DNA from: a virus
DNA: 30,861 nucleotides
Virus record (IMG/VR): IMGVR_UViG_3300048597_000148
Span: 1-30,861 of that record
Reading direction: 5' to 3' (one strand)
Part shown: piece by piece, positions 1-30,861 of the stretch
How positions within the stretch are numbered: the stretch's first letter is position 1
How the letters are laid out: every line of letters begins with the position of its first letter
Program-made: the position numbers and the translations under genes
Notes under the pieces: model-generated
Databases searched by the model: none
Told to the model about the DNA's origin: nothing
Seen by the model: the letters and a program-made list of their open reading frames with translations, nothing else

Positions 1-155
1 CCCGCCACGTCACCATCCCGGTGTCGGAGAGCCTCTATCGCTGGCTCGAGGGCACGGCGCTGCATAACCGCTGCTCGCCGGAGCATGTCGCCTCGCGCCT
101 CATCCTCGCGCTGCGCAAATCCGTCAGCGACGACGCCAGGGCGAGGGCCGCGTGA
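1..155 (+). CDS. Partial small phage protein, C-terminal 50 residues
   Basis: Reading from base 3 gives 50 codons that end at TGA 153-155; the start lies before the window. The segment holds a short strand-like stretch (HVTIPVSESLYRWLEG) followed by a helical part ending in a basic tail. This resembles a ribbon-helix-helix type DNA-binding fold but the match is only by eye. The stop overlaps the next start codon (TGATG), which points to translational coupling within the phage middle operon. Function unknown. Confidence 0.6.
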   Translation, partial: RHVTIPVSESLYRWLEGTALHNRCSPEHVASRLILALRKSVSDDARARAA

Positions 156-412
156 TGGCGGGGCAGCGCGCCTACACCTGCGGCACCTATGCCGCCGAGA
201 TGGACGGCATCCTGCTGGCCAACAAGGCCGGGCAGGTCGAGCGCCGCGACACCGAGCATCCGATGACGCGCATCGTCGAGCTACATCTGTCGGATGCCGA
301 TTTCGCACGGCTGATCGAGGCCGCACGTGCGGACGGCCAAACGCCGGCAGCATGCGCGCGCACCCTCATGCTCGGCGCGCTGGCGCTGCGCGAAGCGTTC
401 AGGGAGGCGTGA
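155..412 (+). CDS. Small phage protein, possibly ribbon-helix-helix
   Basis: An 85-residue protein beginning at the ATG that overlaps the previous stop. A GTG at 152 is an in-frame alternative. The C-terminal half (from about residue 37, MTRIVELHLSDADFARLIE) has the strand-then-two-helices look of a ribbon-helix-helix domain, with an alanine-rich second helix. The N-terminal 35 residues are unfamiliar and contain one cysteine. It belongs to the block of small middle genes before the Mor-type activator. I do not recognise a specific family, and DNA binding is an inference from the pattern. Confidence 0.6.
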   Translation: MAGQRAYTCGTYAAEMDGILLANKAGQVERRDTEHPMTRIVELHLSDADFARLIEAARADGQTPAACARTLMLGALALREAFREA

Positions 413-416
413 GATG

Positions 417-950
417 TCAATAAATCGACCGCTCCTGCTTCACGCTGATGTATCGCGGGCGCTCGTCGTTCGACTGGAAAACCTCGCTGCCGCACACCGT
501 GCAGTGCAGCGTATCGACGTTGAAATCCGGTTTCTTCATCTGGAGCGTCACAACCCTCTGCGACTGCTCGAAACAATGGGCGCAGTGGCTGGGCGTTGGG
601 GCGTTGCCGCCAGCCGCGCCCTTCTTTTTGTAGGCAAAGCTCCCAGCCCGCAATTCCACAAGGGCGTAGTCTTCCGCGCCATCCTTGAACTGACGTATCG
701 CATCCAGCTCGCTCTGGAGCTTCAGGAGGTCTGCGCGCGCCGCCGCCGCGTCCAGCTTCGCCGTCACCGTCTGTGTCGAGAGTTCTGCGATCAGCTCGAG
801 CATCTTCTGTCGCTCGGGCGAGGAGCGATCCGGCCCCTCCCGTTTTCCGAAGATGTCCTTCAGATCCTTCAAGACCTTTACGGCGTCGGAGACACCCTTG
901 ATGCCTCCGACAGCCTCAATCACTTCCTGAAGCAACTTGGTCTCGATCAT
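417..950 (-). CDS. Coiled-coil protein with C-terminal zinc ribbon (moron-like)
   Basis: A 177-residue protein on the minus strand inside an otherwise rightward operon. I chose the ATG at 950 because GGAG lies nine bases before it; an ATG at 965 has no ribosome site. Residues 1-35 look like an amphipathic helix rich in I, V and K. Residues 45-90 form a charged heptad-like coiled coil. The C-terminal part carries two CxxC pairs (Cys123/126 and Cys150/153) spaced as in a zinc ribbon. Proteins with this coiled-coil plus zinc-ribbon plan occur as isolated cargo genes in many prophages, and their role is not established. Opposite orientation and isolation suggest its own promoter and expression in the lysogen. 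A CATAAT stands on the minus strand at 1012-1007 but no convincing -35 is seen. Confidence 0.75.
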   Translation of the reverse strand: MIETKLLQEVIEAVGGIKGVSDAVKVLKDLKDIFGKREGPDRSSPERQKMLELIAELSTQTVTAKLDAAAARADLLKLQSELDAIRQFKDGAEDYALVELRAGSFAYKKKGAAGGNAPTPSHCAHCFEQSQRVVTLQMKKPDFNVDTLHCTVCGSEVFQSNDERPRYISVKQERSIY

Positions 951-1009
951 GCCGGCGGTCTCCATGAGATCGAGTGCCAGACGTGCCTGATTCGGCAGGA
1001 GCGCGCATT

Positions 1010-1318
1010 ATGAGCGAGCGCTGCCGCATCCGCGTCACACAGATCAACCGGCGCTATGCCGACGAGGATATGGGTTGGGTGGTCCTTTCGGCCACCAACA
1101 GGATCAGCGGCTTTGCGTTCACGCGGCGCGCCGGCGACGCCTATGTCTGCTCGCGGCAGGGGGCGGACGCGATCATCAAGGGCTGCGCCGCCAGATACAA
1201 AGACCTCAAGCTGGTGATCGAGACCGTCACGCCGGCGGCGAGCTCAACAGGGCATGATCGCCCTGCCGAATACCCCATTGACCGCGACCCTACCCCATTG
1301 AGCGGAGGGAGCGCGTGA
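1010..1318 (+). CDS. Hypothetical phage protein
   Basis: A 102-residue basic protein. The ATG at 1010 follows AGGAG with eight bases between. The core (residues about 5-80) alternates predicted strands and helices and has two cysteines (CRIRV near the start, VCSRQ in the middle). The tail is proline-rich and is encoded by a stretch containing an 11-bp direct repeat (1271-1301), so the last 20 residues may be shaped by a DNA element rather than by protein function. Its stop overlaps the next gene's start. Family and function are not recognised. Confidence 0.6.
   Translation: MSERCRIRVTQINRRYADEDMGWVVLSATNRISGFAFTRRAGDAYVCSRQGADAIIKGCAARYKDLKLVIETVTPAASSTGHDRPAEYPIDRDPTPLSGGSA
1271..1301. repeat. 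Two 11-bp direct repeats, 20-bp period
   Basis: TACCCCATTGA occurs at 1271-1281 and again at 1291-1301. The period of 20 bp is about two helical turns and is not a multiple of three, so the repeat is not explained by repeated codons although it lies in the 3' end of a coding region. It sits directly before the Shine-Dalgarno region of the gene at 1318. It may be a protein-binding site or a remnant of a local duplication. Confidence 0.6.
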
Positions 1319-1680
1319 TGACCCTGCGCGTGCCGAGAACCGCCGATCAGGTGGCGGACGGCCTCAAACTGGCCGGGTTCCGGCTATGCTACGCGATTGA
1401 CGGGCAATTTGGTGGGCGGACCGAATACCGGTCGCTCGCCGATCCGCGCGTGTCGGTGCTCATCGTCAGCCCGAAGGTCGGGAGGCCGACGAAGGAATGG
1501 CATTTCGCGGATCCTGACGTCGAGATCGAGGGCGACCAAGGCGGTGCCGTCGTGACGGACGAGGGGCGGCGCTTCGCCGTTTTTGCGGATCTCTGCGGCG
1601 CCATCGCGCGTCATGAGGCAGCGCTCCACCGCGAGCGCGAGTGGTTTGCTGCCGATCCTGCAGGCGGGAGGGGAGTATGA
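1318..1680 (+). CDS. Hypothetical phage protein
   Basis: A 120-residue protein starting at the ATG at 1318, which follows GGAGG (1304-1308); a GTG at 1315 is the alternative. The stop of the upstream gene overlaps this start. The sequence mixes strands and helices with no signal peptide or membrane segment. It opens with MTLRV, the same five residues (and nearly the same bases) as the next gene. I do not recognise the family. It belongs to the small middle-gene cluster. Confidence 0.6.
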   Translation: MTLRVPRTADQVADGLKLAGFRLCYAIDGQFGGRTEYRSLADPRVSVLIVSPKVGRPTKEWHFADPDVEIEGDQGGAVVTDEGRRFAVFADLCGAIARHEAALHREREWFAADPAGGRGV

Positions 1681-1919
1681 CCCTGCGCGTCACCGATCAC
1701 GCTCTTGTCCGGTTCCTCGAGCGCGCCGGCGGGCTCGACGTCGAGGCGCTGCGCCGCGCCATCTCCGCCTCGCTGGCGCGGGCCGAACAGGCGGCGTCGA
1801 GCATCGGCGCGCATGAATACGTGATCACGGCCGAGGGCCACTCCTATGTGGTCAAGGGCGGCCAGGTGGTCACCGTCATCGACGGGCCATTCGACGTGCA
1901 TCGCCGGGGGAGCATCTGA
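1677..1919 (+). CDS. Small conserved phage protein (DHALVRFLERAGG type)
   Basis: An 80-residue protein with ATG at 1677 behind GGGAGGGGAG; it overlaps the previous stop by ATGA. The opening TDHALVRFLERAGGLD and the closing strands YVITAEGHSYVVKGGQVVTV give a helix followed by a beta hairpin, an arrangement seen in small RelE-like or DUF4258-like proteins. I recall similar proteins in rhizobial Mu-like prophages, without a known role. Any toxin-like activity would be speculation: no catalytic set is obvious. Confidence 0.65.
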   Translation: MTLRVTDHALVRFLERAGGLDVEALRRAISASLARAEQAASSIGAHEYVITAEGHSYVVKGGQVVTVIDGPFDVHRRGSI

Positions 1920-2155
1920 TGCCGCGCCTCCATCGCCCGCCCGCCACACGGTCAATAGCGCAGGACGCGCCGCTGCTGGTCGCGCCTGAGCTGGCCGAAC
2001 TCGCGCGGCTCGCCGGGGAGCGGGACCAGCTGATCGCCCGCATCCGCAGGCTGGCTCCGAACGCGCATCGCCGCGTCATCCTCGAGGACAGGCTGCAGGG
2101 CGTCGTCGCGAAGATCCTGCGCATCGAGATCGCGATCTTTGGGGGGCGCTCGTGA
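1919..2155 (+). CDS. Small helical phage protein
   Basis: A 78-residue protein whose ATG overlaps the preceding stop (TGATG). After a basic, proline-containing start it forms one long helical stretch (residues about 22-72) rich in L, R, A and E with a heptad-like pattern, consistent with a short coiled-coil dimer. Its end overlaps the GTG start of the Mor-type activator, so the two are translationally coupled. No family recognised. Confidence 0.6.
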   Translation: MPRLHRPPATRSIAQDAPLLVAPELAELARLAGERDQLIARIRRLAPNAHRRVILEDRLQGVVAKILRIEIAIFGGRS

Positions 2156-2613
2156 GTGCGCCCCATTTCCTGCATGGCGTAGTGGTCGGGGTCGACGACA
2201 TCGTCGACAGCCTCGCCGGCATCGCGGAGCAGATGGGCGTCGAGACGGCCCTGCGCTTCGCAGCGCAGTTCGGCGGCACGCGCCTTTACGTGCCGTCGAC
2301 ATGGCGCAGCGAGTTGCCGCTCAATCTGCTCGGCGAGGAGGCCGCCCGCGAGTTGAGCCGCATGTTTGGGCCCGAGACCATCGACGTGCCGAAATGCCCG
2401 TGGCGCGCAGAGGCTGTGGCGAGGATTGCTGCCGAGATGCGGCGCGCGGGGTTGACCGTCAACGAGATCGCGCTCGCCCTCGACCTTTCCTGGCGCACCA
2501 TCAACAAGGCGCTCAGCGGCCGCCCGCTCTTGACGCGGGGGCGCTCGCGGCGCTTGGATGAGCGGCAGATCGACATGGATGACTGGCTCGCGCGCCCTCC
2601 GGCGGCCGAGTGA
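2152..2613 (+). CDS. Mor/C-type transcription activator
   Basis: A 153-residue protein starting at GTG 2152 in a GTGA overlap with the previous stop. The N-terminal half (about residues 12-70) is the helical dimerisation part expected in the Mor family, including the DIVDSLAGIAEQMG segment and a strand pair (GTRLYVPS). A helix-turn-helix lies at about residues 98-122 (GLTVNEIALALDLSWRTINK), followed by a basic arm. In Mu, Mor activates the middle promoter and the related C protein activates the late promoters; only one such gene is seen here, directly before the lysis and head genes, so it may do the job of C. Family placement rests on the fold pattern and gene position. Confidence 0.78.
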   Translation: MSAPHFLHGVVVGVDDIVDSLAGIAEQMGVETALRFAAQFGGTRLYVPSTWRSELPLNLLGEEAARELSRMFGPETIDVPKCPWRAEAVARIAAEMRRAGLTVNEIALALDLSWRTINKALSGRPLLTRGRSRRLDERQIDMDDWLARPPAAE

Positions 2614-2701
2614 CCACTCCCCTCGCCTGAACGTCTCACCTCATCGCGCGCCCGCGCGCCGCGCATCGTCCCGGCACATTCGCCCGAGGACGGAGACGGC
2701 C

Positions 2702-3277
2702 ATGACGCCCATTCCCCAGCGCTTCGCCCACCTCAAGCCTGCGCCCAAGCCCGCATGGATGATGAAAGCCCTGGATGAGCTGGGGCAGCGCGAGGTTGCG
2801 GGCGCGGCGTCCAACCCGCGCATCATCCAGTATCGAAAAATGGGCAAGACCCCGCTCGGCGGCGACGATGGCAAGGTGCCGTGGTGCGCAATTTTCACGA
2901 ACGCGATGCTGGAGACGGTGGGCGTGTCGGGCTCCGGCTCGGCGATGGCCCGCTCCTATGTGTCGAGCAAGGAGTTCCGCCGCCTTGATCGGCCGATGCT
3001 GGGCTGCGTCGCGGTCAAGAGTTCCAATCGCGGCCCGGCCTCCGGCCATGTCGGCTTCTATGTCGGCGAGGATGGGCTGTTCATCTATCTCGTCGGCGGC
3101 AACCAGAATGACGAGGTCAACATCTCGCCATTCCGGAAGAAGGAATTCGTCGGGTTCTACTGGCCCAGGGGCCAGCCTGAGCCGGTCGCGCCGTGGAATG
3201 GGCCCTACCGCCTTCCGCGCCCCTCGCTGCCGCATGAGAAGCGCGCCGCCGCGCCCCCGCCGACCCGGGAGGCCTGA
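2702..3277 (+). CDS. Endolysin-type peptidase (TIGR02594 / CHAP-like)
   Basis: A 191-residue protein; ATG 2702 follows GGAGACGGCC. It has the landmarks of the TIGR02594 NlpC/P60-like family: E-G-x-x-E-like start region, NPRIIQY, the cysteine in VPWCAIFTN, the histidine in ASGHVGFY and the polar GGNQND, giving a Cys-His catalytic pair. Such enzymes cleave peptide bonds in peptidoglycan. There is no signal peptide, so release would depend on the holin encoded just downstream. The C-terminal 30 residues are proline-rich and probably disordered. An 88-bp gap with no clear promoter separates it from the activator gene. Confidence 0.82.
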   Translation: MTPIPQRFAHLKPAPKPAWMMKALDELGQREVAGAASNPRIIQYRKMGKTPLGGDDGKVPWCAIFTNAMLETVGVSGSGSAMARSYVSSKEFRRLDRPMLGCVAVKSSNRGPASGHVGFYVGEDGLFIYLVGGNQNDEVNISPFRKKEFVGFYWPRGQPEPVAPWNGPYRLPRPSLPHEKRAAAPPPTREA

Positions 3278-3279
3278 GA

Positions 3280-3519
3280 ATGCACAAAGGGCTTCCTGTC
3301 GCAGGCTACACCGACCAGACCGCCGACAAGGTCGATCTGGTCAACGGCCACAAGCGCATTGAAGAGAATGTCCTTCGGATGATGGACGCCTATCGCGAGG
3401 ATGCGTCAATCGATCAGCGTTGGCTGGCGATCGCCCGGACGCAAATAGAGCAAGGCTTCATGGCGCTCAACCGGGCCATCTTCCGGCCGCAGCGGGTCAC
3501 GCTCCCGGAGGACGCATGA
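3280..3519 (+). CDS. acb2: Acb2/Tad1-family anti-CBASS protein (predicted cyclic nucleotide sponge)
   Basis: A 79-residue helical protein; ATG 3280 follows GGGAGG. It opens with PVAGYTDQT, continues with a helix carrying VNGHKRIEE and ends with DQRWLAIARTQIEQGFMALN, the signature hairpin of the Acb2/Tad1 family. Members bind and sequester the cyclic oligonucleotide signals of CBASS (and, for Tad1, Thoeris) defence. From memory, Tyr11 and Lys26 of the Pseudomonas phage protein contact the cyclic dinucleotide; here Tyr10 and Lys25 stand in the matching places. The gene sits between endolysin and holin and overlaps the holin start (ATGA), so it would be expressed with the lysis genes. The family call is from pattern recognition; ligand choice is unknown. 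Confidence 0.78.
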   Translation: MHKGLPVAGYTDQTADKVDLVNGHKRIEENVLRMMDAYREDASIDQRWLAIARTQIEQGFMALNRAIFRPQRVTLPEDA

Positions 3520-3797
3520 GCGCTGCGCCGTTGCCGCCCAAGCCGTCGCGCGCCTTTTCCAAGGGCTGGACGACCGCCAATCTCCTGGCCTGCTGGGCCG
3601 CGCTCGGCGCGGCCATGTGGCTGGGGCGCGACATGGCGGCCATCGTCGTTCCGATCATGGCGACACTGATCGCCGCGCTGCTCGGCGTCTACCAGACCAT
3701 CGGCCATTTCGATCTGCGCGCGCTCTCGCAACTGGCGGGCCGTCCGGCCCAGCCGGAGCGCCGGGCGCGACGTCCGCCCGACGGAGGCGCAGGATGA
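3516..3797 (+). CDS. Holin-like small membrane protein
   Basis: A 93-residue protein with ATG 3516 overlapping the previous stop. Two hydrophobic segments are visible, about residues 21-36 (LLACWAALGAAMWLG) and 42-60 (AAIVVPIMATLIAALLGVY), separated by a short charged turn. The C-terminal 25 residues are strongly basic and proline-rich. Two membrane passes, a charged tail and a position between endolysin and spanins fit a holin that permeabilises the inner membrane. Its last bases overlap the Rz start. No specific holin family is assigned. Confidence 0.7.
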   Translation: MSAAPLPPKPSRAFSKGWTTANLLACWAALGAAMWLGRDMAAIVVPIMATLIAALLGVYQTIGHFDLRALSQLAGRPAQPERRARRPPDGGAG

Positions 3798-4180
3798 TCG
3801 GCTTGCTCGCCGCCCGGCTGGGATTGGACCTTGGTAAAATCTCTGGCCGGGCGATTATACTGATCGCCCTCGTTTGTATCACTGGAATCGCGTTTTGGCG
3901 CGGCGTCGCCCGCATCGAAACGATGGTCGACACCGCCCGCATCGAGGCGCGCGCCGAACGCGACGCCCATTGGCGGGGCGAGATCGCGCGCTCGACGGCC
4001 GAGGCCGAAGTTGAGCGCGCACGCCTGGCGATCAACGCGGCGGCGGCTGACATGGCCGCGCGCGGCGAGATCGAGCGTCTGACAGGGCAAATCACCGATC
4101 TGGAGAAGAGCAATGCCTCGCTTCCTGGCGCTGGCGCTTGCGGCATTGACCGTGAGCGCGTGCGCCTCCTCGCCCGCTGA
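3794..4180 (+). CDS. Rz: Rz-like inner-membrane spanin
   Basis: A 128-residue protein; ATG 3794 overlaps the holin stop. A single N-terminal membrane segment (about residues 19-37, AIILIALVCITGIAFW) is followed by a long charged coiled coil from about residue 42 to 110, rich in A, E and R. This is the plan of an i-spanin: anchored in the inner membrane with a periplasmic helical domain that meets the outer-membrane partner. The 3' end overlaps the lipoprotein gene at 4113 in another frame, the classic Rz/Rz1 arrangement. Recognition is by architecture, since spanins diverge quickly. Confidence 0.78.
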   Translation: MIGLLAARLGLDLGKISGRAIILIALVCITGIAFWRGVARIETMVDTARIEARAERDAHWRGEIARSTAEAEVERARLAINAAAADMAARGEIERLTGQITDLEKSNASLPGAGACGIDRERVRLLAR

Positions 4181-4373
4181 TCCCGTGCTGGTCACGCGGC
4201 TGGCCAAGCCGACGCTGCCCGCGTCGGCGCTGACGCCCTGTTCATCTCCCGTTCCGCTGCCGGACCGCAGTCTGACGGCGGGGGAGACCGTCAAATTCTG
4301 GGGGCGTGACCGCGCCGCCCTGCGCATCTGCGAAGCCCGGCGTGCGGCTGCGGTGCGAAGCCTGGAGAACTGA
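4113..4373 (+). CDS. Rz1: Rz1-like outer-membrane spanin lipoprotein
   Basis: An 86-residue protein whose first 68 bases overlap the Rz gene in a different frame. The signal peptide ends in the lipobox LTVSAC, giving lipidation at Cys17 after signal peptidase II cleavage. The mature part has several prolines and two further cysteines, and ends in a short helical stretch. Together with the upstream i-spanin it should bridge the periplasm and fuse the membranes in the last step of lysis. ATG 4113 follows GGAGAAGAGCA inside the Rz coding sequence. Confidence 0.8.
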   Translation: MPRFLALALAALTVSACASSPADPVLVTRLAKPTLPASALTPCSSPVPLPDRSLTAGETVKFWGRDRAALRICEARRAAAVRSLEN

Positions 4374-4374
4374 G

Positions 4375-4899
4375 ATGCGCTTTCTCGTCCTGATTTTACT
4401 GACGCTCTGGCCAATCGCCGCCGACGCTGCCAAGGCGCGGTGGCCTGGCCCGTTCCCGGTCGAATTGCTGGCGGTGCGCGACGGCGACACTGTCGATGTG
4501 CGCTTCCGCGATGGGCCCTGCGGGCGCGCTCCCTGCCCCGGACAGGAGACGCTGGTGCGCGTGCTCGGGATCGACGCGCCGGAATCGCATCGCTGCGGGA
4601 CGAGCCGCATCGGCCAGCGCTCCTCGGGCGGCCAGAGCTGCGCCTCCTGCGACGAGGAGTGGCGGCTGGGCAAACAAGCCGCGACCGAGCTTGACGACTT
4701 CACGCGCGGGCGGGCGGCGAGGGTCGGGCAGATCAGGCCGGATAAATACGCGGGCCGCGTGCTTGGCGAGCTCGAGGTCTTCGCCGATGGCGGCTGGCGC
4801 TCGGCGGCAGAGCACATGAAGCTGAAGGGGCTGGCCGTCGCCTATGACGGCCGCCGCAAGACAAAGCCGTGGTGCGGGAAAAAGAGGGCCAGCCGATGA
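4375..4899 (+). CDS. Exported thermonuclease-family (SNase-like) protein
   Basis: A 174-residue protein starting one base after the Rz1 stop. Residues 1-19 form a signal peptide (hydrophobic run, AADA cleavage region). The staphylococcal-nuclease fold follows: DGDTV at 36-40 (calcium-binding Asp), VRVLGIDAPE with Arg62 and Glu70, and AGRVLGEL with Arg128, which match the catalytic Arg-Glu-Arg set. The final PWCG is common in phage and plasmid members. Six cysteines in the mature protein fit a disulfide-bonded periplasmic enzyme. It probably degrades DNA or RNA outside the cytoplasm, perhaps thinning host nucleic acid during lysis. Its stop overlaps the next start. Confidence 0.85.
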   Translation: MRFLVLILLTLWPIAADAAKARWPGPFPVELLAVRDGDTVDVRFRDGPCGRAPCPGQETLVRVLGIDAPESHRCGTSRIGQRSSGGQSCASCDEEWRLGKQAATELDDFTRGRAARVGQIRPDKYAGRVLGELEVFADGGWRSAAEHMKLKGLAVAYDGRRKTKPWCGKKRASR

Positions 4900-5135
4900 G
4901 CGACGCGCGTGAGATCGCCGACATCAGGGAGCGCCTCGCCCGCATCGAGACGCGCCAGGAGGTTCATGGGGAGGAGATCAAGAAAGGGTTCGATGCGCTC
5001 GGGTCGCGCTTCGACGGGCTGGATGACCGCATGCGCAATGTCGAGGTCAAGTCCGGCGTCTACGGCACCGTCGCCGGCGGCGTGATCTCGGTCGGGATTG
5101 CCTATCTCTCCGCCAAGTTGAAGAGCGGCGCGTGA
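4896..5135 (+). CDS. Coiled-coil protein with C-terminal membrane segment (XhlA-like plan)
   Basis: A 79-residue protein, ATG 4896 overlapping the thermonuclease stop. Residues 1-50 are a charged coiled coil (IRERLARIETRQEVHGEEIK and on), and residues about 54-72 form one hydrophobic helix (VYGTVAGGVISVGIAYL). This is the plan of XhlA/haemolysin-like and similar small phage membrane proteins next to lysis genes. It may be a second holin component or antiholin, or an unrelated membrane protein. It closes the lysis block. Confidence 0.65.
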   Translation: MSDAREIADIRERLARIETRQEVHGEEIKKGFDALGSRFDGLDDRMRNVEVKSGVYGTVAGGVISVGIAYLSAKLKSGA

Positions 5136-5141
5136 TCGCGC

Positions 5142-5642
5142 ATGGCCCATGACGAGCAGACGAGGCGCACCGCGCGCCAGCGATATGTGCATGAGCGGCA
5201 AGCGCTGCCGGTGATCGCGCTCGGGTTGGGTGTGCCGGAGCGCACGCTGCGCCGCTGGAAAGCCGAGGCTGTCGAAAAGGGCGACAACTGGGATGCGGCG
5301 CGGGCATCATCCACCATCGCCGGCGAGGGCCTCGAGAGCGTCGTAACCGCCGTGGTGCATGATTATGTCGCCCTGCATCAATCGGCGATCGAGGATCTGA
5401 AATCGGCCGAGGGTGTCTCGCCGTTCGAGAAGGCCAAGATCCTCGCGAGCCTCGCGGATTCATTCAACAAGACGGTCAACTCGGCGGGGCGGCTCTCGCC
5501 GAAAATCAGCGAGCTCGGCGTCGCGATGGATGTGCTGCGCCGCCTCGCCGAATTCGTCAGCCGCCACCATCCTGACGCCGCGCCCGCGCTGCTCGAGGTG
5601 CTGGAGCCGTTCGGCGAGCAGCTCGGCGAGGTGTATGGATGA
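5142..5642 (+). CDS. DUF1804 protein, terminase small subunit-like
   Basis: A 166-residue protein six bases after the previous stop. The N-terminal 45 residues hold a helix-turn-helix (ALPVIALGLGVPERTLRRWK) followed by the GDNWDAARAS turn typical of DUF1804 proteins. The middle and C-terminal parts are helical (EKAKILASLADSFNKTVNSA; LEVLEPFGEQLGE). In Mu-like phages this family occupies the position just upstream of the large terminase and is taken to be the DNA-recognising small subunit. The stop overlaps the terminase start by ATGA. Confidence 0.85.
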   Translation: MAHDEQTRRTARQRYVHERQALPVIALGLGVPERTLRRWKAEAVEKGDNWDAARASSTIAGEGLESVVTAVVHDYVALHQSAIEDLKSAEGVSPFEKAKILASLADSFNKTVNSAGRLSPKISELGVAMDVLRRLAEFVSRHHPDAAPALLEVLEPFGEQLGEVYG

Positions 5643-7294
5643 CCGACCTCAAAGGCCGCAAACTCAGCCCCAAGGCGTTCAAGGACAGCATGGACCAGCT
5701 GCGCGCCTCGATGCGCGCGGCGATCGACGCAAATGTCGACGGCTTCCCCATCGACGAGGCACTGCGTCAGACGCGGCGCAAGACCGTGCTGGCTCCTGAC
5801 GGTTTCCGGTTTTTCTGCGAGACCTATTTCCCCCATTACCTCACCGAGGCTCCGAGCCGGCTGCATCTCCACCTGTTCGAGGATCTGCCGCAGATGCTCC
5901 TCAGCGAGGCTGCGGCAGGGCGCAAGGGGCACCGCCGGCTGAAGATCGCGCCGCGCGGTTCGGCCAAATCGACCATCGCCACGCAGTTGTTCACGCTGTG
6001 GTGCGCGCTGCGCGGCCTCAAGCGCTTCATCATCATCGCCATGGACACCTATGAGCAGGCGGCGCTCATGGTCGAAGCGATCAAGGTGGAGATCGAGAGC
6101 AATCCGCGCCTCGCCTATGACTATCCCGAGTTCACCGGCGCGGGCCGCCGTTGGCGCGAGGGCGAGGTCGTGACGCGCAACCGCGTGATGATGCTGGGCG
6201 CCGGCGCGCGCCAGGCGCTGCGCGGCAAGCGGCATGGGCCGCACCGCCCCGATCTCGTCATCCTCGACGACATCGAGAACGACGTGAACGTCGAAAGCCC
6301 CGCCTATCGCAACAAACTGCAGGGCTGGGTCGAAAAGGCCGTCGCGAAGCTGGGCGCCGCGGATGGCTCGCTCGACATAGTCATGCTCGGCACCGTGCTG
6401 CATTACGATTCGGTTCTGGTGCGGATGTCGCGACAGCCCGGCTGGGAGGCGCGGCACTTCAAGGCGGTGGAGAGTTTCCCCGACCGCATGGATCTCTGGG
6501 ACCGCTGGCAGGAAGTCCTGCTCAACATCGGCGAGGATGACGCCCACGCCTTCTATCTCGCCAACCGCACGGAGATGGACCGGGGCGCGGTGGTCAACTG
6601 GCCACAGGTCGAGACGCTCTATGCGCTGATGGTCGAGCGCGCATCATCCGAAACGGCCTTCATGTCGGAGAAGCAGGGCGAGCCGATCTCCGAGGAAAGT
6701 CCTTTCCGCGCCATCCAGTTCTGGGTGATGAAACAGACGCGCTGGATATTCTTCGGCGCGGTGGACCCCTCTCTGGGAAAGCACGGCGCGAACCGCGACC
6801 CGTCCGCCATCCTGGTCGGCGGGCTGGATCCGGAGACCGGCGTGCTCGATGTGGTCGAGGCGTCGATCGCGCGGCGGCTGCCCGATGTCATCATCTCCGA
6901 CGTGATCGCCATGGCGAAGCGCTGGCAACCGGCGCTCTGGTTTGTCGAGGCGGTGCAGTTCCAGGAGTTCCTGCGCACCGAGATCATGAAGGAGGCGGTG
7001 CGCCAGGAGGTGGCCCTGCCTGCGCTTCCAGTGCTGCCTATCGCCGACAAAAGCCTGCGCATCCAGAGGCTGCAGCCGCCGATGCTCGCCGGTCTCATTC
7101 GCCTGCACCCGTCGCAGACAGCCCTTTTGGAGCAGCTCAGGCAATGGCCCTCGGGCGCTCATGATGACGGGCCGGATTGCCTCGAGATGCTGTGGTCGGG
7201 CGCGGTGACACGCGGCGGGGCGATGGGCGGGGCCGGCGCCGCCATCAGGATGGCCGGGCGCAGCGGCGGAGCAACCGATGGCTGGAGGATGTGA
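5639..7294 (+). CDS. Terminase large subunit (Mu gp28-like)
   Basis: A 551-residue packaging motor. Walker A lies at about residues 104-112 (APRGSAKST), Walker B at about 205-210 (LVILDD, followed by IEND), and the RNase H-like nuclease begins near residue 374 with AVDPSLGK, giving the first catalytic Asp at about 376; ALWFVEAVQFQ is the following nuclease strand. The length fits Mu-type large terminases, which cut headfuls from integrated copies. The end overlaps the portal gene start (TGATG). Confidence 0.93.
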   Translation: MTDLKGRKLSPKAFKDSMDQLRASMRAAIDANVDGFPIDEALRQTRRKTVLAPDGFRFFCETYFPHYLTEAPSRLHLHLFEDLPQMLLSEAAAGRKGHRRLKIAPRGSAKSTIATQLFTLWCALRGLKRFIIIAMDTYEQAALMVEAIKVEIESNPRLAYDYPEFTGAGRRWREGEVVTRNRVMMLGAGARQALRGKRHGPHRPDLVILDDIENDVNVESPAYRNKLQGWVEKAVAKLGAADGSLDIVMLGTVLHYDSVLVRMSRQPGWEARHFKAVESFPDRMDLWDRWQEVLLNIGEDDAHAFYLANRTEMDRGAVVNWPQVETLYALMVERASSETAFMSEKQGEPISEESPFRAIQFWVMKQTRWIFFGAVDPSLGKHGANRDPSAILVGGLDPETGVLDVVEASIARRLPDVIISDVIAMAKRWQPALWFVEAVQFQEFLRTEIMKEAVRQEVALPALPVLPIADKSLRIQRLQPPMLAGLIRLHPSQTALLEQLRQWPSGAHDDGPDCLEMLWSGAVTRGGAMGGAGAAIRMAGRSGGATDGWRM

Positions 7295-8937
7295 TGGCGA
7301 AGACACCGGTTGAAGCCAGTGAGGGTTCCCGCAAAAATTTGCCCGCCGACCAGCGCCAGCTGATCGCGACCGCGCGCAACGACATCACCATTCCGTTCTA
7401 CACCGATGTCCTGCAGCCGCTCGACGAGACGATGCTGCAGCGCGGCGGCGGCAAGGGCGTGGGTCTTTATGCCGAGGTCGAGCGCGACACCCACGCCCAT
7501 GCGGTGCTTGAAAAGCGCAAGCTTTCGCTGATCGGCCGGGAATGGACGATCGAGCCGGCCTCGGATGATCCGCAGGACCAGGCGGGCGCCGAGCTCATCG
7601 AAAGCGTCCTGTCCGCCCTGCCCTTCGACCGGCTGTGCCGCGATCTGCTCGACGCGACCCTTTATGGCTACGCAATCGCCGAGATCGCCTGGCGACGGGA
7701 GGGCAGCGCGATCCTGCCGGAGCGCGTCGTCGCCCATGATCCGCGTCGCTTCGTCTTCGACGCCGAATGGCGCGCCCGTTTGCTGACGCGAGAACAGCCG
7801 GCATGGGGCATCGAATTGCCGGAGCGCAAGTTCATCACCCACCGTTTCGGGGTCAAGGGCAACAATCCCTATGGCCTCGGCCTGGGCTCCAAGCTGTTCT
7901 GGCCCGTGCTGTTCAAGCGCGAGGGCGTCGCGTTCTGGCTGACATTCCTCGAGAAATTCGCCTCTCCGACGCCTGTCGGGAAATACGCGCATGGGACGCT
8001 GCCCGCCGACCAGGACAGGTTGCTCAAATCCCTCCAGGACATGGTCCAGGCCGGTGCCGTGGTCGTGCCGCTCGGCACCGAGCTGACCTATTTGGAGGCG
8101 ACGAGGGCCGGAAACGCCGGCTATGAGCGCTGGTGCGAATACTGGGACAACCAGATGAGCCTGTGCGTGTTCGGCTCGACGCTGGCGACGGACACGCAGG
8201 GACAGGGATCGCGCGCAGCCTCCGAGACCCACAAGGAGGCGGAGGAGCAGATCGTCGACAGCGACGCAGACCTTCTTTCGGACACGCTCCGAGAGACGCT
8301 GTTCCGCTGGATCCTCGACTACAATCTGCCCGCCGCGAAGACGCCGACCTTGCGCCGGAAGCGGATCAAGAACGCGGTGCAGCAGGAACTGCTCCGCCGC
8401 CACCGGATCGCCAATGGCGTCGCGCATCTCAATGCGTTGTTCGACCTAAAGGCGCGGCTGGGTGATCGCGAATTCGCGAACGCCGTGACCGACATGAGCG
8501 ATGCAGGGTTGCTGCCGGAGATGCCGGCCGACGTGCTGGCGCGGATCGCGGCGGCTGCGCCGGGACCAGCCCTGCGCGCGCCCAAGGCCAGTGTCGGCGA
8601 GGCGGGCGACAAGGCGCTTCAGCGCCAGATGCAGTTCGCTGCGGAGAAAACAGACAGCGGCCACGACCATGGCATGTCCGAACTCGCCGACCAGTTGGAG
8701 GACTATGCGCAGCCGGCCATCGATGGCTGGCTCGACGTCATCCGCGCCGAGATCGGACGGGCTCATGCGGAGGGCGAGGATCTGGCGAGCCTGCAATTCC
8801 GCCTGCTCGCGCTCGACCCGGAGCTCACGCTCGATTCCCTCGGCAACGTCATGGCGCCCGCGCTGGCCGTGGCCGAGCTCACGGGACGCGCAGATGTGTT
8901 CGACGCGACGCGCCGGCGCAAGCCGAGGGCGCGATGA
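7294..8937 (+). CDS. Portal protein (DUF935, Mu gp29-like)
   Basis: A 547-residue protein; ATG 7294 overlaps the terminase stop and an upstream in-frame extension has no ribosome site. DUF935 features are clear: the KRKLSLIGREWTIEPASDD region, FDRLCRDLLDATLYGYAIAE, the HRFGVKGNNPYGLGLGSKLF segment and KFASPTPVGKY. Portals form the dodecameric ring at the head vertex through which DNA enters and leaves. The C-terminal 150 residues are helical, as expected for the crown region. The stop overlaps the gpF start. Confidence 0.93.
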   Translation: MAKTPVEASEGSRKNLPADQRQLIATARNDITIPFYTDVLQPLDETMLQRGGGKGVGLYAEVERDTHAHAVLEKRKLSLIGREWTIEPASDDPQDQAGAELIESVLSALPFDRLCRDLLDATLYGYAIAEIAWRREGSAILPERVVAHDPRRFVFDAEWRARLLTREQPAWGIELPERKFITHRFGVKGNNPYGLGLGSKLFWPVLFKREGVAFWLTFLEKFASPTPVGKYAHGTLPADQDRLLKSLQDMVQAGAVVVPLGTELTYLEATRAGNAGYERWCEYWDNQMSLCVFGSTLATDTQGQGSRAASETHKEAEEQIVDSDADLLSDTLRETLFRWILDYNLPAAKTPTLRRKRIKNAVQQELLRRHRIANGVAHLNALFDLKARLGDREFANAVTDMSDAGLLPEMPADVLARIAAAAPGPALRAPKASVGEAGDKALQRQMQFAAEKTDSGHDHGMSELADQLEDYAQPAIDGWLDVIRAEIGRAHAEGEDLASLQFRLLALDPELTLDSLGNVMAPALAVAELTGRADVFDATRRRKPRAR

Positions 8938-10202
8938 ACGCATCCGCGCCGGAGCGAGGTGAGTTCAACGTCCCGTTTCAGGAGGCGATCGATTTCTTTC
9001 GGCAGAAGATCGCCCTGCCTTCGAAGGGCTGGCGCGACATCGACGGGCGCGCGCATGACAGGTCAGCCGTCATCGCCGGCGCGACGAAGGAAGCCCTCAT
9101 AGCCGACATCCTCGGCGAGGTCGCCAAAGGCATCGCAGGAAAGTCCTCGACAGCCGAGTTCGCGCGGCAGTTCGAGGAGATCGTCGGCCGCCATGGCTGG
9201 ACCGGATGGAGAGGGGAAGGCACCGCCAAGGGCCGTGCCTGGCGGGCGAGGGTCATCTACGAGACCAATCTCGCCACCGCCTATGCGGCGGGCCGCTACA
9301 AGCAGATGACGGACCCGGATCTGGTCAAGGTCTACAAATGGTGGCGCTACCGCCATGCCTATCACCGCACGCCGAAGGATCCGCGCGAGCAGCACGTGGC
9401 ATGGGACAAGCTTATTCTCGCCTGGGATGATCCGTGGTGGGATGAGCATTACCCGCCGAATGACTGGTTCTGCTCCTGCGGCGTCGAGACGCTGACGGAC
9501 GACGATCTGGCCGATGACAATCTGACGCCGGGCGTGGCTCCTGATCTGGGTGAGCGCGAGGTGCGCGATCCGAAGACGGGCGAGCTGGTGCGTGTGCCGA
9601 ACGGCGTCGGGTTCGGCTGGGCGCACGCGCCGGGGCAGGATTGGGCGCGTGGGCTGGTGCCGCCTGCCTTGCAGAACCCGCTGCAACCGCTTGGAGAAAC
9701 ATCCCAAAAGGTGACCGGCCTGCCGGTTCCGAACCGGCCGTTCAAATCCGAGCTCATGCCGGCAGGCCTGCCGATGATGGCGTACATCGATGCGTTTCTT
9801 GCGGAATTTGGCGCGACCCGCGACATCGCCCGCATCTGGCGTGATCCGGCCGGACACGCCATCCCCATCGGGTTGGCGCTTTTCGTCAACGACGCCGGCA
9901 ACCTCAAGCTGTCACGCGACGCACGGGCCATCCATGTGCTGCGATATGCGGAGGCGATCCGCGATCCCGACGAAATCTGGATCGATCGGGCGGTTGGCCG
10001 CGACGGCGCACTGCGCATTGTCCGACGTTATCTCAGGTTTTCAGGAGACAGTCCGGAGTTCGTGTCGTTCGCCTGGTCGCAATCGGGATGGGAGGGCGCG
10101 ACGGCGTTCCACCCCACAAGGGGCGAAAACCACAAACCAGATCCGAAATATCTGGAGCGCCAGCGCCGAGGCGCATTGCTGTGGCGGCGCGTCAAAAAAT
10201 GA
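8934..10202 (+). CDS. gpF-like head morphogenesis protein with C-terminal PBECR-type nuclease domain
   Basis: A 422-residue two-part protein. Residues about 40-185 are the SPP1 gp7/Mu gpF minor head domain, with YETNLATAYAAGRYKQM near 109-125 and the PPNDWFCSCG motif at 174-183. A linker follows. Residues about 285-422 look like a PBECR2 domain (phage Barnase-EndoU-ColicinE5/D-RelE-like nuclease): IWRDPAGHAIPIGLALF, HVLRYAEAIRDPDEIW, RIVRRYLRF and the ending YLERQRRGALLWRR. The gpF part joins portal and scaffold early in head assembly. The extra domain could be injected with DNA or act on RNA. Nuclease activity is inferred from the family only. Confidence 0.85.
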   Translation: MNASAPERGEFNVPFQEAIDFFRQKIALPSKGWRDIDGRAHDRSAVIAGATKEALIADILGEVAKGIAGKSSTAEFARQFEEIVGRHGWTGWRGEGTAKGRAWRARVIYETNLATAYAAGRYKQMTDPDLVKVYKWWRYRHAYHRTPKDPREQHVAWDKLILAWDDPWWDEHYPPNDWFCSCGVETLTDDDLADDNLTPGVAPDLGEREVRDPKTGELVRVPNGVGFGWAHAPGQDWARGLVPPALQNPLQPLGETSQKVTGLPVPNRPFKSELMPAGLPMMAYIDAFLAEFGATRDIARIWRDPAGHAIPIGLALFVNDAGNLKLSRDARAIHVLRYAEAIRDPDEIWIDRAVGRDGALRIVRRYLRFSGDSPEFVSFAWSQSGWEGATAFHPTRGENHKPDPKYLERQRRGALLWRRVKK

Positions 10203-10225
10203 GGGCGGCCCTGACCGGCCGCCCT
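10202..10225. terminator. GC-rich hairpin after gpF (terminator-like, no T tract)
   Basis: AGGGCGGCC at 10202-10210 pairs perfectly with GGCCGCCCT at 10217-10225 around a six-base loop. It starts at the last base of the gpF stop codon. No run of T follows, so it may slow or end transcription only partly, or protect the 3' end of the head mRNA. Confidence 0.5.
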
Positions 10226-10308
10226 GACGCCGTCGCAACTGGGATACAGAGGTCAGCTGTGATCACAACGGTCGCGGAATTGTTTAGCACTGGTCTGGGA
10301 AAAACTCA
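10203..10308. promoter_or_regulatory. F-G gap with a 10-bp palindrome
   Basis: This 106-bp gap is unusual in an operon of overlapping genes. After the hairpin it contains TGTGATCACA (10258-10267), a perfect 10-bp palindrome about 40 bases before the gpG start. The DNA between the palindrome and the gene is more AT-rich than its surroundings. I see no good -35/-10 pair. It may hold an activator-dependent promoter or a regulator site. Confidence 0.3.
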
Positions 10309-10881
10309 ATGACGCTCGACATCCGTCTCAAGATCGATGCCGCCGGCATCGCCCGGGCCGAAGCTGTGATGGCCGAGCTGTCCGCAAAGGCGCGCAATCC
10401 CTCGGGCGGTCTGAAAGTGATCGGCGAAGCGCTCCTGAAAGCGCAGCGCAGGCGATTCGAGACAGGCACGGATCCGGATGGCAAGAAATGGGCACCGCTC
10501 AAGCCGTTGACGGTCCTGCTTCGTGGCGCGCGCGGGCCGATCCTGCGCCGCTCGGGCGCGCTGATGAAATCCAGCGCATATCAGGTCAGCGGCAAGACGC
10601 TGCGCGTCGGCGTCAACACGATCTATGCGGCGGCCCAGCAGTTCGGCGCGACGATCGTGCCGAAGAAAGGCAAGATGCTGGCAATCCCTATGGGCGGCGC
10701 GCGCATCAGCCGGCCTCGTGGCGGGCTGGTGGTGGGCAAGGCGACCAGCCGTCATCCCGGCAAGGTAGTGATGGCGCGGCAGGTGACATTGCCGCCGCGT
10801 CCTATGGTGGGCTTCGGTGCGCTGGATGAGGCCGCATCGCGGCGCGCCGTCGCCCAATGGCTGGCTGTCGAGCCGCGTTGA
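10309..10881 (+). CDS. Phage virion morphogenesis protein (Mu gpG / tail completion family)
   Basis: A 190-residue protein beginning at ATG 10309 after a weak GGGAAAAACTCA leader. The family landmarks are visible: an N-terminal helical part, RRFETGTDPDGKKWAPL, a GPILRRSGALMKSSAYQV segment, TIYAAAQQFGATI and the PPRPMVGFGALDE region. In Mu, gpG is needed for head-tail joining or neck assembly. It stands right after gpF as in Mu, but here it is followed by an inserted regulatory region instead of gene I. Confidence 0.88.
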   Translation: MTLDIRLKIDAAGIARAEAVMAELSAKARNPSGGLKVIGEALLKAQRRRFETGTDPDGKKWAPLKPLTVLLRGARGPILRRSGALMKSSAYQVSGKTLRVGVNTIYAAAQQFGATIVPKKGKMLAIPMGGARISRPRGGLVVGKATSRHPGKVVMARQVTLPPRPMVGFGALDEAASRRAVAQWLAVEPR

Positions 10882-11184
10882 CGCGGGGGCTCAGGGGTGC
10901 CGCTGAGGGGCCACGGGCCATCACCCTACCGGACGCATTGTGGATGCTCGCTACGGAGCGTCAGACGGGCGTCAGAATCAAAGCGGCTTGATGGGCTATT
11001 GGCGGATGCCGGCGCGATCGATGATGTGCAGGATTCGCACGATCGAAAACATGCGCAAGCTCATGTAGGCGCAGGCTCCATACCACAACGCAAACAGCGT
11101 CCGGCTGGCGGAGTCGGCCCGCCATAGCCTTTCGGCTAGCCGACGGCGCGCCAACCGACGCTGAAAAAATCTGCATCTGCCCTG
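10882..11184. other. Non-coding or remnant region left of the inserted locus
   Basis: About 300 bp without a rightward gene. On the minus strand a frame ending at TAG 10996-10998 stays open leftwards from about 11189 and reads like protein in its last 40 codons (SRTLFALWYGACAYMSLRMF, then a helical IVRILHIIDRAGIRQ). It has no ATG at a suitable place and no ribosome site, so it may be a remnant. A palindromic stretch around 11108-11145 (GGCTAGCC core) is also present. No RNA gene is recognised. Confidence 0.4.
10996..11154 (-). CDS. Possible 52-residue membrane protein or gene remnant
   Basis: Starting at a TTG (11154), this frame gives 52 residues: a basic arginine-rich N-terminus (LARRRLAERLWRADSASR), a short hydrophobic stretch (TLFALWYGACAYMSL) and an amphipathic end. 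The composition is protein-like, but the start has no Shine-Dalgarno and the frame could be a leftover of a longer gene. It would be divergent from the operator-controlled gene at 11273. Low confidence. Confidence 0.25.
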   Translation of the reverse strand: MARRRLAERLWRADSASRTLFALWYGACAYMSLRMFSIVRILHIIDRAGIRQ

Positions 11185-11216
11185 TTGACACGGATACGCA
11201 AATTGCGTATATATAT
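11185..11216 (+). promoter_or_regulatory. Strong sigma70-like promoter overlapped by a 17-bp palindromic operator
   Basis: A perfect -35 box TTGACA (11185-11190) is followed, after exactly 17 bases, by TATATA (11208-11213). The spacer and the -10 box contain the perfect palindrome ATACGCAAATTGCGTAT (11194-11210; eight-base arms around a central A). A dimeric repressor bound here would block RNA polymerase. The site precedes the two-gene locus 11273-11979, whose second gene encodes a helix-turn-helix protein and is the obvious candidate regulator. Confidence 0.8.
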
Positions 11217-11238
11217 CGCATCAACAAAGGTTGATGCG
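11217..11238 (+). promoter_or_regulatory. 9-bp-arm inverted repeat at the transcript start
   Basis: CGCATCAAC (11217-11225) and GTTGATGCG (11230-11238) are perfect inverted repeats around AAAG. With the -10 box at 11208-11213 the transcript would begin near 11220, so the repeat is either a second operator at +1 or a hairpin at the extreme 5' end of the mRNA, where it could stabilise the message. Confidence 0.6.
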
Positions 11239-11272
11239 GGCGCCTCGCCGGATCAGGGGTGGAGATACGGAC

Positions 11273-11509
11273 ATGACTTATGTGATCGTCGTCAGCCGCG
11301 AGTTTTACGGCCCCGCCACGCGCAAGAGCCTCTACCTCCGCGACGATGGGCAGAGCGCCCGCAAGTTCGCCACGCGCGACGCGGCCAAGGCTTTCATCAG
11401 CGACCTCGATGGCGAGACCTATCACCTCGCCCACAATGAGAGCGGGCGCGCCTCCTACAAGATCGCCCGCATCGACGCCCTGCCCGCCTATCTCGCGGAT
11501 CAGGTCTGA
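11273..11509 (+). CDS. Small protein of unknown function, first gene of the inserted locus
   Basis: A 78-residue protein; ATG 11273 follows GGAG with eight bases between, which rejects the upstream TTG at 11231 lying inside the inverted repeat. The sequence has an N-terminal strand (TYVIVVSREFYG), a central helix (TRDAAKAFISDLDG) and the later YHLAHNESGRASYKIARI. It resembles small alpha/beta proteins carried on alphaproteobacterial phages and plasmids, but I cannot name a family. It is controlled by the promoter/operator at 11185-11216 and separated from the regulator gene by a hairpin. Confidence 0.7.
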   Translation: MTYVIVVSREFYGPATRKSLYLRDDGQSARKFATRDAAKAFISDLDGETYHLAHNESGRASYKIARIDALPAYLADQV

Positions 11510-11515
11510 CCCGGA

Positions 11516-11543
11516 GGGGCGGCGAGAGCCGCCCCACCTTTTT
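11516..11543 (+). terminator. Rho-independent terminator or attenuator inside the two-gene locus
   Basis: GGGGCGGC (11516-11523) pairs with GCCGCCCC (11528-11535) around GAGA, followed by ACC and five T (11539-11543). The Shine-Dalgarno GGAGG of the next gene begins at the next base. Most transcripts should stop here, so the small protein would be made in excess over the helix-turn-helix protein. Confidence 0.72.
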
Positions 11544-11556
11544 GGAGGAAGCAACC

Positions 11557-11979
11557 ATGGACAAGTCGGACAACCGGGCGCGGGTGCGCCTGCGGCCCCT
11601 CGGCGACGACGCCCCGCGCTCGCCGCCCGGATACACACTGCTCGCCGTCATGGACGCCCCGCGCGAAGGGTGGCTGGCGCGTTCGCAGGCCGGCGTCCTG
11701 GTCTGCTACACCGGCCATGGCGTGGCAAGCGTTGACGCACGCAAGGCGCAGGCGGCCTATGAAAAGATGATGGCGGCCCAAGTGATGCGCCCCGACGATC
11801 CAGCGGAACTGGCCGCCGATCTCAAAAGATGGCGGGGAGACATGTCCATCCATGCCGCTGCGGCGGCGCTAGGAGTGTCGGCGCGCACTCTGGAGGGCGT
11901 CGAGCAAGGGCGAGGCTTCGCCCATCCGCGACTGCTGCGCATCGCGATGGCCGTCGTCAAGGTGAGCGAGCGCAAGTGA
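11557..11979 (+). CDS. Helix-turn-helix (Xre-like) protein, likely regulator of the inserted locus
   Basis: A 140-residue protein; ATG 11557 follows GGAGGAAGCAACC. The C-terminal third (about residues 96-137) is a helix-turn-helix: MSIHAAAAALGVSARTLEGV, then EQGRGFAHPRLLRIAMAVV. The first 85 residues are an uncharacterised domain with predicted strands (GYTLLAVMDAP, GVLVCYTGHGV) followed by a helix (ARKAQAAYEKMMAAQ). The gene lies behind a terminator-like hairpin and downstream of a palindromic operator, which suggests autoregulation. It could be the antitoxin-like partner of the preceding small protein, but toxicity of that partner is not shown by the sequence. Confidence 0.72.
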   Translation: MDKSDNRARVRLRPLGDDAPRSPPGYTLLAVMDAPREGWLARSQAGVLVCYTGHGVASVDARKAQAAYEKMMAAQVMRPDDPAELAADLKRWRGDMSIHAAAAALGVSARTLEGVEQGRGFAHPRLLRIAMAVVKVSERK

Positions 11980-12261
11980 TGGCATGGCACGGCGCGCGCG
12001 CTCGTCGACGTCGAGCGGCTCGATGCCTTCTGGCCTGAAATTGCCAGGCTTGTCGTCGCCCTGGATCCGGCACATGTCGCAAATGTAAAGGCCACGCCTG
12101 CGCTGGATGGTCTCCATCCTCAACGCTACGCCATTGCGGGTCTCTTGCCGCCGGTCATGCAGCGCCGCCCTTTCGATCCGGTCAATAGCTTCAGCGATCT
12201 GCGTGGGTTCGTTGCCGATGCGTGAAATCTTGTAGAAACGCGCCGTGAAGTGCCTGTCCAT
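11869..12261 (-). pseudogene. Leftward gene with genuine N-terminus, 3' end lost into the neighbour
   Basis: The minus-strand ATG at 12261 has GGAG nine bases upstream and starts MDRHFTARFYKISRIGNEPT; an ATG at 12270 is too close to that site. About 93 residues read as real protein (helical IAEAIDRIERAALHDRRQE, strand ALRMETIQ, and GLYICDMCRIQG with a CxxC). After LDVDERARRAMP (near 11980) the frame runs antisense into the helix-turn-helix gene and stops only at 11869, so the natural C-terminus has probably been lost by a deletion. The full protein would be 130 residues. Family not recognised. A possible operator lies upstream at 12321-12334. Confidence 0.5.
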
Positions 12262-12320
12262 GCGAGTCATCTCCAGTGATGCGGAGATTGTGCGAGGATT
12301 CGCCGGGCTCAGGATTTAAC

Positions 12321-12352
12321 ATAGGCAATTTGCCCTGTGGAAAAGCCCGGGA
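12321..12352 (-). promoter_or_regulatory. Putative leftward promoter with degenerate operator copy
   Basis: On the plus strand ATAGGCAATTTGCC (12321-12334) matches the operator at 11194-11210 (read on its other strand) at 12 of the first 13 bases, including the whole GCAATTTGC core; the flanking C/G pair is swapped symmetrically. Reading leftward, TTTCCA, an 18-base spacer containing this core, and TTAAAT form a plausible promoter for the gene at 12261. The same regulator may have controlled both genes. Confidence 0.45.
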
Positions 12353-12557
12353 TATGCACAGGTGATCGCTTGTCCAGCGTGAAGGGCAGCATTCGCCAGC
12401 GGGCTTGCCGCACTTCAACTGCCGCGGCAAAAAGAAAAGCGGCGTCTGTCCTTGCGGCCCGCTGTGTGAACGTCGCACCTAACCGCTTCCGGCAAATCCT
12501 TTCAAAGCTCGTCCTGCAATGCCCGCCAAGGGCTGTTCACGCGGAGATGGGGACGAG
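12353..12557. other. Gap before the I gene
   Basis: About 200 bp between the leftward promoter and the protease gene. A short rightward frame (12367-12480) ends in a cysteine-rich stretch (GVCPCGPLCERRT) but has no acceptable start. A late promoter for the I-T module is expected here by analogy with Mu, but no clear -10 box or Mor/C-type site was found. Confidence 0.35.
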
Positions 12558-13712
12558 ATGCCGGGAGGCGGCCAGACAGCCAGCAGCGCAGCCAGCAGCA
12601 AGACCACCCGCACCGTGGAGGTGTTCCGGCCCGGCACGTTCACGCCCATGGCCGGCGCGCCTATTTCGTTCACCGAAGCCGATCTCAAGGCGCTGGCCTC
12701 CGGCTATGACGCCGCCGCGCATCCCGCCCCGGCCGTGGTCGGCCACCCCAAGACCGATGACCCGGCCTTCGCATGGGCGAGCGCCTTCCGTTGGGACGAG
12801 GGCAGCAAGCGGCTCCTGGCGGATTTGGCCGATATCGAGCCGGCCTTCGGCGAGGCGGTGGCGGCGGGTCGATACAAGCGCATCTCGCTGTCTCTTTTCA
12901 CACCCGACGCGCCGCACAACCCGAAGCCCGGCGCGTATTATCCGAAACATATCGGCTTCCTTGGCGCGGCCGCGCCGGCCGTCAGCGGACTGAAGCCGGT
13001 CCAGTTCGCGGGCGACGAGGGTGTGGTCACCTTCGCCGACGGCACCGCGCTGCGCGATGTCGCCGGCCTGTTCCGCTCGATGCGTGATTTCATCATCGAG
13101 AAATTCGGCCTCGAAACCGCCGACAAGGCCCTGCCGGCCTGGTCGATCAGCTGGGTCGATGAGGCAGCTGAGCGCGACCCGCCCGAGGTTGGCCGCATGA
13201 CAAGTTTCGCCGCGCCGGCGGCCCCGACATCCCCTGAACCGGAGAAGACAATGGACCCGAAGACGTCCGCTGACGCCACAGCGCTTGAGGCGCGCGCGGC
13301 CAATCTCGACAAGCGCGAGCGCGATCTCGCCCATGCCGACAATCTGGCGTTCGCCGAGAGGCTCGTGACCGAGGGCCGGCTCCTGCCTGTCCTGAAAGAC
13401 AAGACCGTCGGCCTGCTCGACGCGCTGTCGCCCATCGGCGCGGCGCGGCTCGAGGTCGCGTTCGCGGAAGGCGGCGAGACGAAGAACGAGGGCGGCGCGG
13501 ACCTCCTGAAATCGATCCTCGCCGCGCAGCCCGCGATCCGCTTCGGCGCCGTGGATCTTGGCGAGGAGCCGGGCGGCATCGCCGAGTTCGCGCTGCCGCA
13601 GGGCATGGCGGCGGACCCGGCGTCCGCAATCACCCACAACAAGGCGTTGGCCCACCAGGCCGCGCATCCGGGCACCGATTACATGGCGGCCGTGGCCGCC
13701 GTCACGCGCTGA
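12558..13712 (+). CDS. Head maturation protease-scaffold (Mu gpI-like)
   Basis: A 384-residue protein. I prefer ATG 12558, preceded by GGAGATGGGGACGAG; an in-frame ATG at 12519 has no ribosome site. The protease half carries the family segments FRPGTFTPMAG, APAVVGHPKTDDPAFAW (the conserved His), KRISLSLF (a likely nucleophile Ser region) and PKHIGFLGAAAP. The second half, from about residue 232, is the scaffold: a charged coiled coil (LDKRERDLAHADNLAFAERL) and an alanine-rich tail. In Mu, I cleaves the scaffold during head maturation. An internal start at 13251 allows the scaffold to be made alone. Confidence 0.9.
   Translation: MPGGGQTASSAASSKTTRTVEVFRPGTFTPMAGAPISFTEADLKALASGYDAAAHPAPAVVGHPKTDDPAFAWASAFRWDEGSKRLLADLADIEPAFGEAVAAGRYKRISLSLFTPDAPHNPKPGAYYPKHIGFLGAAAPAVSGLKPVQFAGDEGVVTFADGTALRDVAGLFRSMRDFIIEKFGLETADKALPAWSISWVDEAAERDPPEVGRMTSFAAPAAPTSPEPEKTMDPKTSADATALEARAANLDKRERDLAHADNLAFAERLVTEGRLLPVLKDKTVGLLDALSPIGAARLEVAFAEGGETKNEGGADLLKSILAAQPAIRFGAVDLGEEPGGIAEFALPQGMAADPASAITHNKALAHQAAHPGTDYMAAVAAVTR
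13251..13712 (+). CDS. Scaffold protein from internal start (Mu gpZ-like)
   Basis: Within the protease gene, GGAGAAGACA stands directly before an in-frame ATG at 13251. Starting there gives 153 residues: the coiled-coil scaffold region and C-terminus of gpI without the protease. Mu makes its scaffold Z in the same way from the 3' part of I. The upstream proline-rich linker (APAAPTSPEPEKT) marks the domain border, which fits a nested product. Confidence 0.72.
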   Translation: MDPKTSADATALEARAANLDKRERDLAHADNLAFAERLVTEGRLLPVLKDKTVGLLDALSPIGAARLEVAFAEGGETKNEGGADLLKSILAAQPAIRFGAVDLGEEPGGIAEFALPQGMAADPASAITHNKALAHQAAHPGTDYMAAVAAVTR

Positions 13713-13721
13713 GGAGCGGAC

Positions 13722-14063
13722 ATGCGAACCCAGACCTTCACCCATTCGATCACCGCCAGCGGCGCGGGCGTCCAGCAGCGCTTCGTGTCCTTCGCAGGCG
13801 CGCAGGCCATCGCCGCCGACATGGTGCTCGGCGTCGCGCAGACTGATTTCACGGCGGGCCAGGTGCTCGCCGTCGATGTGGCCGGCATCGTCGCTGTCGA
13901 GAGCGGCGGCGCGGTTGCTCTCGGGGCGGGCGTCACGCCCGACGCGCAGGGTCGCGGCGTCACCGACCCAACCGCCGCCAACGGCATCGCGGCCAACCGC
14001 GTCGGCCTCGCGCTCAACGCCGTCGCCGGCGCCGGGCAGACCCTCTTCATCCTCATCCGCTGA
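13722..14063 (+). CDS. Head decoration protein (DUF2190-like)
   Basis: A 113-residue, glycine- and alanine-rich, strand-dominated protein nine bases after the protease gene, with GAGGAGCGGAC as ribosome site. The pattern of short strands (FTAGQVLAVDVAGIVAVESG) and turns, the place between scaffold and capsid genes, and the small size fit capsid cement/decoration proteins of the DUF2190 type. These stabilise the expanded shell. Assignment is by size, composition and position. Confidence 0.7.
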   Translation: MRTQTFTHSITASGAGVQQRFVSFAGAQAIAADMVLGVAQTDFTAGQVLAVDVAGIVAVESGGAVALGAGVTPDAQGRGVTDPTAANGIAANRVGLALNAVAGAGQTLFILIR

Positions 14064-14077
14064 ACGGAGATCCGCGC

Positions 14078-15025
14078 ATGACCCGCGCCATGACCACCCA
14101 GCAGGCAGGCGTCGTCGACGTCGTCCTCTCGAACTACGCCCGAGGCTACTCCAACCAGGAGTTCATCGCGGGCCGCGTGTTCCCGTCCGTCGACGTGCCG
14201 GCGCGCAACATGCGCCTGATCAAGTTCGGCAAGGAGGGCTTCCGCAAGCTCGCCACGCGCCGCGCGCCCGGCGCGCCGATCCTGACCGTCCAGTATGGCT
14301 ACGCGTCGGACCCGATCTCACTGGTGCAGGACGCGCTGCAGGGCGTGGTGCCGGTCGAGACGCAGGAGGAGGCCGCGCGCGTGCCTGGCGTCGACATGGG
14401 CCAGAGCGCGGTGCAGATGGTGCTCGACGTGCTGGATCTCGGCTACGAGATCGAGGCGGCCGCCATCGTCCGCAACGCCGCCGCCTACGCCGCCTCCAAC
14501 AAGGTGACGCTCGCCGGCGCGGCGCGCTGGAGCGATCCCGCCTCTGATCCCAAGGCGGACATCGACGCCGCCAAAGAGGCGATTCGTCGCCGTGTCGGGC
14601 GCTATCCCAACAAGCTGACCTTGGGCGCGACCGTCTTCGCGGCGCTGATCAACCATCCGAAGATCAAGGAGCAGTTCAAATACACCAGCGCCGACTCGAT
14701 CACCGAGGCGATGCTGGCGCGTTATCTCCAGATCGATGAGGTCATCGTCGGCAAGGGCATCTATCTGCCCGATGGCGTGGCCGACGACGCGGCCGGCGTC
14801 GATATCTGGGGCAATGACGCCATTCTCGCCTGGTATCCCAAGGCGTCGAACTGGATGGTGCCCAGCTTCGCCTATGGCTACCGGCTCAAGGGCTACCCCA
14901 GTGTCGAGAGCCCCTGGTATGACCGCGACATCAAGTCGTGGAAATACCCGACCACCGTCGAGCGCCGTCCCTATCTGGTGGGCGCCGACGCCGGCTTCCT
15001 TTTCCAGTCCGCCGTTGCTGCGTGA
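14078..15025 (+). CDS. Major capsid protein
   Basis: A 315-residue protein; ATG 14078 follows CGGAGATCCGCGC (an ATG at 14090 is also in frame). The position after scaffold and decoration genes, the size, and motifs such as NQEFIAGRVFPSVDVPA, the helix KADIDAAKEAIRRRVGRYP followed by TLGATVFAALINHPKIKEQ, and the closing WYDRDIKSWKYPTTVERRPY fit a tailed-phage major capsid subunit. An HK97 fold is expected from the phage type. It does not look like classical Mu gpT, so the capsid gene may come from another Mu-like branch. Confidence 0.85.
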   Translation: MTRAMTTQQAGVVDVVLSNYARGYSNQEFIAGRVFPSVDVPARNMRLIKFGKEGFRKLATRRAPGAPILTVQYGYASDPISLVQDALQGVVPVETQEEAARVPGVDMGQSAVQMVLDVLDLGYEIEAAAIVRNAAAYAASNKVTLAGAARWSDPASDPKADIDAAKEAIRRRVGRYPNKLTLGATVFAALINHPKIKEQFKYTSADSITEAMLARYLQIDEVIVGKGIYLPDGVADDAAGVDIWGNDAILAWYPKASNWMVPSFAYGYRLKGYPSVESPWYDRDIKSWKYPTTVERRPYLVGADAGFLFQSAVAA

Positions 15026-15036
15026 GGGAGGGAGCC

Positions 15037-15315
15037 ATGTCACAGGAAAAATCCAGCTACGCGGTGCTCGCGCCGCTCAAGGTCGGCGGCAAGCGCCTCG
15101 ATCCGGTCGAGGGCAAGACGGTCCTCGTCGAACTCACCGAAGATGAGGCCACCGAGCTCACGGCGCTCGGTGTCATCGGCGAAGCTCCGGCGAAGCCTTC
15201 CAAATCCGAAAAGCAGCCGAAGCCCGGCAAGGGCGACGGCGGCAAAGGTGGCTCGGACGCCAGTCCTGCCGGCACCAGCACTGCTGGCGCAACAAATGGC
15301 ACGCCTGCGGCTTGA
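15037..15315 (+). CDS. Small head-region protein with disordered tail
   Basis: A 92-residue protein; ATG 15037 follows GGGAGGGAGCC. Residues 1-50 make a compact part (YAVLAPLKVGGKRLDPVEG, then LTEDEATELTALGVIG) like the small proteins often found between capsid and gp36 genes. Residues 51-92 are K, G, P, S and A only and must be disordered. A similar plan recurs in the protein at 16373, which also ends with a lysine-rich tail. Function unknown; a role in head completion is possible. Confidence 0.68.
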   Translation: MSQEKSSYAVLAPLKVGGKRLDPVEGKTVLVELTEDEATELTALGVIGEAPAKPSKSEKQPKPGKGDGGKGGSDASPAGTSTAGATNGTPAA

Positions 15316-15381
15316 GACCGCTGACAGCCGGGAAAGACCGGCACCCCTTTCCAGCGGCGTCAGCCGCGCCTCGAGGATGTG

Positions 15382-15834
15382 ATGCTTCTGACGGTTGTGC
15401 AGTTCGTGGATCTGGTCGGCGAGGAGGAATGCCTCCAGATAGCCGGCACAGGACCGCGCGACCACCGCGTTCTCGACGCCTCGCGCATCGAGGAGGCGAT
15501 CTCCCATGCCAGCGCCATGGTGCTCGGCTATGTCCGCGATCGCTGGCCGGGTGCGGTCTCCGGCACGCCGATGCTCGCCGGCTTCGCCGCCGACATCGCA
15601 CGCTGGCGGCTGCGCGGACGCGGCGGCCAGCAGAGCGCCATGAACGAAACGGTGCAGTCCCGCTATGACGAGGCGATCGCGCGCCTCAAGGATGTCGCCG
15701 CCGGCAAGCTCACGCTCGACCTGCCGTCGCCCGCCGACGCAGCCCCGGGCGCGGCCGACGCCTCGAACGAGATGCGCGTGATCAGCGCGCTGCCCGCCCC
15801 GCGCCGCACGGGCATGCTGGAGGGCTTTCGGTGA
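15382..15834 (+). CDS. Mu gp36-like protein (DUF1320), head-tail connector
   Basis: A 150-residue protein; the ATG at 15382 follows GAGG at a short distance, and a GTG at 15379 is the alternative. DUF1320 features are visible: FVDLVGEEECLQIAG, DASRIEEAISHASAMVLGYV, AADIARWRLRG and SRYDEAIARLKDVAAGK. In Mu-like phages this protein joins head and tail. Its stop overlaps the GTG start of the next gene. Confidence 0.85.
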   Translation: MLLTVVQFVDLVGEEECLQIAGTGPRDHRVLDASRIEEAISHASAMVLGYVRDRWPGAVSGTPMLAGFAADIARWRLRGRGGQQSAMNETVQSRYDEAIARLKDVAAGKLTLDLPSPADAAPGAADASNEMRVISALPAPRRTGMLEGFR

Positions 15835-16370
15835 GTGGCGGAACTCCAGCTTTCGTGATCCCGCCGAACCACCCTTCCGCGCCCGCCGCGCTAGAGCAGC
15901 CGCGCGCGTCGATGCTCAACCAGATCTGCGACGCCGCCGTCGAGCGGCTCAAGGCGGGCCTCTCCAACCGCGTGAGGGTCGAGCATTTCCCCGATGCGCC
16001 GGAAGAGTTCGATTTCGAGGGCGATGACGCTGCCGCGCTGGTGCTGTGGAACGGCGACCAGTTTGACCAGGCTGGCCATCGCGGCGAGCAGGGGAGCCGG
16101 GCGACTGTGCAGCTCAGCGTGGTTCTGCTGGTGCGTTCGTTGCGGGGGACCGGCGGCGCATATGACCTGCTGGAACAGATCAGGCTCGCGCTGCAGGGCG
16201 AAAGCCTCGCCGGCTCCACGGCTCTGCGCCCGCTCCGCCGCGAGCTCGAGCGGCAGGACAACAACATCTTCCAGTACCGCTTCGACTTCGAGGCCGGCCT
16301 GGTGACGCCGGGCGCAGCGCGCCGCGCCGCCGTGCTGATGCCGCGCAGCGCAACCACGCAAGGAGCTTGA
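15831..16370 (+). CDS. Mu gp37-like protein (DUF1834), tail terminator type
   Basis: A 179-residue protein starting at GTG 15831 in a GTGA overlap. The core contains DAAVERLKAGL, AALVLWNGDQFD, a strand pair (ATVQLSVVLLVRSL) and a helix YDLLEQIRLALQGE, the pattern of gp37/tail terminator proteins that cap the tail tube and join the neck. The first 25 residues are proline-rich and may be flexible. Position after gp36 supports the call. Confidence 0.82.
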   Translation: MSGGTPAFVIPPNHPSAPAALEQPRASMLNQICDAAVERLKAGLSNRVRVEHFPDAPEEFDFEGDDAAALVLWNGDQFDQAGHRGEQGSRATVQLSVVLLVRSLRGTGGAYDLLEQIRLALQGESLAGSTALRPLRRELERQDNNIFQYRFDFEAGLVTPGAARRAAVLMPRSATTQGA

Positions 16371-16372
16371 AC

Positions 16373-16645
16373 ATGGCGCGATACATCTGGAAGGGGCCGC
16401 CCACGGTCATCGAAATATGGCAGGCCGATCCCGCCCGCCCCGAACAGGCGAAGAGCGTGTTCGCAGGTTTTGTCGCCACGGGTGCACCCATCCCCGCCGA
16501 GATCGACGCAACGACCGAACAGGCCGCAGGCTGGCTGGCGTTCGGCCTGATCGAGCCCGCTCCCGAGGCCGACCTCACACCCGCCGCCGGCGAGGCGAAG
16601 ACCGACACGAAGGCGCGCGCGCGAAAGGAAGACAGCAATGGCTGA
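16373..16645 (+). CDS. Small protein before the tail sheath
   Basis: A 90-residue protein; ATG 16373 follows AGGAGCTTGAAC. It begins with a strand-rich part (RYIWKGPPTVIEIW) and ends with an acidic-then-basic disordered tail (TKARARKEDSNG). Its 3' end overlaps the sheath gene by eight bases in another frame. Proteins of this size are common between gp37 and the sheath; the function is not known. Confidence 0.62.
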   Translation: MARYIWKGPPTVIEIWQADPARPEQAKSVFAGFVATGAPIPAEIDATTEQAAGWLAFGLIEPAPEADLTPAAGEAKTDTKARARKEDSNG

Positions 16646-17948
16646 GTATCATCACGGCCCGGAGGTCATCGAGCATTTCGAGGGCGGCCGCATTATCCGC
16701 GACATCAAGGCGGCGACCACCTATCTGGTCGGCACCGCCCCCATCCAGGTGGTGCATGTGACGCCGCAGGCGCGCGCCAACTATATCGAGACGGACATCG
16801 TCATCCGCACCAAGGAGGACGCCGTCGCCGCGTTCGGGCCATTCAGCACGCCCGGCGCCTACACCATTCCCCGCGCGCTGTTCTCGATGTTCAACAAGGA
16901 TCGTGGCCGCGGCGTCGGCACCATCATCGTCCGCAACGTGTTCAATCCGGATGTGCACCAGGCCGAGGGCGCGCCTGATCCGTCAGTGGTCACGCCGGCG
17001 ATGATCATCGGCGGGCTGAGCGTCGCCGGCATCCCCAGCGGGCTGGAGGCGTCGCGCTACACCTATGGCAAGTTCGGCTATTTCCCGCGCCGCATCATCG
17101 CGCCCGGCTATTCGACGACGCTGTCGGTGCGACAGGCGATGCTGACCATCGCCAACAAGATCCGCGCGCATGGCATTTGCGACATGCCGCTCGGCACCAC
17201 CAAGCAGGGCCTCGTGCAACTGCGCGGCGTCGCCCAGCCCTACCAGCTCGGCGATGACCGGCTGGTCTATTGCGCGCCACATTTGATGGCGCTCGACCCG
17301 GTGACGTCGGGCCAGAGCCTCCAGCCCTATTCGCAGCATCTGGCCGGCGTCTGGAACGAGGTGGTCAACCGCGAGGAGAACGATGACGATGGCGGCCCGG
17401 CCGCCTCGCCTTCCAACCGGAAGATGCCCGATGTCTCGGGCCTCGAAATCCCGATGCAGTTCTATCCTGGTGACTACGCCAGCGACACGAACTTCCTGAA
17501 CGAGGCCGGCATCGCGACCGCCAATATGGGCCAGTTCGGAGCAGGGATCGTGACGTGGGGCGCGCACGCCTCCTCATGGGGTGCGACAGGCGCGGCTGAA
17601 GCTACATCCTGGCTCCACATTCGCGCGATGTACGACATCCTGCACGAGACCATCCAGTGGAACCTCATGCCCTATATCGACCGGCGCGGAACGCCGCAGC
17701 GCGTCGAATATATCGAGGACACCATCCAGCAGTACATCAACCGCAAGGAGCGTGACGGCTGGCTCTATGAGGGCCGGTTCACCTTCGACCGGGCGAAGAA
17801 CACGCCGGAGGAAATCCTCGGCGAAGGCCGGTTCTATTACCGGCTCGACGCCGCCCCGATGGGGATCATGCACCGCATCACCGTCGAGAGCTACATCGAC
17901 ATCAACCTCATCCGCTCGGCGCTGGCGCTGGGCGCGGCCTCGAACTGA
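16638..17948 (+). CDS. Tail sheath protein (P2 FI-like)
   Basis: A 436-residue protein typical of contractile sheaths. Early segments IKAATTYLVGTAPI and FGPFSTPGAYTIPRAL match the N-terminal sheath domain; the C-terminal conserved domain includes FLNEAGIATANMGQFGAGIV, WLHIRAMYDILHETIQWNL and the closing GIMHRITVESYIDINLIRS. Subunits polymerise around the tube and contract during injection. This shows that the virion is a myovirus. RIIAPGYSTT is the usual strand in the inserted domain. Confidence 0.93.
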   Translation: MAEYHHGPEVIEHFEGGRIIRDIKAATTYLVGTAPIQVVHVTPQARANYIETDIVIRTKEDAVAAFGPFSTPGAYTIPRALFSMFNKDRGRGVGTIIVRNVFNPDVHQAEGAPDPSVVTPAMIIGGLSVAGIPSGLEASRYTYGKFGYFPRRIIAPGYSTTLSVRQAMLTIANKIRAHGICDMPLGTTKQGLVQLRGVAQPYQLGDDRLVYCAPHLMALDPVTSGQSLQPYSQHLAGVWNEVVNREENDDDGGPAASPSNRKMPDVSGLEIPMQFYPGDYASDTNFLNEAGIATANMGQFGAGIVTWGAHASSWGATGAAEATSWLHIRAMYDILHETIQWNLMPYIDRRGTPQRVEYIEDTIQQYINRKERDGWLYEGRFTFDRAKNTPEEILGEGRFYYRLDAAPMGIMHRITVESYIDINLIRSALALGAASN

Positions 17949-17974
17949 GCGCCACCAACTGACGGAGAGCAACC

Positions 17975-18496
17975 ATGCGCGAGATCCGCATAGGTCAGAC
18001 CACCAATGTCGACGCCTATCTCGAAGGCGCGCGCCTGATCGGGCGCATCGAGGAGTTCGAGCTCGACAAGGTGGGCTATGAGGTCGTGACACATCAGGCG
18101 CTCGGCATGATCGGCAAAGTGGAGTTGCCGGGCCGGGCGCTGGAGCCGATCAAGGCCAAGATTAAGTTCGGCTGGCTCGAAACAGATCTGTGGATCCGCA
18201 CCGCGAAGCCGAATGTGGCGATGCCGCTGCAGTTCGAGAAGTTCGTCGATGTGTTCGACGCCGGCGGGGTCGTGGCGGCCGAGGGTTACCGGATCATCAC
18301 CATGGTGAGCCTCCTGTTCACCGAGCAGACGCTCGGCGCCTTCAAGATGGGCGATGACCCCATCGGCCTCGAGCATGAATGCTCCGTGACCCGCCTCGTC
18401 ACCAAGAGCACCGAGAACGGCAAGTTCATCCGCGAGATCGACGTGTTCCAGAACATCAACCGCGTCGACGGCAAGGATGTCTGGCCCGCCTACTGA
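17975..18496 (+). CDS. Major tail tube protein (P2 FII-like)
   Basis: A 173-residue protein; ATG 17975 follows GGAGAGCAACC. It is strand-rich, with the FII-type opening EIRIGQTTNVDAYLEGARL, the central VELPGRALEPIKAKIKF and the C-terminal FIREIDVFQNINRVDGKDV. The length matches P2 FII. It stacks as hexameric rings inside the sheath. The neighbours (sheath before, E/E' chaperone after) agree with the P2 order. Confidence 0.92.
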   Translation: MREIRIGQTTNVDAYLEGARLIGRIEEFELDKVGYEVVTHQALGMIGKVELPGRALEPIKAKIKFGWLETDLWIRTAKPNVAMPLQFEKFVDVFDAGGVVAAEGYRIITMVSLLFTEQTLGAFKMGDDPIGLEHECSVTRLVTKSTENGKFIREIDVFQNINRVDGKDVWPAY

Positions 18497-18498
18497 AC

Positions 18499-18633
18499 AT
18501 GAACCAGAGCGCGCTCGAAACAACCTTGAACGATCTCGTCGCCGCCGCGCGCCAGGCGGGGCTCTCCACGCAGACAATCGTGGCGACGCTCCAGATCGTG
18601 ACCGAGGTGGCGAAGGATGAAGATGATGGCTGA
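18499..18633 (+). CDS. 44-residue helical protein between tube and tail chaperone
   Basis: ATG 18499 lies two bases after the tube stop and reads MNQSALETTLNDLVAAARQA, then a second amphipathic helix with TIVATLQIVTEVAKDEDDG. The end overlaps the start region of the E-like gene, so it could couple translation to it. There is no clear Shine-Dalgarno other than the end of the tube gene. Probably a real small protein or a leader peptide; function unknown. Confidence 0.5.
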   Translation: MNQSALETTLNDLVAAARQAGLSTQTIVATLQIVTEVAKDEDDG

Positions 18634-18964
18634 CCAGACCAAGATAGCCGACCAGATCAAGACCGCCGAGCGGGCACCGAAGACGATCATCCTGAAGCGC
18701 TCGCGCATCGTCGTCTGCTACGACGACGACTACTCCACCGACGACGTCATCGCCGCGCAGAAGGCCGCCGGCAAGGAGAGCGCGAAGTTCGCGCTCTATC
18801 TGGCGCAGCGCATCGCGACCTTCGATGGCAAGCGCCTCACCATGGGCGAGATCCGCGACGCGGTGCGCGGGCGCGATTTCCTGCAGCTCACCGGCGAGTT
18901 GCTCGGCGATGGCAAGGAGCCGGAGGCCGGCGCGCAGGAGCAGGACGCCGTACGCCCAAACTGA
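18617..18964 (+). CDS. Tail assembly chaperone, zero-frame product (gpE-like)
   Basis: A 115-residue protein; in-frame ATGs at 18617, 18623 and 18626 are all possible, and GAAGG at 18612-18616 suits the last two. The body (KTIILKRSRIVVCYDDDYST, then a helix-rich part ending in GELLGDGKEPE) corresponds to the P2 E / Mu gp41 tail assembly chaperone. The gene ends at TGA directly after the slippery heptamer CCCAAAC, so the longer frameshift product shares almost all of this protein. The chaperone coats the tape measure before tube assembly. Confidence 0.82.
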   Translation: MKMMADQTKIADQIKTAERAPKTIILKRSRIVVCYDDDYSTDDVIAAQKAAGKESAKFALYLAQRIATFDGKRLTMGEIRDAVRGRDFLQLTGELLGDGKEPEAGAQEQDAVRPN

Positions 18965-19134
18965 GAGGGCGTCGGCTGCTGCCGACGCCGGACGCCATCG
19001 TGTTCATGGTCAATGAAGGCTGGGGGTTCGCAGACCTGATGGCCATGAGCGCCAGCGATTTCTCGATGTGGTTCGAGCATCAGATCGAGAGGAACAAGCG
19101 GCTCGACCAGGCGGCGAGGCCGAGCGGGCGCTGA
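18617..19134 (+). CDS. Tail assembly chaperone, -1 frameshift product (gpE-E'-like, 172 residues)
   Basis: A ribosome that slips back one base at CCCAAAC (18955-18961) avoids the TGA and reads 57 more codons to TGA 19132-19134. The added part contains VNEGWGFADLMAMSASDF and SMWFEHQIERNKRLDQ, which looks like the E' domain that binds the tape measure. The extra frame has no suitable start of its own at its beginning. Lambda G/GT and P2 E/E' use the same strategy. The coordinates cover both frames of the fusion. Confidence 0.8.
18955..18989 (+). other. Programmed -1 frameshift signal
   Basis: The in-phase heptamer C CCA AAC (18955-18961) is a canonical X XXY YYZ slippery site. A spacer of six bases (18962-18967) leads to a hairpin of GGCGTCGGC (18968-18976), loop TGCT and GCCGACGCC (18981-18989), a perfect nine-pair GC-rich stem. 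The zero-frame stop follows the heptamer immediately. All three parts of an efficient -1 frameshift element are present. Confidence 0.87.
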
Positions 19135-19218
19135 AGTCAAGCATTCCGGTCAGTTTGCGTTCCGGCGCAATTTTGCAGGTTGGCCGGCACAAACCACATC
19201 TTAAGGAGAGCCCGTCCG

Positions 19219-21774
19219 TTGCGCGTCGAACTGATCCTTGAGGCCATCGACCGGGCGAGCGGCACCATCAACAAGGTGCGCGATGCTGCGCGCGGACTGG
19301 AGGCGGTCGGGCGTTCGGAGAAATTCGCCAAGGCACAGGAAGCTGCCGCCGATCGCCAGAAGGATGCGCTCATCGGCGTGACTGCCGCCGCTGCGACAGC
19401 CGCCTCGATCGCCGCGCCGATCACCAAAGCCGCCACCGCCTGGAACAGCTATGAGGACGCGCTGACGGATGTCGCGCTGAAATACGATCTGAACAAACAG
19501 AAGGCCACCGAGCTCGGCAACCGGGTCCGGACCATGGCCAAGGACCTCAACCGCGACAGCCTCGAAATCATGCAGGGCGTCGACCAGCTGGCCGCTGGCG
19601 GCCTCGCGGTCGACGCGGCCATGACGATCATTCCGGGCCTGACGAAGGCAAGCGTCGCCACCAAGGCGGCGATGGACGATCTTGGCAAATCGGCCACCGC
19701 CCTCATCAACGAGATGAAGGTCGCGCCGGCGGAGATCGGCAAGGCACTCGACGTCATGGCGAAGGCCGGCAAGGAGGGCCAGTTCGAAGTCAAGGACATG
19801 GCGCGGTATTTTCCGAAGCTCGGGTCGCAATATGCGTCCATGGGGCAAACGGGCGTGCGGGCCGTCGCCGATCTGGCGGCGGCGTTGCAGGTGCTGCGCG
19901 CCGGCATGGGATCGTCTGAAAGCGCGGTGGCCGGGCTCGAGGATCTGCTGAACAAGATCACGCTAGGACCGGCCAAGAAAGCGTTCGAGGCGCTCGGGAT
20001 CGACTCGGTCGCCGCCATGCAGAAGGGCATGGCGAACGGCAAGGTGATGGAGACGATCCACGATCTCATCCAGCAGGCGACAGGCGGCGACCTCTCCAAG
20101 CTCAACACGATCTTCTCCGACAAGCAGGCGTTGGGTGCCGCCCGCGCGCTGATGCAGAAATGGGAGGAATTCCGCCGCATCCGGGCCGAAGCCATTTCGG
20201 CCAACAGCGTGATCGATCTGGATTTCGCGCGACGCCTGGGGCTCGGCGTCGAGCAGGTCAAGGGTTTCAACGTCGCCGTCTCCGAGCTCTGGACGACGCT
20301 CGGCAACGCCATCGCGCCTTCATTCAACGCCAAGATCGAGAAGATGACGCAGCTCATTTGGCAGATCGAGGCATGGGTCAAGCTGAACCCGGAACTGGCG
20401 GCCGGCATCGCCAAGGCCGCGACCGCCGTCGCGCTGCTGCTGGTCGGCATGGCGGCGCTCAAGCTTGTGTGGGCGGTGCTCGGGTCCGGGCTGCTGACGT
20501 TGATTGGCATCATGGGCCGACTCGTCACCGTGGGGCGCCTGCTGCTGATTCCGTTCGCCTTCCTGAAGGGCGTGCTCGGCGGCATCGCTGCGGGGATATC
20601 GGCGGCTGGTGGGGTGAGCGCCATCGCAGGCGCGTTGTTCGCGCGGTTCGGGGCAGTGCTGCGCTTCCTGCTCGCGCCTCTCGCCATGGCTGCACGCGGT
20701 GTGATGATGCTTGGCGCGGCCATGCTCACGACGCCAATCGGCTGGATCCTGATGGGCATCGCGGCGGTCGCAGCCGGGGCCTATTACGTCTACCGCAACT
20801 GGTCGACCATCGGGCCGATGCTGGCCAAGGCGTGGGAGAGCCTGAAGACCGCCGCCAAAGCCGCATGGGATGGCGTGACCGAGGCGTTCAGCGACGCATG
20901 GGAGCGCGTGAAGGCGTGGTTCGGCTCGCTCGAATGGCCTTCGCTTCCGGAATTCCCCGATGTGCTCGGCGGCCTCAGCGCCGCGCTTGAGCCCGCGATC
21001 AAGTGGCTGGGAGGCTGGGGCGAGAGGCTCCATGGTGCATTCACCGCCGCGTTCGGCAAGGTCGGCGAGTTCCTGGGCGGCGCTGCCGAGCGCATCGGCA
21101 AGCTGATCTCGCCCGTCACCGACGCGCTCTCGAAAGCCAGCGACTTCGTGTTCGGCCCATCGGCCACCACGGTGAAGGCGACGGCGGAGCAGGCGACGGC
21201 GGCCAAGCTCGCGATCGACGCCATTCCGCCCGCCGCCCGCGAGGCGGTGGCGCAGGCCAATGCGGTTCTCGCCAACCAGAACTGGCAGAGCCACGGCGTG
21301 CGCCTCATGCAGACGCTGGCGGCGGGCATCCGCGCCGGCGCGGCCGAGGCCGTGGCGGCGGTGCGCGACACCGTCCAGAAGATGCGGGACCACCTCCCTC
21401 ATTCGCCCGCCAAGGTCGGCCCGCTCTCCGATCTCGACCGCGTGCAGTTCGCGCAGACGCTCGCCGGCGCGATCACGCGGGGCGCGCCCCGCGCCATCAT
21501 GGCCGCGCAGGCGCTGGCGGCGGGCCTCGCCGCTACAATCCCCGAGCCGGCTTCCGCAGGTTTCGCCGGCATGGACGGCGCGGGACGGGCCGGCGCCACG
21601 CAGGCCGGCGTCAGCGGCGGCGGTGGCTCCCTGACGCTCAACCCGGTGTTCAACGTCACGGTCAATGGCGGGGCGGGCGGCGAGGATTTCAAGGAGCAGC
21701 TGCGCGCCTACGCCTACGAGCTCGCCGGCATCGTCGAGGCCGAACTGAAGCGGCGCGACCGCGCCACCTATTGA
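19219..21774 (+). CDS. Tail tape measure protein
   Basis: The longest gene of the window. I chose TTG 19219, which follows AAGGAG (19203-19208), over a TTG at 19180 that has no ribosome site; this gives 851 residues. The start RVELILEAIDRASGTINKV and the TP901-type core (about residues 80-260, with GNRVRTMAKDLNRDSLEIMQ, QLAAGGLAVDAAM) are typical. Hydrophobic helices lie at about residues 395-530 (AVALLLVGMAALKLVWAVL and others to GIAAVAAGAYYVY). The C-terminus has PHSPAKVGPLSDLDRV and a glycine-rich, strand-forming end. The protein sets tail length and may form the membrane channel. Confidence 0.93.
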   Translation: MRVELILEAIDRASGTINKVRDAARGLEAVGRSEKFAKAQEAAADRQKDALIGVTAAAATAASIAAPITKAATAWNSYEDALTDVALKYDLNKQKATELGNRVRTMAKDLNRDSLEIMQGVDQLAAGGLAVDAAMTIIPGLTKASVATKAAMDDLGKSATALINEMKVAPAEIGKALDVMAKAGKEGQFEVKDMARYFPKLGSQYASMGQTGVRAVADLAAALQVLRAGMGSSESAVAGLEDLLNKITLGPAKKAFEALGIDSVAAMQKGMANGKVMETIHDLIQQATGGDLSKLNTIFSDKQALGAARALMQKWEEFRRIRAEAISANSVIDLDFARRLGLGVEQVKGFNVAVSELWTTLGNAIAPSFNAKIEKMTQLIWQIEAWVKLNPELAAGIAKAATAVALLLVGMAALKLVWAVLGSGLLTLIGIMGRLVTVGRLLLIPFAFLKGVLGGIAAGISAAGGVSAIAGALFARFGAVLRFLLAPLAMAARGVMMLGAAMLTTPIGWILMGIAAVAAGAYYVYRNWSTIGPMLAKAWESLKTAAKAAWDGVTEAFSDAWERVKAWFGSLEWPSLPEFPDVLGGLSAALEPAIKWLGGWGERLHGAFTAAFGKVGEFLGGAAERIGKLISPVTDALSKASDFVFGPSATTVKATAEQATAAKLAIDAIPPAAREAVAQANAVLANQNWQSHGVRLMQTLAAGIRAGAAEAVAAVRDTVQKMRDHLPHSPAKVGPLSDLDRVQFAQTLAGAITRGAPRAIMAAQALAAGLAATIPEPASAGFAGMDGAGRAGATQAGVSGGGGSLTLNPVFNVTVNGGAGGEDFKEQLRAYAYELAGIVEAELKRRDRATY

Positions 21775-21786
21775 GGAGGAAGGATC

Positions 21787-22278
21787 ATGTCATTCGCCTA
21801 TCTGGGCGACATCATCCTCGGCGAAGCCACGATGGGTGTCGCCGCCAGCTGGACCGGGCCGACGGCTTTGGGCAATGCCAGAAAGGCTGCGCTGGCCGAA
21901 CACAAGGTCTCGCGCGGCAAGCCGATCCTCCAGGACCATGGCGACGAGCTCGATACGCGCAGTCTCGACTTTTTCTTTGACGAGACATTCTGTTCCCCCG
22001 CCGCCGAGCTTGCCAAACTCGATGCCGCCTATGCGGCACGCCAGGCGCTGCCCTATGTCGGCGGCGACGGCGCCTTCGACGGGCGGCGCTGGCTCATCGA
22101 GGGGCTGGACGCCAAGGTTCTCCGGACCACGCCGGACGGGCGTGTGGTCAGGATGCAGGTCGGGCTGTCCCTCAAGGAGGCCAGCGGGTCGCCGCTGACC
22201 TTCATGGGCCGCGTCGCGCTCGCCGCCGCCTCGGCGTTGTCGTCGATCGCATCCGGCAATGTCGGGGTGATGCGATGA
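21787..22278 (+). CDS. P2 gpU-like tail protein
   Basis: A 163-residue protein; ATG 21787 follows GAGGAAGGATC. The gpU family pattern is visible: FAYLGDIILGEATM at the start, HKVSRGKPILQDHGDELD with the conserved glycine and aspartate, LDFFFDETFC, then a central helix and a strand pair (VRMQVGLSLKEAS). gpU belongs to the tail tip/terminator group placed after the tape measure in P2. The stop overlaps the gpX start. Confidence 0.9.
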   Translation: MSFAYLGDIILGEATMGVAASWTGPTALGNARKAALAEHKVSRGKPILQDHGDELDTRSLDFFFDETFCSPAAELAKLDAAYAARQALPYVGGDGAFDGRRWLIEGLDAKVLRTTPDGRVVRMQVGLSLKEASGSPLTFMGRVALAAASALSSIASGNVGVMR

Positions 22279-22514
22279 GCGGCCACCTCGAACATGTGAC
22301 CGGGCCGAACGAGCGCTGGGACCATCTGGCCTATCGCTACTATGGCGACGCCAACCGCACCGGCCCGATCATCCGCGCCAACCGCACGCTCTATCCGGAC
22401 ACAGCGCCCATCCCGACCATCCTGACGGTGGGCGTGACCCTCAGGATCCCGATCATCGACCCCGAGCCGATTGCGGAGGCGATGTTGCCGCCCTGGAAGC
22501 GAGGCGTGGCATGA
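22275..22514 (+). CDS. P2 gpX-like tail protein (LysM-like fold)
   Basis: A 79-residue protein with ATG 22275 in an ATGA overlap. The short domain GERWD-like start (GPNERWDHLAYRYYGD), the NRTLYPDTAPIPTILTVG segment and the strand TLRIPI match gpX, which has a LysM-like arrangement. Such proteins sit at the tail hub between U and D genes. The end overlaps a further small gene. Confidence 0.88.
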   Translation: MSGHLEHVTGPNERWDHLAYRYYGDANRTGPIIRANRTLYPDTAPIPTILTVGVTLRIPIIDPEPIAEAMLPPWKRGVA

Positions 22515-22720
22515 GCGCGCGGGCGACCATCACCGAAACACGTGGCGGGGGTATGGTTTCGATCATCATCACCGCAGAGCACCGCCACGTCGCTGAACAG
22601 GCGCGCGACGCCTATCTCGCGAGCTGGCACCCGATGGGATACGGCACCTCGCTCAACGAGGCGTATTTCCATGACGGGCTGTGGCGCATCTCAGGCTCAC
22701 GCATGTCGAGCTGCGACTGA
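22511..22720 (+). CDS. Small protein inserted between gpX and gpD
   Basis: A 69-residue protein with ATGA overlaps at both ends (22511 and 22720), so it is embedded in the translational chain X-?-D. The sequence VSIIITAEHRHVAEQARDAY, followed by LASWHPMGYGTSLNEAYFHD, has a strand, a helix and a tyrosine-rich end. P2 has no gene here. It is likely a real protein because both neighbours use its ends, but I recognise no family. Confidence 0.6.
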   Translation: MSARATITETRGGGMVSIIITAEHRHVAEQARDAYLASWHPMGYGTSLNEAYFHDGLWRISGSRMSSCD

Positions 22721-23808
22721 TGCTGGAGCGCCCCAACTTCACCCTGTTCTACAAGGGCGTGAACATTACGCTCGATGTCTGGAATAACCTCATCTCCTGC
22801 ACCTATACCGACAAGGTGCATGGCGAGGCCGACGAGATCGAGGTCACCCTGCAGGACCGCGACGGCGTCTGGCGCGGGCCATGGTGCCCGGAGCATGGCG
22901 ACCGCGTGCAGTTGTGGATCGGCTACGAGCCGGCTCCGCTGGTCTATTGCGGCGCGTTCGAGATCGACGAACCGGCAGCGAGCCTCGGTCGCGGCGGCGA
23001 CACCCTGACGTTCCGGGGCGTCTCGGCACCGGTGACCAAGGCGCTGCGCACCCGCAAGACGCAAGGCTTCGAGAACCAGACGCTCGGCCAGATCGCGCAG
23101 AAGGTGGCCGGCGAACACGGCCTGAGCGTCGCGGGCAAGCCGCCCGACATCAGGTTCGACCGGATCACCCAGCGACGGAAGCGACCGCTGGAGTTCCTGG
23201 CCGATCTGGCCGATTCTTACGGCGCGTATTTCACGGTGCGCGACAACAGCCTGTATTTCGCGGAGCGCAAGGAATTGCACGAGCGCGCGCCGGTCTGGCT
23301 CTTCCGCGCCGACAGCGACGACTACATCAAGGCAGATCTCAAGCGCGCCGCGCACAAGACCTACTCCAAGGCGCGCGCCACCTATTTTGACGGCAACAGG
23401 AAGAAGACCATCGATGTCGAGGTCGAGGACAAGGCGGTCAGAAACGGTGACACGCTCAGGCTGGATGACCGCGTCGAGAATGACGGCCAGGCGCGCGCCA
23501 TGACGAAGTCGCGGCTCGAGAAAGCGAACATGGCGCGGCAGACCGGCGACCTCGAAATGGTCGGCAACCCGCTGATCCTCGCAGGCCAGGTGGTGGCGCT
23601 GGATGCAGGGTTCGGGACATGGGCGGGGCGCTATCTGGTCAAGCAGTCACGCCACCAGATGTCGCGCGCCAGCTACACGACCAATTGCGAGATCGCCACC
23701 GTCGAGGCGGAGAGCCCGCAACAGCAAAGCGGCTCGAATGGCGCAAGCGGGCTTTCTGGCAAGTCGGTCGGCACGAGGGGTTTCGCAAGCCCGCCTCAGA
23801 GGGCATGA
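22720..23808 (+). CDS. P2 gpD-like tail hub protein
   Basis: A 362-residue protein whose ATG overlaps the preceding stop. The gpD/late control family pattern is clear: NFTLFYKGVNITLDVWNNLI, DRVQLWIGYE, YCGAFEIDEPA, FENQTLGQIAQKVAGEHGL, a central RPLEFLADLADSYGAYF and the WAGRYLVKQSRHQMSRASYT end. It forms the hub trimer at the tail tip that joins tube and spike. The last 30 residues are serine- and glycine-rich. Confidence 0.9.
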   Translation: MLERPNFTLFYKGVNITLDVWNNLISCTYTDKVHGEADEIEVTLQDRDGVWRGPWCPEHGDRVQLWIGYEPAPLVYCGAFEIDEPAASLGRGGDTLTFRGVSAPVTKALRTRKTQGFENQTLGQIAQKVAGEHGLSVAGKPPDIRFDRITQRRKRPLEFLADLADSYGAYFTVRDNSLYFAERKELHERAPVWLFRADSDDYIKADLKRAAHKTYSKARATYFDGNRKKTIDVEVEDKAVRNGDTLRLDDRVENDGQARAMTKSRLEKANMARQTGDLEMVGNPLILAGQVVALDAGFGTWAGRYLVKQSRHQMSRASYTTNCEIATVEAESPQQQSGSNGASGLSGKSVGTRGFASPPQRA

Positions 23809-23809
23809 G

Positions 23810-24301
23810 ATGACGTCAAATTCTCCGGTGAAGCGCGGCATCGTCAGGGAGGTCGATGCCGACGGCAACCGCTACCGTGTCGAGTTCAAGGACGAGGACG
23901 GCATGACGTCCTTCTGGCTCGACGGGCCGAGCGCCGGAACCAGCGGAAAGCGCGAGCGCTCCGCCGCCTTCAAGGCCGGAAGCCAGGTCTGGTGCATGGT
24001 CGATTGGAATGGCGAGGATGGCTGCGTCGTGCAAGGCGCGTATTCGAAGGACGACCGGCCGCCAAACACCGTCTCCGAAAACGACCATGTCGCCTATGAG
24101 GATGGCGCGATAGCCGAGCACGACCCGGTGACGCGCACGAACCGCCTGCAGTTGATCGGCGACGAGGCAAAGCGCTATATCGAGGTGAAGGGTTCGTCCG
24201 GCCTGCCGACGCGGTTTCTCATCACGCCCGGCGGGATCATCGTGAACAAGCCGATCATCACGGCGGCGATCGACGACATCCCCATTCGCGGCAAAAGGTG
24301 A
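23810..24301 (+). CDS. Baseplate spike protein V
   Basis: A 163-residue protein; ATG 23810 follows GAGGGCATGAG. It has an OB-like N-terminal part (KRGIVREVDADGNRYRVEF, then AGSQVWCMVDWNGEDGCVVQ) and a repetitive strand-rich end (IEVKGSSGLPTRFLITPGG), the layout of gpV/gp45 baseplate spike proteins. The C-terminal HxH iron-binding motif of P2 V is not present, so the tip differs or is supplied by another protein. Confidence 0.88.
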   Translation: MTSNSPVKRGIVREVDADGNRYRVEFKDEDGMTSFWLDGPSAGTSGKRERSAAFKAGSQVWCMVDWNGEDGCVVQGAYSKDDRPPNTVSENDHVAYEDGAIAEHDPVTRTNRLQLIGDEAKRYIEVKGSSGLPTRFLITPGGIIVNKPIITAAIDDIPIRGKR

Positions 24302-24359
24302 GCGGGAGAGGTGAGCGCGTCACGTCACGTGTCGCGCGCGCATGGGCCAGTCATGATCC

Positions 24360-24782
24360 ATGCTGGACCGCCGCGACATCCCTCATCTGCATTGGCAGCC
24401 GATGCTCGGGCGCAATGTCGTCGCGCCGGCCTCCACGCTGGGCCAGATCGTCCACGGGCTTGCGGATGTCGAGCAGGCGATCAACACCATCGTGCTCACC
24501 GAGAAGGGTTCGGTGCCGACACAGCCCGAGAAATGCACAAGGCTGATGCCCTATATCGACCGGCGCCCGGAATACGCCATCCCCAACATCACGCGCGAGA
24601 TCTGGGACGCGATCACCGCATGGGAGCCGCGCGTCATCGTCGAGCGTGTGGCCATCACCCGCGAGGATCTGTGCCATTTCAGGTTCCCGGTGTTCTGGCG
24701 GCTGCGCGCAGATGTGACGCGCTCGGTCAGGCAGACCGTGGTGACGCTGCCGGGCGAGCGCATCCAGGCGATCACGCAATGA
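24360..24782 (+). CDS. Baseplate protein W (gp25-like)
   Basis: A 140-residue protein. The frame is closed by TGA at 24354, so ATG 24360 is the first possible start; no good ribosome site precedes it. The gp25/gpW pattern is present: HPxLxW-like opening (IPHLHWQPMLGRNVV), a central helix VEQAINTIVLTEKGSVPTQP and the EPRVIVERVAITRED strand region. It is a wedge component of the baseplate. The 58-bp gap upstream is GC-rich and without features. Confidence 0.87.
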   Translation: MLDRRDIPHLHWQPMLGRNVVAPASTLGQIVHGLADVEQAINTIVLTEKGSVPTQPEKCTRLMPYIDRRPEYAIPNITREIWDAITAWEPRVIVERVAITREDLCHFRFPVFWRLRADVTRSVRQTVVTLPGERIQAITQ

Positions 24783-24794
24783 GCGCGGACGGCC

Positions 24795-25928
24795 ATGCGC
24801 AGCGATGACCCCGGCCCCTATTCGCTCGCCACGTTGCGCGCCCAGCCGCGCCCGGCGCTGTTCACGGCCGACGCCGGCGAATTGAAGCGCCGCTATGTGG
24901 CGTGGTTCGAAACAGCGACCGGGCGCACACTCTACCCGATGCAGGTCGAGATGCTGCTCATCGAGACGCTGGCCTATGCGGTCGGCATCCTCGGCGAGGA
25001 GGCCCAGAAGGTGGCCGAGCAGCATCTGGTGAGCCTCGCCGATGCGCCCGGGCTGGAGCTGCTGGGGCCGAACAGATCGACGCCCCGCCTGCCTGCGGCG
25101 CGCGCCCGCACCACCCTGCGCTTCATCATAGCGACGCGGCGCACTGAAAGCGTCCTCATCCCCGCCGGAACCCGCGTCAGCGCGGGGGGCGCCGTGGTCT
25201 TCGCGACGCTCTCGCCAGCAGCGATCATCATCGGTGCGACATCGTCCGACGTGGTGGCTGAAGCGCAGATCGAGGGTGTTTCGGGCAACGGCCTGCTGGC
25301 CGGGCAGGTCACGGCCATGCTCGACCCGGTGCCCGGCGTATCGGTGTCGAACATCACCGACAGCAGCGGCGGCGCGGACATCGAGGATGCCGAGCTTTAC
25401 CGGCTGCGCCTCGCCAATGCGTTCGAGCGCATCAGCACCGGCGGCTCATGGGCATGGTATCGCGAGACGACGATGGGCGTCTCGCCTGCGATCATCGACG
25501 CCGCCGTGGTGCGGCCGACGCCCTGTGTCATCCAGATTTTTCCGTTGACCCTGACGGGCGCAGCCGGCGTCGATCTCCGCAACCAGGTCAGTGCGACATT
25601 CGACACAGCCGCAGCACTCGACATCCGGTTCGGTGACGACGTGTTCGTGCTGCCGCCCGTCGCGGTGCTGGGCGCCGGCACTCTCAATGTCCGTGTGCGC
25701 AACGCCGCCGGGACGATCGCGCAGGATGCCATGACCGCCGCCGGCGGGGTGCTGGCTGGCTGGCGTCAGAGGCTGGGGGCCACCGTCGCGCCATCTGACG
25801 TCGAGGCGGCGGTTCGCGCGCTGCCTGGCGTCGTCGATGCGGAGCTTGCCGGTCTCGCCTTCCAGCAACTCGATCGCGACGAATTCCTGGTGGCCACGCT
25901 GACGGTGAACATCACGGTGCTGCCATGA
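24795..25928 (+). CDS. Baseplate J-like protein
   Basis: A 377-residue protein. The J family landmarks are MQVEMLLIETLAYAVGILGE, LGPNRSTPRLPAARARTTL with the following strands, ESVLIPAGTRVSAGG, SGGADIEDAELYRLRLANA and the closing VDAELAGLAFQQLDRDEF. It forms the main wedge arm of the baseplate with gpI and gpW. Gene order W-J-I is that of P2. The stop overlaps the gpI start. Confidence 0.93.
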   Translation: MRSDDPGPYSLATLRAQPRPALFTADAGELKRRYVAWFETATGRTLYPMQVEMLLIETLAYAVGILGEEAQKVAEQHLVSLADAPGLELLGPNRSTPRLPAARARTTLRFIIATRRTESVLIPAGTRVSAGGAVVFATLSPAAIIIGATSSDVVAEAQIEGVSGNGLLAGQVTAMLDPVPGVSVSNITDSSGGADIEDAELYRLRLANAFERISTGGSWAWYRETTMGVSPAIIDAAVVRPTPCVIQIFPLTLTGAAGVDLRNQVSATFDTAAALDIRFGDDVFVLPPVAVLGAGTLNVRVRNAAGTIAQDAMTAAGGVLAGWRQRLGATVAPSDVEAAVRALPGVVDAELAGLAFQQLDRDEFLVATLTVNITVLP

Positions 25929-26599
25929 GTGCAGGGCCGGCCATGATGGGCCATGAGGCGGCCCGGCTGGTGCCGCCCGCCATAGCGGACGAGCGCGGCA
26001 AGGCATTCGGCTCCGTCATGGCGCAGGCGCTCGACGAGCCGGACTTCGCCCGGTTCCTGTTCGAGCGCATCGACGATGTGGATGCTGCCTTTCTGCCTCA
26101 TCTCGTGCGAGAGTTTTCGATCGAGGAGTTCGTCGAGCCGGGCATGGGCGAAGCGATGATCCGCCGCCTGCTCAAAGGCAGCTACGAGTTGCACGCCCGC
26201 AAGGGCTTCATCGACGGCGTTCGTCAGGGGTTGGCCATGCTGGGCGTTCCCGTCATCGGCTGGCGCCAATGGTTTCAGGATAATCCGAAGGCCGCGCCGG
26301 GCACTCATATCGCGATTGTGCGCGTCGATGACGAGGTGTTCGCCGCCGAAGGGCAGGCCATCACCTCTCGGTTACATCGAGCCGTTGAGCGCATGGTCGC
26401 CGGCATGAAGCGCCACAGCCAGTATCTGGCGATCCGCTATGTCACCGGCGCGACCATGCCGGTCCATGTCGGCGCGATCATCCGCACCCGGCTGGTCATC
26501 CGCCCGAACCTCGAACGCATCACGCAGATCGTCGGCGTGCCGCGCGTCTTCATCGGCGCGGCGGTGCGCACCCGCCTGCGGATCATCCCCCAACTTTGA
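25925..26599 (+). CDS. P2 gpI-like tail protein
   Basis: A 224-residue protein with ATGA overlap to J. The gpI features are LPHLVREFSIEEFVEPGM-like (here VDAAFLPHLVREFSIEEFV), MIRRLLKGSYELHARKGF, and GTHIAIVRVDDEVFAA. The C-terminal quarter is a strand-rich repeat of VHVGAIIRTRLVIRPN and VFIGAAVRTRLRIIPQ, which look like a duplicated short unit. gpI completes the baseplate wedge. Confidence 0.86.
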   Translation: MSAGPAMMGHEAARLVPPAIADERGKAFGSVMAQALDEPDFARFLFERIDDVDAAFLPHLVREFSIEEFVEPGMGEAMIRRLLKGSYELHARKGFIDGVRQGLAMLGVPVIGWRQWFQDNPKAAPGTHIAIVRVDDEVFAAEGQAITSRLHRAVERMVAGMKRHSQYLAIRYVTGATMPVHVGAIIRTRLVIRPNLERITQIVGVPRVFIGAAVRTRLRIIPQL

Positions 26600-26625
26600 T
26601 GCAGGTCTGACATGACAGGTGTGAC

Positions 26626-28623
26626 ATGAGCGAATTTCTCGGCGTCGTGACCGCGATCGGTCAGCAGAAGATGGCCGCGTCCATCGGCGGCGCGGTGATG
26701 ACCCCCAGCCTGATCCGGGTCGGTGACGGCAATGGCGCTGCGATCGTGCCGGTCGAAGGCATGATCGACCTCGTGCGGCGCGTCGGCGTCGCCTATCCGA
26801 TCATCTCGGCCGGCCGCGACCCCGGCAACGCCAATGCCTGGCGCTTCGAGACGTTGATCCCCGAGGCGGATGGCCCGTTCGAAATCCGCGAGATCGGCCT
26901 GTTTGACGCCGCGGGCGACATGATCGCCGTGGCGCGGCATCCTCTGGTCGAGAAACGCTCGGCGGCGCAGGGCGCGCTGATGTCGCTGATCACCCAGATC
27001 ATCATCCCGGTGAGCGAGACGGCTCAGATCGCACTCAATCTTCTCCCCGATGCCGGGGTTTCGATATTTCAGCAATTGCGCGTTGGCTTCATGGCGGTCG
27101 AGAGCGCCACGGTCGCGAACCCGCCCGCCAACCCGCCGCTCGGCGCATCCTATGTCGTTCCCGCCGCTCCGACCGGTGCATGGGCGGGCATGACGGGCAG
27201 GATAGTGCAGTGGAACGGCAATGTGTGGGTCAATGTGCTCCCACCCACCGGGCACCTCGTGGTGGTGCAGGACCGGGCGCTCGATGACGCCACCCGCTGG
27301 CTGCGGCGCGAGGCGGGCGGCTGGGTGAGCGCGCGCGCCAGCGAGACGGCTCTCGGCGTTGTCAAGCTGGCGACGAAGGCGCAGGCGCAGGCACGGGCGG
27401 ATGACACCAGCGCCGTCACGCCGCGCGGTCTGACGGGCATCGTCGGGGCCGGCGTCGATTTTCGGACGGTGATCAACGCATCGACGAGTGCGCCGCCCGC
27501 CGCGCCGGCGCTGTTCGACAGCTATCTGATCGCCGCCGCTCCCGCTCCCTCCGGCGTCTGGGCCGGCCATGCCGGCAAGCTCGCGACTTGGGACGGAGCG
27601 GAGTGGATCATCGAGCAGATGCGCCTCGGCGCGCGGATCATCGACCGCTCGACGGCAGTCACCTCGGCCAACCGCGAGCTGCGCCAGATGACCGCGTTGG
27701 CCTGGTCGCCCGTGCAGGCGACGAACACGGATTTCGGCCATGCCCGCCGCGCGACGCCCGCAGAGGTCAGGGCCGGCGCGCAGGTCAACGCCTATGTCGT
27801 GCCGGAGGATCTGGTCGGGATAGGCGATCAGCCCATTGGGTCGCTGCCCTTCCCGGAAATCTACACCGCCGATGCGCGGGCCGCGATCAGCGTCGGGGCG
27901 TCGGCCGGCAATGGCGGCGAGATCACCGTCACGGGCGGCGAGATCGTCACGCTCGGCCAGGATATGGGCGACGGAATGGGGCGTCAGCGACGCGTCATCC
28001 TGCCGGCTGCGGCGTTTGCAGGCTTGGCCGCCAACAGCACGTATTTCGTGAGGCTGCGGCTCAACGGCGGCGCGCCGGAGGTCTACATCCAGCGCGGGAC
28101 GCTCGACGAGGCCGAGCCCGTCGGCCTCGTCGGCACGCCGGGCGCAGCCACGCTGGGGGGGTTCTGCAGCACCCGGCTGGATGTGCGCCTCGCGAAAGTG
28201 ACGACCGGCGCCAATGGCACGGCCCCCGTGATCAGGCGGTATGCGGTCCGGAGCCGGCACGTGTTCTTCGGCCCAAAAGCGACCGGCAATGTGGGTTGGG
28301 CGGTGTCCTGGAGCAGCGGCATCGACAGTGTAGCCGTCGCCTGGAACGGCGATGGCTCCGTCTCCGTGAATTGGAATTTCATCATGGACTGGGACCGGAA
28401 GCCGGTCATCTGGGTACCGATGGCCTCGGTGTGGGTCTCGAACGCGACTGCGGTGCAGTATCTCGGATCGACGGCGAACCGTGCGTTGATGGGGCCGATC
28501 AGCTCGGAGCAGACATCCATCACAGGCATGGTGTCCGATTACGCTGAAAGCCAGCTGGTCGTGGCCGGCAATTTCTCATGGTATAACTGGGGCGCCGACG
28601 CCTCGCTGCTGCTGGAGGCGTGA
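26626..28623 (+). CDS. Tail fibre protein (DUF3751 collar type with repeated shaft modules)
   Basis: A 665-residue protein. The N-terminal 150 residues match phage tail-collar fibre proteins (IRVGDGNGAAIVPVEGM, FEIREIGLFDAAGDMIAV), which attach to the baseplate. Two similar shaft modules follow: one around PPLGASYVVPAAPTGAWAGM and one around FDSYLIAAAPAPSGVWAGHA, DUF2793-like, each ending in a collar-type repeat (ETALGVVKLATKAQAQARAD; FGHARRATPAEVRAGAQV). The C-terminal 250 residues are unfamiliar strand-rich sequence and probably hold receptor binding. Confidence 0.87.
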   Translation: MSEFLGVVTAIGQQKMAASIGGAVMTPSLIRVGDGNGAAIVPVEGMIDLVRRVGVAYPIISAGRDPGNANAWRFETLIPEADGPFEIREIGLFDAAGDMIAVARHPLVEKRSAAQGALMSLITQIIIPVSETAQIALNLLPDAGVSIFQQLRVGFMAVESATVANPPANPPLGASYVVPAAPTGAWAGMTGRIVQWNGNVWVNVLPPTGHLVVVQDRALDDATRWLRREAGGWVSARASETALGVVKLATKAQAQARADDTSAVTPRGLTGIVGAGVDFRTVINASTSAPPAAPALFDSYLIAAAPAPSGVWAGHAGKLATWDGAEWIIEQMRLGARIIDRSTAVTSANRELRQMTALAWSPVQATNTDFGHARRATPAEVRAGAQVNAYVVPEDLVGIGDQPIGSLPFPEIYTADARAAISVGASAGNGGEITVTGGEIVTLGQDMGDGMGRQRRVILPAAAFAGLAANSTYFVRLRLNGGAPEVYIQRGTLDEAEPVGLVGTPGAATLGGFCSTRLDVRLAKVTTGANGTAPVIRRYAVRSRHVFFGPKATGNVGWAVSWSSGIDSVAVAWNGDGSVSVNWNFIMDWDRKPVIWVPMASVWVSNATAVQYLGSTANRALMGPISSEQTSITGMVSDYAESQLVVAGNFSWYNWGADASLLLEA

Positions 28624-28624
28624 C

Positions 28625-29206
28625 ATGCACATCATCTATGACGACACGACGGGTCAGGTCATTGGCTGCGGCGACATGTTGCCCGGCGAAGATCAGTCCA
28701 GGCTGGATGTGAATGAGTTCGACGTATCCCGGCTAGGGAAGGTGCGCGTCGTCAAACGCCGCGGTGAGTTGGTTTTGGAGGACATCCCCCCGCCCATGCC
28801 ACCCATCGAGATGCTGCGGACCGGCGCAGTGAGCCGCGCCATGGCGATCATCGGCGGGCTCTCGCGCCCGATCCGCGACGCCTACACCGAGGCCGAAGTC
28901 GACTCCTGGGCGGCGCAAGCCGCCGAGGCGCGCGCCGTGCTGGCGGGCGGCGGTGCGGAGTATGCGCCGACGCTCGCCCTCATCGCCGCCGCGCGCAATG
29001 TCACGCTGGCGCAGATCGCGGCGAGTGTGTCTGTTAACGCGGCGGCGTTCTCGGCGATCATGGTCGCGGAGCAAAACCTGCGACGGCAGGCGGAGGCCGC
29101 AATCAATGCCGCGACCACGCAGGCCGAAATAGACGCCGCGCTGGCCGCCATCAGGGCGCAGGTGCTGGCTGCGGCGCAGGCGATGGGAGGCGGCAGCCTG
29201 AACTGA
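28625..29206 (+). CDS. Tail fibre-associated protein (assembly/chaperone position)
   Basis: A 193-residue protein two bases after the fibre stop. The start MHIIYDDTTGQVIGCGDM is a short strand pair seen in fibre-linked proteins. The second half is a long alanine-rich helical part (AAARNVTLAQIAASVSVNAA, NLRRQAEAAINAATTQAEID). Its position equals that of tail fibre assembly genes, and chaperone function is inferred from that alone. It is the last structural gene. Confidence 0.65.
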   Translation: MHIIYDDTTGQVIGCGDMLPGEDQSRLDVNEFDVSRLGKVRVVKRRGELVLEDIPPPMPPIEMLRTGAVSRAMAIIGGLSRPIRDAYTEAEVDSWAAQAAEARAVLAGGGAEYAPTLALIAAARNVTLAQIAASVSVNAAAFSAIMVAEQNLRRQAEAAINAATTQAEIDAALAAIRAQVLAAAQAMGGGSLN

Positions 29207-29364
29207 GCCGTCAGATCGGCGGGGAACCGGAGGGAAAAGCGCCCCTCCAATCCACGGGACAAGCCTGGCAGCATGAGCCCCGTGAAGCGTCAGAAAAACT
29301 TACCGCTACCCCGCCCGCTGACGTCAGCAGCATCGGGGTCGCATGATTCGACGGACATGAACAA
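29207..29364. promoter_or_regulatory. Gap between structural genes and right-end cargo
   Basis: A weak hairpin, GGAGGG (29229-29234) with CCCTCC (29243-29248), lies 22 bases after the last structural gene, without a T tract. A perfect 12-bp palindrome GCTGACGTCAGC (29317-29328) stands 37 bases before the methylase start and could be an operator. No clear promoter boxes were found. Confidence 0.35.
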
Positions 29365-30171
29365 GTGGAGAACATTGACCTTATCGCGACGCGCCCCATC
29401 CCGACCATCGCCGGCTATGTCGGTGGCAAGCGCGTGTTGGCCAAACATGTCACGCCGATGATCGAGGCCGTGCCGCACGCTCTTTATTGCGAGCCGTTTC
29501 TCGGCATGGGAGGCATCTTCTTCCGGCGTCAGAACCGGCCCGCCGTCGAGGCGGTCAATGATAGATCCAAGGACGTCGCGACGTTCTTCCGCGTGGTGCA
29601 GCGCCACCACCAGGCGCTGCTCGACATGCTGCGGTTCCAGATCGCCAGCCGCGCCGACTACGAGCGGCTCCTGAAGGTCGATCCCGACACGCTCACCGAT
29701 CTGGAGCGCAGCGCGCGGTTCCTCTTCCTCCAAAAGATGAGCTTCGGCGGAAAGGTGGACGGGCGCGTGTTCGGCATCTCGACGACAAGCCCGGCCAAGT
29801 TTCATCTCGGCAAACTCTTGCCGCTGATCGAAGCCGCGCATGAGCGGCTGTCCGGCGTCTATATCGATTGCCTGCGCTGGCAGGACTTCATGCTGCGCTG
29901 GGATCGACCGCACACTCTCTTTTTCCTCGACCCGCCCTATTGGGGCGTCGAGGACTACTATGGCAAGGACCAGTTCGGGCGAGAGGAGTTCGAGGAGCTT
30001 TCGGAGCGTCTGCGCAACCTCAAGGGGCGCTTCATTCTGACGCTCAACGACGTGCCGGAAGTGCGCCGCATCTTCGGCTGGGCTGGCATCGAGGCAGTGC
30101 GGCTCAACTACAGCACGTCTGGCCGGCCGACCGAAGGCCGGGAGGTCATCATCACGGGAGGTGGCGGGTGA
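29365..30171 (+). CDS. DNA adenine methylase (D12 class)
   Basis: A 268-residue protein starting at GTG 29365, the only start codon upstream of the essential N-terminal motif; its ribosome site is poor. Motif I is TIAGYVGGKRVLAKHV with YCEPFLGMGG soon after, and motif IV is LFFLDPPYWG (DPPY) at about residue 191. The rest, LKGRFILTLNDVPEVRRIFG, fits the D12 (Dam-like) family that puts a methyl group on adenine N6. No restriction partner is next to it, so it probably protects phage DNA or alters host expression; in Mu the right end carries the mom DNA modification gene. Confidence 0.92.
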   Translation: MENIDLIATRPIPTIAGYVGGKRVLAKHVTPMIEAVPHALYCEPFLGMGGIFFRRQNRPAVEAVNDRSKDVATFFRVVQRHHQALLDMLRFQIASRADYERLLKVDPDTLTDLERSARFLFLQKMSFGGKVDGRVFGISTTSPAKFHLGKLLPLIEAAHERLSGVYIDCLRWQDFMLRWDRPHTLFFLDPPYWGVEDYYGKDQFGREEFEELSERLRNLKGRFILTLNDVPEVRRIFGWAGIEAVRLNYSTSGRPTEGREVIITGGGG

Positions 30172-30194
30172 CGACGGCCGACAAGGCGAGCCTC

Positions 30195-30569
30195 TCAAAA
30201 GGTTTCGAAGTGGGCGTCGAAGGCGAAGCCCACCAGATAGGGAAGGCCGAGCGGGATGCCCGTCTGGCGGCTGGTCGCGGCATCGATGCGCCAGGCCATC
30301 CATTCCGCGATGGTGGCGTCGAGGGCAGCCTGAAGCGCCGCCCCGCGTTCGATGCGACACAGGACCGCGTCCGCAAGGTGACGCCCGTGGCGACTGTCAA
30401 GAAAGGCCCTCGCGCCCTCTTCGCTGATCCCGGCGGCATCCCGCACAGCGATGATGGCCGCATCCCATGCCGGCTGCGGAAGGAGCAGGCCGCTCCTCGC
30501 AACGGTTCCGTAGAAGCCCCAGCCTTCATTCTGCGTGGCGGGAAGATGCATTGGCGAGATGGCGTTCAT
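30195..30569 (-). CDS. Conserved mobile-element protein of unknown function (NEGWGFYGT family)
   Basis: A 124-residue protein on the minus strand, convergent with the methylase and 23 bases from its end. ATG 30569 follows GGAGACCGCC, which rejects a longer in-frame start at 30794. The sequence has TQNEGWGFYGTVARSG near the start, then AAIIAVRDAAGISEEGARAF, FLDSRHGRHLADAVL, and RQTGIPLGLPYLVGF at the end. I recall near relatives on plasmids and integrative elements in many Gram-negatives, called plasmid-related or hypothetical. No catalytic motif is visible. It may be cargo at the phage right end or lie just outside. Confidence 0.75.
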   Translation of the reverse strand: MNAISPMHLPATQNEGWGFYGTVARSGLLLPQPAWDAAIIAVRDAAGISEEGARAFLDSRHGRHLADAVLCRIERGAALQAALDATIAEWMAWRIDAATSRQTGIPLGLPYLVGFAFDAHFETF

Positions 30570-30683
30570 GGCGGTCTCCGACGCGGCCCAGCGCCGCGTC
30601 CAGACACACGCTCTGGTGCCCGCGACAGTCAACATACCTCGGCCAACATTCGGCGACCCCGCCTCACTTGCGCGCCAATCCGA

Positions 30684-30712
30684 TTTGGTGACAAAGGTGA
30701 TGTCGAAAGGTG
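30684..30712. repeat. Short G-rich repeats near the presumed right end
   Basis: TTTGGTG (30684-30690), AAAGGTG (30693-30699) and AAAGGTG (30706-30712) form a closely spaced cluster in otherwise GC-rich DNA between the last gene and the tRNA. Clusters of short repeats at the ends of transposable phages often mark transposase sites. The exact end, which should finish in CA, could not be placed. Confidence 0.3.
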
Positions 30713-30803
30713 CCAAAGCTGAGGGCGCGCCACAACAAGACGGCCCGAAGACGCGCCGCAGGGCTTGCGGGTGACGGCGCCTCAAGGCTATCAAGGATCC
30801 GGC

Positions 30804-30861
30804 GCGGGCGTAGTTCAGTGGTAGAACGTCAGCTTCCCAAGCTGAATGTCGTCGGTTCGAT
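30804..30861 (+). tRNA. tRNA-Gly (CCC), cut off by the window end
   Basis: The acceptor strand GCGGGCG, D arm GTTC/GAAC, anticodon stem TCAGC/GCTGA with loop TTCCCAA (anticodon CCC) and the first bases of the T arm (GTCGG, TTCGA) are present. The 3' part lies outside the window. It is probably a host gene that happens to flank the prophage. Confidence 0.92.

Follow-up and report, generated by a model that had tools for sequence, protein, structure and literature searches.

A short Acb2-type sponge gene as probable late-operon cargo in a Mu-like phage

A 79-residue protein encoded at the junction of the endolysin and holin-like genes of a Mu-like phage is very probably a short cyclic-oligonucleotide sponge of the Acb2 type, which is carried as cargo of the late operon and would keep CBASS effectors untriggered while virions are being made. 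The window, as the whole analysed stretch of DNA (30,861 nucleotides) is called below, is the stand-alone IMG/VR record IMGVR_UViG_3300048597_000148, whose nearest relatives point to an alphaproteobacterial host. Assignment of this phage to the Mu-like group, put forward in the original prediction, is supported by its predicted gene content, that is DUF1804, a Mor/C-like activator, MuF and gp36 homologues.

Results and Discussion

Organization of the lysis region

Upon re-reading of the record the position of the gene, the 79-residue length of its product, the DQRWLAIARTQIEQGFMALN block and residues Tyr10 and Lys25 all proved to be correct as predicted. The gene lies among the following features:

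2152–2613, plus strand: Mor/C-like late transcriptional activator, located just before the lysis cassette (Pfam Mor 1.1e-4; phrog_836 8.7e-21)
2702–3277, plus strand: CHAP-like putative endolysin of 191 aa, no membrane segment (CHAP 2.6e-4; PHROG matches)
3280–3519, plus strand: acb2-like sponge gene, 79 aa, predicted two-helix hairpin with pocket residues Tyr10, Lys25 and Thr54
3516–3797, plus strand: holin-like membrane protein of 93 aa, named by position and hydrophobic stretches
3794–4180, plus strand: Rz-like inner-membrane spanin (phrog_10152 6e-23)
4113–4373, plus strand: Rz1-like outer-membrane lipoprotein spanin, overlapping the Rz gene in another frame (LysC Rz1-like 7e-6; phrog_456 4e-7)
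5142–5642, plus strand: DUF1804 small terminase-like gene after the lysis region (1.1e-56)
5639–7294, plus strand: large terminase, used as a query for finding relatives with and without the sponge

The sponge gene starts 2 bp past the endolysin stop (3277), while its own stop shares 4 bp (ATGA, 3516–3519) with the ATG of the holin-like gene, and GGAGG-type Shine-Dalgarno sequences are found near both the sponge start and the holin-like start. This layout is consistent with translational coupling of the sponge and the holin-like protein. In the comparison with the nearest relative, L012, the sponge showed 71% amino acid identity and a pN/pS of 0.30 (0.24–0.45 for the neighbouring genes), which indicates purifying selection, and the gene can therefore be considered as real and used.

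The predicted location between endolysin and holin was confirmed with respect to the position itself and to the upstream gene, the product of which resembles the tail lysozyme (3.7e-29) and endolysin (1.4e-4) families of PHROG, its Pfam CHAP match being weak and below the cut-off. The downstream “holin”, however, gave no family match in the Pfam/PHROG comparison, and its function is suggested by position and hydrophobicity: two hydrophobic stretches are read from the sequence and one alone passes the hydropathy cut. A homology search with this protein alone returned only the contig of L012.

Two further predicted genes follow the spanins. An SNase-like nuclease with a signal-like N-terminus (4375–4899), located between the spanin and terminase genes, is also present in L012 and L027. 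The small protein encoded at 4896–5135, which has a C-terminal hydrophobic stretch and a weak match to the holin family phrog_689, may possibly be a second holin or an XhlA-like lysis protein.

Relationship to Acb2 and Tad1

The original prediction placed the protein in the Acb2/Tad1 family, and this was borne out by Pfam. Sequence profile, fold and conservation of pocket residues all lead to the Acb2 branch. The protein matches the Pfam domain PF24729 (Acb2_Tad1_hairpin) with 62.1 bits and E 5.8e-17 (cut-off 27), as do 39 of 39 aligned sponge relatives. Compared with PDB by phmmer it finds Acb2 chains at E 2.7e-5, while the profile of 39 members matches Acb2 structures 8h2j (3e-10) and 8ixz (3.6e-10) as well as Vs.4 of T4 (2.8e-6), with no Tad1 among its PDB matches. 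The AlphaFold (AF2) model (pLDDT 87) is composed of a short N-terminal segment and helices 15–40 and 46–68, with no further domain and no strands of three or more residues. When this model was compared with PDB by Foldseek, all nine top matches were chains of Acb2 or Vs.4 (probability 1.00, TM 0.63–0.71) and the next match had a probability of 0.41. Thus, of the two structures named in the original prediction the model matched Acb2/Vs.4 and not Tad1. Foldseek E-values of the Acb2/Vs.4 matches are modest (0.007–0.017) because the fold is a simple and small helical hairpin, and it is therefore the sequence profile that carries the Acb2 assignment. Tad1 has the hairpin Pfam domain in common with the sponge, but its N-terminal beta-sheet domain is missing here, and since neither profile nor fold gave a match, membership in Tad1 was rejected.

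Tyr10, Lys25 and Thr54 are invariant in 39/39 sponge relatives. The first two had been proposed as counterparts of Tyr11 and Lys26 of Pseudomonas Acb2, and exactly this correspondence was given by the profile alignment (Lys26 being that of the PaMx/PaP2 proteins), in which Tyr10 is also equivalent to Tyr8, and Thr54 to Thr68, of the T4 protein (Vs.4, 7uq2). Lys26 of Pseudomonas Acb2, the equivalent of Lys25, is presumably a ligand-site residue. For the two residues shared with T4 Acb2 mutational data are available: Y8A is reported as binding-deficient and T68M as lowering binding (PMC12657230).

The best PDB match by both profile and fold are Pseudomonas Acb2 proteins (PaMx33, PaMx41 and PaP2 p26; 8h2j, 8h2x, 8ixz), which share with the sponge a hairpin of two helices, GY towards the N-terminus, a Lys of helix 1 and, in helix 2, the block RWLAI(G/A)(K/R)T, although the sponge is only about 25% identical to known Acb2. 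The hairpin is shorter than in solved Acb2, since 22 residues separate the pocket regions (Lys25–Arg47) versus 41 in 8h2j (Lys26 to Arg67), a difference of about 19 residues. Vs.4 of T4 also differs from the window sponge in having a longer hairpin and in belonging to a virulent phage. Short hairpins are, however, not unusual in the Acb2 family, because the Acb2 of pphageBV72, which begins with the typical MDNQH, has 76 aa and the PDB entry 9ptq is a 76-residue “Acb2 homolog 43”. The reduced length, as well as the location of many relatives in blocks of head genes, might suggest a decayed or non-binding hairpin that is kept for some other reason, for instance as a small virion or assembly accessory. 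The existence of short family members, purifying selection (pN/pS 0.30) and the invariance of Tyr, Lys and Thr in all 39 relatives make such a possibility very slight. Sequence comparison and the structural model thus support the assignment of the predicted 79-residue protein as a short member of the Acb2 branch.

Late slots occupied by sponge genes

Location inside a lysis cassette, which was also part of the original prediction, holds true for the window phage and for L012, where the order endolysin–sponge–holin is the same, but it is no general trait of the family, for which at least three late slots and empty junctions in close relatives were registered. The 49 relatives, distinct by sponge sequence, are distributed between the lysis (about 6), TerS–TerL (13) and capsid–gp36 (20) slots and other places (10), though several of them came from searches seeded with window genes and these counts are not unbiased frequencies. 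Endolysins of L050 and L051 are 68–71% and their holins 48–59% identical to those of the window, with nothing between the two genes, and in L049 an unrelated 59-aa membrane protein occupies the endolysin–holin junction. In L131, the large terminase of which is 72% identical to that of the window, the same slot holds a different hairpin protein of 85 aa (5939–6193, plus strand; PF24729, 69 bits). It represents a subfamily with its own invariant Tyr22, Lys37 and Thr70, whose profile and model likewise match Acb2/Vs.4 and which elsewhere occupies the capsid–gp36 slot of L251 and, in Sinorhizobium phage Aussie, a place in the head-tail block. A window-type copy is located in the capsid–gp36 slot of L129 (terminase 71%). 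Near relatives with the slots covered (L012, L129 and L131) therefore have a hairpin gene in three cases of three, represented by two subfamilies in two slots. The tree of these short proteins is poorly resolved, but even so the lysis position must have arisen in it at least twice.

Since the position is mobile, a lysis role as a property of the whole family was rejected. One might nevertheless assume that the protein is a lysis regulator of the antiholin or releasin-like kind, which times the action of holin or endolysin and resembles Acb2 in structure alone. Its gene does sit at the endolysin–holin junction and overlaps the holin-like gene, and in Mu itself an unusual lysis regulator, gp25, is encoded after the endolysin (PMC9239132). 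However, gp25 belongs to a different, membrane-anchored DUF2730 family, while the hydropathy scan detected no hydrophobic stretch or membrane segment in the 79-residue protein, and its ligand-pocket residues are invariant. Most sponge relatives, moreover, lie far from lysis genes, and L050 and L051 possess matching endolysin and holin but no sponge, which leaves a regulator of lysis as a highly improbable explanation. Comparison with PHROG gave a match solely to an unnamed family and to no lysis family. Because the gene uses three late slots, is absent from some junctions and is replaced by another hairpin protein in a near relative, we consider the sponge as cargo, that is probably a swappable counter-defence gene and not a part of the lysis machinery.

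Some other arrangements were observed in the same set of genomes. A third hairpin type (MTDPFRTQYRQLNADEAHAIARIKALA...) is encoded at about 1501–1686 of the minus strand in the capsid–gp36 slot of another Mu-like phage (L231, record G428), and in L141 (16529–16755) a sponge homologue from this slot is split over two frames, being either a decayed copy or a sequencing error. In Rhizobium phage RHph_X2_26 (L003) the sponge gene (5992–6240) directly follows the gene 5435–5974 annotated as TIR-domain; the label looks doubtful, since Pfam gives DUF1937/DUF4406 for this product.

Proposed function and timing of expression

The oligomer, the ligand, late timing and protection, each of which we infer, may be envisaged as follows. 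By homology, the two-helix hairpin would form a homo-oligomer (hexamer in Acb2) and would bind cyclic di- and/or trinucleotides, and effectors of CBASS, possibly together with other cyclic-oligonucleotide effectors, would then not be triggered during virion production. For the gene one would expect transcription out of the C-dependent lysis promoter region and translation alongside the lysis genes, and the pulse of sponge would coincide with capsid and other late products.

In Mu the C protein is required for the late promoters lys, I and P (PMC4461284). Since the sponge gene is located between the gene of the C-like activator and the head genes, within the lysis block, late transcription can naturally be expected, and late expression of the sponge appears to be a sound assumption. 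The other two main slots, TerS–TerL and capsid–gp36, likewise belong to late blocks of Mu-like phages. A sigma-70 scan upstream of the cassette revealed no promoter on the plus strand. A late sponge would be reasonable if it is late products to which CBASS responds; according to a review, phages with deleted acb2 escape CBASS via a capsid mutation (PMC10419184).

CBASS in host genomes

SMODS cyclase was found in two of six sequenced genomes carrying a sponge relative. Paracoccus sanguinis has an operon of cyclase, Cap2-like E1–E2, Cap3-like JAB and SAVED endonuclease, and in Oceaniglobus trochenteri a CapV-like patatin phospholipase is encoded near the cyclase. The class-wide rate of SMODS is 15–18 per 385 genomes, and the excess in carriers (2/6 versus about 18/385) corresponds to p ~0.03, which becomes p ~0.07 (2/9) if three further carriers without SMODS are included. 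Thus, the co-occurrence of sponge and CBASS is weak, and a strong one was not established by these values.

The lack of SMODS cyclase in most carriers tested would be in line with a sponge whose main target is not the CBASS signal but gcADPR of Thoeris, as for Tad1, cA3 of type III CRISPR-Cas or another cyclic nucleotide. Pfam lumps the hairpins of Acb2 and Tad1 together, and Acb2 reportedly has a high affinity for cyclic trinucleotides and may influence type III CRISPR (PMC12043709). On the other hand, neither the profile nor the fold led to Tad1, the N-terminal beta domain is missing, and both carriers with CBASS genes possess them together with CapV phospholipase or SAVED nuclease. A main target other than the CBASS signal is therefore rather unlikely, and counteraction to CBASS is retained as the preferred function of the sponge.

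Relation to known phages

A Mu-like phage with acb2 in its late operon has been described before, namely JBD67, a temperate Pseudomonas phage, where gp38 (Acb2) occupies the slot between capsid and PF07030 (gp36) genes in which many relatives of the window sponge are also located. A counter-defence gene in such an operon is therefore not new, and what stands of the “notable context” suggested by the original prediction is the lysis-cassette slot. The product of JBD67 gene 38 is longer (108 aa), is encoded outside the lysis cassette and falls, in the tree, into the gammaproteobacterial branch, unlike the window sponge; JBD67 with deleted acb2 is a published test phage for counter-defence (PMC13083879). 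In PaMx35 acb2 lies at the end of a block of replication genes, whereas the window sponge is associated with lysis genes. Two proteins of Rhodobacter Mu-like phages, RcapMu gp44 and RcWaterboi gp42, belong to the window subfamily (52–53% identity), but their genes are in the capsid–gp36 slot. For the former, the depositors had noted a similarity to a cyclic-nucleotide binding domain, while the shorter alphaproteobacterial subfamily as a whole is largely annotated as “hypothetical protein” in phage records.

Acb2 is a known family of sponges, which in other phages take up the cyclic-nucleotide signals of bacterial immunity, and one preprint describes it as rather rare and confined to particular groups of phages (PMC11722364). 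Compared with the literature searched, the endolysin–holin slot, its alternate occupation by two hairpin subfamilies and the extent of the shorter-hairpin alphaproteobacterial subfamily seem to be new. Our data extend Acb2 to a broad alphaproteobacterial subfamily, the gene of which is found repeatedly at particular late sites of Mu-like phages. One may speculate, with chances slightly below even, that transposable phages have a few fixed late slots (endolysin–holin, TerS–TerL and capsid–gp36), which are loaded with interchangeable cyclic-nucleotide sponges of different subfamilies, that synthesis of the sponge is timed with the late products triggering CBASS, and that the endolysin–holin slot is a previously undescribed place for counter-defence genes. 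If these slots are real, candidates for counter-defence could be picked by position alone, and a sponge that is expressed late could be used to find out when during infection CBASS signalling arises.

Relatives of the sponge (40–49% identity) were also found on large plasmids of Agrobacterium, Pararhizobium and Sinorhizobium (NZ_CP056050.1, NZ_CP119570.1, NZ_KM659098.1 and others). At the right end of the window record (29365–30171) a D12-class adenine DNA methyltransferase is encoded, which perhaps serves anti-restriction.

Follow-up and report, generated by a model that had tools for sequence, protein, structure and literature searches.

A probable acr-aca operon with an AcrIC8-family gene and a candidate Aca regulator in the G-I slot of a Mu-like phage

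The window, i.e., the whole stretch of DNA analyzed here, corresponds to a 30,861-base virus record with Mu-like head genes, in which genes G and I (named as in phage Mu) are separated by an interval with its own promoter and genes. All elements listed for this interval in the preliminary description, namely promoter, palindrome, a further inverted repeat, a 78-aa ORF, a hairpin, a helix-turn-helix (HTH) ORF and a truncated gene, are present. The locus is composed as follows.

10309–10881: gene G (tail completion, Phage_tail_S), left flank of the interval
10882–11117, minus strand: left remnant of older cargo, comprising the 3' end of a membrane-protein gene and the stretch adjoining G (DNA match to L002 4296–4544 and L001 4310–4542)
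11118–12000: replacement cassette of about 880 bp (blastn flank matches stop at 11117 and restart at 12001)
11185–11213, plus strand: promoter with TTGACA (–35, 11185–11190), 17-nt spacer and TATATA (–10, 11208–11213), read from the sequence
11194–11210, plus strand: putative operator, exact palindrome ATACGCAAATTGCGTAT with the core TACGC-N5-GCGTA at 11195–11209
11218–11237: second inverted repeat GCATCAAC-AAAG-GTTGATGC, within leader hairpin 1
11216–11239, plus strand: leader hairpin 1 (compensatory changes among loci)
11241–11261, plus strand: leader hairpin 2, ending on the ribosome-binding site GGAG (11261–11264)
11273–11509, plus strand: acr-like gene encoding a 78-aa AcrIC8 homologue (phmmer match to PDB 8g9s_A)
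11516–11535, plus strand: intergenic terminator-like hairpin of 8 GC pairs, followed by ACCTTTTTGG (T run), read from the sequence
11557–11979, plus strand: aca-like gene encoding 140 aa with a strand-rich N-terminal domain and a C-terminal HTH (Pfam HTH_31, structure model, relatives)
12001–12270, minus strand: remnant of a DUF6731-type cargo gene, first 90 codons (part of ORF 11869–12270)
12519–13712: gene I (head maturation protease, phrog_976), right flank of the interval

In the closest relatives, L001 and L002, with protein I being 78 and 77% identical, respectively, the G-I interval is of similar length and is occupied instead by a leftward gene pair encoding a 290-aa protein and a second one of roughly 180 aa that contains hydrophobic stretches. 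The former is assigned to DUF6731 in L002 (E 1.2e-6) and to no family up to E 1 in L001. For the DUF6731 protein, neither a solved relative up to E 1 nor a match in phage records was obtained, and the literature search for DUF6731 found no paper. For the membrane-protein gene of L002 (4411–4947), PADLOC gives a 2TM effector as a weak hit (E 0.016). The older cargo pair is not intact in the window, as the window keeps only the flanks and, of the gene for the 290-aa protein, the initial 90 codons, the latter being 95.6% identical to the start of the L002 gene, which confirms the leftward truncated gene noticed earlier. About 880 bp of cassette take the place of 938 bp of L002 without similarity between them, the right edge being approximate because gap-friendly settings extend the right-hand L002 match further into the cassette. 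By this comparison, an older cargo of two genes (DUF6731 and membrane protein) had its middle part exchanged for the cassette.

For surveying the slot, relatives of protein I were collected from genome and viral contigs, resulting in 132 loci examined, with three repeat records dropped. G is located upstream on the same strand in 90 of these, to which the window adds the 91st entry. The G-I gap amounts to at least 500 bp in 24 of the 90 relatives and is shorter in 66, with viral relatives represented by the best 80 of 145 and with some entries being same-strain or near-identical contigs, hence not independent. A variable slot, as presumed in the preliminary description, is thus borne out by the gap lengths and by the different genes of the two closest relatives. 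Seven of the 24 loci with the longer gap contributed ten cargo proteins for analysis with PADLOC. PD-Lambda-4 (L060, E 2.9e-236), a DRT pair (L092, RT_UG9 with E 3.3e-237 and RTasPolA with E 2.5e-171) and a candidate defence model (L066, E 3.1e-10, carrying RelA_SpoT and NA37 according to Pfam) were recovered, together with TPR-type and weak matches in L061. Cargo of L065, L070 and L073 gave no PADLOC match, and for L073 Pfam indicates HSDR_N and CHAT.

The idea of an acr-aca operon preceded the PDB match of the 78-aa protein. In the phmmer comparison with PDB, a single entry was matched, AcrIC8 (8g9s_A, E 6.3e-11), the alignment covering residues 3–66 with 29 of 64 positions identical, while the AcrIC8 chain counts 70 residues. 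The eight-residue run LAHNESGR is identical between both proteins, and the LAHNES block with R and Y after it, present in the 78-aa protein, is invariant in all six aligned AcrIC8-family members. Judged by its sequence, the 78-aa protein is most likely a member of the AcrIC8 family and would be expected to inhibit CRISPR-Cas. Its structure model is poor (pLDDT 57.5) and the fold search was uninformative. Neither Pfam nor NCBIfam gave a match for it up to E 1, toxin families included, and PADLOC assigns neither the 78-aa protein nor the HTH protein to any family up to E 1. By single-protein scan, relatives of the 78-aa protein were found neither in viral contigs nor in genome contigs or phages, the AcrIC8 fragment did not retrieve relatives from plasmids or phages, and the cassette DNA has no plasmid match. 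The one plasmid match of the 78-aa protein, in Sinorhizobium, was dropped, being the N-terminal part of a longer partition/replication-like ORF without the operator, and L243, the sole match in 397 genomes, is weak with an internal stop and was not used.

A scan based on a two-sequence alignment revealed nine further AcrIC8-like loci, 28–56% identical, one of them forming the C-terminal part of a longer protein. In L234 to L239, the acr-like gene is followed by a short ORF resembling a different DNA-binding protein, for three of which a scan gave Pfam matches below the cut-off (RHH_1 0.027, HTH_23 0.024 and Sigma70_r4 0.062). None of the nine loci shows the operator or leader of the window, and pairing of the AcrIC8-like gene with the window's HTH family was observed only in the window. 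Considering these missing control elements and the other regulator-like ORFs, Acr and regulator appear to recombine.

The 140-aa HTH protein is similar to Pfam HTH_31 (E 8.6e-6; 26.4 bits, slightly below the cut-off of 27), and its AlphaFold2 model (pLDDT 88) displays strands and a long helix, followed by the HTH region. Fold matches to ClgR (Z 8.0, rmsd 2.6, 58 aligned), Aca10 (Z 7.5, rmsd 2.0, 55 aligned) and Aca2 (Z 7.2, rmsd 2.2, 56 aligned) are tied and non-discriminating, with Aca7 also among the tied matches and HTH folds of the HigA and HipB type retrieved as well. As the matches are restricted to residues 79–140, no claim is made on the fold of the N-terminal domain. In L218, L220 and L233, this domain has a gene of its own ahead of the HTH gene, while in L177 and L179 it is fused to the HTH. 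The N-terminal domain of the window aligns with those of these relatives, a link that phmmer alone does not give. Sequence searches of the PDB, in which the comparison comprises Acas with a solved structure, did not retrieve any Aca for the HTH protein. Its relatives were not detected in viral contigs by single-protein scan, in phages or plasmids, or in the 34 genomes and records underlying the prophage loci. The HTH gene lies downstream of the acr-like gene, and a single promoter was found for both. The HTH protein probably represses this promoter and can be considered a candidate for a new Aca family.

The palindrome ATACGCAAATTGCGTAT is the sole site of the window at up to three mismatches (0.06 expected by shuffling), occupies most of the promoter spacer and overlaps the –10 element. 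The promoter scanner reported no promoter here because its rule requires T as the final –10 base. Loci of the HTH family were collected by protein similarity, employing genome searches and an alignment-based scan, and comprise the window, L165, L166 and L177–L185. Weak matches in L167–L169 were left out, as were those from two further searches for relatives, in which nearly all matches besides two known loci were weak. At these 12 family loci, which are not independent since L165, L166, L182 and L183 are close kin, TACGC-N5-GCGTA precedes the HTH gene at a distance of up to 500 bp in eight cases (window included) and is found between –1000 and +400 of this gene in ten. The 129 control loci (1.30 Mb), related prophages picked via protein I, do not contain a single site. 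In L183 the operator bears one mismatch, in L184 it is located downstream of the HTH gene, and L185 has none at its HTH locus. Positioning between TTGAC and TATA is identical in the window, L177, L178 and L184, and several relatives possess a second operator upstream of the promoter, which is absent from the window. A small gene between operator and HTH gene is missing in L181 and in the genomic-island type loci L165, L166, L182 and L183. The palindrome tracks the HTH family across loci, in line with the self-regulated accessory locus suggested by the preliminary description.

The bare palindrome is not diagnostic, as it occurs in 30 stretches of viral contigs, none of which encodes the HTH protein or the 78-aa protein. 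For this reason, the promoter geometry was used as query instead. The full promoter-operator pattern was present in 35 viral stretches, three of them already known (L205, L214 and L219). Among the 32 new ones, HTH-family proteins are present in L218, L220 and L224 (E 2e-24 to 1e-16), L222 shows a weak match (E 9e-5) and 28 have none up to E 0.01; the proportion of 3 of 32 versus 0 of 129 control loci corresponds to a one-sided Fisher p of 0.007. Many of the remaining stretches are BrnT- or HicA-type operons, with one BrnT and one HicA verified by Pfam. Accordingly, the promoter-operator geometry is not restricted to the HTH family but is a design that autorepressors use in general.

Between promoter and first ATG, the window, L177, L179, L218, L220 and L224 have a leader in common. 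A covariance model derived from these six sequences and run on 397 genomes additionally found L232 and L233. The latter, an unrelated genome, carries a complete cassette made up of two operator-like repeats (one exact), the leader, a small gene, a separate gene for the N-terminal domain and an HTH gene. In L232, an operator is missing, and the leader is combined with a Gp111-like gene and an upstream transposase-like ORF. Helix 1 is paired in all eight leader sequences, with both-sided changes in three of its six pairs, while only zero or one pair with such changes is obtained when the partner is shifted by 1–3 columns. The eight-leader alignment was fitted to the covariance model, and free alignment yields the same helix 1 pairs. 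Helix 2, which ends on the ribosome-binding site in the window, is conserved and does not show compensatory change. Fold z-scores of the six single leaders range from –4.1 to +0.3, so that these alone would not prove a structure. Rfam gave no match above the curated score. From this comparison, the second inverted repeat is to be read as hairpin 1 of a conserved mRNA leader that contains two hairpins. The covarying leader suggests control at the RNA level, and the two hairpins probably add a translation control. Aca2 has an RNA-binding role, which inspired the idea of control via the leader; a paper on this role was not found in the literature search.

Behind the conserved leader, the first gene varies. 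According to phmmer, the eight first genes of the leader loci represent five types: L177, L179 and L220 form one group (LHSGFANI family), L224 and L232 another one (Gp111-like), and window, L218 and L233 stand alone. No significant hit was obtained in PDB searches with the first genes of L177, L218 and L233, and among eight first genes compared with NCBIfam, none matched an anti-CRISPR. Five dissimilar first genes combined with conserved leader and HTH protein characterize the latter two as a portable control module, and a first gene changing while control region and regulator remain constant is the acr-aca pattern. The other first genes are candidates for anti-defence genes.

AcrIC8 from Pseudomonas aeruginosa (PDB 8g9s) inhibits CRISPR-Cas of types I-C and I-E. 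In Pseudomonas, it is linked to aca4 and Tn3-type elements (PMC7913775), and according to PMC11640852 it hinders PAM recognition allosterically. Like AcrIC8, the small gene of the window is the first of an operon with a DNA-binding protein. Unlike AcrIC8, it resides on a Mu-like phage, its leader is structured, and both the HTH family and the operator associated with it are different. According to PMC9410906, the promoters repressed by the tested Aca families have an inverted repeat within their core, in some cases plus a second one, and small changing genes ahead of an HTH gene suggest acr-aca. For Aca1 and Aca2, binding to inverted repeats overlapping –35 and –10 is given (PMC8434428). Aca10 is listed as HTH_31 (PMC9410906, table 1), the Pfam family to which the HTH protein of the window is similar slightly below the cut-off. 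As with Aca2 and Aca10, its gene lies downstream of a small acr gene, the inverted repeat is inside the core promoter, and some relatives of the cassette have a second repeat upstream. In contrast to both, it has 140 aa with an extra N-terminal domain and a C-terminal HTH, and it does not match solved Acas by sequence. BrnT and HicA toxin-antitoxin operons in several viral contigs share the promoter-operator geometry, but their first gene belongs to a recognized toxin family while that of the window does not.

The preliminary description had considered a toxin-antitoxin-like or defence system, which is not supported, the 78-aa protein not matching any toxin or defence model, yet matching the anti-CRISPR AcrIC8. 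Most likely, the cassette serves counter-defence rather than defence. A toxin-antitoxin module, with the 78-aa protein as toxin and the HTH protein as antitoxin and autorepressor, would be in line with the toxin-first order, the overlapping operator, the promoter geometry of BrnT/HicA operons and the HigA/HipB-type folds among the matches of the HTH protein. Nevertheless, it is very unlikely, as the 78-aa protein matches AcrIC8 and no toxin family, and as a constant HTH family occurs with varying first genes, unlike in a cognate pair. A prophage defence system finds precedent in the known defence cargo of the G-I slot elsewhere (PD-Lambda-4 in L060, DRT in L092, RelA_SpoT and NA37 in L066), but with neither protein matching a defence model up to E 1 and the small one matching a counter-defence protein, hardly any weight can be given to it.

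Somewhat less improbable, albeit still unlikely, is an AcrIC8-like fold with a job other than CRISPR-Cas inhibition, for example, against another defence or on a host process. The family is broad, as evident from the nine loci being 28–56% identical and one lying within a longer protein, and one AcrIC7 homologue is described to have lost type I-C activity (PMC7913775); against this, the similarity spans nearly the whole AcrIC8 chain including the most conserved block, and the layout is that of an acr-aca operon. Finally, an assembly chimera, in which the cassette stems from another element and was joined in silico, might be suspected from the window being a metagenome-type virus record and the only one with this cassette in the G-I slot. 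However, two independent junctions lie inside one known cargo slot and the remnants fit a single replacement, rendering the chance of an artifact close to negligible.

Taken together, the cassette is, with good confidence, an acr-aca operon in which an anti-CRISPR gene of the AcrIC8 family is combined with the gene of an HTH autorepressor, a reading built on the computed AcrIC8 similarity, operator-HTH linkage, covarying leader hairpin, replacement and slot variability. From these we infer that CRISPR is inhibited, that the HTH protein binds to the promoter and represses it, that control extends to the RNA level, and how expression is timed. The strong promoter would drive the leader mRNA, the AcrIC8-family gene and the HTH autorepressor gene. 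When the phage enters a cell possessing CRISPR-Cas of type I-C or I-E, the promoter, not being repressed at this stage, would allow an immediate burst of the AcrIC8-like protein, which may block target binding by Cascade. Accumulating HTH protein would then bind TACGC-N5-GCGTA in the spacer, exclude RNA polymerase and reduce expression. The leader hairpins, with the second ending on the ribosome-binding site, may impose an additional translation control, and the intergenic terminator-like hairpin probably acts as an attenuator setting the ratio of the two genes. In the literature search, no title describing an operon of an AcrIC8-like gene and such an HTH gene was encountered, most subscription papers being outside its reach.

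Beyond the single cassette, it is possible, though rather tentative, that a portable module found on mobile elements of alphaproteobacteria controls exchangeable anti-defence genes both transcriptionally and translationally, with the regulator or its N-terminal domain reading the leader RNA. Such a module would consist of one or two TACGC-N5-GCGTA operators in and before the promoter, the two-hairpin leader and the HTH repressor, often fused to or beside a second small domain with a DQRKA-like motif. If true, the first genes of L177/L179/L220, L218, L233 and L224/L232 would be undescribed anti-CRISPRs or other anti-defence proteins. With the acr-aca operon, an unexplained phage interval becomes a testable counter-defence operon, and a candidate is added to the Aca families, its structured leader being conserved. 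The combined DNA and RNA signature could be employed for fishing out anti-defence genes without similarity to known ones, and the G-I slot of alphaproteobacterial Mu-like phages is indicated as a cargo site for defence and counter-defence genes.

Among alphaproteobacterial Mu-like prophages, the interval between the head genes G and I holds diverse cargo (loci L060, L061, L065, L066, L070, L073 and L092, among others), including PD-Lambda-4, one DRT pair and uncharacterised two-gene units. In the two closest relatives of the window, L001 and L002, this slot carries an older cargo pair, encoding a DUF6731-type protein and a small membrane protein:

L001, 4405-5752, minus strand: older cargo pair (DUF6731-type protein and small membrane protein)
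L002, 4411-5752, minus strand: the same pair

This arrangement looks like a defence pair composed of a sensor and a membrane effector; a literature search retrieved no paper mentioning DUF6731. In one of the loci with relatives of the anti-CRISPR protein AcrIC8 (L240, 2454-2969), the encoded protein is longer, roughly 170 aa, and carries its AcrIC8-like domain at the C-terminus. Within the tail-gene region of the window, ARAGORN called a tRNA-Leu (caa) at 18483-18560 on the minus strand, overlapping ORFs, which is possibly a false call.

Relatives of the window's 140-aa putative autorepressor (11557-11979) also occur as HTH-only members. In all five of these loci (L165, L166, L181, L182 and L183), an excisionase-like ORF is located immediately upstream, while L165 and L166 additionally possess an integrase-like ORF downstream of the HTH-only gene, with operators lying between these genes. 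These members may control the excision of genomic islands. At another HTH-family locus, L220, a second operator-promoter copy follows the HTH gene and would drive a further gene of unknown type, encoding 100 aa (6878-7180, minus strand).

The same promoter bearing TACGC-N5-GCGTA in its spacer drives BrnT-like operons on 11 viral contigs (L197, L198, L203, L207, L208, L211, L212, L216, L225, L228 and L231) and HicA-like operons on three (L199, L200 and L210), with the Pfam check covering one BrnT-like and one HicA-like operon. This operator design is common to unrelated autoregulated units.
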